64,000 bases of DNA from NCBI GenBank assembly GCA_019096195.1, contig JAGTXK010000060.1, positions 62,001 through 126,000 on the forward strand, in the 5' to 3' direction. Below the pieces are notes generated by a model. That model did no database searches and was not told the origin of the DNA. It saw only the letters and a list, made by a program, of their open reading frames with translations. The position numbers were made by a program, and so were the translations under genes. This DNA comes from Boletus sp. NGJ. Taxonomy: Eukaryota > Basidiomycota > Agaricomycetes > Boletales > Boletaceae. Shown here piece by piece: positions 1 to 64,000 of this stretch (position 1 is its first letter; every line of letters begins with the position of its first letter).

Positions 1-604
1 TCACCTGTCAAAATGTGAGTGCCTGAACATGTGGAACGGCCCGGCATTGTTAACTTACAAAGACAGCGCTGGCACCTTTCCATCGGGTGACAATTGAATA
101 TTGAGCGTTGACAAGACGATGAATCGAATTTGCATACCATAATACTGAGAACGTCAGAGATTAGAGGAGGGGGGACTCATTCTCACTGGAGGATTGAAGT
201 GCTCACCGAGAAACGCTCCGCCAGCTCAACGACAGCAATCACTACGACAAAGGTCGGAATAAGTGGGTGGAACTAAGAGATCACTCACTGTATGCGGTCC
301 AGGGAAGGGCATCGGACACACGGCGGAGAGTAGCCAGCTCTTCTTCTGAAGGGAACTCGAGTCCCTCATGGGCACTATCGTCGTCGTCGTCGATAGGTAT
401 CGAATCCTTCTTTTCGAGGGAGGCCGTCAAGGAGAGACGTCGGTCGTCTCCCGCCAGTTTGGCGGCAATACTGTGATCAGGTTCCAGACGGGCCATCCTG
501 CTGGTCAAAGAGTGAGGACAAGGTAAGCGGGATCCGAAAAGCTTAGCTTCTCCTCTTGATGCGAACGAAACTTGTACCTTATTTGATGATAGCGATAAGT
601 CCAC
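1..604 (-). CDS. POT-family peptide transporter, 5' end only
   Basis: Proton-coupled oligopeptide transporter of the plasma membrane (PTR2-like MFS), with only the N-terminus in the window. Exons on the minus strand are 604-289, 241-207, 144-138 (7 nt), 75-59 (17 nt) and one starting at 4 that leaves the window. The first about 105 residues are a hydrophilic cytosolic tail with an acidic DDDDD stretch, ending in TLRRVSDALPWTAY. Joining the exons gives MIAVVELAERFS, then YYGASAVF, which is the start of the first membrane helix and the E-R-F-S-Y-Y-G motif of the POT family. The 7-nt and 17-nt exons are needed to restore this motif and keep frame. The ATG at 604 is the first in this frame. Substrate beyond small peptides cannot be said. 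The family call is strong and the gene is truncated only by the window edge. Confidence 0.85.
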
Positions 605-1457
605 CCAATTTGCACAAGCGTGTGATGCTCATGAGATTAACCAGGTACCGTACGGGGTGAAACTTCATCCTGGCCGTCGTTTGGTTATCCGAAATACGGC
701 AATCATGACCGCGTGGGGTCACCGTGAACGAGGACAGATCAAGGTGGCTTAGCAAGTTCTATCAAGAGTCACCATGAGATGTAGGATAGTTTCAACTGCG
801 TGCATCGCAAACCCGCTTGACCACTGCGGTTCAACATCAGACACATTCCCATCGGTGTCTTTCGCCAACAATGCGAGCATCCCGGATCTCATATCCTAAT
901 AGTCAATGTGTTATCTCAGATCTTATTGTACACAGCCTGGGCGTACTAACCTTCTGCCAAATCCGAAAGCGTAGCTGGCGTTATCTTGACTCTCTGCATC
1001 CAAGAAGTGTTCGGGGGCCATGTGTCGGTCGAACGAATAGTAGAACCCACCCTACCTGAAAGCCTGAGGCATGATGTTTGGCATCACACTGAGCCCTAGG
1101 CTCACTTCTACTCAGATAAGCTGGAAATCCCGCGAAAAAGGTGCTATAAGCCTCATCTATGTCCCCATAGTACCATGCGAGTCGCTATGAGGGGAAGCTC
1201 AGTTAAATGATGATAAACAACTTACACACAGGCGGGACAGGATGCCGCCTCGACGTTACAGCATCATGCAACAAGGGTCTGTCAGTCCGCGCTAGCAGCC
1301 TCAAAGTTAATGAACACCTGGGTCTCCATTACATATATCAGTCTTTGAGTGACTCAGTCTCTGACGCAGCTGCAAGATACGCAGGATTATATCAAAACAT
1401 ATATGCCATGCTCGAAGTACGTACAGTTGCCGAGGCTTCCCTGGAGCACAGTGTTGT
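605..1457. other. Intergenic, no gene seen
   Basis: About 850 bases between the peptide transporter start and the mariner-type element. Open frames here are short and show no recognisable motif or splice-linked pattern. It should hold the promoter of the peptide transporter. Confidence 0.5.
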
Positions 1458-1459
1458 TA

Positions 1460-1533
1460 CAACCGTTTGCAAAGCGATGCGGAAAACATATTTGAGAATT
1501 TGACTCGTCGGAAACTGCCAGAGTAGGACCCCG
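1460..1533 (+). repeat. Left terminal inverted repeat of the mariner-type element
   Basis: 74 bp, matching the reverse complement of 2418-2491 at 67 of 74 positions. Outer flank is TA. Similarity stops sharply after ..GGACCCCG. Confidence 0.9.
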
Positions 1534-1859
1534 GTTGTGCCTAGCCTACATGTGCATGATTAGCTACTTGTGACTGACTGTGACCTGTACTGTATCCACT
1601 ATGCTGCTGCTGTCTCCAGCCTGTGAATCTGAGGAACTCCACATATTTACAATCTCCCTTACTGTCTATTCTCTCCTCAAGAAGAAGGCATCTACTAAGG
1701 GCAAAGTGTCAACATCAAAGGAAGAGAAGTCCATCAAAATCAAAGAACTGCAATTTTCCATCAGTGACAGCAACTCTGGGAGGATCAAGTAGTGTGCACC
1801 ACATATGAAATATTACTGGCCGTGGCAATGCTGTCCCCTGAGTGATCACCCACATGGGC

Positions 1860-2400
1860 AAGAAGATGTGCATCAGTCTTTTGCAGCTTTATCCACAAAG
1901 AGAAGCATATTCATGTCTGGCACTTCTGCTGCAATACGATTCATGTAAATGGCATGCAACTTGTCATTCTGCTCAGCAGCAGAGAAATATATCATTTTTC
2001 ATGTGAGCTGGAGGCGCTTCAGAGCACAGGAAGGAGTAGAGACCATTGCATATACATTGTGCTTCTCCCACAACTGGTGTTGGAGCTCATCAAGATAAAT
2101 TATATTGTGATGTAGATCCACATTTTGAATAAATAAAATATCTGCTGTGCTGAGGATGTGACAGCACCTGACAATGCAAGAGTATGTATGTGTGTTATAG
2201 ACGATGCTGAACCTTCTGTAGAAGTCAAGAGTCTTGTATACAAGTGTTTTCTTGATGCCAAGAAGCCCACATATCTCTTTTATGGTGTAGCCATCAAGAG
2301 AAAGGGCAGGAATGTGTGTTTTGGTGTCATTGGGCATGGTATGGATTGGCATGGTGGGGCTAGTGGTGGTCCAAGTCAGCACAGTGCGTGACAGAGCCAT
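1860..2400 (-). pseudogene. Transposase remnant (HTH plus start of DDE domain)
   Basis: An open frame of 133 codons (2400-1999) reads a helix-turn-helix region with DGYTIKEICGLLGIKKTLVY and then YLDELQHQLWEKHNVY, both typical of IS630/mariner transposases in basidiomycetes. Just past its stop the same frame reads SAAEQNDKLHAIYMNRIAAE and MLLFVDKAAKD. This corresponds to the block around the first catalytic Asp, usually (I/V)DEAAKDERT, with E changed to K here. After that stops appear and no second or third catalytic acidic residue is seen. This is a non-functional remnant of a plain DNA transposon. Confidence 0.8.
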
Positions 2401-2417
2401 CTTGGCTTGGATGAGTT

Positions 2418-2491
2418 CGGGGTCCTACCCCGGCAGTTTCCGACAAGTTGAATTCTCAAATGTGTTTTCCGCATCGCTTTGCAAACGGCTG
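2418..2491 (-). repeat. Right terminal inverted repeat of the mariner-type element
   Basis: 74 bp, partner of 1460-1533, followed by TA. The transposase start codon lies 17 bases inside it. Confidence 0.9.
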
Positions 2492-2493
2492 TA

Positions 2494-3663
2494 ACTATTC
2501 CTCATTCTTTGAGTCAGCATCAGACGTTTGAGCTGAGACACTCTCACTGTACTAGTCACTGATCTGCGAAGCGAAGCCGAGGGTGAACAAGTGAAAGAGC
2601 ACTAGAGTTGCAGCCGACCACAAATTTCGAAGGGCAGGCTGAGCGATTCATGTGCATGAAGTGCAGTCTGAACTTTGAAGCGAGGTCCAAATCATGTCCG
2701 CGAAAATATCACGGACCCATTTACATAGTCTGTGGAAGTCAGACAATTCCTCGCATCCAGTCAGCATCTGAACTCCATACGAGACGTGGTTGCCCTGTAT
2801 CTCCGTCACGGACTCCTTCTGTGCCTTCAAATTGGTGGGTTGCGCCGTCACCGAGGGGCGGCCGCGCGACCCAAGCGTTTCTCGGCAACCTTTGTAATTC
2901 ACTCGACAACATGTGGCCTGTAGATTCAGCGTGGTAATGTCAGTACTCCGACACTGAGCAGACACTCTCTTCTTTCCAGACCAACAGGTAACTAGACTGT
3001 ATATCTCTCAAAGCTCAGTCTGGCCAACATGCAAAATTGCGGTTGGCTGTCTTTGGAGGACAAGTCACGAGAAGCAACGCTGCAAACACGTTTCTACCTG
3101 CAGTCGTGAATCAGCGTGGATATCATGCCTCAGCCCAAGATCCTGGTTGACCTCTAAACCATGCAAGGCCTTCCAACTTTCGAGTCTGAGCCGCTTCAAT
3201 CCTCGCCGTTAGCAGCACACGCTCTTAGTGCTGTGGCGACCGCTTCTGTCTTAATAGCGAGCATATCTATGCCTGCTTCTCGTCACCAAACCATCTCGGT
3301 GCGCATTCATCTCTCCCCATGTCGTCCTTCGGGCCTCATCAACTCAACCGCAAGCTGGTCGAAATGCTTCCCTTTGCCTCTTCCCTGTGCATTCTCGCCG
3401 CTCTCGCCACCGGTTCCTTCGCCCTGCAAAGTGGCGCCAATATTTCTGCTTCCACTGATGTCAGCAAATCTAGGATGTACTCCAGCGCCATTTCAAGCAT
3501 TATTGCTGCGGTCACCCCGATGCTGGCACTCATTTATTTCTGTCCGTTATACTTGTTGTACCGACACTCCAGACGCCATCCAAGAACGCTCAACAAGGTA
3601 TCTGGAATTCGTATTCAGCAGTATGGTCCACGTAAGTCTAGGAGCCGTTCAACGGCTCCGCTC
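2494..3663. other. Intergenic, no supported gene
   Basis: About 1.2 kb. Several open frames exist (for example 3161-3697 plus, 2648-2965 minus). The 3319-3600 stretch encodes a hydrophobic segment (AISSIIAAVTPMLALIYFCP) followed by basic residues, so part of it might be transcribed 5' sequence of the MARVEL-like gene or a separate small membrane protein. I could not join it to anything conserved. Confidence 0.35.
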
Positions 3664-4468
3664 ATGGCGATGGCCTTGTGGCTTACACGTGCTATAGTTA
3701 TCTATATTTTTCTGCTGTTCAGCAGCTTAGCACAGGTTCATTCATTCACATTGGTGTCTTGGATCACTAAATAACTGCATTGCGAAATATAGGTTGCCGA
3801 TGCGACTTGGATTTTATTACAGTACAAGTACAATAACAACGCACCTGATCTAGCGACACGTACAGGAGTGCGTTTCCTTCTGTAAGTACATTCCGCTACA
3901 ACACGTTCCCTTGTTGACATTGTGCAGGTTTGCAGGATGTTGGACCACCGTCACGTCTGGAACGTATACCCTTTTCTTCCTTGACCCGCTCTGGTCACGA
4001 CGTCCGATTGCATCGATTGGCACGCAAGCAGTATGGGTGCTCGTAACGTGGGTCTTCTGGGTAGCAGGCACCGGGGTGCTCAACAAATCCCTTCCCTCGC
4101 TATTCATGAATAATTCATGCGAAGGAGTCGTCTACTGCGGGCAGTTGCAAGCACTGTTCGGTGAGTGTACTGTTAGTGCCTGTAGATACCGCCGCTGACC
4201 ACCCGCGCAGCACTCTCGGTTATCGAAATGTTGGTATTTGACGAAAACCGAGTGTTTGCTATTCTGACTTGAGCAACCTGGCAGACTTACTTTAACATTT
4301 GGCATGATGGTTATGACATGGCTGGTGTGGAGGTCTGCGCGGTACGTCCGTCAACCAGTGGTGATCAGAGTACCCCCAATATGACACGGTATTGGATGCG
4401 TCGGGGAGTAGGCGGTAGACAAATCTGAATTGTGCAGGCATGGTGCAATATTGTCGAACTCACGTTGA
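3664..4468 (+). CDS. MARVEL-like four-helix membrane protein
   Basis: Predicted exons 3664-3735, 3793-3881, 3928-4160, 4211-4233, 4274-4341 and 4438-4468 give 171 residues in frame. Order: helix 1 (IVIYIFLLFSSLAQVADATW), a short loop with YKYNNNAP and TRTGVRFLLFAGCWT entering helix 2, helix 3 (AVWVLVTWVFWVAGTGVL), a Cys-containing outer loop (NSCEGVVYCGQLQALFA), and helix 4 (LTLTFGMMVMTWLVW). Length, four helices and the C-G-(Q/H)-L-x-A-L element match small MARVEL-domain proteins common in Agaricomycetes, whose function is unknown. They are thought to sit in membrane microdomains. The acceptor at 4274 keeps the frame, but the alternative at 4285 cannot be excluded. The start could lie further upstream. 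Confidence 0.65.
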
Positions 4469-4757
4469 AACCATCTCTTTATACCCGCACAAGAAACGTC
4501 TCGTCTATTACAATGACCCTTTAGTCAGATTGATTCTGGTCACTCTTTATGTCCTAGTCAATGTTGAAATACGATGTCGCTGAACGAGTGCAAGCTAGTA
4601 TAGCATCTCCACCCTATCCATAGCTACTCCAGGGAAACATTTGTGTAAAAGACGTGTCCGTAGAATCTCCGCGGATTCCAGAGTATTCATTTTCGAAAAT
4701 TTTAGAGTGCCGCTCTCGCTTGAACCTGGTTCCGGATGGCAGAATCGGCAACTCTCT

Positions 4758-4822
4758 GATTGGTCGGAGCGGGATTGCTTGCGGAACAAACCGGCACGAT
4801 CGGGACCTCGAATATATATTTA
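4758..4822 (+). promoter_or_regulatory. Promoter elements of cytochrome c
   Basis: GATTGG at 4758-4763 is a reverse CCAAT box (HAP/NF-Y site, known to drive respiratory genes in fungi). A run aatatatatttaa at 4811-4823 is a good TATA element about 100 bases before the ATG at 4924. Sites are seen and their use is inferred. Confidence 0.5.
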
Positions 4823-4923
4823 ATTTGAGGCGAAAAAAAAAGCTGAGCACGTTTTCAGCTCTTTGGTCTGTCATCCACGTCACTCTAGGTTCAACGCCGT
4901 TTTTGTTTGCCTGCTTTATTGCA

Positions 4924-5405
4924 ATGCCTTTCGCTCCTGGTTCGTTCAACACCTTTCCATCAAACTCGCGTTGATATCTCTGGCACAGGTGACGCTAACA
5001 AGGGTGCTGGACTCTTCAAGACGCGTTGTAAACAGTGCCATAACGTCGGCGCTGGTGAGCCCAATGTAGTCGGACCCAACTTGCACGGGTAAGAACGACT
5101 CGACTTCAGCTCGGAGTCTGTTTGCTAATTCGTACCCAGGCTTTTCGGTCGTAAAACTGGACAAGTGCCAGGCTACCAGTACACTGCTGCCAATGTGAAC
5201 AAGGGTGTTGTATGGGACGAGTCTACACTGTTCGACTATCTCGAGAACCCTAAAAAAGTACGTTGTTTTTCTTGCGGTATTTGGACCAATCATGGACATT
5301 TCCACCTCGGAGTACATTCCCGGTACCAAGATGGCCTTCGCGGGTCTCAAGAAGGAAAAGGACCGTAATGACCTCATCACCTGGCTCAAGGAAGCTGTAC
5401 GCTAA
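4924..5405 (+). CDS. CYC1: Cytochrome c
   Basis: Soluble electron carrier of the mitochondrial intermembrane space, passing electrons from complex III to cytochrome c oxidase. Exons 4924-4939, 4989-5088, 5140-5257 and 5313-5405 give 108 residues, the usual fungal length. The haem motif CKQCH (C-x2-C-H) is at residues 20-24, after [18 protein letters not shown]. Other signatures are [15 protein letters not shown], the [15 protein letters not shown] block with the axial Met ligand, and [11 protein letters not shown] at the end. The first exon is only 16 nt (MPFAP plus one base). Nothing is missing. Other respiratory genes in the window are COX4 and COQ4, not adjacent. Confidence 0.97.
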
Positions 5406-5740
5406 ATTTGTTTTTTTGGTTTCCATTGTCAACTAAACATGACTCCTGCTTCAAATATTTCTAGACCGCTTAATTTTATATCCCATCAGCACGGATTCGA
5501 TCCACCATCTACATTATCGCTAGCTTGCCAGGTCCTATTCCATAGATGACCACACTCCACACTCCACGCATACTCCCCCACTCAGACTGTATACATTTTA
5601 CGGCCGAGGATTATATTTGCCTTGGAACCTTTGGGACCAAGCAATAGATAAATCTTTCGCCGAAATATAACATGAATATGTGCAAGGTACAGAGTATAAA
5701 TTAAGAGGTATGGCGATATAGATAGCTTGCGAGATCACTC

Positions 5741-7335
5741 TTAGGCATCGTAAACGAGAAGATACGATGGTCTGATTGCATTCTCCGCGTAGCAGACTAG
5801 CTCGTCGTAGTTCAAGGAACCCCCGAGCGCAACTTCAGCAAGAACCTGAATCGTCCAGGCGTAGTTAGCACCCAAACGAGCAACCGAAGATGCCACGAAG
5901 ACACACCGAATCATAGCCTGGTGGAGGTGCGGTCAGCTTTGAGTTGTCCTGCGTCATCTTATATCCTTTCCCAACGACAACTTTGTTAAGAAGTATCGCC
6001 TTCTGCCTCGAAGGCTTGACGTTGCTTGAGTAGTCGTTGGATTTCGAAGAGGTCGAGGACGTGTAGATGCCCGCACCGAACCTGACATCCTTCACGGTCA
6101 TCACGCTGTTCGTCACAGGAAACCAGTCACTTGCCTGCCCCAACCAGTCTTCTTGCCGAAGAGATTCAAACTGTACGATGTACGGATGATACCACAGAGA
6201 GAGCACGATGTCGACGAGCAGAGGGTGCTGTTCCCGCTATCCCCAAGAAGACATTCCCTCGTCGTTCCGTGCCAACGACGGTTTTCGTTTCCAGGAGACC
6301 GTCCGGCAGCTACAAATTTGCCTCGAATCTCGACAGACGTCCTGTCGGTGGTCATGAGTAAGACGAGAAGTGTGTATGGATAGCAGAATCGTCACCCACC
6401 GATATGCTTCGTATTTCGCAATAGAAGTAGGGTGTCCAATGACTTTGTACACTCGGCGTACGGTTGGACAAGGTGTCTGGTGCCGCCACGAGGCCTTGAA
6501 TTGGTCGGCAACTGCGCACTATCAGACATCTGAGCACTGACGAAGTTACTATAGCATACCGCTCTTGAAAGTGTTATGCGCATTGTGGACTTCAAGTAGT
6601 AGTGGCGCGCTCTTTCCCGCCTTCGAAGTGCACGACTGACCGCAAAAGTGGCCCTTCTTGACGGCTTTCCCGCACAGCAGGCAGCCGTTCTTCAGTGGTC
6701 TGAAGCGCAGAGCCGTAAGTATTGCATTGACTAGATTGGATTGCGTGACTACGGACTTGGAGGGTGCTACGGGTGCTCCTCCTCCTGCAGCGCCTGTAGC
6801 CTTTGCTTGCTGCGCGCAAGTTTTGCTACAGAAGGAATGAGTCGTCTTCCCATCGTTGTACTTGGGCTGCTTGTGACAGTACTGCACGGTATTACATCAC
6901 CATCAAGGTTTACGGAAATTGACAACAAAGGCAACCTACGTCACACATGTTGGCTTTGGCACGAGGGACCTTGGCGCTCTTTCCCCTCGCAGAAGGGTTA
7001 CCGCCTGACGCAGTCTTGTTCTGAATCTTGGCAGCACATGTCTTGCCGCAGTAGGAGTGGGTCTTAGTTCCATCAAAGTATTTGGGTTTCACGTGACAAA
7101 CCTGCAAGGGGAATCAATGGAGGGTGCCACATGCGTTAGGAGAGTGGCATACATCACAAAGACTGGCTGCATTCGTCGTGGTCTGTCGACGGCTTGGGGC
7201 ATTGAACGCTGGCTGCGCTTGCGGGGGTTGAGCCTGAGCTGATTGTGCCTGGGCACTTTGCGCGGCTAGGTATTGACCAGCCATCGTACCAAGCACAGAG
7301 AGTGCAGCATGCATGGGTGGAAGTGCAGCACTCAT
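5741..7335 (-). CDS. PARP-domain ADP-ribosyltransferase with N-terminal Cys-rich fingers
   Basis: Exons 7335-7153, 7101-6940, 6881-6560, 6511-6400, 6341-6135, 6081-5907 and 5845-5741 give 421 residues. An Ala/Gln/Pro-rich start (LAAQSAQAQSAQAQ) is followed by three small fingers: CDVCHVKPKY..YCGKTCA, CDYCHKQPKY..FCSKTCA and CLLCGKAV..FCGQSCT. The PARP catalytic fold follows, with the NAD-binding His in RRWHGT, the Tyr in FGAGIYTSSTSSK, and an acidic residue in GGSLNYDELV giving an H-Y-E triad. PAGYDSV-type and RPSYLLVYD ends are also present. It would transfer ADP-ribose from NAD+ to protein or nucleic acid, and the target is unknown. The intron at 6134-6082 has a GC donor (gcaagt). A second PARP gene follows on the same strand and a NADAR gene sharing the finger lies beyond. 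Confidence 0.88.
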
Positions 7336-8374
7336 ATCGAATCAGATAGTGCCTGCTTTCTCTCCGAAGGAAGTTAATGTGTTGGTGTGGGTTGTCAGCA
7401 ATCGCTCGTCAAGAGCAACTCAAGTGTGCGGATAAGACAAGAAGGATGGTTGTTGATGCACTGGGCAGAAGGGATGTTTTATAGCCATAGGACGAGCACG
7501 TAGCGCGGCGTGATAACTGCTCGAGCAATGCGATTAGCGCGTGTTCTCCGCGAGGGTTGGATAAACTTCGTGGTTGGGGAGTTTCTCATTTTTGCCGCCA
7601 TTGTTCGCAGTGTGGCTGGATGGAGTCTGTGTTTGTAGTTGCCGAGGTAAAGCCCGCCTCGACCTCGGCACAAGGCAGCCGCACCTCGCGCATGGCAATA
7701 ATGAACACGTGCAAGTATCAGTACGCTTGGATCCGGGACTGCATTCTTGACCACACGAGAGTGTAGTAATGGAGACGGTGGATTTGTGGACAACACAGCA
7801 TCTCTGTGCTACCGGCTAAGCTAGATGCGATGCAGCGTGTACCGACAATCGGCAGCTGCAATGGTGGTAGCAAAGGGTTTAGTACTCACATTCTACTTCA
7901 TCATTTCAATTTTCAAGCCTCAAGGTCTGGAGGGAATTGTCGAATGTTCAAAAAATCAGTATACTTCTAACGCTGTAAAAAAGATAGCCACACAACTTGG
8001 CTTTTACAAGGGTGTGTTAAGAACAAGTAGAGAAGGCGTAACTTGGATGTTTGTCACACGACATTGACTCGTCACACTTTCGATGAGATGGTTCCGAGTT
8101 GAACGTTGAACGTTGAACGTTTGAACCATCATCTCAGAAAACTGGCTGCATGAGCTAGTACGCGATGTTCGGACATTAGATCCTTGATATGCAACTCACG
8201 CTTAGATATATACAGTGAGAATAAGGCACTAAAATACATGCGTCATAGTACAATCGTGGATATGGCTATCATACAAAGTATGTGGGTATCAATGCATAGA
8301 TAAACATCCGTATAAATACTCGTGCAATCGTTGCGACAGTAAGCAGCAGGGGCCGTGACCTTGATCTTCAGCGA
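7336..8374. other. Intergenic with a short tandem repeat
   Basis: About 1 kb between the two PARP genes. No conserved frame seen. Holds the GTTGAACG repeat at 8098-8125 and presumably the promoter of the first PARP gene. Confidence 0.5.
8098..8125 (+). repeat. Short tandem repeat of GTTGAACG
   Basis: Three near-perfect copies of an 8-base unit (gttgaacg, gttgaacg, gttgaacg-ttt) lie between the two PARP genes. No function can be assigned. Confidence 0.7.
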
Positions 8375-9546
8375 TCATGACACGAGAGGCGTCTTAAACA
8401 TCATCCGCACAAATGCCTTCAGATTTGGTGCACGTTTTGGCTTGTCCCCATACACGACCAGATACGCTGGACGCACACTGTCATTATCGTAGGTGACCGT
8501 TTCTAATTATTGATCATCATTCACGGACCTGGCAAACTGCGTACGTGACCCGACGAACCTTCATAATTCAAGTCCCACCCAATTTCTCCAGCGATCTGTA
8601 AAAAAGAAAGGTCAGATAGATAATCGTGAGGGGCACCATCCCATACCGAGTCGTATCCAGGCGGTGGTGCGATTAGGTCGGGAGCATTTCGATATCTCTT
8701 GTAGGGCTTTCCTACAGCAACGCGACTGAGAATCATTACTCGCAGACAGGCACTTTCAGAGAGACTGGAGATATAATCATCTGCCTCTGTTATGTATAAG
8801 CACCATAGTTAGCGCTAGCAGTAAACCCAGAGGACATACTCGAGGAGCAAGATGTGGTATAGATGCCGTGTCCGAATCTGAACCGCCATCAAAATATACC
8901 TTTTCCAAACGTAATTTCACATACCGCTTGAACGAATTCTTTGAACCTGGTAGGTACATGAGAGCAGGTGAAGAGAAGCAAGTGAATAAACTTACCACAC
9001 TTGCTCACATCAAATGAGCTGCGCAGGATGGAGCATAGATAGCATTGTTTGAGACCACAGAGGAGCACACTGGCTGAAGACTCCCCTAATAGACATGCAC
9101 GGTTAGTACCGTGGAAAAGGAGTTTCTCGTTTCCTCGCTTGTCTCTAGCTTTGAGAGTGGCCTGGACTTGGCCCCTGCAATATATTAGGGATAGGAGTTC
9201 GCCGATGGGAAGGAGAAGGTAACTATATACCTATAGTTGAGATAGGGTTCGAGCGCCGGTTCTGGCCAGAGAACCTTGAAGATATATTGGATGTCGGGTC
9301 TTGCTTTCTTACGATGACGCCACCCTTTGACGAAGAGTTGCTCTACTATATTTGTAACACACATCGACCTGGTTTTAAACTGGCTGAAAGCAAGGATATT
9401 CACACACCTTCAGCGAAGCTGGGGTTATCTCTATCGAGTCGGACCAGCCGATTTCGTCGACCAGTGGAGGTGTTCACTGGGTTATCTAGAGAAAATTCAT
9501 CGGGAGGCACCAGCTTTACCCATTCATCTTTGTAGGGAGAAACCAT
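8375..9546 (-). CDS. Second PARP-domain protein
   Basis: Exons 9546-9408, 9342-9231, 9174-8996, 8946-8925 (22 nt), 8877-8840, 8786-8647, 8595-8559 and 8502-8375 give 264 residues in frame. Catalytic features are FVKGWRHRKK, the His in LLFHGTNRACLLGE, the Tyr in RFGHGIYTTSCSSK, and the Glu in GWDLNYEET, so an H-Y-E triad is kept. The end reads RPAYLVVYGDKPKR, parallel to the upstream paralogue. A trace of the finger may remain just before the chosen start (FCTNRGLRF), so the gene probably begins further upstream. A 57-codon frame opening at 10012 with a good gtaagc donor is a candidate first exon. Same strand and family as the neighbour, with low identity, so an old tandem duplication. Confidence 0.8.
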
Positions 9547-10239
9547 GAACCTGAGACCGCGATTTGTGCAGAAGGAACGAACAAGAAGTGATGAGAGATT
9601 ATATGTTGCCCATGGCGCACCTCACCCCCGCTGCACCCCATCGGCACTGACAATGAGAGGGAACCGACCCGTGTCGTACAGGTTGCTTGTCACGACGTGG
9701 GCGATTAGTCAACCTTATCCGCGGTCATTGCGATACAGCACAATTGACGCGACGGGTGCCTCCATTTTGCAATTAATTTGCTCTGAGTTGATTCCACTCG
9801 TCCCACGTACATGAAGCGAGTCGTGTGCTTACCATGCAGTGTCCACGCCGTTGATGGCTGTAGCCTCTAGGCCGCCCGGAAAAGGCAAGTGAGTAAGATG
9901 GAGTAAGGCGCAGCCTGGCAAAACACGTTGCAGAGGTTGCACGTTGCATCTGAATGGCTTGTCAAGTGTGCGCAGTCTGGGAGAACGAATGAGCTGGGTC
10001 ATTCTGGTGCCTGCCTTCTTCTAGCTTATCCGGCTCCCCCTCGTGGCGAACCCCATCATTCCGAGATATTTGCATCGTGAAGGGTGTCAACTACATCGCC
10101 TTGCCGAAGCTTTATAACGGACTCTCTTCTCGTGAGCTGTAAGGAAACTGTCATCTGAACTTACACTGACTCGATCACCACCTCGTATATCTTCAAAATT
10201 CTCTATCTACTCGTTGCAATCTTCGTGATCACGTTCGGA

Positions 10240-11642
10240 ATGCTAGACGCCCGTCGGATCATGAAACTCTTTGGACTCGGAGGGCCAACAACACCTCAAT
10301 CTGCCTCTGGCAGACAAAAACAGAGGCCCGTGACACAGTACTATACTCCAAGGTGTGACGGGTTGTCTCCCGTATTTTCCAGCTGATGTATCATTCAGCA
10401 ACACCTACCCGAAACTGCCATCACCCAGTGCCTCTACCAGTGATAGCACAGAGTCGGACTATCCGCCTCTCACAGCTCCTGTTGCTCCCTTCGGGGCATC
10501 CATAGCTCCATTCCGAACATCAAAGACGGTGTCAATCCTGTTTTACGACAAGAACGACCCATTCTATGAATTCACCAACTTTTCGCCACATGAAGTTATA
10601 TACAAGGGGAAGAGGTATCCGACAAGCGAACACCTATTTCAAGCACTCAAGGTACGTGTTGTAAATTTCTCGATTGTAGGTGCTGACGCTGGGCCTTGCA
10701 CTCCGACCTCGATGGCTATTCGTTTAGTTCCTGGGTGACCATCCCGAGATCGCGGAGCGGGTTCGGAACTGTGGTGAAAGACCAATGTTGGCTTTTGATG
10801 AAGCTCATCGGTACCAGAAATGGGTGCGCTCGGATTGGAGGCAAGTAAACATCCAGAAGGTACCGACAATTCTCTTGAGTGCATGCTTTCTGAACAAACC
10901 GGGTTCCATCGTGCAAACTTAGATGGAAATTGCTCTTCGCCTCAAATTTACTCAACATCCCGACCTTAAAGCGTTACTTCTAGGAACAGGTGACGCTGAC
11001 CTCGTTGAGGTGAGAGGAGTCTCATCGTTTCGTCCCGCCTTGGATTCATCTACTTTAGGATTCGCCGCGTGACTATTTCTGGGGAACCGGCGCTGATCGC
11101 TCTGGCCGCAATGAACTTGGAAAAGCCCTCGTAAGGCTTCGGGAGGAGCTACGCCAAGAACGGGATAACCCATCCCATATTCCCACTGCCCAACGAGACA
11201 GTACTCGTTTATCAGTTCAAGATCTTACTTCCCTCGTGCCCACTCAACCGATCTCCATTATGGATGCGCAGCGTCTCTCTGTTGCGCCCATTCTACCGTC
11301 TGGGAGCGGATTCGCCAGCCCACAGATACATTTATCTCAGGGCGGTGGACTTTGTGAGGTATGATCGAGTAACCTGCCCAAAGCAACACGTAACCTGATC
11401 GATGGTCAATTCAGTTCTGTCAAGTAAGACCCAAGTTCCAAGGTCATCCTTACTGTGGACGAACATGCGCTGCGGAAGCGACCAAGATGTGCAGTGTGCG
11501 TACTTCAACCCACAAATCTTCATCCTACTGATATCTACGTATTTTACGTTCACTTTCGTAGGTTTGTCGCTCAAAACCCCGCTTCGGGAAGCATCCCTAC
11601 TGTTCAAGAACCTGCGCAGGCAGGGCGGGCGGAACAGTTTGA
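10240..11642 (+). CDS. NADAR-domain protein with two C-terminal Cys-rich fingers
   Basis: Exons 10240-10352, 10399-10651, 10728-10859, 10923-11009, 11059-11358, 11415-11495 and 11562-11642 give 348 residues. Residues about 1-90 are Ser/Pro-rich. The NADAR (YbiA/DUF1768) domain follows, with FYDKNDPFYEFTNFSPHEV, KRYPTSEHLFQALKFLGDHP, ERPMLAFDEAHRYQKWV and SPRDYFWGTGADRSGRNELG, so all usual motifs are present. The tail carries two fingers, CEFCQVRPKF..YCGRTCA and CSVCRSKPRF..YCSRTCA, of the same type as in the PARP gene at 5741-7335. NADAR proteins act on N-glycosidic bonds, and bacterial members remove ADP-ribose from guanine. Here the neighbouring PARP genes suggest a role in ADP-ribose turnover, which is inference. 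Divergent from the second PARP gene. Confidence 0.9.
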
Positions 11643-12115
11643 TCTCTCGAGGCTGTTGTCCATACTGCGGATCACGATGCTGATTTAGCAGAGCTTGATA
11701 TGTAGATATAGTTTTGTTAATTATGACTCATATCTTAGTACCGTTATCAGGCAAGTGAGTGTTTGGCCAGGCCACGTTAAAATATCAACGGAACTGCTGT
11801 AAAATCAAAATAGGGTGATATTACAACTAGTTCACAACTAATTAACGTGTTAAAAAAAATAAAACAGGTAAGTAAGATAATCATACAACAATTATGTTAT
11901 CGAGCGGTATATGCTGAGTGCGAGTGAAGGTGAAGATGTACAATGTGGTGAAGTGACACATGAGTTATGAAAAACTTGCAGAGATGTGAGAAACGATATG
12001 GGGATGTAAGTGTACACAGTGCCAGCTATGACAGAATCAACGGAGAATCCCGCTACGATTCACTCATCGGTGAAATCGACAGGATACCCAATAGATAGAA
12101 TACGTCTAATACCAT
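11643..12115. other. AT-rich 3' flank, nothing seen
   Basis: Region between the convergent 3' ends of the NADAR gene and the C2H2-like gene. AT-rich with no coding or structural signal recognised. Confidence 0.6.
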
Positions 12116-13562
12116 CTAGTGACATATCATCAGCCATGTGTAACTCAACTGGATCGGAATATACCCACTTCGGATAGGGCTCATAGCCCGGGTTGGACTG
12201 AGCGCTCTCATGGGGCTCCGCGACCTCGTGAGCATTTCAGAAACCGGATGTGGGTTCTCGTCTGGAATAAAGACGTGATCTTCATTCTCGCCATCCATGG
12301 CGGGATTAAGCGCAGGTGGCATAGGCGAGTTTGTGTGCGGGGTAAGCACAAAACGGTCCTGCATGACTGGAGAAGTAGGCGGAGAAAATAACATAGCGAT
12401 GCTGGGGCTAAAACGAGCGCCCACAGAGATAACCTTGCTCTCCTTCCTCATTCTTCGGCCACGGGAGGACATCGAGGTGTGCGTGGAAGGTGTCTCGTTA
12501 TGCATGGGAAGAGGAGCAGCTGACTTGCTTTGACTAGGATCAGAGACAAGGGCCTTAGCGACGGCTGTGAGATTAGGAACATGTTGAACTTGGGTACTCT
12601 CCTGTGGGGAAAAAATTGAAGGAAGGAGACCGCCAGCGGAAAGCTTTCTCGAGGGGGAATAGGTCGTCGAACGGCTCTGCTGCGTCCCGAGAGAGTATTT
12701 TGAACGAGAGTGACATCTCTTCGACGTTTTTGAATTGAACGAATTACACTCAATCGGGGGAGGTTTGCGCGCAGCGGAAGGAGAAGTATCGTTGCACTTG
12801 GCAGCCGTGTCCGCAATATTATGTATATGGAGATGGTATTTGAGGGCGTCGACGCCCGGCAGAATATCTGCACATCCCCGACGGCGACATTGGATCTTAT
12901 TTGTAGGCTTTAAACCGGCATCATCCATCATTACAAACGCCTGATTTTGCTATAGTTGTTACGTCAGTATACTGTGCCCAATAACTTACATGGGCATGAG
13001 GGCAACGCACAGCCTGGATGAGCGCTCGTTGATCGGTGCGACACATGTGGACTTTGGGTCTTGGTCTCCACATCATGTCCATAGTGGACTGGGCATCCGC
13101 CGACGTAGCAAGTGTGTACATCGATCGCTGGTCGTCAGGGATTTGAGGAAGTCCCTTCTCCTTAATTTCCGTCGTGGCAGATTCGGGCGCGTGGTCGCTA
13201 CCATGAACTGCACGATACCAAGCAATAATCTCTTGTGCTGTGCTGAGGGTGGAACTTTCGTCCGCGCTTTCTACTGATGTAACTTGAGTGGTGGAGATAT
13301 CCTTGTCGAACGCGGAGACGAATTCCCATCGTGAAGGATCATCGAAATCGCTGTTGTGTTCTTCGTGTGCGGCATCACTGCAGTCGATGGAGACGGCTTC
13401 TGGGACTTCCAGGGGGAATATGCCAGCAAAACGGCGAGTGTCGGGTTTCGAATGATGACCAGGGAGTAGAACAGTGTGGTTTTCGATAGCGATGGGGAGG
13501 TTGCGAGATATGACATCGGGATGCTTAGATTGCATACTGGGTGAGGAGATGTCGGACAGCAC
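12116..13562 (-). CDS. C2H2-like protein of unknown function
   Basis: Two exons, 13562-12990 and 12940-12116, give 465 residues. The intron joins CPHAH to AFVMMDDAGLKP in frame. The only recognisable element is a C2H2-like unit around residues 205-225, CRRRGCADILPGVDALKYHL followed by HIHN (C-x4-C-x12-H-x3-H). The rest is low-complexity, Ser/Pro-rich and probably disordered, with a repetitive SPMRALSPTRAMSPIRS stretch near the end that resembles kinase target sites. A single finger makes DNA binding doubtful, so protein or RNA binding is equally possible. It is divergent from COQ4 with about 400 bases between. Confidence 0.65.
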
Positions 13563-13964
13563 CCAGTATCAGTGGTCGCGATGACACGTCAGATAGTGGG
13601 ACCGGGTTTATATGGGTGAGACAACAACTGACGCTTTGACATTGTGGAATGAACGTCCACACTTGGTCGTCGAAGTTCCACGCTTAGACTCAACGAATCC
13701 TCGTGGCTCAGAGGCAATGCAAGGTAGCCATCCTGATTCAGCATGCGCCCAATATAATGCGCGCGCTTAATGCATAGTGATGCCCGTCCTTGACAAATCG
13801 GACTTGGCCGCGCGTGGTTTGAGACCGTCGGGGGTCGTCGTCGTCGTGGTCACAAACCAACAAAAGGATACGCCACACCCTAGGTAGGGTTAGGGTCTTA
13901 TCTGGCGCAAGCACAACCTAGGCCACGACCGTTAGTGCGAGGGTCCACATTCGTCTCTCTGGCA

Positions 13965-14833
13965 ATGTTGTCCACAATCATCGCACCCTCATACCGGCGT
14001 CCCGCACATTCCGGACCAGCTCATTGTTGCATCATTTCCCCGCTTACCCAGGTCACATTCCCCTCAACGCCTTTGAGAATGCTTTCCTCACCGTAGGCTC
14101 CGCCCTCACGGCATTTATGGACCCATGACGCGGCGGAAAGCCTCCCCCCAAGAATATTTCGCCATTGTTAACACGCTCTAGACATGGTGGCCGCACTGGG
14201 CGAAACTACCGCAGGGTCTACGTTGCCAAGGTTGCGTGACGCGATGCTTGACTCTCCAGAAGGACGTAGGATTCTCAAAAACCGCCCGCGCATTAACTCA
14301 AAGACCCTGGACTTACAAAGGTTAAAGGCACTTCCGAACGGGACGTTTGGAAGAGAATACACAAGATGGCTTGAAATATGCAACGTCACCCCTGATTCTC
14401 GAGAGCCGGTTCGCCCTCTCTTTTCCCTTGGTTGTCGTTACTGGGGACCTTCTCATATCACCAACAGGTTCGATATATTGGCGACCCAGAACTTGCCTAC
14501 GTCATGCAGCGCTATCGCGAAACTCACGATTTCTACCACGCTCTGTTTGCTCTCCGTGTCTCTGCTCTACCAGAACTCGCCCTCAAAGCATTTGAGTTTG
14601 CCAATCTAAGGTTGCCCATGACTGCCCTAGCACTTGGAGCCTCTGTCAGGATGGAGGCACATCGTGATAGCCTCTGGCACGAATTTGTACCATGGGGAAT
14701 CAGGTGTGGTGGAAGTGCCAGATGTCTTCTGACAGTCTACTGGGAAGAGAGATGGGACCAAGAAATTCAGGAGATAAAGAAAGAGCTCGGTCTGTGGGAT
14801 CCACCAGGCGGGTTGAGTATTCATTCTCCATGA
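13965..14833 (+). CDS. COQ4: Ubiquinone biosynthesis protein COQ4, 5' end disturbed
   Basis: COQ4 acts on the matrix side of the inner mitochondrial membrane as a scaffold and C1-decarboxylation factor of coenzyme Q synthesis. Clear blocks are FPAYPGHIPLNAFENAFLTV (from about 14045), MVAALGETTAG, LPRLRDAMLDSPEGRRIL, then after an intron (about 14411-14467) RYIGDPELAYVMQRYRETHD and the metal site HDFYH-x11-E, and the end LTVYWEERWDQEI. The 5' part does not join cleanly. The ATG at 13965 is in a different frame from the presequence-like RTLIPASRTFRTSS. The conserved ..ALTAFMDP frame meets a TGA, and no GT donor lies near the expected DPRR-GDMVAAL junction. The rest is open. It is either a decaying allele or has sequence errors. 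Confidence 0.82.
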
Positions 14834-14835
14834 AC

Positions 14836-17266
14836 GTTGGCAGCTTATTCCCTCTTGTCATGGCATCCATTTTATGGAATGGTGTACCTTTGACATCAGA
14901 GGAAAGTAAACTGATATACTGATGTGAATCTACTACTAGTCAATACAATAACATGTTCTACAAAAGCCAAATAACTGTGATGTGAACTATGTGGACTTAA
15001 TCCCTTCAAGCTGAAGTACTACAGTATGTAGCAACTGCAGATATAGATTACATTGATTACCTTCCACATTATCCACAAGCACAAAAGCTACAGTAATGCC
15101 TGTTTGTATCCACCACCCTTTACCCCCTATATAATAAATGCAATAAGTTCAGGGCACATATATGTATTTGTATTTGGTTGTCAGCTCATTTCCATGCTGT
15201 CAGTTTCCATTCTATTATCCCTTTTCTGTATTACAAAGGCAGCATGACATCATGCACACATTGTACACATTTTCTCTTGTATAGATATGTATGTACATAG
15301 TTACCACTTGCACCAGCTGTATACAATAACAAATGTTGCTCAAGTAAGTTCTTCACAATAGAGTCTAGATATATTTGACCTGAAATGATTTGTGAATATA
15401 GACCTTCCTCTTTGCCATACTGTACCATTAAAAGCTCAGTGTTACTGTATATCTAAGTACTCTTTAAGATTAAACTCCAGCTCCATCATATAGCTGTTGG
15501 TCAAAGCTAATTTTATGCAAGCACCTCTAAATCTCATTTTCACAAGCACCAGACCATCTATGCATGACATTCTAAATACAATTAATCTATTTTCTCAGTT
15601 TCAATTCTAATTACAAGTTATGCATGGTATTCACACAATAGATATTGTAAACACTTCTAATACATTTCAGTGTGAACTGCAGGAAGAAATATGATATATC
15701 TTCTGATAATCATTAATCCACTTCAGAAGAAAGACTTTCATCCTAGAAAACATAAAATTTTCCTGTATTTTAAAAGTACACCATTTTAAGCACATACCTT
15801 CCCAGAACCCTCAGGAATAGCAAAAACAATGCTTGTTATTGCCATTCCCAAGCATTCATTATCTTTCTCTACTGACATATGACAAAAGTATGATTCTCTA
15901 GCAATTAAGCTTGATATAACAAATGTTAGACTCTTGAAAAAATGGTAGTATGGGACTAACTTGGTCATGAAGCATGTTGCATAAACTAGAAAAGATGTAT
16001 GATTGATAAAAGAGAAGTCTAATGAAAAATAGTGCACTCACTGCCACCCATAGGAAAACTCATGAACAAATGTCCTGAATCAAGCTGAGCTACTGTCCAC
16101 TTGAGTTTTTTTTTTGTCAATCAATCTTGCAGGACTCAAAGCAAATGCTTACAAGGGTAAGTGTAATCCCAGCAGCTAGACTGGTATCAACATCTATAAT
16201 CAGCAGTATAGTTACCTCAGAATTGATGCTACACACCCAGTTATCAGCCCAGTCTTAATGCAAAATTCTGTGAGCCTTTTAACTAACAAGCTCAAACTAT
16301 CCATCAATAAATCAGCTTTATTCCAGATCATGACTTAATCTGGTACAACCAACCTCTTAGATACAAAGGGACTGCCTTTGTTCAAAACATGACACATTGA
16401 TCCAGCAATTGAGATATCTGCTAAAATAGAGAGTCCCAACCATATAGGCAGTGGCCACTATTGTATTCAATAAGTATAGCAACCTGCTAGTAAAGGTGGA
16501 ACTTACAGTTATGATCAAAGCTGGGGATCTTAAACTGGGAATCAGGCTAATAATGATACTTAAGAATTAGTCCAATTTATTCATTTTGCAATGAACCACT
16601 TACAAATATAGCACTGAGACAAATGCAAAGGCTATTTGTAAAATCAATACAACTTCTTATCCATAGTATATGTTTCTTACATCCTTCAAGGATTAGAATG
16701 ATGCACTGAAATAGGTTAGCATCATTTACTAAATATAAATAATCACTGATTTAAACATACAAGCACCATTGAGATTCTTGCATGAACTGGATTAGTTTCC
16801 ACTAGAGACATTATTTATCACCATATATCTGGAATGAACAAGTTCTGCTACTCACAAAGATAGATGCGAGTAATAAAAAATGCATGAACAAGACATCCCA
16901 TCATTGCCTGAATTTTACAGGTTAGCTTATTGCAATAGATTATGAAGCCCCTATATTACACTTGTCCCAGTATATGCTGCCCATTCCCTGTCAACAATAT
17001 CCAAGGATTACTGTTTTGTTTTCATTCAAGAACTGTTCACATACCATAAAGATTCCTTGACCATCTCCTCGGCAAGTGTAGGATCACTACTATGGGCAAG
17101 AGAAGACATGTGGCAGACCAGTACACTTATATCTTAAATTCTAGAGGGATCAACATCTAAGTATCAGCTCACTTACACTGTGGAAGCTTGCATCATCCTA
17201 TTTTCATCAGTTCATGTCATCAGTTGATCCTTGGGCCACTGACATATGAAAACTGACCAGATGATG
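14836..17266. other. CpG-depleted AT-rich tract
   Basis: Only two CpG dinucleotides remain in about 2.4 kb (near 16867 and 17069), while flanking genes have ordinary CpG counts. TpG and CpA are plentiful, the pattern left by long-term cytosine methylation and deamination. The tract covers most of the DUF6534 gene and its 3' flank. Confidence 0.9.
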
Positions 17267-17640
17267 ACGACCTACAATCATAGCATGTCAACACCAATGC
17301 TCCCTATACGTCTTGACATTACTCACAACGCCCTTGATCCAAAGAGGATCACGACTATGAATGGGCGTCTTCCAAATGTACAGCCCAACTTGGCCAGTCA
17401 GTATCAAGAAGACGCTGGGGTATGATTAAATCAGGATAGCAGAGACGAAAGGGGGCATGAGAATCACATAATCGTCAGCGATAGACCCGCAGACACTGTA
17501 GGGAGACGATTCTTCAAGTTCCCGGTGAAGTTCAACGATGGGAACCAAGACATTGTTGAGTCGGCAACGGGAGGATTTCACAGTGTAAAGAAAGGATGCG
17601 ATGTATTTTATATATGCGTAGTTGCGGCCGCCGCTCCGAG
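15786..17640 (-). CDS. DUF6534-type multi-helix membrane protein
   Basis: Many small exons on the minus strand match the Agaricomycete DUF6534 family (seven-helix-like, function unknown). Pieces in order are VFLILTGQVGLYIW..SRDPLWIKGV (about 17400-17320), VVIIWSDDASFH, AMMGCLVHAFFITRIYL (16920-16870), VVLILQIAFAFVSVLYL, then ADISIAGSMCHVLNKGSPFV (about 16425-16360) joined to LSLLVKRLTEFCIKTGLITG, the family's A-D-I-x-I-A-x-S..T-G-L-(I/L)-T signature. Last exons are 16084-16042, 15985-15961 and 15909-15786 (MGGIYATCFMTN, LIARESYFCHMS). These three join in frame with good GT donors. The 5' exon is not resolved. Frames are intact despite the CpG loss, so it may still be expressed. Confidence 0.68.
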
Positions 17641-17942
17641 GCGATACGTTCCATTATAACTTACCATGGCTGTGGGTGACGTTTCGGTGTGCAGCGTGCA
17701 GCGCTCAGTGAGTCAGATGGAAAGGTCAACCGGCGGTCATGTGCGCTGAGCGATTCGGTCAGAGGGTGCAATGTGGTTCACTGCGAATATCCGTGGCTGT
17801 GACACAGGCTGGACCTCACCTACTAACCCACCATACAGGACCTCCACGACCCGGCTGATCGCGGCGCTACTATCAACTCCCCACCATTTCCAAAGCAGAT
17901 TGAAGTGCTCAAGGAAGACAGCAGTTCTTGGTAACACCCAGA

Positions 17943-19378
17943 ATGCCTCCAAAGAAACAAAATGCGCCATCCTCTTCCAAGGTGAAGGAGGACAAGGTGA
18001 TCTGATCACTCGTAGTTCGTATCTTGGACTAACTAATCAAGGTTCCTTGCGAAGACCTTTGGCTTAAAGAATGTACGCGCAAGCTCGTTTCCGCGGATCG
18101 AACGAGATTGACAACGATGGTTTCGTAGAAAAACAAGTCACACAAGGTCCAGAAACAGGTGCAACAGATCCAGGCACAGGCTGCCATGGCAGGGAAATCT
18201 AGGGAAGCACTCGCAAAGGAGAAGGAAAAAGAGTTACGAGCTAAGGCTCAGTTGGAGGAGGAGAAGCGCAAAAAGGAGGAAGCTGCCATGTTCAAGCCCG
18301 TGCAGGCGCAGAAAGTACCTTTCGGTGTTGATCCAAAGACCGTTCTCTGCGCGTTCTACAAAGCTGGGAACTGTGACAAGGGTGGCAAGTGCAAGTTTAG
18401 CCATGATCTAGATGTTGGCCGGAAAGTGGAGAAAAAGAACCTCTACACAGACAGCCGGGAGGAGCAGATAAAGGGTTCGTAGAGATATGTCTTTTCCCGC
18501 AATAGATATTAACGTGCGTCGAAACAAATATCACAGATACGATGGAGAACTGGGATGAGGCGAAACTGCGAAGTGTGGTGTTGTCCAAGCATGGCAATCC
18601 GCGAACCACAACAGACGTGCGTAATAATGGCCTTCAGTATGCCTTACTCATACACATGTGTAGATTGTCTGCAAACACTTTATCGAGGCTATTGAAACAA
18701 AGAAGTACGCGATCTTTCTCGGCACTCACTGCACCCTGAGTTCATTTTATAGGTTTGGATGGTTCTGGGAATGTCCGAACGGTGGGGAGAAGTGCCAGTA
18801 CCGGCATGCTTTACCTCCCGGCTTCGTCTTGAAGTCTGAGAGAAAGGCTGCGGAGGAGGCTGCAAAAGCTAACGTCATATCACTCGAGGAGTTCCTGGAG
18901 ACAGAGGTAGACTTCTATGCTGCAGGAAGATCCAAAGTCCTCATTCTCTTTTAGCGGCACAAACTAGGTTCCAATCTCACTCCGGTTACTCTAGAAACTT
19001 TTGCTATCTGGAAGAAGACACGGATGGACAAGAAGGATGCAGAGGCAGAGGCATTGCGCAAAGCAAAGGAAGCGCAACATGCAGCCGGCAAGATAACCGG
19101 AATGAGTGGTAGAGACTTGGTAAGTTCTGGTTCGGGTTCTGATGGCTTCGTTGACCTGGGATCAGTTCCAATACAACCCAGAGTGGTTCGCAGATGAAGA
19201 CGAGGGAGATGGGTCAGACGACTTCGATCTCGCTAAATACAGACGCGATGAAGAGGATGTATACGCGGAGCTTCGACAGACGGAGCAAGGTATCAGTAAT
19301 CTGCATCTGTATGAAGACGATTCAGACGATGCGAACGAGTATAGCAAGGAAGGCGGGTCTACGGGTGATGAGTACTAA
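17943..19378 (+). CDS. TMA46: CCCH zinc-finger translation factor TMA46 (ZC3H15/DFRP1 family)
   Basis: Cytosolic partner of the RBG/DRG GTPase, associated with translating ribosomes. Exons 17943-17996, 18055-18072, 18129-18474, 18537-18616, 18664-18704, 18753-18906, 18955-19119 and 19166-19378 give 356 residues. It starts [18 protein letters not shown], followed by [20 protein letters not shown], the conserved opening, then a charged coiled-coil stretch. The first CCCH finger is [19 protein letters not shown] and the second runs from [12 protein letters not shown] to [13 protein letters not shown]. The DFRP region follows with [10 protein letters not shown] and [13 protein letters not shown], then [15 protein letters not shown] and an acidic C-terminus. 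All family blocks are present in the right order. Start chosen by conservation of MPPKK. Confidence 0.95.
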
Positions 19379-19643
19379 GTAGCCCGCCCTTTTAAACACT
19401 TTATTTTCGTGCAAGCATATCCTACACTTGTTGTTCAATGCATTCACTCGTAAATTCATATGCCCGATTTCGAGGACTTTAGTCGCCAGCAGTTTCGTAA
19501 TGTTTCCGTGTGACCACTGTTCGACTCGAGGTTCGTCTGGCCGTGACTTGCGCGTGTCGTACTACATCTCGGTTGACCGCTGCCTCATAAATTTGTCTTT
19601 CTCCGTCTCTTTCTAGTACGTTGTTTTGTTTGCACTCTAAGCC

Positions 19644-22288
19644 ATGTCTCGTGCGCCCCAGCCTGTCTCCTCTTCCAGAGTGACGGTCAAAACTGCTTTG
19701 GTTCCTCCAACTTCTCGTTCTCGAGCACCGTCCCCATCCAAGCCATCCGCTAGTGCAGTAGCATCCCCCTCAACCCCTCGTGTCCGCACAAAGTCGATCC
19801 CGAAGTCGCCTTCCAAGCCGATCCGTCGAGCTCCGCCCGAAGAAGAGATCCCAACTTCCAAACCCCCCCTCAGCATTAAAGACGCCATCGCACTTAAGCG
19901 TGCAGAGGCTAAAAAGGCTGTTTCTGGACCCCTCGTCGGCCAAGGCGTTGGCTTTGATAGTTTTGACACCTTGGAGGACGCTGTTCCCGGCGGTAGTTCG
20001 ATTAAGAAAGAGGTAGACGAGAACGCAGATCTCGGTCGGTGGTCCGTGAAAGAAGCCATCGAGCGTGCCCGCAGTACAGGTGTGGACGTTAGTGCTCTCT
20101 TGCACCCGGAAAGCTTACCTGACAAGATTTCCACGACAGGCTCGATTAATCTCGCCTCACGTTCATTGCCATGCCTGCCATCTGCTTTATTTGAGATCCA
20201 CTTGAGAGTCAAGCCTGATGCGCTGCAGTCAGTCCCTCAGGAGCCCCCAATAGGTTCCTCAGAGGCACCAGGAAGACGACCCGGACATCGTGGAGGTCCC
20301 GCATGGTTTGAAGCACAGGACTTACAAGTGTTGAAAGCATGGAACAATGAGATCGTCGAGATCCAGCACGAGATCTCACTCTTTGGATCACTCAAGTCCG
20401 TCGACGTATGTTTGCACTGCTTGTTATCGCTGTACTCTACTAAATACCACGAAAGCTGCATCAAAACAAGATCTGTGCTCTACCCGACACAATTGCTGAC
20501 CTGACAGCTCTTACTAGCCTAGATCTTTCACATAACTCGTTAGCAACTGTTCCTATTAATATCTTCTCACTCCCCACACTCTCCGTCTTAAATCTGTCGC
20601 ACAACGCTCTTGTCGCCCTACCATTTGGTGCACCGTTTTCAGGCTCCTCCCGTCGCTCGCGGACAGACCATTATAGCTCCGCAGGATTCTTTGGCCCAGT
20701 GGTCACCCGTGCCAATGTGCCATTACCACGCCTTCTGTCGTTAGACGTGTCTTTCAACAAGCTGACCGCTTCTGCCATCGACCACAAGAATCTCCCCGCT
20801 GGCTTATCCAAGGTCGACTTGTCCTCGAACCCTATCGCTTCAGGGAACTCTGATTGTTCGACCTTCATACGCGCGTTTGGGGGCCTCAGTCAGTTGAAAG
20901 AACTTCGCCTAGCAAATACGGACATCGGGGACGACGCCTTCCCGCCCACTCTCCTCGCGGGAGGTGTTTCTCGGATTTTCTCTACATTGCGCATCCTTGA
21001 TCTTGAAGAGACGCGTGCAAACGCTGAAGCTGTAGCGTTGGCATTTGCTGGTTTGAAACAGTCCCTCGTGTTTGACATAACCGCAGAAGAACCACCAGAA
21101 GGCACACTTAGGATAACTGTAGGGAAGAAGGTCTTGAAGGAAGCTTGGGAGATTGAAGTTGAGCGCAAGGCGAGACACAGGAGTGGAAGGTCGCTGGTAA
21201 AGGAAGCATGGGAGATTGAAGCAGAACAGGGCTTGCTGACTGAGGGCGGTCGGAAACGTGCAGCAGCCGCGGCAGCAGCAACCGAATCATCGGTCGCGAC
21301 AGAGCGTGCTTTGGCCTCGCAAGGAAAACGAAGTTCGGTCACTGGTATCGGTCATCCAAGCTCACCCCCACCACACAGTGTCCCATCATCGTCATTCAAC
21401 TTGAACAACCCTCAGTACTACCACGCGACTACCCAGACGCTCACTCTCCCGGCCTCGGCACCACCTGCAAGATCGCATACAAGGTCATTTTCTCTCGCCA
21501 CGTCCGCCTTGACGGCACATGCTACCCCAGGAAAAACCGATATTGCTTTGCCTACGCCGAGTCTTCCCATTGCGGCAATATCTTCACAGTCCTTTGCACA
21601 TACGCTGAAGATCCTCATACTCAGCAACAGGAAACTAGACCTGTCTGTCTCGTTGCCTTGTTACCGACCTGAAATGGATGCCGGGTTGATACCAACCCTG
21701 GAAGAACTTGTCTTGGATGGATGCGGTTTCGGCGATAACGTCCCAGTGACACGCCAGGTCGAAGATGACGCAACCCCGATAAAATCAAGCGAGCCACTTT
21801 TGCCTTTGCTTACACGGCTATTTCCTAACCTGAGGACATTGGACATGTCGTATAACGCGCTGACGTCTGGCGCACTGCAAAAGGACGTTTTGGTCGACCT
21901 CATCGTGGCATCGACCCAGAACACCGTCAGTCGTACAGGATTGAAGCACCTTAGGCTTCGAGGGAACCATATCACGACGCTCGATGGCTTCCAGGAAGTG
22001 GCAGAGATCTTCAAGGGTCATCGCTCTGTCCCTGATTGGAAACTCGAGGAATTAGACTTGAGAGACAACGAAATATCCAAACTGCCACCAGAACTCGGCT
22101 TGTTACCCCTGGATGTCTTTCTGGTGGATGGGAATGTGTAAGTGGCTCTGTCGCTTACGGCGTACACCACGGGCTTATATTGTTATTTATTATTGCATTC
22201 AAAAAGTTTCCGAATTCCTCAACGGAGAATCTGGGAACGTGAAGGGACCAAGGGCCTACTGAGCTGGTTGCGCGGGCGCATAGAATGA
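19644..22288 (+). CDS. Leucine-rich repeat protein (LRRC40-like)
   Basis: Exons 19644-20405, 20456-22137 and 22207-22288 give 841 residues. The first 200 residues are basic and Ser/Pro-rich (SRAPSPSKPSASAVASPSTP). LRRs start after the first intron: LHQNKICALPDTIADLTALT, LDLSHNSLATVPINIFSLPT, LNLSHNALVALPF, LDVSFNKLTA and others. A long low-complexity insert with Ala, Ser and Pro splits the array, which resumes at LKILILSNRKLDL and LRTLDMSYNALTSG and ends LEELDLRDNEISKLPPELGL. The C-terminal cap FRIPQRRIWEREGTKGLLSW matches the end of LRRC40 and yeast-type LRR proteins. LRRs bind proteins; the partner here is unknown. Confidence 0.82.
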
Positions 22289-22996
22289 AGTACGATGACT
22301 CCGTCAGGCTTCCTATGTATGTAGTAGTAGCCTATAGGAACTAAGATCGCGAGTCCAGAGACTTGAACCGACACCGAAAGTGATAGAACATGATGTGTCT
22401 GCATCTGTTTCACTACTGACGAAACATGAATATATATAACCTCAGGCTTGGTCACCACTGCCATAAATGGCTCTTTATCGTTGTCGAGGCCCGCTGGTAG
22501 GTGTCAACCATAGTCGCAGACAGAGAGAAGAGACCAAGGGTCCAGAGGAGGATGAGGGGACATGGTGGGCGAAATGGATTGCCCCGTACGTTCTCCCCCC
22601 GTAACTCCTCGCACAGTGCACCGCGACCCACATGCCTGGAAAGGAACGACGACGAGAACGGGATAGACGTGGCGACGAGATCACATCAGACATGGAGAGC
22701 CAAAGAGAAAAACTTCCCGAAGGCTTCCCCGAGCACCTCTGGTTCGGTCGCAAGAACACTAACGAGCTGTCTCTGTGTTGCCGTCGCAGAGGCAAAGACA
22801 AAGGGATTCATTAGACAATGAACATCATCACATTGCGTGGGGCGGACATAGCGAGGGAAAGTGCGTATCAAATGTTTCAGCACCAACTTGTGTACGTACA
22901 ACGATTGTCCAAGATTCTCACCTCTCACTCGAGTTTCCTTTACAAGTGGCAAAGAAAGTGGATTCCAAGCGGGCTATGTTCATATCAAAGATGCAT
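22289..22996. other. Convergent 3' region, no gene seen
   Basis: About 700 bases between two converging genes. Frames such as 22475-22801 minus and 22501-22821 plus overlap each other on both strands without motifs, so I treat them as chance. Confidence 0.5.
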
Positions 22997-25527
22997 TTAT
23001 TGAGGGTGCTGATCCACGCTTTCCAATACATTGTCCGACGCTGACTGTTGGACCCACATGTCATGGTACAATCCACCCAGATGCAATAGTTCCTCGTGCG
23101 TGCCCTGCTCTATGACTTGGCCCTCCTTGAGAACTATGATTAGGTCTGTATTGATATCGTGTTTTTGAAATCAGCACTCCGTGAGACTTGACCACTAAAA
23201 TAAACTTACCTGCTTCGACTACGGTGCGTAATCTATGTGCGATAAATATGCTCGTCCTCCCGCTGTGCAATAGAGTGTTGTTAATGCTCTTCATGATCTC
23301 TGCCTCGGTGTGCGCATCGAGGGCGGATGTCTAAGAGAGACCTGGGTCAATAACAAGTATGGGTCGCAAAACTCGGATAATCATTCTCACGGCTTCGTCA
23401 AAAAACAATATCGGCGGATCCTTCAACAATACACGCGCGATCGCTAGTCGTTGCTTCTCACCCCCGGATATCATGAGTCCTCGCTCACCAACAGTCGTCT
23501 GATAGCCATCCGGCAAACTCATGATGGTGTCGTGTACGCTTGCCTTGATGGCAGCTGCTTTGACTTCTTCGTCCGTCGCATCCAGGCGTCCATAGCGTAC
23601 ATTGTGCATGATGTCGGAGTGGAAAAGAGGTGTATCCTGCGGAACAACGCCTACTGCCCTGCGGAGGCTTTCTATTTGTACATCTTGGATGTCTTGGTCG
23701 TCAATAAGGATGCGACCAGAGGAAGGATCATAGAATCTGAACAGGAGCCGGAAGACGGTGGATTTGCCACAGCCTGAGGGTCCTACGATAGCCACCTTTT
23801 TTCCAGCTGGAACAGTGAAGGAAAGATCACGGAATATAGGACGGTCGGGGTGATATCCGAAATTGATGTTTTCAAGTCGGATGGAACCGCCCTTGAACGC
23901 TAGTGGTTGTGCCCCAGGCTTGTCCTGCGTGACGATAAGGTACGAGACTGGGACATTGTCGAGGCACCTACCCTCGCTGGTGCATTCTCAGTTTGAAGAG
24001 TGAATAGCACCTCCATATCCAACAAATTCTGTCGAAGCTCACGGTATATGCTGCCCAAGAAATTAAGGGGAAGAGACAATTGGAATATCAACTGATTGAC
24101 CATGACGAGATCACCGACAGTCATAGTCCCTGGGCATCATTTCATCAGTAACTGGACAACTTGTCTGACGACAATCTCACCATTCAGCACACCTTGGGCA
24201 GCCAAAAACATGGTCGCTGTCAATGCGGTGGAGAATATCACGTTTTGGCCCGAATTCAGGTATGCTAAGGAAGTAGTGATTAAGACCGACGATTTCTCGT
24301 ACTCCTTCAGATGGGCGTCATATTGAGCGATCTCGAATTTCTCGTTGTTGAAATGCTGCGGAATATATGGTAAGGGGATCCAGGGGAAATGAATAAAGAT
24401 ACGGACCTTCACTGCCTCATAATTTATGAGGGAGTCGACAGCCGAGGAGGCAGCCATATTGTCGGCCTTGTTCGCATGACGTCGAAACTGGGTTCTACCG
24501 ATCATGTGAGAGAGATTGCCAAGAACGCGCACGAGGTTCGCGCTGACCTCCAAGAAGTGGTTCGGACGGTAAACCAGGTATATGCGGCTAGGGTGGTTGC
24601 GGTTATCGCTGCAAAGTCCCAGCCGAACTTATACGTCTAGGATGCAATCTATAGAGGGGTCGATGGAGAGGAGACGACACCTACGAGGATGCCGCACACC
24701 ATGGATATCTCCAGGGCAGTAGGGACGATGCGGAACAGAATAGCTTGTAGCATAAACGTGATGCCCCTGTTGGCCAATGAGGGAAAAGGCGATGATGAAG
24801 ATGAGCTAACATACTTTGTTCCGCGATCGATGGCACGGGTGAGACCACCGGTCTGTCGGGAGAGATGGAACTTGAGGTTGAGGTTGAGCAAGTGCTCAAA
24901 AGTCTCGCGAGAGACCTTGCGTATGGCACGCTGACCGATGTTGGCGAATACTGCATTCAACAGTTCACCGAATACAGTCGCTCCGATGCGCGCGGCGCCG
25001 TCTGGTGAGAGTGAGATGCGGTATGTGAGGAACGTGGGTACGCACAGCCAAGGATGAGGGAGCCCGCGACGACCCAGACAGTGGAAGTAGAGGAGACATC
25101 GAGATTGAGTGCGTCAATGACGTCCTTGAATAATTGTGGGACTTGTACGTTCAAGACCTGGGGAGGATGAATGACAATCACGAATAAGGTGGAGAGGCAA
25201 TGGGACCTTTCCGCTGATCAGGAGGGCGAAGCCGAGGACGACGCGAAAGCGGGTATTCCAGTCATGCTTTGGCCAGACGTTGCCAATGAGCCTGCGCACG
25301 ACCATCCAGTCCTTGCGCCGCTGCTCTTTGGGTGTCACGTATTCGGAGCCATGCTGGGTGCGGAGGCGAGGAAAGGTGGAGAATTGGAGCGAGGTGGAAG
25401 GGCGGGTGCGGAAGGGGTGGAGGCAGAGGAGGGACTGCCTTTGGGATTGATGAAGCGGAAGTCTCGAGAGCGCAGCGCGACGGCACACGCCCACCAACAT
25501 GGAATGTGGTCGAGCGTAACTTTGCAT
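22997..25527 (-). CDS. ATM1: Mitochondrial ABC exporter ATM1 (Fe-S cluster assembly)
   Basis: Half-size ABC transporter of the inner mitochondrial membrane that exports a glutathione-linked sulfur or Fe-S species used by cytosolic Fe-S assembly (ABCB7/ATM1 family). The N-terminus is basic and Arg/Ser-rich ([14 protein letters not shown]), fitting a matrix presequence. The membrane domain runs from [13 protein letters not shown] through [58 protein letters not shown] and [15 protein letters not shown]. The ATPase has Walker [10 protein letters not shown], signature [10 protein letters not shown], Walker [15 protein letters not shown] and the switch His in IFIAHRL. The end is [22 protein letters not shown]. 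About ten introns restore frame everywhere I checked. Complete. Confidence 0.95.
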
Positions 25528-25718
25528 CGCAACAAGAATAAGCAGTGATGGTAATGCAAACTAGTAAGAGTGGCTACAAACATGTAGTAGTACAGCGATG
25601 CGATACAGCTCACGGTGGCAGCAGAAGAAAATGCACATGAAACCGAAACCGAAAATCCGCATTTGTGGCCTGTCATTGAACAACTGTCCTGATTTTGCAA
25701 CGGGGCCGAACCGTGTCT

Positions 25719-27880
25719 TCATGCCCATGCGTTGCGGCCCCACCACCGCTTGTCCGCCCCTGTAACAGCCCATTCCGAAACGCTGTCCGTCGTGGCAACG
25801 TATATCATCCCGCCACGAGGATCGAAACACGTTCCTGCAATATCTAGATCCGGGTTCTGTATCTGCTCTGCCACGAAATTGGCGCGTGTGGTCGTTCGGC
25901 GGCTGGCGTGAGACGAATGGCGGTTATTCGAATATCGCGCAAGGGCAGTGTTGCGAGACGGTGTCGGTGACGTCTGCAATGGAAGGTGGATGGAAGGCGG
26001 CGGAGAAGACGAGCGGGAAGGGGCACGCGAGATACATTCTGTTTCCGGTTCGTCAACATCCATGCTGTCCATATCTCCTCCCCCATCACCATCAACGTCA
26101 TTGTTGCCATATACGTGTGGGCTGGCAGTGCCCCGCGGTGCAGGCTGTGGATACAAATCTGTTCGATGGGCAAGATATGCTCGGACTGCTCGACGAGAAA
26201 ATGCTTCTCGAATGTTTTCTTGGACCGCGCTGTCGCCGTGAGGAGGCAAGCCGAGAACATCCCCATAGCTGTAGTCCTCACCGTCCTCACCGTCCCGCCG
26301 CCGCAGGATACGATGGGGAGGTCTCCGCGTGGCCAAGGGTCCGCTGTTGGGGAACGAGTTGATGTGAAAACTTTCTTCCACTGTGCGGATTGCACGCGGT
26401 GGCTGCGCAATTTGCCTAATGGGTGGTGTAGCAGACAGATGGGTCGCATCAGGCTGTGCGAGAGATGTCGACAAGGGACAAGACGACGTCAAACGCGACG
26501 CATCTCGCCCTGTGACGTTAGGTATGCGGATGATGTCCTCTGTCTCGAAAGTGCGAGCGTCAATCACATGAAGGAGGTTTGTGTGCTAAGAGAAATGTAA
26601 GCGAAACCACACATGTTCAACCATCAAGGCGAATCTGACCTCTGTGAATGTCATAATCTCATGTCCAGGACGACCATGTGTACCGCCGGCACCAAACTTG
26701 ACGCTCCGGGCACCCCAGCCGGGTGCCTTCGAGTTACCTCTAGTCCAATCCCACGGGTCATCACTAAGCATGCTGCTTTCCTCTCCATTCCCAAGGTGTC
26801 CAACGGGCAACCTGGCTTTGTCTGTTTGAATGACTTTCATCGGTTTCGTACTTCGCACGTCCCAGACAGCGACTACTCCTTCTTGGGAAGCAACCGCAAA
26901 CTTCATACCATCGTGTGAGAATGCAGTTGAGAAAGATGCAGAGAGCGAGGGTGAATAGAGCCTAGCGTCGGGAGGTGGAACATTGAGGGTGACAATAGGA
27001 GCAAAGGTGATGCAAGGACCACCAGTGAAATGGTGAAGATAGATCCGTGGGGAATCCCCGACGGAGAGAAGCGTTCTTCCATCCGGAGATATCGAGGCTG
27101 GGGAGGAATATGAAATCAGTGCAAAGAACGGAAAGGGGGGATACGAGACGCGCACAATGATTGATAGGCTCTTCGAGCTTCAAGTTTCCGGATTGCCGAA
27201 GATCCTTTGGGGAAGATTCACCGCGGACAGCAACGTCGTAGAAGCGTACTGTGCAGTCGTTGTTGCTGACGACGAGGCGGGGTTCCACGCTGCTCTCCCC
27301 GGACCTCGTCAGGCTCAGTGAGCTGAGCAAGACAGAGTTGTTAATTGAACCATGAAGCTTCCTGTAGTATTGCCAAATTGCATTGTTGCAACGTAGTCGA
27401 GGGGATGGATCTTCCCTCCTTTGGGATCGTGAGGAAGGCTGATGGAGGGAAAGGTGAATTTCTGCCTCCTGGCCACCGGCGGCGAGAAGGGTAGTGTCTG
27501 AGTCGGGGAGCTGAATGGATGCAAGAGTGTTTGGGTTAAACGAGAGGTCTGCGATGCTCCGGACGGGCTGATGTGTGCGAGCAGGGGGTGAGGAGCTGGG
27601 CAGGGGGAAAGTGGGAAGTACTTACGATGTCAGGAGCATAGAGATCATGCTCTACGATGGAGTAACCTTGTACATAGTTGACTAGACCTGGCTCCCGAGG
27701 ACAAATGATGAGATCGCGCAGCTGGCTGGACGAGGGGAGGTAGGGTATGAGGGTGCCTGCCAGCAAGCATGTTGATAAGAAATGGACGTACACATGGCCG
27801 ATAGTTACGTCGGCGGGTGCAATGTTGGTCGGGGTCGTCGATGCCAGCAATGAGTGGCGGGCCATGGCGGGCCCGGTCAA
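25719..27880 (-). CDS. WD-repeat protein with DUF2415 domain
   Basis: Four to five exons. The start MTGPAMARHSLLAST leads into NYVQGYSIVEHDLYAPDI. A large exon follows with ADLSFNPNTLASIQLPDSDT and VVSNNDCTVRFYDVAVRG, then SSISPDGRTLLSVGDSPRIY, FSHDGMKFAVASQEGVVAVW, and TNLLHVIDARTFETEDIIRI. A disordered Ser/Pro/Asp-rich insert precedes the C-terminal DUF2415 block DLDIAGTCFDPRGGMIYVAT..EWAV..KRWW. The family is fungal and includes fission yeast SPBC2A9.03; its role is not known, but beta-propellers usually scaffold complexes. The gene lies 190 bases downstream of the ATM1 start on the same strand and shares a short (about 150 bp) divergent promoter with CWC2. Confidence 0.8.
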
Positions 27881-28028
27881 CCTGTCGGTGGTTTGCGTTC
27901 AGCTGCATCCGCGACGACATTGGACCCTCTCGGTCCGTCATTTACCCACGTGAATGTCACGTGATTTTAAAGCCCCAGTGGCCTGCGTTTTGCATTTTGC
28001 AGACTCGTTCTCAACGTCAACCATAACG

Positions 28029-29238
28029 ATGGACACCGACGAACCCACCCAAGTTGTCATGTCAGCAAAGCCCACAAGAAAGCTAAAACCAGCCAGAAAA
28101 CAAGTGAAGGCCGGTGACGTCGAAAAGAAGGAGACCGTGCAGACCGGCAAAGAGTACAGTGAGTCCTTTCAGCATACCTACATTGACGTCGTCTCTAACA
28201 AATACAACAGACATTTGGTACAATAAATGGGCCGGTGGCGATCGCGAAGATAACTACTCAAAGTGAGTTGTCACCAGGTTTACCATGTTCGGGGCTAACA
28301 ATGGTTCAGCAAAGTAAAGTCACAAACGAAGTGTAACATCAAGAAAGATAGCGGCCTCACACGTGCCAACCAAACTGGTGTCAAATATTGCTGTCTCTTC
28401 TTTGCGCGCGGTTGCTGTCCCTATGGTTGGGAATGCAACTTTCTCCACGTCCTTCCCGACCCAAACAACGCTCTACCCGACAGCTCGAAAGACTGCTTTG
28501 CCAGAGACAAATTTGCTGATTACCGAGACGACATGGGTGGTGTGGGTAGTTTTAACCGTCAAAATCGCACATTATACGTGGGTCGAATCAAGGAGACTGG
28601 GCCTGGACCGGAGACTGAGGAAATCGTTAACCGTCACTTCAAGGAGTGGGGGGAGATCGAGCGAAGTACGTCTATCTTTGAAATGCATTGTGATGGAACG
28701 CTGATATCTATTAGCTCGAGTTTTGCAGTATCGAAGCGTTGCCTTCGTGACTTATGTATCCGAGTTCAGCGCTCAATTTGCCAAGGAAGCGATGGCATGC
28801 CAATCACTGGACAATGACGAAATTCTCAACGTCCGATGGGCCACCGAAGACCCTAACCCCGTCCAAAAGGTGGCTGAGAAGCGCCGTCTGGAGGAACAGG
28901 GACAAGAGGCGATCAAGGCTCGGATGGATCCCCGTATCGTCGAAGCGATGCGGGCAGTGCGAGCTCTAGAGGACGGTGACGTACTGGATGACGAGGGACA
29001 GGTGCTGGACGCAGAGGACGACGACTCTGAGGCTATTGATTCTCGCGACCTGAAACGAAGGAGGGTAGAACAAGCATCTGTGAACGAGCAGCCGTTCAAG
29101 CCAATTGGGCTACTGAGCGCCGATACGATCGAGGGACTGAAGTATTTTGCGGAGATACGGAATCGGAACCAACCGTTGGCCCTGCCAGTGAAGACGGGGT
29201 TAGGCCTGGCAGATTATGGAAGCGATGGTGACGACTGA
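28029..29238 (+). CDS. CWC2: Pre-mRNA-splicing factor CWC2
   Basis: Spliceosome NineTeen-complex protein that contacts U6 snRNA near the catalytic core. The N-terminus MDTDEPTQVVMSAKPTRKLK leads to YNIWYNKWAGGDREDNYS (Torus region) and KSQTKCNIKKDSGLTRAN. The CCCH finger is CCLFFARGCCPYGWECNFLH. An RRM starts at NRQNRTLYVGRI and has the RNP-like YRSVAFVTYVSEFSAQFAKE and ILNVRWATEDPNP. The tail is helical and acidic, with EDGDVLDDEGQVLDAEDDD. Three introns restore frame, including the RRM junction (..GEIER-TRVLQYRS). All domains of the family are present. Divergent from the DUF2415 gene. Confidence 0.93.
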
Positions 29239-30394
29239 GTACGTCTGTTTTCTCATGTACGTTACCAAATGAAGTGGGTATTAATTCTTTTGTCCATGTC
29301 AAGCTTTATTGTATTTCACGTTGGAATAACAAGTTGATCGAACCCCGCGGCCGAGGGAAGGGCCTTCCATCCACTGGGAGGTGGCATGTCGCGTTGGCCA
29401 AGGTTTGGCAGGCTTCCAACCGGAGCCTCGTGTAACTTCATAGGGTCACAGCCACACTGCCAATACTCCCCCTTGGATTGGCACAGCGTAGCGCCTTACC
29501 AATTGGAAAGTACGTGATTACACGAGACGTTGCCTGTACACGTTGCAAACCCGTGGCTTTCGAAAAAAAAAAGGTGGTATTCACCGCCGACATTAAGCCA
29601 AGGTGATGAGAGACAGGACATTTAAATTAATACAAGGATGGCTGGCTTTCCCGAGTGGAGCACTGAAGAGGCAAGTGATGCACCGACCTGCGGGTTGCGG
29701 AGCGCCCAGTGTCCTTGATTGTCGGAGAATGCAGTGTTGGGACCCACACTTAGAGCAACGTGTTTCTCGACACGGGGAAAGCCTGCCAACTGCTATTGGA
29801 ACGATGAAATTCTGTGGGTACCGTCTGATGCGTGTGGACGACGGTGGCGGGTGAATTGGAGGGCAGGCTGGCGTGGTCACGTGATCTGAGAGATGGCAGT
29901 GCTGTTGGTTGGTACGGAACGTCGTTCTGGAAAACAAACACAGCCTTGACGTCGAAGTTGAGCACGTCTGGGGCTGGTTGGCTATCCACCTCGCCTATTC
30001 TCTCTTTTCTTTTGGAAGAAAAGGCGATACTCGGATTTCGATTCAGAACTTGTTTCGTGTACGTTTTTCCCAAATCCCCCCACACATGACCACAACCAGC
30101 CGTCATGTTGGCCCCACTTGCCTGCACATTTCGCCGTCTTCGTCATTCCGATGGGTCCTTTCTCCTCCTTCTTCCGTGTGACCCGCCTCGTTGGTCCCTC
30201 GCTTTCGTATGGGCGCCTTTAGAATCGCAGTAGTTGCGCATTTTTAGGTTTTGCATGGCCGCCCACCCAACCATAGACGCTTGCCACGATTCCCCTTCAA
30301 ATTGGGAATTGTGGGCGCCCCCCTATATAATCGTTCCTCATCTCCCGCTATCCCAACGCGTCACACATACCCTCATATCCTCCTCACACCACCC
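29239..30394. other. Intergenic, no gene seen
   Basis: About 1.15 kb between CWC2 and the C2H2 transcription factor. No frame with recognisable motifs on either strand. A run of A at 29563-29572 and the TATA box at 30324 are the only marked elements. Confidence 0.5.
30324..30330 (+). promoter_or_regulatory. TATA box of the C2H2 factor gene
   Basis: tatataa in a pyrimidine-rich promoter, 65 bases before the ATG at 30395. Confidence 0.5.
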
Positions 30395-31452
30395 ATGAAC
30401 AACATCCCCTCCTCATCCCCACCAGCTGTCCCGTCTATCCGCATCCATGATGCAGACGACGCTTCCGCACTGTATGTAACATGCTGTTGACTCGCCCCTG
30501 CCATCTCATGCTCTCTTTAGTTTCGATGCTGGACAAATGTTCTCTACAGACATTTGCAACTTCTACAACCTCGTTCCCGAAGATACTGCCCTTTATACTT
30601 GCTCAGGCTTGCAGCCAGAGTGTAAGCTCCACTCGATCTACGTTGTGGCGCCACACTCATACCTGTCGCAGATTACCCGAACGCCATCCCTCACCCCTCA
30701 GCTGAGCTGGAGGACATTCCAGAGCTTTCCCACCTGACTACAACGAACCAGGTGTACCTCACCGGCCATGGCTACTCTGTCCCATACCCAACCATCCTAC
30801 AAGAGCCTGGTGCTACTACTTCCGCTGATGGGAGACTTTCCCCGTCCACCCTTGGCAGCCCCATTCACTCGCCCACCTCTTCCTTTGGCAGCTCATTGTC
30901 TCCCTCGTCGCTTTATGATTCGTTTGCACTCTCAGACAGCGAATCACCACTCCCTCCTTCGCCTGCCACACCCGATCAGCAATTTTTCTGGCCATCCCAG
31001 GGATTGAATCATCACAGCAGTGATTCCTTGGTGTTGCATCCTTCCATGGAGTCTTTCTCCGACGATTCTGTCCCTTCCAGTTCCCTAGGTCCGGAGTTTG
31101 GCCCTCAACGTCCCCGCTCAACGTCATCAATCTCTTCTCGCCCTGGACCTGTAGCTACCAAGGCAATGCTTGAGGCTAATAGTCGACGACGCCGCCACCC
31201 TGCGCAGTTTGAGTGTCCGGAATGCGGGCAAACTTTCACTGCACTATTCTCGCTCAAGCGTGAGTTTCCACGTATTTTGCTCCGTGGCTTCAACCTAAAT
31301 GATGCGACATCTTAGGTCATAGACAATCGCACACCGGCAAGCGCCCCTTTTCATGCACCATCCCTGGCTGCACACAACAATTTTACAACAGTAGTGATTG
31401 CAAGCGTCACGAGAAGAGCAAGAAGAGACATAAGGACCTGTCGATGTCATGA
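30395..31452 (+). CDS. C2H2 zinc-finger transcription factor
   Basis: Exons 30395-30471, 30521-30621, 30672-31259 and 31316-31452 give 300 residues. The long N-terminal part is Ser/Pro-rich and acidic in places (SPTSSFGSSLSPSSLYDSFA), as in activation domains. Two C-terminal fingers sit in tandem: FECPECGQTFTALFSLKRHR..H joined by the linker TGKRP to FSCTIPGCTQQFYNSSDCKR..KKRH. The first is a canonical C-x2-C-x12-H-x3-H, and the second has a C-x4-C spacing. Intron 3 splits the first finger at LKR-H. It is probably a nuclear, sequence-specific regulator with unknown targets. Confidence 0.85.
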
Positions 31453-32409
31453 TCGGTGTCCTGTGTCGATCGATCGCCATGCACAGAAATGGCCCATCGC
31501 TAGATGATATCTTCGGGGAGCATCTTCGAAATTATAACCACATCCACACATCTCAGATATTGCATCCCCATTTTTTTAACTCTTCATAATTAATCAGTCA
31601 GCAACAACGGACGGGACTAAATGATACCATTGTCAATACCCTGATTTGAACTACAAATGCCTTCGGAATGTTTTGCTAGCCCCTCCCCCTTTCTTTTTTT
31701 TTGGCGTATGTCTCTGCACCCAGCAACTGTGTATTAACTAGATGGCAACAGCAATGAATTCATGATACAGAGGAATGGGGAGTTGTGCTATGAGTCAGTC
31801 AAGCGTACGGGTCCGCGGCAGCCACGAGTCCTAGTCATTCTGTGTCATTCGAAGCCCCCGCCCGGAGACCACCCACGTGTGCAGTGCCATATCATCAATG
31901 TGGCGGTGTCAGAGACTCATATACCCAGTCAGGTCGACTGCGGGCAGGTGCCAGGAATGTTAGTCCCCCGATTTGAAAGATCAGGGAGCCCCGGATATGC
32001 AGATCTGAGCCAGCATGACAAGGACCGCGATTGCATCAAAAACAACTACCCGTACACAGATAATTAGCCAAATGGTAAGAGTACAAAGTATGACAGCTAT
32101 GTGTGAGCGAGAACGTGTCGACGCAGTTGAGTCCGAGGACTTGGCTCGGGACATCCAGGGCTATCAGTTTATCCCCAGAACGGGCACAAGAAACCGAGTT
32201 CGTCAACATCACCGTCCTAGGTCTGCGGATGGCATCGTCTGCGCTTCACACATGGAAAGAAGCCGCAGGCGACATGGTAGTAGGCACGGTCAGCTGGAAT
32301 ACAAGCTCCGGGGGCACCCGCGCGAGCAGCGTGCGTAGTATTAAGCGGCGGGCCATTGTCAGGATGCGTACATCGTACAACCGTGACTCCGAACAAACAA
32401 ACTGCGGCG
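31453..32409. other. No supported gene
   Basis: The plus-strand frames 31762-32067 and 32103-32447 and the minus frame 32217-32423 overlap and carry no known motif. A poly-T run lies near 31691. The 3' exons of the possible membrane protein at 32410-32953 may fall here. Confidence 0.35.
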
Positions 32410-32953
32410 GAGACGGCAATCACGGATGCACTCGAGGAGAAGCGTGACGTGGCGTGGCTTGGCCCTCTGAAGGCTTGAGACCGCCAAGAAGTACCATGAG
32501 AGATCCAGCCGCAAGGGTGGTGGGCCCTGTCACGACGATTCCACCGAGCGATCCGGCTTCCAAGGATGACAAAAGGAGCGAGTCGTATTCGTGGTATTTG
32601 GCTGCTCTGAGCACTACATGGCCAATGAGAAAGTTGAGTGAGCCATCAAGGGTTCGATCAGTAAAGCGCAGGTTAAAAGCGATACGAGCCGGATCACAGC
32701 CTCGGCAACAGGGCAGAAAAAAGGTAAAATCGCCCAGGGTACGTTCTTTTTCTGACGAGGGAACAGATAATCACGATGGAGTAGAGTTCGATGGACAGTA
32801 ACTTGAGTTGGTGGCGGAACGGGCGATAAAATTATATGTACAAACATAATGAAACGTTGCCACCCATCTGTCCAACGGCGTGTCGTCCTCAAAGCTCCTC
32901 GGAGTCATCGCGTACCCTGCTCGACGCGGCTTCAATTTTTTGCCCACTGACAA
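32410..32953 (-). CDS. Possible small membrane protein, structure unresolved
   Basis: Two exons join cleanly: 32953-32846 (PRRAGYAMTPRSFEDDTPLD..WVATFHY) and 32801-32743 (LLSIELYSIVIICSLVRKRT), the second being a good membrane helix followed by positive charges. Further hydrophobic stretches occur downstream in other frames (SLGGIVVTGPTTLAAGSLMV near 32540). I could not choose the splice sites beyond the second exon. No family recognised. Either a small multi-helix protein or a decayed one. Confidence 0.3.
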
Positions 32954-33823
32954 GCCTTTCGCAAACGGCTAGAACTTTCCGTTGACGAAATTCGAGCCGA
33001 ATAAAAGAACCGAAGTCCCAAGTTATTTGATATTGTTGATATCTATCTGTCCTTTTTTCTGTGACAACAAGGCTTCACAGGATGGAAAGTTGGATAACCT
33101 CGCTCGTTTCCGAGGAGCTGGTCCATGTACGTGATCGCACTTGGTTGGTGCTTGATACCAAGCCACTCATCTGCCACGGTGTTCATGGGCATCTGACATT
33201 CTGCGCCGTGTGTGTTCAAACTACGAATTATTTCCATCCTTGGAAGATATACCCTGGTGTCAGATAAAAGGTTGCAACTACGTGCCTCCAGAGATTTGCA
33301 GAACATTGCTGTCGGTCACATACACTCCGAGGAGTTATAGAGTTCCCCCCCGGATTTCCAAGCCAGAAGTGCGCTTCCGAGTCGGACGTATATTTGCGAG
33401 ACAGCTGGGTGTTTTTGGCTTGGAACCTTGATGCTGAGGCGTGACAGAAACAATGTCAGACTGCCGATGCATATTCACAAGTCATAGGTAGGAACGATGA
33501 CAATCATCTTACTTAGAGGGGTGACTAATTTTGCCCTAACTTTGCATGTCTAGCGCTACGAATATACTTGTGGTGATGATTAGAATTCCATTCGTGCATC
33601 GTCGACTCTCAGCAAGGAAACAGCGACTACGGAGGCGTACGGGCGAGCATCCTGATCCATGACCACATTGTCCAACGTGCCTACTTCCAGTCATATATGT
33701 ATCCGCCCCGCCCGGGTCTTTTTGTCACAGGCAAATGAAATGTTTATCTCAGCATACTTATAAAGCCGCTGCACCTGGATGTGAATTCCTGGGTGCGAAG
33801 TTGGTCCCCGGGCGTCTGCGATC
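32954..33823. other. Intergenic with P450 promoter
   Basis: No conserved coding signal. A TATA-like tataaag at 33760-33766 precedes the P450 start at 33824. Confidence 0.45.
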
Positions 33824-35851
33824 ATGATCCCTCACTTGCTCTCAGTATTGCTGCTCACCATTGCTTTCGTACTAGCATATCCGAAAAGATGCAATGGTGG
33901 TAAACGACTTCCCGGGCCTCGTCCTATCCCCTTATTGGGGAACGTTATTGGAATGGACACTCGGAATCCTTGGAAGACATATACCACCTGGGCCGCAGAA
34001 TATGGTATTGTTGGTTCGTGCAGTCCACGACTCCATTGAATGACATTTGTTCATTTAGGTCCAATATTCTACACAGCTTCTAGGCCAAGATATCATTGTG
34101 ATAAACTCTGAAAGGGTAGCATACGACCTCCTTGATCGCCGGTCCTATAATTACTCCAGCCAGCCTACAAGTATCTATTGTATCAACCAGTTGTGAGGTC
34201 TCGTCCAGACGGCCATCTACGCTCATACATATTATTGCTCGTCAGATTTGGAACAGAGTTTTCCTCCATCTTTCTTCCCTATGACGACCGCTGGCACCTT
34301 TTCCATCAAGCCTTCAATGGCTTTCCGTCCGATTCAAATTAAAAAAGCGCAAGAACTAATTATGAACCTCGTGGATACCCCTGGCGATTTTGTGACTCAC
34401 CTAGAAACGTAGGTCTCCCCTTCGATTATTAGAACTGTCATGACATGTCGTCGACGGATTCTAATTCAGACTGGTCAACTCGTCAATCATGGTGATTGTA
34501 TACGACTATGAGCCCTCATCTACGAATGATCCAATTGTCACCCAAGTCAAGACAGCACTAGACATCGCAGTGAAGGAACTCAGACCAGAGGTGGCGGCTC
34601 CGATCCCCTTCCGTCAGTACTTCTCCATCTGTTCTGCATCAGTAATTGAAAATCGGCACATCATGCAGCTGCATACATCCCCGCTTGGTTTCCAGGTGCG
34701 CTGCTGAAGCGCAGAGCACTAGCTTCGCAACGTTCCATTGTTCATTGGGTAGACGGACCTTTCCAATACGCTGTGAAGAATATGGTCAGCATGTACTGGT
34801 TGACAGTGCTTCGTCATACACTCAATACCTATGATGTACTGGGCTGCTGGTACTGCGAGTCCTTCCGTGCTCTCCGATATTCTCACTCGGACACAACAAA
34901 TAATCAAAACGGAGGATGCTGCACGTGTGAGGAAAGCAGCGAAAGAAGCTTGCGCGAGTGCCTATGCTGGTACGTGATACTTGAGTACCTTCTAAACCGA
35001 CCGTCTAATCAAATCTGTGGAATGAAGCTGCTTCAGACAGTAAGCTTCCCAGATTGCGATCATTATCCTATGTCATTGACCACCCTTTACCTGACATCTA
35101 CGACACTGTTAATATTTATACTGGCGATTCTTAACCCAGAAGTGCAGAAGCGCGCGCGAGCTGAGATCGACTCGGTGATTGGTTTGAATCCGGACAGACT
35201 GCCTGCGCGGGAAGATGGATCCTCTCTACCCTTTATTGACGCAGTGATCAAAGAGACCCTGAGATAGCACCCTGGAGTTCCCCTAGGTCGGAAGAATCCA
35301 AACACTAAGAGTCTAAGACAGGTCTCCTAATGCTGATAGAGTGACTTGGGTATCCCCCACGCGACCGTAAATGATGACGTCTATGAAGGATATTTCATTC
35401 CCAAAGGTTTTTTTCCCGCTTCGTGGAATGTGGTGTATTTTTACACAGCTTGCTTGCAGATGCAACCATCTTGGTGAATGCCTGGTCAGTGGGGTAGATT
35501 GATAGTCCTATGCAAAGTTCGTGCGTACAGCTCGATGTCCAGAGATACCCTCAATTACCCTAAACCCGACGAATTCTTGCCAGAACGTTTTCTGGCGTCA
35601 AAGAAAGTCACTGAGACTCCTCCGGATAACCCCTCCTTTGGCTTTGGCTTCGGCCGCCGAATTTTGTAGAGAAGCGTTATTAACCCCACCTTCACTGACT
35701 GACCCATTCTCAGTGTTGGACGTTATGTCGCTGATGCATCCCTATGGGCTGCAATTGTGAACATGCTGGCACTGTTCTGCTTTTATCCAGCACCAGGAAT
35801 CCAGGAAAGAAAGGTGAAAATGTGACGTGGACCGAGGGGTTGGCTACGTGA
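33824..35851 (+). pseudogene. Cytochrome P450 pseudogene
   Basis: N-terminal anchor MIPHLLSVLLLTIAFVLAYP and the Pro-rich hinge LPGPRPIPLLGNVIGM are intact, followed by QLLGQDIIVINSERVAYDLL, FGTEFSSIFLPYDD and the K-helix KETLR. It is broken in several ways. Frame is lost near 34075 (YGPIFYT versus QLLGQD) and again near 34320 (HQAF versus FRPIQIKKAQ). The Trp after KETLR is a TAG (35265-35267). The haem loop reads FGFGRRI then FVGRYVAD after splicing, so the invariant Cys ligand of FGxGRRxCPG is replaced by Phe. A further shift precedes ENVTWTEGLAT at the end. It resembles the large Agaricomycete CYP families of secondary metabolism. No other biosynthetic gene lies beside it. Confidence 0.88.
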
Positions 35852-36346
35852 GCGTCCCCTTCCTTCGATATATATATTTCCCTAAAGTACTTTCAATACG
35901 TAGACGTCCCGAATTCCCTTGCAAGACTACGCTTCGGCATGAGGGTTTGATCAAAGACAGACTCTTGCAGTTGATGCACTGAGGAATCAGCCTCTGGTTT
36001 AAATTGGAACGACTATGCCGGGAGCATAAATAAATCGTGAGACTAGCGTTGTAGAAGATCTTTCAGGTTGGACGAGCGTGTTTATCAGGTTTGGGGCAGG
36101 ATTCAGGAGCATCTATATATTCCATGGATTTGCATAGATATGTACTCTGACAGCAGAACGAGAATGCATCCGAGTCCAGTTGTGAACGGATGGAAGCCGT
36201 CAACTCTTCCCAACATGTGCATGACCGCCCATATTTACATAATTCATTCACACTGAGATAGAGGAAATTGGCTTGAGGATACTCAACGGCGTTACACACT
36301 ACTATGGAGGAGGCTCTAAGCAGGGTGGCCACGTCTCTCTCTTACT
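35852..36346. other. Intergenic, nothing seen
   Basis: Region between the P450 pseudogene and the 3' end of COX4. Short overlapping frames only. Confidence 0.5.
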
Positions 36347-36913
36347 TCAGTGATGGTGTGCATCATGGTGCTCGGGACCATGGTAGTCAAGTTTATATAC
36401 TTGAAGGGAGTGAGCTATACAATGACATGGAGAATGAGGGATCCTTACCAGAGCCGCATTCGGGGCAACGGCGGTTTTTGTGCTGGCGAAGATTCATCCA
36501 ATGAAGTTCGTGCGAGTCGGCAGGGGAGCCAGTGCAGCCGATAATGCGTTCAGTGTCCTATAGATACACGTCAGACAATGAACGGGTGGCGGAAAATCAG
36601 TTGGCCGACTCACCAAAGAGTACACTTTGATGGGGTCTTGGAGAGTGCCTACACGACTCGAATCGAGAGGTTGTAAGTCAAAGGCATCATAACCTTCCAT
36701 TTCACCCAGGAGCTGGAAACGCTCAAGACCGGTAGCCTGTTGTTCATCCGTAGGGATTTCGCCAGGTTTTCCACCTGGCCCGAAGAGTTGGGGAGGGGGA
36801 GGTCCAGAACGACGGGTAGCAGTTGTAGAGAGCGCACGAAATGCGGTGGAATTGGCCCGACGGGTAGCGCGAAGGGCGACTGGGCGAGCGGCACGAAGAG
36901 CGGTGTTGAGCAT
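36347..36913 (-). CDS. COX4: Cytochrome c oxidase zinc-binding subunit (yeast Cox4, mammalian COX5B)
   Basis: Peripheral matrix-side subunit of complex IV. Exons 36913-36614, 36557-36449 and 36399-36347 give 153 residues. A basic presequence (MLNTALRAARPVALRATRRA) is followed by GPGGKPGEIPTDEQQATGLE, then SLDTERIIGCTGSPADSHEL, HWMNLRQHKNRRCPECGSVY and the His-rich end PEHHDAHHH. The zinc site residues known from the family (Cys, His, and the C-x2-C of RCPEC) are present. The ATG at 36913 gives a normal presequence; an in-frame ATG at 37033 would add 40 residues unlike a presequence. Complete. Confidence 0.95.
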
Positions 36914-37353
36914 GATTGACTGACAAAGTGGACGATGGTACAAACCGGGTTGGGCGTGACTCGGAAAGTGTCTTGTCACATGTGACAGAGTGACAAGCTG
37001 CAGAGTCTTTCCTGCGCGAGTGGGCTCTCTCATCCACCTCCGGTTTAATTTCTCGGGTATAACTCGTGGATCTCACATCGTCGCGTGTATGATTTCTCTC
37101 TTCGAATCCCTCCCCCCCAATATCTGTATGTTTCGACTGCCGAACTTTGCCATCTACGCCAACATTGCTTCGAATGCTGGATTGCCATATTAGGCATGCG
37201 TTTACGAACATTGCGCTCCATGTTGTAAGCGGAGGTTTGAGAGAGGTAAAGCTTGTATAATAACATTGGTGATAACTTATTCACTTTCTACCCGCACTCC
37301 TTTCTACCTTTTCTCTAATTACGGACTGGCTGCATTTACTTTGGCCGGTCTCA

Positions 37354-40316
37354 ATGCCAATAAGCGACAGCCCGCCTCGTCCAGGCTCCCCAGAATCTGC
37401 TACGCTGGTCGTTCTCCAAGCCTACGATAATTCCACACCCCCGGGTGGCTCGTCACAGACCGCTGGTTGTACTCAGGCCGATACAGCAGAAGACACGAGT
37501 CCAGTCGAGTCGCCATCTCGGTCAGATTTCCGGCTTTCAGCAATATCATGCTCTTCCACTGTCAATTTGGTCCCGCCGCACCCCGATAGCGGCCCTTACC
37601 CACGCGGCGAGTTTAAAGAGTCGCCTTTCAGATGGAATTACCCTTCGCTACCGGAACTTCCGGTCGACCAGCAGGAAATTGATTCAAAAACCATCACGAG
37701 CACTGGCAAGAAGCCGGCTATGCGGATATTGGAGGGCTGGAAGGTCATACTATGCTGCTCTTGTGAGAATTAAGCTTCCAGTGATCGTTGCTCGAGTTCA
37801 TCGTCAATCGCATTCCTTTGTACAGGGCTAAATGTCTTGCTGCTACTCATGCCGGTCTCGGTAAGTCTATCGGCCGACAGTGGACAGGTGAAACTGATCC
37901 GGCACAGTGGGTTCTCAGTTCTGTCATGGGAAGACATCACAAGCTAGTTTTCGTCTGTGAGTGATATTCTTCGATATGAAAACACCAACTAATATGGGCT
38001 ACAGTCTGTATTCTCTCAATGATCCCACTTGTAAAGGTATTCTTTTAGCTAGGCTGGTCCTTCATATTATTCACTTGCAACAGCTTCATGACCTCTCCAC
38101 CCGTGAGTTAGCTATCAGACTCGGCGGAACAAAGACTGGGCTTCTTAATGCAAGCATGGTACGTGGAAGGTCTTGTATTTTAGTCGACGCTCAATACCTG
38201 TCCTCCGCAATCTAAGAGCAATACGTATGTAGCCTGATTCGTTTGATATTGTTGACTAACCACTTCCGTCCCAGTGTCGAGCTAGTCATTGCGGTTGGTA
38301 TTGGGTGTATCAAGGTGAATTGCCGAGTTGACCTGGATTCACAGATAACTGCATTGAGAAAATGCGAACTCCGTGTCGTCCAGTCTTCACGTTTGTGATC
38401 TTTTCTTTGCATTCCTTCACTGCTCACCTTGCGAACGGCAGTGATCGGCTCGATATTAAGTAAACTCTGTGTGTTCCCTCATTCCTCTACGTGAACAAAG
38501 ATTCCCTTATCTCTCGTACACTAGTGTTGATCCTCGGGATGTGCTTTTTCGCGGGTGGCTTGCGATTTTCGGAACAAGGATTTCATCAGAGTAAGCCAAA
38601 GTGTCGAATTGTTATGATCATCACTAAGCAGTAGATCAGCTGCAACTCAGATTCATTCGTCACTACTTAGTATCAGTGTCGGGGCACTACTCCTTCCAGC
38701 AGCATACCATTTTGCGCTCAGTGGTGCCCAGGATTCAAGTTCTGCGGAACAGAAGAAAGATATACTGAGAATGAGCCATGGAGTGAGTATATTACCTGCT
38801 CAAGTAACATCTCATACAATTCTTCAATAGGTGTCCATTGTTCTCCTCTTTAGTGAGTTGAGTGTGTCGGTCATGAACATCATTCACTCAGTCCTTGATA
38901 CAGTCTATGTCTTTTATCTCCTTTTTCAGTTTTGGTCCCACCAACACCTTTACAAGGATACGAAGCAAAAGAGCAATAGGCTGTCTGTTAGAATTCCTAT
39001 CAATCCTCGTTTCATCTCAGACAGGCGGATCTTTAGTGGGGAGACTTTGAAGCCATCCCAGTCAGATTCTGACGGTATGCGTTGGAGGTCTTCCTCGATT
39101 ACGGGACCAAGGATGAGCACACATCTTGGGGCGTCGAGTAGACAATTCAGCCTCCATTCACCTTCCGAGACGACCCTCACGACTTCTTCGTTGGGCATGC
39201 CGATCAACGCCGAGAAGACTACTGATTCGCACCCCACTGTTCGGTTGGTGACGCATGGCTTGAAGGACCACGGGATTGGTGCCTCATCCGGGAGCTCTGG
39301 ACTGTCTTTGCCGAAGTCTCAATGGCGGTCCGAGGACGAGGTGTCGACCGTATCTCAGGTGGCCTATCGCAACTTGTCTGAGCCCATGGGCACTGTTGCG
39401 CTTCCGCCACTTGGTCAAGACTCCACGCTTTCGGTCGAGTCGTCGTTCAAAGAGTCGAGTTTGAGTTTGACGCTGACTTTGCTTCTGTTGATTACGGTAA
39501 CCATTGTGAGTCGCATCTAATTCGACATGCAGGTGGCTTAAACACGCTTCAGTTAGCGACATTTAATGCAGAAGAACTTGTGGAAAGCATGGACGGGATA
39601 GCTATGTCGATCAGCAAGCAATGGGTCGGCTTGATTTTGCTCCCAGCGGTTAGTTCCATTGCAGGTCAGCCGCACTTCATACTTGGTGGAATTTGGACCC
39701 TCAAACAACACTATATCAGAGTGTGTCACTGCAATGAACGTCTCCGTAGAGGATCAACTTGGACTCAGTGTTAGCGTTGCTGTCGGGTCCGCAATAGTAC
39801 GTTTCTCTGTGTTGCCGAGCTTTCAAGTTTGACGCTTAAATCGACTCTTCCGATCCAAGCAAATCACGCTACTCATCATTCCGTGAGCCAATCAGTGTCT
39901 AATCGATTTGTTCACAATTTAATGACAAAAGTTTCATGGTAACCCTCGGATGGGTATTAAACAAGCCATTGGCACTACTTTTTGATCCATTTGAGTCCAT
40001 CGTAAGCTATATTTTTGTAGAACAGTCACAGGCTGATCACCTTTATCAGGTACTCTACATCTCCGGCAAGTGATTTTTGTAGCGTAGAACCAGTGCTAAG
40101 GTGATGCTTTAGCACAAACAATGAGCTACGTCGTCGCAGACGGCAAGTCTAATTGGCTCGACGGCGCAATCCTGATTTGTGAGTTTCTCTAAAGCTGTGG
40201 CCAATAACACGGACCTCATATCAGGGACAGCACTATACGTGATCATCGCGGTTTCATTCTGGTATTATCCGGGTATTTTTGATCGAATTGATGTGGCGTA
40301 CCTTGGTGTTGACTAG
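37354..40316 (+). CDS. VCX1: Vacuolar Ca2+/H+ exchanger (CAX family)
   Basis: Exports calcium into the vacuole in exchange for protons. A hydrophilic N-terminus of about 125 residues leads to helix 1 (VILCCSWLNVLLLLMPVS). The first cation motif region is ELAIRLGGTKTGLLNASMSN joined to TVELVIAV, with LIGSILSKLLLILGMCFFAG next. A Ser-rich loop of about 170 residues follows the central helices. The second half is AEELVESMDGIAMSISKQWV, LILLPAVSSIAECVTAMNVS and GSAIQITLLIIPFMVTLGWV, then FDPFESIVLYIS, DGKSNWLDGAIL and FWYYPG. Roughly 17 exons are needed, two of them tiny: 38217-38224 (8 nt) and 38831-38852 (22 nt). One intron (donor at 40076) starts with GC. Both acidic helices are intact. Confidence 0.93.
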
Positions 40317-40588
40317 CCGTTTTGTCAGGTCAACCAAGTGAGATTGCCGTCTGCGCAATCAGTATTGCAACAGACAGTTGAGATTCGCGATTACCGTATA
40401 CATAACTACCACCTACCATCTTAATGGACACCTTTGCCCGTATATATCCTATAGTCGTCCTGTCATCAGGTTTCGCACTGTATATTCCAATACACGTTCT
40501 TTTCCGTGTCACTTTCCTTTACAACCTCACATCATCAAATGTATCAGTTTAGTCAACGAATGTCCTGTGTATTGTCTGATTGTAAGAT

Positions 40589-42942
40589 CTACGAGAGGTA
40601 ATAACGGTCTCCTGAACATCAGAACCGATCAGAAGCAGAAGAGAGATCACATCGAGATGCGAAACAAACCAATATGGCCCATCCCAGGTTCCATGATCCA
40701 GACCTTCCTCCCATCCCCATAATGGTGCCCTTCGCCTTCCGAGTGGTAATGTTCAAGCCAGGCTTCTCGCAAACCTTCGTCGACAGCTCCACAGATTATC
40801 TTTACTTTCGGAAAAGCCCGGTGAAGCACTGATACACCTCCATTATGAGCCACCAGGAACGTAACGAATATGATGTGATCCTGACGGATCCCGTGGTCCA
40901 AGAGAGTGCGGATGGCCATGAATGCCGAAGCACCCGTGCCAATCTCATGTCACGTCAATTCGAAGTCGCCGGATAGCCAAGAACACTTACCTGTGCGTCC
41001 AACAGGAATACCCATGTTTCGACCGCAAGATGTCGCTGGCGGATACACTTGGGAAGCATGACGTGCAAGAGTAGTGGCTCTCCTGTCTTTGCGTCCGACT
41101 GTACCAGTAGAGAACCGATAGCCACATCACTCAGTACTCGTTGAAGACCCTTTTCAAGTGGACCCCCCCTGAAACGCTATTGTGAGTCAGGTTCGGGAGG
41201 AAAGCCGACCAACGTACGATCGGATGATAGAAACACCACAAATATACTAGCAAGTCGATGAGTTTTTGGGACCTGAGGTGGTCGTAATGAACATACCTTG
41301 AGATTGAGCTCTTTGCCCACAGTTTCCGCTTCTGTTGGTGTGATGACGACCTTGTCTTTGTATGGAAGTAGCTCCATAGCCTTCTCAACCAGAAAAGTAG
41401 CGAGTCTATCAACAAAAAAGATGAAGTCCTGCCGGGAAGTCCTCTCGTCCCGCAAAATGGTATAGATGCCCTGGAAAATGATCTGTGACGCTGGATATAT
41501 GCATCGTCTACTAGACTGACCTTTAACTGGGGCGTCTGTGGCAAAACGATCACATTCAAGTCCTCGTAGCTACCATTGGGATCAAGACACTTGTCGATGC
41601 TTGTGCAAGCCATGTTCTTCCGGAAATGTCGGGCTCGTTCGTTCATCTGGCGCCTAACATGGGTGGAGATGAGATCGATTGCAACGGAATTGTTCAAACC
41701 AGGAACGATCTAGTATAACAAAGTCCAAAGGTAGGCTGTGCGGAAGATCAAAGCAACTTACGATATCCGCGTATCGGGATGTTGGGAGAACGAAGTTGTC
41801 ATACGCGGGTTTAACATAACGAAGGTATCTGCAATCCAGGTAAATACTCATCAAAACAATAGGCCACGAGGACAAACTGTTCGAGTACACCCTCCACGTT
41901 CCGACCACGTTGCTCGACGTCTCGTTGAATACGTCGTGCAAGCATCAGATCGGAGTCGCATTGAACGAATACCTAGACCATGTCAAGGAGCGACTTGGAT
42001 ACCACTGCATGAATCTCACCTTGAGGTCATACAAAGCACGCAAGCTTGGATCGTGCAACGCCATGATACCCTCAGCTGAGTAACAGTCAGGTCTACGTAG
42101 AGCGATGAGGAGCGCATCATACCGATTATTACAGCAGCACCATATAGATATTTTGTTTCGTCTAGTCGCTGATGTTTCGCAAAAGAATATACTGGTATGT
42201 TAGTCTGTCTGCACGCCTTCAGGTCTGCAAGACACTACGAGGAATGATTAACCACGTATACCTCCCCGCGCAGGGCTCTCCGAAGTACGTACCGCTGCGA
42301 ACATGGGCATGTCGAGAGCATCAGGGTGGTCAAAGTCGAACCGATTGGCGTGAGCAAGGGCGACCTCTTCCTCGTTATGATATTTGTAGAAACTATCCTG
42401 GCGGAAGATGAACATATGTCAAAACAAGCCTTGTCATCGAGCAAAAGATGCGTACTTGAGACAAAATCACGATGGTTGGCACCGATCCCAACGACTTCAC
42501 GATTTGCCTGGCTACATGAGTCTAGTTTGCGGAAGTTACTGTCGTGTGCACTATGCAGAGCAAGCCTCACCTTCCCACTCGCCGAACCACCTGGCAAAGA
42601 GCCGTGTGACCGTTTCAGCAAGATGGATGCAATGGATCCAGTACCTACCTGCTATCCCAATAACGAACGCGTCGCACACAGGGAGGCCGTCTTCGCGGTA
42701 CCTTACGAGGAACGCCAGTTAGAGACTACTTGAAGAAGTCAGCAAGCTCCAGAATATCACCAAGGAGGTCTTCCGTGCGATTTCAGCAGGATGTTCTTCC
42801 TTGCCTGGAACGACTGGGTCAAGTCACCGCGATGCTCCTCAGCGTCGTACAATTCCGAGGGCTCTTCTGCGAGCATCACGAAGCTCGTTAGATTTACCAA
42901 TGGAAAGAATTGCTCAACGAAGCCTGGCAACCGTTGACTCAA
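40589..42942 (-). CDS. URK1: Uridine kinase fused to a uracil phosphoribosyltransferase domain
   Basis: Pyrimidine salvage enzyme. The N-terminal kinase has the P-loop GIAGGSASGK split over two exons, then VPTIVILSQDSFYK, FDFDHPDALDMPMFAACLAD, GAAVIIAEGIMALHD, VFVQCDSDLMLARRIQRDV and NNSVAIDLISTHVRRQMNER. It phosphorylates uridine or cytidine. The C-terminal part is UPRT-like: TILRDERTSRQDFIFFVDRL, CGVSIIRSGGPLEKGLQRVL, GEPLLLHVMLPKCI, the PRPP-loop position LLDAQIGTGASA, FVTFLVAHNGGV and the end MEPGMGHIGDRYYLS. About 13 exons join in frame. The PRPP loop differs from the usual DPMLATGGSA of active UPRTs, so the second domain may be regulatory. Start at 42942 is the first ATG of an open exon. 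Confidence 0.92.
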
Positions 42943-43131
42943 AAGTGCGGACTGGTACAGGTGCCTAGTATTTGTAGTCGTCGGCTACAACGAACCACTA
43001 ATGTGTACTAATTGGACAGGGTCGGCGTTCGAAGCCCAACGGCGCAAGCTTGCTACTTTTAAGTGAGGCTTTTTAACCATACAGCACGTCGCTGGGTTTA
43101 TTACTGTAATATCTGTTACTTTCTTTACTTC

Positions 43132-45023
43132 TCATATGTCTAACAAGAAGTCAGCGATCTTGCTTCGCTGATTCGCCTCGTCTTGTGGTTTCCGAACCCA
43201 AAGTTCGCCATCCCCGGATACCATTAGTTGTTTGTCTTGCGCACGAAATTGTGCACAGCTCGCAGAGACCCACAAGGGTAAAGGGGCAGACAGTGGTAAT
43301 CGACCGTTGAGAATAGCGCTTGATGAGGTGTGCTTGGAGGCCCGGCTACCTCTGCTAGTAAGCGTGATTCGGCAAGAGTAGCAAAGGTGTGTCGCAATTG
43401 AAGGGTATTGATTAGATGTGGTTAAAATATCGGCGCTGTTCGACGGCACTGGCGTTGGCAGATAAACGAGATCTGAGCCGAGTTTCGTATCGGAGTACGA
43501 TCGTATCGAAATCTGATTTTTCCAATCATCTATCCCCTTTTGAATAGGTCTATGTGCTTTCAGTGGCCTGTTTCTTTTACTGAGAGCGGTACACTGACCG
43601 CTGACAGAGTATGCATAAGCCTAGAGAAGGACTTTTGGGCTCCAGTTTGGCGCAAGTACGAACGATTGTGGAAACGGTCGACGGATAATCTTTTTCCAAA
43701 CCGATAATAAACTCTGCGATGAAGTTAGGTCAGGAAACCTCTGAATCGCAACAACTACTCGATACCTTTCGTCAAACCGGGAATACCAGCTGTAGCACGT
43801 GTTTGCTTATCTCTGCCTACAATATGGATTGAATGCCACCATGCGAACATTGAGCATTCTTTCATAGTCACATCCTTGAGTGGCCGGACTACACGTATAG
43901 CATTTGTGTTCTCGTTTGTTGTCGGTATACCGGAATGCCACTCTTCTTGAAGCTCTTCAAGTATCGAATGACCTCCTCCCTGTGAGATGCAAGAGATCAA
44001 GGAAATAGAGAGCGTGGTCAATGATGTTCCGAGCAATAAGTGTGATGCCCAACGTGACCGGGCCGTGTACAACAGCAAGAGACGAACGAGGACTCTGATG
44101 GCACTCGAGATGGCTGTCTGCGTGGGTAATGATTCAAGGTATGTGCGCAAGGCATCAACGGAGGGGATATCACGGGATGGAGCGTAACGTAACGCTGTTG
44201 GAAAGAATAATCACTAGTTTCTCCAGAAAACGTGTCTCTGAGATTACCTTCGGTATACAATCCATCCTTTCCAAGTTCAATTGTGAGTTGTGACCAGTCT
44301 TGATCTGTCGCGGTGATTGTGCGCCACCACGAATCATCGAAAGCATATTCAAGGCGAAGCGGCAAGAAGTCAAACTTTGGGTAGGATCCAAGGGCTTTCA
44401 TAATCTCCTTCGTTCTATCACGCGTCTGTGAATTTAGTTATATCCGTTGCAACATAGAAACGGTGAGCTTTCGTACCTCAGGGAAGGCATTGCATACTTC
44501 CACGTAGCATACCGCACATGACGTCCACACGTTCGCACTCCGTGGATGATTGGTCCCTCCTCGAGGCTCGCCCTCCATGGGAGACTCATTGGCGAAATAC
44601 GTTCGATGGACCATATCGAGGAGAAGAGATGAACTGAGGCCACCGGAGAACCCGAGTACGAGGGATCCTGAGGCTTTAAGTTTTGGTCGCTTGGATGTCC
44701 CGGTATTGGCATTTACGTAGGGCTCCAGAGACCTTCGAAACTTCAAGGTCACGAGAGGAGTGAAGCACTCCCTGGAAGACAAGTTAGGGACACCTTAACA
44801 ATCGGAAGAACAGGTCAGTATAGAGAGAGGAGCCTACTTGCAGTACACTGCATGTCGTATCACAACATTCCCTGGATTCACCTTGCATTTGATACAATCT
44901 CTGCCTTTGTTGAACGTAAGACGCCCTGGGAAGAGTGTTCAATGAAGGTTGGAAAGCATCATTTGCCCACTTACGGGGCATGAGTCCATCATTGTCAGTG
45001 GATGGATTTCCGCAGGAAGACAT
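43132..45023 (-). CDS. NCS2: Cytoplasmic tRNA 2-thiolation protein 2
   Basis: Partner of NCS6 in thiolation of U34 in Lys, Glu and Gln tRNAs, using sulfur carried by URM1. Starts MSSCGNPSTDNDGLMPRK, then a Cys-containing KCKVNPGNVVIRHAVYCKEC, FTPLVTLKFRRSLEPYV and the degenerate ATP-PP loop LVLGFSGGLSSSLLLDMVHR (the PP-loop is partly kept, as in CTU2). Middle blocks are TEGNLRDTFSGETS, LRTYLESLPTQTA and VVRPLKDVTMKECSMFAWWH. The end carries C-x2-C (CILCQR), the short block IDDWKNQISIRSYSDTKLG, CYSCRITLTSRGSR and IADFLLDI. One intron near 43560-43620 is not settled. It lies 190 bases downstream of URK1's start on the same strand. Confidence 0.88.
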
Positions 45024-45780
45024 GATCTCGGTTCAACTGTAAGAGATCAAGAAGCCCATCCTATCTTTTTCCACTTTCGGTGAAAGATCACTTCGATGGG
45101 TTGTTGGTAGGTGGCGCAAGGTTGTTGCGACAAGTTTGACTTGATCATTAGCACAGATACTTGTTACACCAATGTTACTCCGGAGCAGCAGCCTACAATG
45201 CGGAAGCGCTGGCACTGGGAGTCAGTAACATCGTTCTTCAACTTTCCCAGCGGACCAGGTTTCAGTGGAAAGACTCGGCCTTAATCCGCGTGTCTCAAAT
45301 CTACTACTTCGGAATTGTCCTCTGTCACTCTTGGGGTGTGTTATGTCCTCGCGTGCAGGGAATTGATGACACCTAGTTGCACTGCGTCCATCACTCTACG
45401 GATCTGGTTCTAATTGGTATGAACAAGTTGTATTTTTCCTCCGCTCGGGACGCCAGGGGATGCTAGTTCGTATGACCGGCTTCCAGTCTACACTCTGGCT
45501 ATTTCTCAGCGAACCTCATGAACCAATGTCCAGTAAGTTTCTAACCAGTCCTACGGCCTATTTAGTGATTGATGGTATTCACTTTGTAGTCTTGACTAGG
45601 TCTCGCCCGCTGGGCGGCTGACGGTCGACGTCATAATCGTCGGCGGCTGAAACCCAACATTATTGGACTATAAAAACAAGCCTCTCTCCTCGCTTCTTTT
45701 CCCAGAATTAGTTGCAGCATATCGATTACTCGTATTCCAGCCTTTATCGACAAGCTACTTCAGTGTCATACGTCGTCGTC
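45024..45780. other. Intergenic between divergent genes
   Basis: About 750 bases between NCS2 and the Ser-rich gene. No coding signal. A TATA-like tataaaa at 45669-45675 sits 112 bases before the ATG at 45781. Confidence 0.5.
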
Positions 45781-47528
45781 ATGACTATCAACGTCGTCAA
45801 CCCCTTCAAGTCCCAGACTGCCAGCACCTTCGACAAGAACAAGATTGACCAAGACGTGCATGGCGGCGAGTGCCTCCCTTCCGTAGGCCTCAGCCTTCAC
45901 TCGGGAAAGAAGATTTTCAAGTTTGGTACCACTGTCACCGTAGTGGACGACAACTTATCTAAGCCAAAGTCATTGGAACATGCGGTAAGCAGAACCATTC
46001 CACTGAATTGGTTGCACTTGACACGCGTCCTTCAGAAGGCAGTTCGGTCCTCGTCGTTCTTCAATGTGTGCGCGGATATCCACGTGGAAAAGCAGAGGAG
46101 GATTCTTTCCAAGGTCAAGTCGGTGAAGAGCAACATCACCAAGTTATTGAAGCCAACTGGTCGCGCCTCTGCGGCTGTTCCGTGCATCGACCCTCTTGCC
46201 ATCCCCAGTGTCGAACACAGTACAACGAACGGTCATTCATCCTCTCTGTCTATCCTCCAGCATCCCAAGCCCAAAGCCCGTGTAGTCACCGCGTACAAGT
46301 TCACCCCTCCTCAGCACACGATTTTAGAGGCAATCGCCTCCCCTGTCGCTTACGGCGGGAACGTAGCCGACGAGCCAATCAAAGACTTGAGCGCCACCTT
46401 CTGCGGCCTAGTCGAAGCTTCATCCCCGTCACCGACTGGCCAGCTTTTCACGACGCCGGAGTCTCAACTTGATACGTTTCCTTCGACGTTTGCTCTCAGT
46501 GAGTTACAAACGATCGAGGAGGAAGATGGGAGTACGGAATTCGTCGTTAGGGCGGTGAATTCGGAACAGAAAGAAGTGGCAATATCTGGCGCATATACAT
46601 CACGGTCAAACAGTGACTCTGCGGTCACTGTTTACTTATCCAGTGACACACTCTCCGATCATACTACGGCACATGGGGTCGGTTTAGTCAGCTCAGAGAT
46701 CAGCACGTCGCCTGGTGACACTTCCTTTGCAACGAGCGTTGATGCAGATGATAGTCACCAGTTCTTACCTGGTGCACATCGTGGGCTTCGCAGGGTACCA
46801 AGTTATGAAGACCTGAGGGTGAGTTGCTTCAAGTCGTCAAATCTTCCTAATCACACTTTCGCTGACCTTGTTAATCACAACTTACAGACCATTGCAAACC
46901 GTGATGTTTCGTGCTCTGATATGTCCTGTGGATCGTCGGACTGCGATTTCTCATACGGGAAAGCTTCTGGTATTGATACAGCACCACTGCGCAAATTGAG
47001 GAAGTGCGATAATCTGAGGGTAATTTGATCATATTTCGTCTCTTGCGATTTTTGCTAAGTGGTACGCCCAGAAATCGTTTTTGTTGTTGGAGCCCAAGAT
47101 ATGCACTCCATCGACTCGTCAAATGAACAAGTATAGGAAGTTTCGGGTAAGTTGTCGTTTCCTTAACACGTTACCGACGCTCAATTTCGGTATCACAGAC
47201 ATGGTTGAGCGCGAGAGGTCACGAATCGTCTCGCAATACACAGAAGACATCCACATCCAGAGCACCCAGGGAATCACTCAAGGCCACTCCCGTATCTCGC
47301 AGCCGCCAGTTTATACAAAGCGTCTTGTATCCTTCACGTCGTGTACAAGAGCACGTTTTCAAACTACCGCCACTTCAACCTTCACCACCATCATCGCCTC
47401 CAGTCTGGTCGTGTGCCAAAATAACGCGGTCGAGTTCAAAGGCGAAGAGGCGTCGGAGGATGACGAAACAGTCAATGAAAAGGTTGAAGGCGCGGCTCGA
47501 CTCCATGGATATCGAGCCTTGGTACTGA
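45781..47528 (+). CDS. Ser-rich protein of unknown function
   Basis: Not recognised. It begins MTINVVNPFKSQTASTFDKN, with an intron after about 68 codons, then a long Ser/Thr-rich exon probably without fixed fold, containing acidic patches (SELQTIEEEDGSTEF). Short 3' exons follow, each ending at the same kind of junction: RRVPSYEDLR, KLRKCDNLR and MNKYRKFR, all before a phase-0 intron with a gtgag or gtaag donor. The last exon is basic (SSSKAKRRRRMTKQSMKRLK) and ends DSMDIEPWY. The joins are in frame. No signal peptide or membrane helix. It could be nuclear given the basic end, which is inference. The gene is followed by repetitive DNA. Confidence 0.6.
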
Positions 47529-47739
47529 ACCACAGGCTCAGCTTCTCCGGTACCATCTTGCATCGTTTCCTTCGTCCTAAGCTAACTCGCCTTTCGGTTT
47601 TTCGTGTCACAACCATTTATCACAGAAAAACTCCCAAAAAAATAGTATAAGATTTAAAACGCACAAAAAAAGGATATAATGTTCGAAAACGTCTCAAAAA
47701 GAAAAGCTACGCCTCGGAAACATTTCTTGCAAGGGTCGA

Positions 47740-49160
47740 TTGGTATCATCTCTTAGTATGTCTCTTCCTTCGTGTGTACAGTGTCACAGGCAACGCTCTT
47801 CACAGTACGTCCTAAGGGCACAAAAAAAGTTGAAAAGCTTCAAAACGTACCAAAAAAAATTATCCGCGCACTTGCTCGATGGGTATTCACATAAGTTGGA
47901 CTTGTCCTTCATTCATCGCAGCGTTCGGCTGACACTCATAATAGTACGTCTCAAGAATACAAAAAACATCCAAATCGTCAAATCTACGTTTACGTGGTAC
48001 CCCACTCTCGGTGCGTCTATCGTTCATACCCCACTGCCGGATTTAACTAACATCCAAAAGAGATAAAGAGTCGAGATCTCGGAAACCATTCGGAAAGTCG
48101 TCGTAATTACCCACCGAAACTAAGGCACGGTTACGTTCCAGGAGTCCATCTCTCTTGCTCTCCGCGTACGTTGTGCCTTCTGTGCCGCGCTCACCAGGTG
48201 CTGAGTAAAGCTTTTCCAAACTGCATTCCCTCGTTCTCCCAGGAAATGTCGAAATCGTCAAAAGTTAATCAATAACTCGACGACTGGATTATATCTTGCG
48301 AGACCCCATCCCGACCCTCCTTTGGGTGCGCCCAGTCCCCAAGCGCATGACCCGCAGCCTGAGATTCATCACACTCCAAGTCTTGATCTCGTTGCCTTTA
48401 CCTTTTTTCGGTTGCGAGGTCACAAAGGGAACGTTTGGTTCGATTGGAGCTCTTCTTGACATCCCCCATTCCTCCACACCGAACACCCGTCTCTAGGAGT
48501 TGGCGCTCGACGGGTATCTCTCATAAGTTCGACTTGTCCTTCATTCATTGCAGCGTCCAGCTGACATTCTTCACATCTCAAGAATACAAAAAAAAGAAAG
48601 TCAAGTCATCAACTCTTTATCTTGTTCCTACTCTATTTGGTATCCACTCTCGGTGGGTCCGATTGTTCGCTCATACTCCCCGATGGAGTTTGACTAACAT
48701 TCAAAAGGCATACATAAGACATCTCGGAAACTATCTGGAAAATCGTATGGCTGCGCAACGAAACTAATGCACGAATTTAGTTACGCTCTGACGGGAGTCC
48801 ACTTCGTGTGCTCTTCACGCACGTTGTGTCTTCCGTGCCGCGCTCACGAAGAACAAAGCTTCTCCAGACTACACTTCCCCCTTCCCCCCAGGTCGAGAAT
48901 GACCGAGAACTCAACAACTGGATCATGTCCTGCGAGACTCCCATTCCGTCCCTCTTTTGGGTACGTCCTATTCTCTTGTGCATGGTCCGCAATCTGAGAT
49001 TCTTAATACTCTCAGTCTCAACCTCGCTACTTTTACCTTTCCTCGGTTGCGAGGTCCCAAATGGAGTGTTTGGGTCGATTGAACTTTTTCTTGACGTCGC
49101 CCGTTCCGACTTATTTCCCCACACACCACCCACTCGTCTTCCCTCGACTACACTTGGAGT
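47740..49160. repeat. Diverged tandem duplication, unit about 0.64 kb
   Basis: Two copies, about 47875-48506 and 48507-49150, are offset by 631-644 bases. Matching landmarks are ggacttgtccttcattcat (47897) with gacttgtccttcattcattg (48532), ccgaaactaagg (48114) with cgaaactaatg (48759), and the block around 48290-48470 with 48925-49100. A shorter related piece with the motif agtacgtc..aag..acaaaaaa starts near 47740, so a third partial copy is likely. Both strands show related frames. The minus strand reads PNVPFVTSQPKKGKGNE in one copy and PNTPFGTSQPRKGKSSE in the other. No known element type recognised. Confidence 0.75.
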
Positions 49161-49416
49161 TGCGGAAGCTAGTATATACACTCGTGTATATTACTGGTTC
49201 TTTTTCGGACTTCTTTGTAGTATTCTCTTCGGGCGATGTATGCGTATTGCAGCGCATTTTGATATTTATATTTATAATGATTTTTTCTCAATCACTAAAT
49301 GTTAGGTCACCGATCTAGGTCAAGGTAATTCTCGGTTCTAGTTCTGAACGATCTTGCTAACTGAAGTGAATTTCAGAGCGCGAAACGTCCCATCCTTTTG
49401 CTGACAACGTAATATC

Positions 49417-51193
49417 CTATGCTTGCAATGGGATATCTCCGGGAGCAACCGCGGCATTCCGCTTCCCTGCATATGCTATCAAAGCCGCGCTGACGCCCTT
49501 CAACGCCTCGGCCATCAGGTCAAAGTCTTCCAGCTGGGGTAAGCGTCCACCTCAGATCCAGTCTGTTATCACTGGTTTAACAAAGTTCACCCACCTCATT
49601 CCAGATCTGTGCGCTACACCTAGCCCACCACTTCCCGTTGTGATAGAAAGGAGCTGCATAAGTGTCCCACTGTAACAAGATCGTATGCTGGAAGAAACTT
49701 TTCAGTTCTGCGGTCAGCTTTATTTCTCCCGGAATTGGTAGCGCTACATTGACCTTTGGACTGGATCCAGTGACGTGAGCAGCTAAACAAGCGAACGACT
49801 CACCATAGAAAGCGTATGTTCTCCCTCGGGGTCCATCACACTCGTCTTGAGCAGAATTGCGAGTCTCGCACCGCCGGCCATCGCTAAACGATGGGTATAT
49901 TCATTGATGCGACGCTCGCCACCAAGCCACTCGCGGAAATCAAGAGCTGGATTGCATTGGTGTCGGATTTCGTTAGGTTCCTTCAAAATCGCACGACTTA
50001 CCAGCCGTGACACTCAGCCAAGGGACCCAATCCACCGTCGACGTCCCTTGGGAACAATCGATATCAATGCTCTGCGATTAACTCTATCACATACATTCGA
50101 AAAGCTCCACAAAGCTCCTCCGCCCGCTGAAACCGGTGTCTAGTGGTGATTTGTAAACCCCTGGTGTGGGTATCGGTGACTTGATAATGTGTTGGTTTCT
50201 GAGTCAAAATGTCAACGCTCTCTGTTTGACACGAGGGCGAACTGGGACTGCGAACCTTGTTGGTACATAAAGAACAGTACACCCTCGCTTGGCAAACAAC
50301 CATTTGTGACAGTTCTATCGAAGCTTTTCAAGCTAGGCCCGGAGCGAGGACGTAATGCCATGCACTCACGGACACCCAGAAGTCAGGTTGGGCGACGGAT
50401 AAATCGATGTCCAACTCCTGGCCGATGGAATGTGCGGCGTCCACCACTGTCCATATACCAGCATCTTTGCAAATCGAAACCATTTGTTTCCAGGGCAAAG
50501 ACACACCCGGATTGGATGCAATAGTGTCGATAACAGCAACTATTTTTCCATGCCGGTTTCGTTCTGATCGTTCTGACACTAGCCTCTGAACGTGGGCCCG
50601 AAAATTCCGTGCGATATCGTCGCGGCTAATAGGAAAATGGAACTCAAAGGTTGATATAGTCGGGCGTGGGGGTGTGTCGCAAAGGTATTTGATCAGTTGT
50701 GCGACGGCAGCGTATGTGATCGACGCTGAACAGCCTGGTCAACATGCAAGTCAGCTCACGTTGAAAATCTGACACACTCTTTATGATAGTGTCTTCCTCG
50801 TGCCATTCAAAGTTCCGCAGAATGGTTGTGATGCCCATGGACGCATTCGTAACGAACACACACTCCGCTGGCTCTGCACCGATCATCTTCGCAACGCGTA
50901 CCCGAGCTCCCCTCATCTGTTCAGGGGCATACAGTCGGTAAAACTTGTCTGGATTGGCCTCGATATCTGCTGTGAGATCATCGCAAAACTTTCGAACGGG
51001 CGTCGGGAGAGCACCATAAGAGCCTGGGATGGTCAGACGTTTTGGTAAAGATTTATAGGAAAGACTTACCATTGTTCATGTTGGTATAGCTCGAGTCGAA
51101 TCCAAAGAATTTGCGTAACCCATGTCCAAACGGCGGTGGTGTCGTCTTGTAGAATGCCTCCAAATCCAAATATGCCGCGTCCTCCCTTGCCAT
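49417..51193 (-). CDS. Class-V aminotransferase-fold PLP enzyme, copy A
   Basis: Fold-type I PLP enzyme of the isopenicillin-N-epimerase-like group, which in fungi includes the hercynylcysteine sulfoxide lyase Egt2 of ergothioneine synthesis. Visible blocks are PPPFGHGLRKFFGFDSSYTN, GSYGALPTPVRKFCDDL, ANPDKFYRLYAPEQMRG, FVTNASMGITTILRNFEW, VDAAHSIGQELDIDL (cofactor Asp and His) and, after an intron, NCHKWLFAKRG with the Schiff-base Lys at 50303-50305. The C-terminal domain has ALDFREWLGGERRINEY and WWARCSAQIWNEVEDFDLM. The start at 51193 matches the length of copy B. Substrate is unknown; lyase or epimerase action on a sulfur amino acid is inference. Tandem paralogue of the next gene. Confidence 0.82.
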
Positions 51194-51462
51194 GGCGTTC
51201 CGCTGACTCGGGATGAACGATACGGCTTGATAATTAAAATATCGAGAGTCCGAAGTGTCCCGGCTGAGAACCATCAGCTCGCGCATCCTCAGCTTCCGTC
51301 GCTCCGTCGCCAACGGCCCGTAACAGTTCCGCTGGTCAGCAGATAACGAAATCGTATTGGAACTTGATTCACGGTTTCCCTTTCTATATTCTACGATTTA
51401 TGGAATTCCCTTCGGATCCGCGCATGATTCCCCAAGCATGTTAATGACAGCGAGTGTGATGG

Positions 51463-53213
51463 TCAATTGTTCTGTTGCGCTGCATATTCCTTCACTTTAG
51501 CACAAGCATCCTTCAGAGCGTTCGCCATTACATCAAAGTCGGATATCTACGAAATGCGATGAATAACGATGAAAGGGGGATAGATATTCTGCACAAACCT
51601 CATTCCAAATCTGCACGCTGCATCTAACCCACCATTTTTCGTTGTGTTTATATGCTAAGGCAGAGGTTTGCCATTGGAGTAACAAGGTGTCGAGAAAGAC
51701 CTTGTTAACCTCGTCGGATGCCTCGATTTCGCTGGGGATAGGCAGCTCCACGTTGACCTGTATGAATCAGCACATTACACGAGCACTGTGGGAAAAGTCG
51801 TTTTTCACTAACCATGTTGAATGTTAATTCGCCATCCGGGTCCATAACGTTGGTACCGAGACGTTCCGCAAGGTGTCTGCCTCCTACGAGGGCGAGGGCG
51901 TGGGTATACTCATTAATCTTGTGCTCTCCACCCAACCATTCCCTGAAATCAATCGCTGCCAGAATGTCAGGAACAAGTATCGTAAATTAATCAGCAAGTG
52001 TGTTGACCTGCGCTGATGCTCAGATGCGGGACGTAATCAATTGTTCCGGTCCCTAGAACAAATTGAACAATGTAGGCGTAGTTGAGGCAGTGTTGATACG
52101 CACAGTCAAAGAGCGTGACAAAGTCCTGAGGACCTTTGTAATCACCGTCGTGCGGAGAGTTATAGGTGACCGGCGTGGGGATCGGCGACTTGATAAGATG
52201 CTGGTTTCTAAAATTCCTCTGGCTGAGCTATCAGAAACCCATAAAATTCGAATTAATCAAACCTCTTTGGAATATAAAGAACGGCGCTTCCCCTCTTCGA
52301 AAAGAGCCATTTGTGGCAATTCTTTGGGAAACGAAGGCCGGTCACTACAACTCAAAGGGGATGTGGAGGAACATACCGAAACCCAAAAGTCGGGCCGTGC
52401 TTCAGACAGGTTGATGTCCAACTCTTGACCAATCGAGTGAGCACCATCTACGACGCTAATGACCCCCGCCTCTCGGCAAATTGCCACCATCTCTTTCCAG
52501 GGAAGCGAAACCCCGGGGAGAGAAACGATGGTATCAATGAGCGCGATAATCTTCCTTTTTCCTGTTTCTACGTCGCCCATTTTTGTCAGCTGCTTAATAT
52601 GCTCTTCGAAATCCTGAACAATCTGGGCGCGTTTCGTCGGGAATTGAAGGTTGAATGTCGACAAAGTGGGGTGAGGCGGAAGATCCGCGAGATACTTGAG
52701 CGTTTGGGACACAGAACCATATGTCGTCGTCGCTGAGTAGAAAAGTGAACCACAAAGCAATGTTGTAGACTCGATGGTCACACCTCCAACTAGAACGTCT
52801 CCCTCGTTGAAGACGAAATTGCGCAGGACGGTCGCGATGCCGTGCGATGTATTGTTCACGATGACACACTCGTCAGTTTCCGCACCAATGAGGTTGGCGA
52901 CGCGTTCTCGGACATGGGTCAGATAGTCGATGCAGTTGACCCTGATGAACTTGTCCGGATTGGACTCCGCTTCGTCGGTTAGCTTATCGCAGAAGGCACG
53001 GACAGGAAGTGGTAGCGACCCATAGGAGCCTGTACATAAGTGAATCAACAAAACTTATTGGCAGGCAACAGGGCACCTACCGTGGTTGAGGTTGATATAG
53101 TTGGGCTCGAATCCAAAAAGTGCACGTATATCGTGCCCAAATGGTGGCGGTGGTGTCTTGTAAAGTTTAGCGGCGACCACGGAGTGGTGAGGAAGTGACT
53201 TCGTGGCGGTCAT
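51463..53213 (-). CDS. Class-V aminotransferase-fold PLP enzyme, copy B
   Basis: Paralogue of the gene at 49417-51193 with the same exon layout. It starts MTATKSLPHHSVVAAKLYK, then PPPPFGHDIRALFGFEPNYI, LNHGSYGSLPLPVRAFCDKL, SNPDKFIRVNCIDYL, VNNTSHGIATVLRNFVF, VVDGAHSIGQELDINL, and NCHKWLFSKRG with the Lys at 52310-52312 after a 60-nt intron. The small domain has IDFREWLGGEHKINEYTHAL and NVELPIPSE, and the end is VKEYAAQQNN. The N-H-G-S-(F/Y)-G motif typical of Egt2-like proteins is intact here, while copy A reads N-N-G-S-Y-G. It shares a 190-bp divergent promoter with the GGCT-like gene. Confidence 0.84.
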
Positions 53214-53406
53214 ACCTGCTCAAGGAGGACAGTTAACCGGCAGGAAAGCACTCATTATTTTGTGACCAGGATTACCAGGCGTGCCATGTCAAGAATAGCC
53301 TGTGGGTCTCATGACTCTTGTCTTGTCTTATCTTATCTCATATCGACGCTATATAACTTATTCTCTCTCCCATGCCCAGCCCGTCCTTCGCTTCCATACC
53401 CTACCA

Positions 53407-54181
53407 ATGGCATCCGCCTTCTTTTATGGAACGTTGATGCACCCAAAGATATTGAAACGGGTGATCGGAAACGATGGGTCTTACCTCCAGATCAGCCCAG
53501 CATTATTGCTCGTGAGTGCACTTCATAATGACATTCTATCTCCCGGACTCTGACAATATCAATATCTTCACACGAACGATGTCTAGGACTATACCAGACA
53601 CAAAATCAATGTAGACGTGCAGTATATTGTGGTGCAGCCTTATTATTCACCCTTGAGCTGTAGGGTGCAGATTACCCGGCTCTGGTTCCTTACTCTCGCA
53701 GCCGAGTCATGTTTAGCGGGGATGTCGAGCCCGAGGAAATATTCGTGAGAGGATCATTGGTGATAGGACTTTCTGACGAAGACATCAGACTGTTGGACAT
53801 TTTTGAGGGGGACGTGAGTACTAACCCATTGACTCGAGAAACCATAGTAGCTGAAGAAACCATTTGTAGGAATATACGCGAGAACTGGTGGTCGTACACC
53901 CACTGGGTCCCTTGGTGGCCCTCGACGACATGAAGGAAACAGGAGGGGTGTCGAAAGATTATCCTGCACCGAACGAGGCAAACAGTCCGCTAGAAGTGAA
54001 CACTTACGTGTGGTGCAGGCCATTATCTATGTTACAGCCGAAGCTATGGACATTTGAGGAATTTGTCAAGCAGAGTGCATGGAAATGGATAGGCCCTGCA
54101 TCTCAAGATAACCAGGACTACACAGAGGTTGACAAACGACGTGCAATGGAAGGAACGATTGTCCATACGGAAGTGTACTAG
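53407..54181 (+). CDS. Gamma-glutamylcyclotransferase / AIG2-like protein
   Basis: Exons 53407-53511, 53587-53610, 53664-53813 and 53870-54181 give 196 residues. The N-terminal MASAFFYGTLMHPKILKRVI has the Y-G-T-L loop that binds the gamma-glutamyl group. ADYPALVPYSRSRVMFSGDV and SLVIGLSDEDIRLLDIFEGD carry the G-x-(V/L)-x-x-(L/I)-(S/T)-x-x-D..L-D-x-x-E-G pattern, where the Glu in EGD is the expected acid/base. YTRELVVVHPL and VNTYVWCR follow. Such enzymes release 5-oxoproline from gamma-glutamyl compounds. The exact substrate cannot be read from sequence. Divergent from PLP enzyme B. Confidence 0.85.
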
Positions 54182-54287
54182 CTAAAGCTAATATACTTCT
54201 ACTAGTAGAACTTCTTCTTCTGAAGATATATAAGGCTTGCACGGGACCGGGCACTGCAACTACGGGTAAGCTTTACGACCGTGACGG

Positions 54288-55878
54288 GTGATGTCTGAAA
54301 CACCGTTGCTGCCGATGTCGGATTCAATGCGCCAACGACGTAGAGAGCGCTTTAATTTACAGCAGTTCCAGGGCTGGATTCGGCTGGTCCTGCCAGCCTC
54401 AGTTGTCGCAACCTTCCTTCTCTTTATCTTCACCACCAGCATCGTCGACGAGACCAGACATCGCCTACCTTTGGAGCAGCCAGGTCCGTCACTTGTTGTA
54501 TCATATCCCGAGAATATTGGTTGACCTTAGGCTGGACCTTTCATTGACAATTTAAGATGTAGAGTTTCCTGACTTCTCGCACTACAAATTTCTTCAGACC
54601 CTTCCCCACACTCATTTTCCCATCCGTACGTCATGACACTAACTCCATTCGAATAATTCGTTGATACGACCCCAGAATCGCATGACAACAAGCGTGTCAT
54701 CGCCATCGGAGACATTCATGGCATGAACCAATCGCTAAGGTTAGCGTCTTCGGTTCCCGCTTATCGTGAATTCGACTCATCCCTCTCGCCGCTCCAGCAA
54801 ACTGCTCGTGCAGATTTCGTACGACCCGCAGTCAGATACTTTGATCCACTTGGGCGACCTAGTTTCGAAGAGTACAAAACTCTCGTCCGATCCAGTCCTG
54901 ACTTTCATGTCGACAAACCATGTTCTTGGTGTACGCGGCAATAACGACGAGAAAGTCATCGAATGGGGAGCTTGGATGGAGTGGATCGTATCCCTTCCTG
55001 GCGGCAAAGAATGGCTGGAGGATATGGACTCATATTGGTCTCATATCGACGGGGATGAGTCCAATGCCGAATTCGATACTTGGCTCAAGAAGTCGCACCA
55101 ACGATGGGGAGCATACGTGCCTAGCGGCTGGAAACTGCAAGGAAAATATTACAAGATCGCCCGCAGCATGTCTCAAGAGCACTACGATTACCTTCGCTCT
55201 CTGCCTCTCGTCCTCTACGCGCCGATAGCCCACACATACTTTGTTCATGCTGGGTTGCTAGCAGCCGACCCAACTCGCGAATATAGTGATCCCAAGCAGC
55301 CACTCTCTCATTGGCCCACTACAGCTAACCCGGAAGAAGACCGTCTCGTCCTTCGAGGTCTCCAAGAGCTGGCATTGTTGAATGAGATACCTCAGAACCA
55401 AGATCCCTGGGTTTTGATGAACATGCGAAGTCTCTCAAAAGAGGGAAAAGTCAAAGAGGGCAAGAAGGGTACCCCGTGGGCCGACTTGTGGAACGACGTC
55501 ATGAGCAGCTGCTCCGGCTTGTCTGCGACGGAACCACTAACGATCCCTTCCGAACACGGTTCGACGACACACACCCCTCTACAGTGCTTCCCGTCGATGG
55601 TGATATATGGTCACGCTGCAGCTCGAGATCTTGATGTGAAGCGATGGTCCGTTGGTGTTGACACCGGTTGTGTAAGTGATCTAATTATGTTGTTCAAGCG
55701 TCTTGACGCAGATTCCTACCAGACATATAGCCGTCGGTTGACTGCCGTCGTCCTCGACGCGAAGTCGTTCTTGCCCCAGACCCATTCGGCAACGTTTGGT
55801 GCATCACTCCACGAGTCCCTCATCCTGTACGGAGATGAAGGAATAGCCCAAGTCACTAGTGTAAAATGTCATGCATAA
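54288..55878 (+). CDS. Membrane-anchored metallophosphatase (Ppn2-like endopolyphosphatase)
   Basis: Type II membrane protein. A basic cytosolic start (MRQRRRERFNLQQFQGW) is followed by one helix (LVLPASVVATFLLFIFTTSI), then a calcineurin-like phosphatase domain with VIAIGDIHGM (D and H ligands), HLGDLVSKST, VLGVRGNNDE, the late His in YFVHAGLLAA and MVIYGHAAARDL. The order GDIHG, GDLVxKG-like, GNND, H, GH fits the PPP-type group that includes yeast Ppn2, a vacuolar zinc-dependent endopolyphosphatase. The third residue of GDLVSKS is changed from the more common GDLVxKGP. The exon join at ..GVDTGC-TYSRRLTAVVLD needs an AG in ccag near 55732. A soluble-substrate protein phosphatase is the alternative. 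Confidence 0.82.
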
Positions 55879-56074
55879 CCTGCCCTTTCTCATGCATTTA
55901 TTTAACATGTAGGCCTTTGTTACTTAACGTAAAATTTCTCCTGGAGTTTGTAGTCACATTGTGAGGTAAATTAGCTTAAGTTACTCATACACTAGAAAAC
56001 AATGAAGTTGCTACATTCCCTAACGCACTTAAGCCATCGTCTATCTACGGACCAAATGACCCGGGACTTCACAG

Positions 56075-58431
56075 TCAAATGATGAACTGTAAATTGGTGT
56101 CCTGACGGGACAAATTTAGGAAAGGGAATGGATGTAAATTCCGTTTTTGTGGGAGCTTGGATTGAAATGGTGACTTACAATAGGGTGTGAACTCGAAAAC
56201 TGGTGCAACTCATTAACATGACTCTTATCTGGGCCAGTAGCTAGCTACGCACCTGGGGCTTTTGGCTATATTTCTCACTGAGAATCCATCTGGGTACAGA
56301 CACAGGATCAAAGATGCTGAAAACAAGACAGAGATCAGTCACACCTCATCTCATTGAGGAGTTGTTGGTAGCTCAGGTTAGGGTTTCGCGCTATACAAGC
56401 TCATCAATAACTGATCGAGTCAGTTAGGGCGGCAAACTTGCCGAGTACTGTCAGAAACGCCTGGCATCACGGAGATCAGGGAGGTACTTCGGGGAGCATG
56501 CGGAGAAAGAAGTGCGGAGCACGTACATCACTCATGGCACCTGTGCTACGGCCTCTGATCTGAGCGTCAGCACTTGTCTGGGAGTCCTTGCAACCACTCC
56601 AGGATATCTGGGTCGGCATAAGGGTAGTAAGGGTATGCATATGGAAATGGAGGTATCTTACCACGTCGGCGGCACTTGATCTCGTCGCTTTTGTGTATTG
56701 GCTAGCCTTTTGCGCACTCCCAGAGGCGACGCGGAAAAGGTCCGTTACACCATGGACCACACCGCCTACGTCTTTACTCTGAAAGGAAGCGAGAGTAGAA
56801 AACAATCCCTTTGCTGCCCCAAGCGTCACATTTGGTTCCTTGATCTTTCCCTCCGTCGAATACTGCCAGTGTGCAATCAAGATCAAAAACCTGCGGAAAT
56901 AGAACGGACGTAGTCGACTTAGCGGGACGCACGTACCGTGTATGGGAGGTCTAAGAACGGAATTTTAATAGAATTTCATGAAGTATATTGAACTCGTACC
57001 AAGGGCCGAGCCAGAATGGCATGCCTATTAAAAAGTAAGAATGGAGACGAAATGCTTCAAGGCTGCTTACATCAAAAATAGCTGTTAAACGACAGCCAGC
57101 GGGGAGCCCACTGACCATAATTTTGTGCATGTCCTGCGGCAGCTTTGAGATACAAATCAAGAGATTTAATATCGCTGACAAACGTCGTCCACGATATGAG
57201 ATGTTCTCTTGAAGTCCACAGGATATATGACTGAGCAGGAGCGTCACAAATCAGAATTTCAGGTGTGAAGCTGAATTAATTGCCTTCGTCGTATCCATCT
57301 TCTTCATCGCCATCCAGATCTTCAGTCTGTCCTCCATGTCCTGAATCTATCCAGATCAATACAGGTTTCACCTTGTCGTCATATTATAGCACATACAATG
57401 GAAGAAGATGGAGTCGTTGGGCCGAGCATCCCTCACGAGCCAATGCATTGCATCGATCTGGGTAAATCTGAATCATGAGGCCACCCAAAATTGGTGTGAG
57501 AACGCAACGGACCATGTTCTGTCGAGTTGGCTGTCCACGAGGATGTGGAGAATCGTCTGTCAGTGTCACCATATCCTGCTCCTTGTAACCATGTCCTGTC
57601 ATGGACTTGATATTACTGAACGAAGAAGCTAGTAGTGAATCAGGCTAACCTAACAGGAACCGCTTCATGCGATGCACATCTTCTATGCAACCCTGAAGTG
57701 CCTCGGGCTGGCCAATATAGTTTATGCCGATCTGTGAACAACGTGAGCGTCGGAGAAAATACGGAAGTTCAAAGCAAAATCATACAAGTAATGCTTTCTT
57801 TTTCCCGTTGCATTGCGAGTACTGAAAATAACCAGGTTGTATCTGTCCGCCTGGAGCTGGCTGGAAGCCATACTGTTGTTCCCCAGTCGGGGGCATAGGT
57901 GGAGGACCCAAAGGTGCTTGGTATCCCGCAGGACCGAAGGGTGGGGGATACCTTCCGGGTTCTCTAGGGGGTACTGGAGGAGGTGCATATGTTCCGGAGT
58001 AGGGATATCCTCTAGACGAGTCCTGATGCGGGGCATATCCTCCAGATGATGGAGTATATTGCGTGAACGGGCCTGAAGGAGTGGAGCTTACAGCGTAACC
58101 ACTGTAAATGGTGATAGGTAATACCAGACAAATGAAGATATATTTGAGTAGATCAACTCACCCTCTTGGCACTTGGTTAGGCTGGGGCGCAGGGGAGTTC
58201 GAAGTGTTTGAAACATCATAAGCTGATCGTCCGAGAAATGGCTGATGACCATTCAAGCTCCTAGACAGCAATCAGTCTCCGTGCCTTTAATGTGGGACGC
58301 AACGCACGCATCCGGGAAGCTGGATTGACAGCGTGATTTGCCAGTGAACATGGTTGATGCGGGGTATATGGTCATGGGACTTACTTGACCGCACCACTGC
58401 TGCTAGAATATCCAGAGTGGCCGGGCCACAT
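56075..58431 (-). CDS. MCA1: Metacaspase
   Basis: Calcium-dependent Arg/Lys-specific cysteine protease linked to stress and cell death. The start MWPGHSGYSSSSGAV opens a Pro/Gly/Tyr/Gln-rich prodomain (YPYSGTYAPPPVPPREPG, TGEQQYGFQPAPGGQIQPGY). The p20 part reads QYSQCNGKKKALIGINYIGQ, QGCIEDVHRMKRFLL, MVTLTDDSPHPRGQPTRQNM, HWLVRDARPNDSIFFHYSGH with the catalytic His, DLDGDEEDGYDE and, across introns, LPAGCRLTAIFDACHSGSAL with the catalytic Cys. The p10 part has WSGCKDSQTSADAQI and AFLTVLARNPNLSYQQLLNE and ends SSSHPIDTNLQFII. About 15 introns; two need GC donors (57283-57282 and 56441-56440). Complete. Confidence 0.92.
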
Positions 58432-59114
58432 AGTCGGGTAAGGGCTAACTTGGGCTGCGGTTGAATGGTGGCTATACTAAAAGAGCCGAACAGTTGCAAG
58501 TTGTTACTAGTCACTGCCCCGCAGCCACTCCGAAGTTTTCGCGCTCGTCTCGCAGACCAATCAATCTCGCTTACCATCATCCCAATGCTGGCATGAGTGG
58601 TACTAAACTGCAGCGCTATCGCTCACCAAAGATCTTCCGCAGAGTCAACTCCATCCGGCGTACCCATTCAACAATGACACTCTCGTCACGGTCGACCTGC
58701 ATCAAGTCCGTAGGTGTCCAGAACTTTCAAGTTAATTATTCATTTCGTTAGGTATACGCCAAACGGGGACAATGACCTCAAATCAAATGCGCGCTCATCT
58801 CCGTCGGACTCCGTTATGTAGCTTGCCAGATTTCCCATACTTTGCATTCCCCCCGGGCCGCCTCCCGACTATCGCAGCAGATGATATACATACGAAGCAT
58901 GCGGTAAAGACAGCCCAAAGCGGTTAAAACATCGAGGCACACTTCCACCTAATCCGAGCCATTACCAGTTCGCCCCTGGGTCTTTCTGAACCCCGCACAT
59001 TGAAATGCGGTCCGGTGATTCTTAAAGTGACTGGGGCTGGAAGCAAATACAGTTTCGGCTCCATTTCATTCCACCATGAGAAATTCGCGAACTGGTGGGG
59101 GTCCCATGGGACCA

Positions 59115-59120
59115 TATAAA
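59115..59120 (+). promoter_or_regulatory. TATA box of the sugar transporter gene
   Basis: tataaa, 48 bases before the ATG at 59168. Confidence 0.45.
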
Positions 59121-59167
59121 GAATCATTGTGAGCGAGCCGCCGTCGCGGCTATCTCTCCTCGCAAGC

Positions 59168-61778
59168 ATGGGTCGCGACGTAGTTCCTAGTGTTGGTCAA
59201 TTTGCTTCAGAGCGCCGCAAAGCGCTTCAAGGGCAGTCGGGATGGGTAAGTTTCATCGTGTACTTGCTTCTTTTGCTAAACCACTCGTTGAAAGTTTGGC
59301 CTCATCCACAACCTCAGAGTTTTTGCCATTACAGTGTTCGCGTCCTTGGGGGGGCTGTGAGGGTTATCAACTCATTCTTGGTATTTGTACTCAATCCCTT
59401 CAAACCACAGTCTCTATGGTGAATTTCCTTGAAGCATGACCGACATAGATACTTACAGAATCTCGAATGTATCGCAGGCTATAATCAAGTACGTCACTTT
59501 ATGGATCAGTCTGCCCTTCTGACCTACTAGTGTCCATAAGGGTGTCTTCTCTGGGGTTCTTAGCATGCAGTCTTTCGACTCGAGAATGGCTTCTGCAGTT
59601 AATAACGCCGGCACAAAGGGTTGGTTGGTTGCTATACTTGAATTGGGTGCCTGGTTTGGTGTGCTCTGTACGGGCACGTTAGCAGACAAGTTATCACGTA
59701 AATACACGATTGTCCTTGGTACGTCTTATAGGGCTTCGTTCGTGAAAGAGCACTGATTCAGTTTGTAGCTGTGGTTATCTTCTGCATTGGAGTAGTTGTC
59801 CAGGCTGCAGCATTTCAGCCCTCTTCAATTTATGGAGGTTTGTGCCTTCCAGCTTTCTGTTACCAGTTTATTGATATACTACTACAGGGAGATTTATTAC
59901 TGGGATGGGCGTCGGGTCGCTAAGCATGGTAGTCCCTCTCTACAAGTAAGTTACCCACCCACGATGCATCAGTAGCCCCAACATTGGTTTTCAGTGCCGA
60001 ACTCGCCCCTCCTGAGGTCCGTGGAAGCCTTGTTGCGCTCCAACAGCTTGCTATTACGTTCGGGATCATGATCTCCTTCTGGATCGATTATGGTACCAAC
60101 TACATCGGTGGGACCGGGTCGACTCAAAGCGAAGCGGCATGGCGCATTCCTATCGCTCTTCAGATCGCACCAGCACTCGTTCTTGGGTTTGGAATCTTAT
60201 TCATGCCATTCTCTCCAAGGTAAGCTTCTTCTTGTCACTTGATTCGCCGCATCAAATATTTTGGAATAGGTGGCTGGTAAACAAAGGTAGAGATGACGAA
60301 GCACTTCAAGTACTCAGCACAGCGAGGCACCTCCCACCCGACTCCGACCTCGTGCAGATTGAGTTTTTGTAGGGTTTTCAGGATAGATTGTTGCATTTTG
60401 CTAACCACGTGATTAGGGAGATCAAGGCACAATATCTCTTCGAAAAAGAGACCAGCGCTCTCAAATACCCGCACTATCAAGATGGATCATTTTCTTCCGA
60501 CGTGAAACTTGCAGTCAATGCTTACCTCAGTTTATTCACCACACGTGCTCTTTTCTATCGGGTGGCCATTGGTTCCCTGTGGGGCAATTCACTGTATTTG
60601 ATGACCCTTCGTGACCAACATCGTTCAGGACCATGTTCTTTCAGCAATGGACTGGAGTCAACGCGATTCTCTACTATGCCCCGAGCATCTTTACTTCACT
60701 AGGCTTGACCGGAAACACGACCAGCCTACTCGCTACGGGGGTCGTTGGCATCGTGTACGTTCGAAAGGACACCGCTCGAGGTTAAACTGGATATTCACGT
60801 TCTAACATCCAGCATGTGGCTTGCTACCTTCCCTGCCGTGCTCTGGGTTGATCAGCTTGGGCGTAAGCCTGTCCTGGTCTCAGGTGCTTTCATCATGGCA
60901 GCGTGAGTCGTCATTTTAGCCTGATCCTTCTTGACGTGGATAGTCACATATTTTCAGGTGCCACTTCATTATCGCCATACTGAGTGGCTTATATAATAAG
61001 GATTGGCCATCGTAAGTTTACACTATCTTCCTGTGACAATTGCTGATTCGAATTTTAGGCATACTAGTAATGATACCACCTTGAAGCCAGTGAGACTGTT
61101 CTGATCATGAGCTTTAGGTGCTGGATGGGCAGCGTGTGCTCTTGTGTGGATCTTTTCAATGGGTAAGGTCGGAGTTCTGTGACATAGGATTACCCTTATC
61201 CAAGCCACAGCTTTTGGATATAGCTGGGGCCCATGCAGTTGGATTTTAGTAGCCGAGATATGGCCGTTGAGTGTTCGCGGAAAGGGCCTCTCGATCGCTG
61301 CATCTTCTAACTGGGTAAGCCTTTGAGTATCATCCAAATGGGCAACTACTGACTTGAATGATTCAGATGAACAACTTTATCGTCGGTCAAGTTACTCCAA
61401 CGATGCAGGCGCATCTCACATTTGGCACATTTATATTCTTTGGTGTAAGCTTGTCTTCCCGCTTCATCGCAGAGATTTGACGACGACCTAGGTCTTCTCT
61501 TTCCTTGGTGGCATATTTGTCCTGTTCTTCGTGAGTGGGCATTTCGTGCTATGTCCTCGCCGATTTCTAAGCGTTCACAGGTCCCCGAGACGAAAGGTCT
61601 CACCCTGGAAGAGATGGATGAAGTCTTAGGTGACCGCGAGGGTCTATCCGTTGTAGACCAACAACACCAGAACGAAATTGCCGACCGTATTGGTCTCTCA
61701 GTATTCAGTCAAGTGAAGCCCTCTGAGATTCCCGGAAAATCGAGTCAAGAAGACTACAAGGAGGACTCCGCGGCTTAG
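59168..61778 (+). CDS. MFS sugar transporter
   Basis: Plasma-membrane hexose (or related sugar) proton symporter or facilitator. Start [20 protein letters not shown], then [12 protein letters not shown] joined through two tiny exons, 59411-59418 (8 nt) and 59478-59488 (11 nt), to give [18 protein letters not shown], the family's helix 1 motif. Further signatures are [14 protein letters not shown] (D-R-x-x-R-K type), [110 protein letters not shown] and [19 protein letters not shown]. The tail is acidic. Frames are restored by each intron I checked. Sugar specificity cannot be read off. Confidence 0.9.
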
Positions 61779-62742
61779 TTTTCTTTCATTTCCCTGGTAC
61801 TAAGTGCGCGTATGTGTGCAACTCTAAATGTATAACAATATCAGTATCGTTCGGACGTACCCTTGACACGCTAACGATCCTCTGTAACTACTATCATCAA
61901 TGTTGCAATTCTGGATGATTTTTTTACCGCCACGGTGAGCTGGCATCGATCCTGCGGGTGGCCCAAGGCAGTCCGTGGATTATCAAGGAAACTCAAAGTT
62001 GCCGGACTTTCGGAACCAAAGTGAAGTAATCGACCATGGGTTTCATGCCCGCTGGGAAACATGCAGAGTCGGTGTATCGTGACCGTCAAATTGCACTAGA
62101 CTAGTTAGCACTCTATCTAGCTTTATTGTCATGGTCCACTGGAAGGCACGCTGCTCCGACGGATCACAGATTACTATAAATCGTTGTCGTGTTGCAGTGC
62201 TGCTTCCATACTATCTATCCCTAAGGGATAGTAACCATCTTATGACTTGAGGCCCGTTTTCAGAAGTGCCAGTGAGTGACAACACTAACGGAAAAGTTTT
62301 ATTTTATCGACCTGTCAGGTGTTCGGGGGAGCTTGAGCCTGAGAGCGCGGGCAAGCTTCCTACTGCGCACGGTCAGACTGTACCTGTTTTGAAGATATAA
62401 ACACTCTGGTCGTGAGTCCATAATTTCCTTGGGGATTGAAATGGTCACGACCATGGTGTAACTCACTAGCTCAGCGTCGGTTGACGTATTCGGCTGCGCA
62501 GGACCATGTCGGGTGATGGCACCTTTGGGTCATCTTCGCGAATGACATTTAGTAGTCTCCACGACACGCCTCCGTCTATGTGTATGCATGACACCCCACT
62601 GTCGTGCACGAGCTTGAGATTCCGATCGTGCGGGCACTCTGAGCTCCCGGTCGAACCCGCCCTCGAGGATATAACCTTGGCCTCTACTTCTTTCTTCTTC
62701 CCATCGTACCATATGTTCTAGCTCTCGCCGTGGTCAGCTACA
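61779..62742. other. Intergenic, nothing seen
   Basis: About 960 bases between the sugar transporter and the SnoaL-like gene. The frame 62506-62721 ends before the next start and has no motif. Confidence 0.5.
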
Positions 62743-63496
62743 ATGGATCCATCCCCAGACGAGCCTCTCATTGCATACAGTCTGCCTCAGTACCTGCTCG
62801 ACCGTATCAACATACACGACACCATCACGCGATTGGTGAGCAATCGTCGTCCTACCCTTCTTTTGAAAGATCATCGTGACAGGCATGCGTTCTGTAATAG
62901 TCGGCATATTGTGACTGCAGAGATTTTGAGCGCCTTGGAAATGAAGTCTTTGCCTCCTCAGAGGTCATGGTAGACAGCTCGCTCATCACGAACGACGAGC
63001 CTCAGGGTAAGAGTTACAGTCCACGTCGGCGCCGCTCACCTGAATGACACTGGATCAAGGCAGGCCGGCCAAAGAAGAGGCGGAGTCTTGGGCAACATAT
63101 ATTGAGCGTTTCACAGCAACACAACACGTCATGACGTGCGTCCATCTACCATCTTTGTCGTCCACTGAGGCAAAGCCACTGCGACAGTTGTATTCTGGTC
63201 AACCTTCCACAACCTGCCCCAACTTGGAACATCGCTATGCCAAACAAAGCGACTGCATCTGCGAATGCGTTGGTCACCTTCCGACGTGACCGTGCACGGG
63301 GAGAATCAACCGCTCAGCATGGGGTGAGAACACCTCACGACTGATTCGTTGGGATTCTAATACCTTCTTGCAGAGTTATTACACCTTTGAGTTAATACGG
63401 CAGACAGGCGTAGACCCCGGTTCAAACCCCTGGCGAATCTCGTACATGAAAGCCCATCCGTTCTGGTTCAGTGGAAACATAGAAGTGATGAGTTGA
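62743..63496 (+). CDS. SnoaL-like (NTF2-fold) protein
   Basis: Five exons, 62743-62835, 62901-63006, 63060-63135, 63188-63323 and 63374-63496, give 177 residues in frame. The start MDPSPDEPLIAYSLPQYLLD leads to RINIHDTITRL, RDFERLGNEVFASSEVMVDS, WATYIERFTATQHVMTCILV, the strand-rich NKATASANALVTFRRDRARG, SYYTFELIRQTGVDPGSNPW and RISYMKAHPFWFSGNIEVMS. The order helix, F/Y-A..V, E-x-F-x-x-T-Q-H, then A-x-A-x-A..F and W-R-I-S is that of fungal SnoaL-like cone-fold proteins, which bind or isomerise small hydrophobic ligands. No specific activity can be given. No single long frame shows it because the exons are short. Confidence 0.78.
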
Positions 63497-64000
63497 TCAC
63501 GGTGTCCTAAACCAGGACAACTTTGCTGGTGACACATGTTTATTGTATGTTAACAGCTTGACGGAGCGACGGTCAAGTATCCTTTAGAAAGACAGGCACC
63601 AGGTCCTCTGCCATTATCGTGAGGACGGACTTTGCTGTTGATTGCATGCAACTATGCTTGCAGTAGATGGAATTATGAACCAGAACTTCATCCTGCTAAG
63701 ACTCGGAAACCTGAAGAGCGAACCGGAGCTCTCATACGAGTGTCTCGGGTTCGATTCCCATAAAGGAATGGGCGAAGACGATGACCTGGGCAAGTACTGA
63801 GACAACGAGAAGAAACATTGATTTTCCTACGTATTATTGTCTAACTCCACCTGTGTATGTGATTCCGTCAGAACAAATGTGAGGGAGACCAAAGAAACAA
63901 GTGCAGATCAGGTAGTCGAAAATTTCCTCAGCTCCGAGGAGCTTAGGTAGTCTAACATGCTTTATGACTGCGGCTTGAAGCCCATCATGTCTCTCGAATT
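63497..64000. other. 3' flank, nothing seen
   Basis: A stretch with ggttcgattccc near 63749 looks like a tRNA T-loop but lacks matching stems. No gene supported to the window end. Confidence 0.5.

What the first reader, a model, noticed from the sequence alone, without database searches (positions are those of the whole stretch)
5741..11642. Two PARP genes beside a NADAR gene: a possible ADP-ribose writing and removing locus
Seen: two same-strand PARP-fold genes with intact H-Y-E triads and, divergent from the second, a NADAR protein with all its motifs. Known: PARPs add ADP-ribose from NAD+, and NADAR proteins cleave N-glycosidic bonds, with bacterial members removing ADP-ribose from guanine. 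Inferred: the genes form one functional unit, either for nucleic-acid ADP-ribosylation and its repair or for NAD-linked defence. I know of no described fungal system with this make-up.
Basis: partly seen in the sequence, partly recalled or inferred. Interest (0 to 1): 0.87.

Follow-up and report, generated by a model that had tools for sequence, protein, structure and literature searches.

The report
Fungal PARP–NADAR locus sharing finger exons
In a stretch of fungal DNA, a gene predicted to attach ADP-ribose tags sits close to a gene predicted to remove such tags, and both carry copies of the same zinc-finger-like exon, which suggests that the two enzymes act on the same target.

Summary
Two same-strand PARP genes (PARP-A 7335–5741, 421 aa; PARP-B 9546–8375, 265 aa) have intact H-Y-E triads. 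A divergent NADAR gene (10240–11642, 348 aa) keeps the E…K…E active-site set.

New: the NADAR C-terminus carries two copies of the same finger-like unit that PARP-A carries at its N-terminus. The units match beyond the presumed metal ligands. All four are cut by an intron at the same codon boundary, C-x|x-C, phase 0, and each allows one open intron that keeps the finger. The half-motif occurs nowhere else intact in the 64 kb. So writer and eraser share an exon cassette, stronger evidence for one functional unit than proximity alone.

Untested: no fungal genome was available, so conservation of the cluster could not be checked; no activity is shown; the models lack transcripts. The NADAR passes the riboflavin N-glycosidase model, but so did all 5 other NADARs tried, so that model does not decide. 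ART–NADAR pairs are known in bacteria and phages; a eukaryotic version with PARP-type writers and a shared targeting module would be a new variant.

The parts
5741..7335 (-). PARP-A gene, 7 exons (7335-7153, 7101-6940, 6881-6560, 6511-6400, 6341-6135, 6081-5907, 5845-5741), 421 aa; N-terminal 210 residues strongly basic (27 K/R, 4 D/E)
   Evidence: one GC-AG intron, five GT-AG
5741..6434 (-). PARP catalytic domain of PARP-A (from residue 249), H284-Y335-E402
   Evidence: PF00644 E 1.3e-13; part of it aligns with PARP4, PARP3 and tankyrases; coordinates
7036..7158 (-). finger 1 of PARP-A, CDVCHVKPKYFDGTKTHSYCGKTC (residues 60-83), split by intron 1 after CD (phase 0)
6816..6945 (-). finger 2 of PARP-A, CDYCHKQPKYNDGKTTHSFCSKTC (residues 114-137), split by intron 2 after CD (phase 0)
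6630..6683 (-). possible third, degenerate finger of PARP-A, CLLCGKAVKKGHFCGQSC (residues 182-199)
   Evidence: sequence; weak alignment to NADAR fingers
8375..9546 (-). PARP-B gene, 8 exons (9546-9408, 9345-9231, 9174-8996, 8946-8925, 8877-8840, 8786-8647, 8595-8559, 8502-8375), 265 aa, no fingers seen, H106-Y158-E224
9547..10239 (.). 693-bp intergenic region between the divergent start codons of PARP-B and NADAR; possible shared promoter (inferred)
   Evidence: coordinates; no promoter test for fungi was available
10240..11642 (+). NADAR gene, 7 exons (10240-10352, 10399-10651, 10728-10859, 10923-11009, 11059-11358, 11415-11495, 11562-11642), 348 aa
10541..11154 (+). NADAR domain (residues 86-227), active-site residues E115, K122, E195
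   Evidence: PF08719 E 1.4e-36; YbiA 2b3w E 3.9e-29 and 8bau E 1.2e-7; invariant columns; coordinates
11353..11468 (+). finger 1 of NADAR, CEFCQVRPKFQGHPYCGRTC (residues 294-313), split by intron 5 after CE (phase 0)
11490..11615 (+). finger 2 of NADAR, CSVCRSKPRFGKHPYCSRTC (residues 321-340), split by intron 6 after CS (phase 0)

Best explanation
The locus encodes a matched writer and eraser of ADP-ribose. PARP-A (and probably PARP-B) transfers ADP-ribose from NAD+ to a target. NADAR cuts an N-glycosidic ADP-ribose bond and resets the target. The shared finger cassette at the N-terminus of PARP-A and the C-terminus of NADAR brings both enzymes to the same place, most likely a nucleic acid or nucleoprotein. 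Shown by sequence: three open frames with consensus splice sites, catalytic residues, divergent arrangement, homologous finger units with identical intron placement. Inferred: zinc binding, nucleic-acid targeting, same substrate, co-expression, any activity. PARP-B, without fingers, may be a partner of PARP-A or an ordinary diverged duplicate.
For: Catalytic residues are intact in all three proteins. The four fingers align with C, C, P, H, C, T, C and A invariant. Between PARP-A and NADAR units, hand-aligned identity is 9 to 14 of 24 residues, and similarity at non-ligand positions is reached by at most 1 in 100,000 shuffles in each pair. In a tblastn of the three proteins against the whole window (E up to 1), PARP-A fingers find only each other and the NADAR tail (E 6e-5), and the NADAR tail finds only itself and PARP-A finger 1 (E 0.003 and 0.30). 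All four fingers are cut at C-x|x-C, phase 0; the finger-keeping intron is 1 of 5, 1 of 23, 1 of 17 and 1 of 19 open candidates. Random placement of six introns in the NADAR frame hits both boundaries with probability about 3e-5 (rough, uniform null). The finger part of PARP-A is very basic (27 K/R against 4 D/E). NADARs reverse guanine ADP-ribosylation on DNA and RNA, an oomycete one on DNA included (PMC11543638 passages; PMC11833690 passages). Large viral contigs L102/L105 carry a WGR-PARP 2.8 kb from a NADAR on the same strand.
Against: The cluster could not be tested in relatives. In 78 bacterial genomes holding YbiA-like NADARs, a PF00644 PARP was found in 4 at E <= 1e-3 and in none close to a NADAR, so the pairing is not a general bacterial habit. 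The two NADAR boundaries were picked post hoc out of 6, and 5 of the 6 NADAR introns are phase 0, so phase agreement alone is weak. The NADAR passes TIGR02464, riboflavin-intermediate N-glycosidase. Human PARP10 marks uracil in RNA, and the NADARs tested do not remove that mark; other human PARPs tested were inactive on the RNA oligonucleotides used, though a guanine homopolymer could not be made (PMC13036486 passages). Two phosphate-contacting residues of the oomycete enzyme (K75, R79, numbering of PMC11543638) are not clearly kept here (F and H by the phmmer alignment, read by eye). PARP-B has no fingers. The fingers could be a widespread fungal module, which would weaken the link.
Confidence: 0.45

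Rival explanations
1. The fingers are a mobile fungal localisation module (for example nuclear or RNA-granule) that PARP-A and NADAR acquired separately or by local exon shuffling. The enzymes then work in the same compartment but not on the same substrate: PARP-A modifies proteins, NADAR clears soluble or adventitious N-ribosides.
For: PARP-A exon 2 and NADAR exon 6 are symmetric 0-0 exons, the form expected of shuffled modules. Known PARPs mainly modify proteins (general knowledge). FCS-type fingers, one of several families to which the PARP-A pair is weakly similar (PF06467 E 0.0012, below cut-off), can bind proteins as well as RNA or DNA (PMC4047054 passages).
Against: Within 64 kb the finger half-motif occurs intact only in these two genes, whose start codons lie about 3 kb apart. 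Writer and eraser chemistry are complementary.
Confidence: 0.25
2. The NADAR is an ordinary damage-control N-glycosidase of riboflavin biosynthesis, and its place beside two PARPs is coincidence.
For: It passes TIGR02464 with 110.8 bits against a cut-off of 73.7. It is 44% identical to an E. coli YbiA and 41% to a NADAR stretch annotated as RibA. [quoted passage not shown]
Against: A metabolite hydrolase has no evident need of a finger pair, and this one shares it with the neighbouring PARP. TIGR02464 does not discriminate: all 5 other NADARs tried pass it, with 104.8 to 151.3 bits, an E. coli ybiA among them, and E. coli YbiA is reported to hydrolyse guanine-ADP-ribose (PMC11125620 results).
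Confidence: 0.15
3. A poison and antidote pair: PARP-A is a conditional toxin or NAD consumer used against viruses, mobile elements or foreign nuclei, and NADAR protects the cell, as in DarT1–NADAR and YarT–YbiA of bacteria.
For: Bacterial precedent for a YbiA-type NADAR as antitoxin of an ART (PMC11125620 abstract and results part 1). Several T4-like phages express NADARs as early genes along with ARTs (PMC9503650 passage).
Against: The PARPs match PF00644, not a DarT family. Likeness to the anti-phage NADAR model NF053876 is generic: 79.4 bits here, 61.3 to 79.3 in 5 other NADARs, cut-off 240. Of 40 ORFs scanned out of the 129 of at least 100 aa, 24 had no Pfam match and none of the rest showed an NLR or known defence domain over its cut-off, though one is a leucine-rich-repeat protein. 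Flanks include housekeeping genes (cytochrome c, Coq4). Two PARPs to one NADAR is unusual for a toxin–antitoxin pair.
Confidence: 0.1

Closest known systems
DarT1–NADAR (DarTG1) toxin–antitoxin system
   Same: ADP-ribosyltransferase gene next to a NADAR eraser gene
   Different: Bacterial; the writer is DarT, not a PF00644 PARP; the antitoxin NADAR uses Asp (D171 in E. coli C7) where this one has Glu195; the word zinc does not occur in that paper (PMC11543638)
YarT–YbiA pair of myxobacteria
   Same: YbiA-type NADAR (catalytic Glu) beside an ART
   Different: YarT is a small Rhs-toxin-like ART; bacterial; the words zinc, finger and fung do not occur in that paper (PMC11125620)
Fungal PARPs of Clade 1 and Clade 6 (Citarelli 2010, PMC2964712, passages)
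   Same: PARP catalytic domain in a fungus
   Different: That survey states that fungi encode only Clades 1 and 6. The two PARPs here show no WGR, regulatory or UBCc domain by Pfam and keep the catalytic Glu, whose loss is described for Clade 6 (passage partly cut)
YbiA / RibA-linked riboflavin N-glycosidases (TIGR02464)
   Same: NADAR domain passes the model's cut-off
   Different: Extra C-terminal finger pair shared with a PARP
FCS / MYM-type zinc fingers (PF06467; Polyhomeotic)
   Same: CxxC...[FY]C[SG]xxC layout; Polyhomeotic-type FCS fingers are reported to bind RNA and DNA (PMC4047054 passage)
   Different: Below Pfam's cut-off and not clearly the best of several weak matches; conserved His before the third Cys and a Pro-Lys/Arg-aromatic motif; the spacer before the aromatic residue is 14 in PARP-A, inside the reported range of 14 to 30, but 10 in NADAR
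WGR-PARP and NADAR of large viral contigs L102/L105 (probably a jumbo phage)
   Same: PARP and NADAR 2.8 kb apart on one strand
   Different: Viral; four same-strand ORFs of at least 80 aa lie between; no WGR in the fungal PARPs, no credible finger in the viral locus

Membership tests
NADAR superfamily (YbiA subfamily) | PF08719 domain over its curated cut-off | tested here: met
   126.6 bits against 35.1
NADAR superfamily (YbiA subfamily) | Active-site E and K seven residues apart, plus YbiA-type catalytic Glu | tested here: met
   E115, K122, E195 in invariant columns of a 5-sequence alignment; roles from PMC11543638 passages and PMC11125620 discussion
NADAR superfamily (YbiA subfamily) | Hydrolysis of guanine-ADP-ribose | not testable with these tools
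   needs purified protein
PARP / ARTD family | PF00644 domain over cut-off | tested here: met
   51.3 and 51.7 bits against 26.7
PARP / ARTD family | H-Y-E triad | tested here: met
   H284-Y335-E402 and H106-Y158-E224; Y and E of PARP-A align with PARP4; H assigned by the HGT motif, recalled
PARP / ARTD family | ADP-ribosyl transfer (mono or poly) | not testable with these tools
   needs enzyme assay
Fungal Clade 1 PARP | WGR and PARP regulatory domains (definition in part recalled) | tested here: not met
   No such family listed at E <= 10 for either PARP
Fungal Clade 6A PARP | C-terminal UBCc domain | tested here: not met
   No UBC match; PARP-A ends right after the catalytic domain
DarT1–NADAR toxin–antitoxin | DarT-family ART and BC4488-type NADAR with Asp at the catalytic position | tested here: not met
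   Writers match PF00644 and no DarT family; NADAR has Glu195
YarT–YbiA toxin–antitoxin | YarT-type ART (Rhs/Tre23-like) | not tested
   YarT sequence was not fetched; Pfam places the writers in PF00644
Riboflavin-intermediate N-glycosidase | TIGR02464 over its cut-off | tested here: met
   110.8 bits against 73.7; 5 of 5 other NADARs tried also pass, so the model does not discriminate
Riboflavin-intermediate N-glycosidase | Activity on riboflavin intermediates | not testable with these tools
   needs enzyme assay
zf-FCS zinc finger | PF06467 over cut-off | tested here: not met
   Best 19.1 bits against 22.4 on the PARP-A finger fragment, not listed for the NADAR fragment

The most novel reading that the evidence does not exclude
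A eukaryotic reversible nucleic-acid ADP-ribosylation module: a finger-bearing PARP marks bases (probably guanine) in DNA or RNA and a NADAR with the same exon-shuffled finger pair removes the mark at the same sites, either as regulation or as a self/non-self defence.
Probability: 0.22. Interest if true: 0.88.

Novelty: new variant of a known kind. Interest (0 to 1): 0.72.

Why it matters
The roles of eukaryotic NADARs are open: PMC11125620 says that the physiological roles of NADARs found across eukaryotes remain unclear (discussion). A NADAR gene linked to a PARP gene and sharing its presumed targeting module names a candidate writer for a eukaryotic NADAR and turns that question into a two-protein experiment. 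It would also place a fungal PARP lineage outside the two clades recognised for fungi in 2010 (PMC2964712).

Tried and rejected
Rejected: that PARP-A fingers are PARP1-type DNA-binding fingers (no such Pfam match). Rejected: a further PARP or NADAR gene in the window (tblastn of the three proteins against 64 kb found only the three genes at E <= 1). Rejected: chance likeness of unrelated Cys-rich tails. Rejected as evidence either way: the riboflavin and anti-phage NADAR models, which score all NADARs tried in a similar way.

Led nowhere: scans for relatives with the whole NADAR and PARP-A in viral contigs and with the two-PARP alignment in genome contigs (only two patterns were used). tblastn in plasmids: NADAR matches 38 records, none over 80% of the query; PARP-B matches 1 record, annotated as a WGR-domain protein. 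A profile search of the fingers against solved structures gave no credible match (best E 0.067 to Mdm2; Polyhomeotic FCS E 5.5). The fingers' own Pfam matches are all weak and disagree: RPAP2_Rtr1 E 0.0011, zf-FCS 0.0012 and zf-HIT 0.006 for PARP-A; DZR_2 0.0013, zf-CXXC 0.0049 and Fer4_11 0.011 for NADAR.

Bacterial comparator: the best 80 of 512 confirmed NADAR loci (from a capped list of 588 stretches) hold no PARP-A/PARP-B-like stretch (E <= 0.5) and no credible finger; weak finger hits had E 0.054 or worse. L063 was not held, and (nothing found in 29 genomes, none in 14 control genomes) warns that it does not prove absence. Three of the seven bacterial PARP contigs are under 10 kb, so neighbours beyond their ends are unseen. 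Viral comparator: 41 NADAR loci; PARP-A and PARP-B found none at E <= 0.5, bacterial PARP fragments found 2 of 41 at E <= 1e-3 (L102, L105), identical over the 2.5 kb compared; finger hits had E 0.048 or worse. The promoter scan of the divergent region found nothing, but it only knows bacterial promoters.

Not run: structure prediction. The proteins are spliced, so they cannot be read letter for letter from the window as the tool asks; I did not send them.
Full report
Observation. The window is intron-rich; no whole genome is held for it. I built spliced models by eye from the sequence and computed them (rechecked from exon coordinates). PARP-A runs on the minus strand from 7335 to 5741 (421 aa), PARP-B on the minus strand from 9546 to 8375 (265 aa), and NADAR on the plus strand from 10240 to 11642 (348 aa). 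The stated span 5741–11642 is exactly stop to stop. Pfam gives PF00644 for both PARPs (E 1.3e-13 and 1e-13) and PF08719 for NADAR (E 1.4e-36), all over their cut-offs. The triads are H284-Y335-E402 and H106-Y158-E224. PARP-A and PARP-B are identical at 83 of 213 aligned positions and share four introns at aligned residues with equal phase (read against the alignment). This makes grossly wrong models unlikely.

Kind of PARP. The closest solved structures to PARP-A by sequence are PARP4, PARP3 and tankyrases (E 3.8e-7 to 4.7e-5 for the best of each); PARP-B was not searched there. No WGR, regulatory or UBCc domain was listed for either protein at E <= 10. The survey of Citarelli and co-workers (PMC2964712, passages) states that fungi encode only Clades 1 and 6; the two PARPs fit neither description. 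A Cys set between the H and Y strands (C290, C301, C306, C309 in PARP-A) is also present in PARP-B, possibly another metal site; this is a reading of the alignment only.

Kind of NADAR. The only two solved sequences matched at E <= 1 are E. coli YbiA (2b3w, E 3.9e-29) and 8bau (E 1.2e-7). E115, K122 and E195 stand in invariant columns with four bacterial NADARs (a fifth, L005, was dropped for a stop codon). They correspond to residues discussed in PMC11543638 (passages; correspondence counted by me on the 8bau alignment), and Glu at the last position is the YbiA-type mark (PMC11125620 discussion). K75 and R79 of the oomycete enzyme align with F and H here, by eye. The protein passes TIGR02464, riboflavin-intermediate N-glycosidase (110.8 bits, cut-off 73.7), and reaches 79.4 bits in an anti-phage NADAR model with cut-off 240. 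As a control I ran five other NADARs: 5 of 5 pass TIGR02464 (104.8 to 151.3 bits) and all score 61.3 to 79.3 in the anti-phage model. Neither model therefore says which job this NADAR does.

The shared finger. Reading the NADAR gene past its domain shows CEFCQVRPKFQGHPYCGRTC and CSVCRSKPRFGKHPYCSRTC. PARP-A holds CDVCHVKPKYFDGTKTHSYCGKTC and CDYCHKQPKYNDGKTTHSFCSKTC, and a possible third unit. The four align with C, C, P, H, C, T, C, A invariant. Hand-aligned cross-pairs between the two proteins have 14, 11, 9 and 10 identities of 24; at non-ligand positions the similarity is reached by at most 1 in 100,000 shuffles. The half-motif H[PSTA][YF]C...C, which I derived from these units, occurs in the six frames of the 64-kb window at these four places and once more across a stop codon. 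A tblastn of the three proteins against the window shows no other place at E <= 1.

Intron placement. All four fingers are split after C-x, phase 0: LCD|VC, MCD|YC, LCE|FC, MCS|VC. I listed every GT–AG (or GCAAGT) intron of 35 to 129 bases near each site that leaves the frame open: 5, 23, 17 and 19 candidates, of which exactly one each keeps the finger, and it is the one at this boundary. If six introns fell at random in the NADAR frame, both boundaries would be hit with probability about 3e-5. Introns are not placed uniformly, and 5 of the 6 NADAR introns are phase 0, so this is a rough figure; the exact codon match carries most of the weight. PARP-A exon 2 and NADAR exon 6 thus begin and end in phase 0 inside successive fingers, the form expected of duplicated or shuffled exons. 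The simplest reading is that the finger pairs of writer and eraser descend from one cassette.

What the fingers may do. Their family is not settled. On the PARP-A fragment the best Pfam matches are RPAP2_Rtr1 (E 0.0011), zf-FCS (0.0012) and zf-HIT (0.006); on the NADAR fragment DZR_2 (0.0013) and zf-CXXC (0.0049); all are below their cut-offs. Polyhomeotic's FCS finger 2l8e appears at E 0.41 with PARP-A and E 5.5 with the finger profile. FCS fingers are reported to bind RNA and DNA, and in other cases proteins (PMC4047054, passages). The first 210 residues of PARP-A hold 27 K/R and 4 D/E, which fits nucleic-acid binding. That the fingers bind nucleic acid is inference.

Surroundings. A cytochrome c gene ends at about 5404 on the left (PF00034 E 4.5e-10) and a Coq4 gene lies at 14172–14830 on the right, with unassigned ORFs at 12119–13568 between NADAR and Coq4. 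I scanned 40 of the 129 ORFs of at least 100 aa: 24 had no family at E <= 0.01; the rest include transporters, a P450, a leucine-rich-repeat protein, a CCCH-finger ORF (with a sub-threshold match to a PARP12-type CCCH model, E 0.0035) and aminotransferases, and no further PARP, NADAR or NLR domain over its cut-off. PARP-B and NADAR start codons are 693 bp apart and divergent, so a shared promoter is possible but untested.

Comparators. In 78 distinct genomes (79 of the 80 loci; L063 not held) PF00644 is found in 4 at E <= 1e-3, 3 over the cut-off (the 29-genome part found none and warns that this does not prove absence). In those 4 genomes there are 8 NADAR and 7 PARP matches; the only pair on one contig is about 102 kb apart, and three of the PARP contigs are under 10 kb. 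In 41 viral NADAR loci, 2 loci, identical over the 2.5 kb compared and so probably one virus, hold a WGR-PARP 2.8 kb upstream of the NADAR. No credible finger was seen in either set. So PARP–NADAR proximity exists elsewhere but is rare in what I sampled, and the finger link is so far seen only here.

Literature. NADARs reverse guanine ADP-ribosylation in DNA, an oomycete enzyme included, and in RNA (PMC11543638 passages and section 11; PMC11833690 passages). YbiA-type NADARs can be antitoxins of ARTs (PMC11125620 abstract, results part 1 and discussion). PARP10 modifies uracil in RNA, the NADARs tested do not reverse it, and the other human PARPs tested were inactive on the RNA oligonucleotides shown; a guanine homopolymer could not be made (PMC13036486 passages). 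I found no report of a fungal PARP–NADAR locus or of a NADAR with fingers in searches of an open-licence library; of one search I saw 20 of 35 titles and of one search, 15 of 29. Two likely sources, doi 10.1039/c2mb05487f and 10.1007/82_2014_414, are not held, so prior mention there cannot be excluded.

Judgement. The substrate and purpose remain inferred. I rate it a new variant of a known kind (ART–NADAR pairing), with interest 0.72.

Noticed in passing
window 1456-2495: DNA-transposon-like element: 78-nt terminal inverted repeats, 91% complementary, 884 nt apart, with an ORF at 2002-2424 minus that has a sub-threshold HTH_23 match.
   Followed up: partly
window, about 4988-5404, + strand: Spliced cytochrome c gene that converges on PARP-A (PF00034 E 4.5e-10); possible synteny anchor with Coq4 at 14172-14830.
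   Followed up: partly
L105:580-5480 (L102 identical over 1501-4000): Large viral contig, probably a jumbo phage, with a WGR-PARP gene and a NADAR gene 2.8 kb apart on one strand, near DUF4326, a metallophosphatase and an APS-kinase/nucleotidyltransferase fusion.
   Followed up: partly
window 6194-6253 and 9033-9095: Both PARPs hold a conserved Cys set (C-x10/11-C-x4-C-x2-C) between the catalytic His and Tyr, unlike the place of the tankyrase zinc site as I recall it; possibly a second metal site.
   Followed up: no
window 50331-51075 and 52260-53054: Neighbouring minus-strand stretches with aminotransferase class V matches, possibly tandem duplicates.
   Followed up: no
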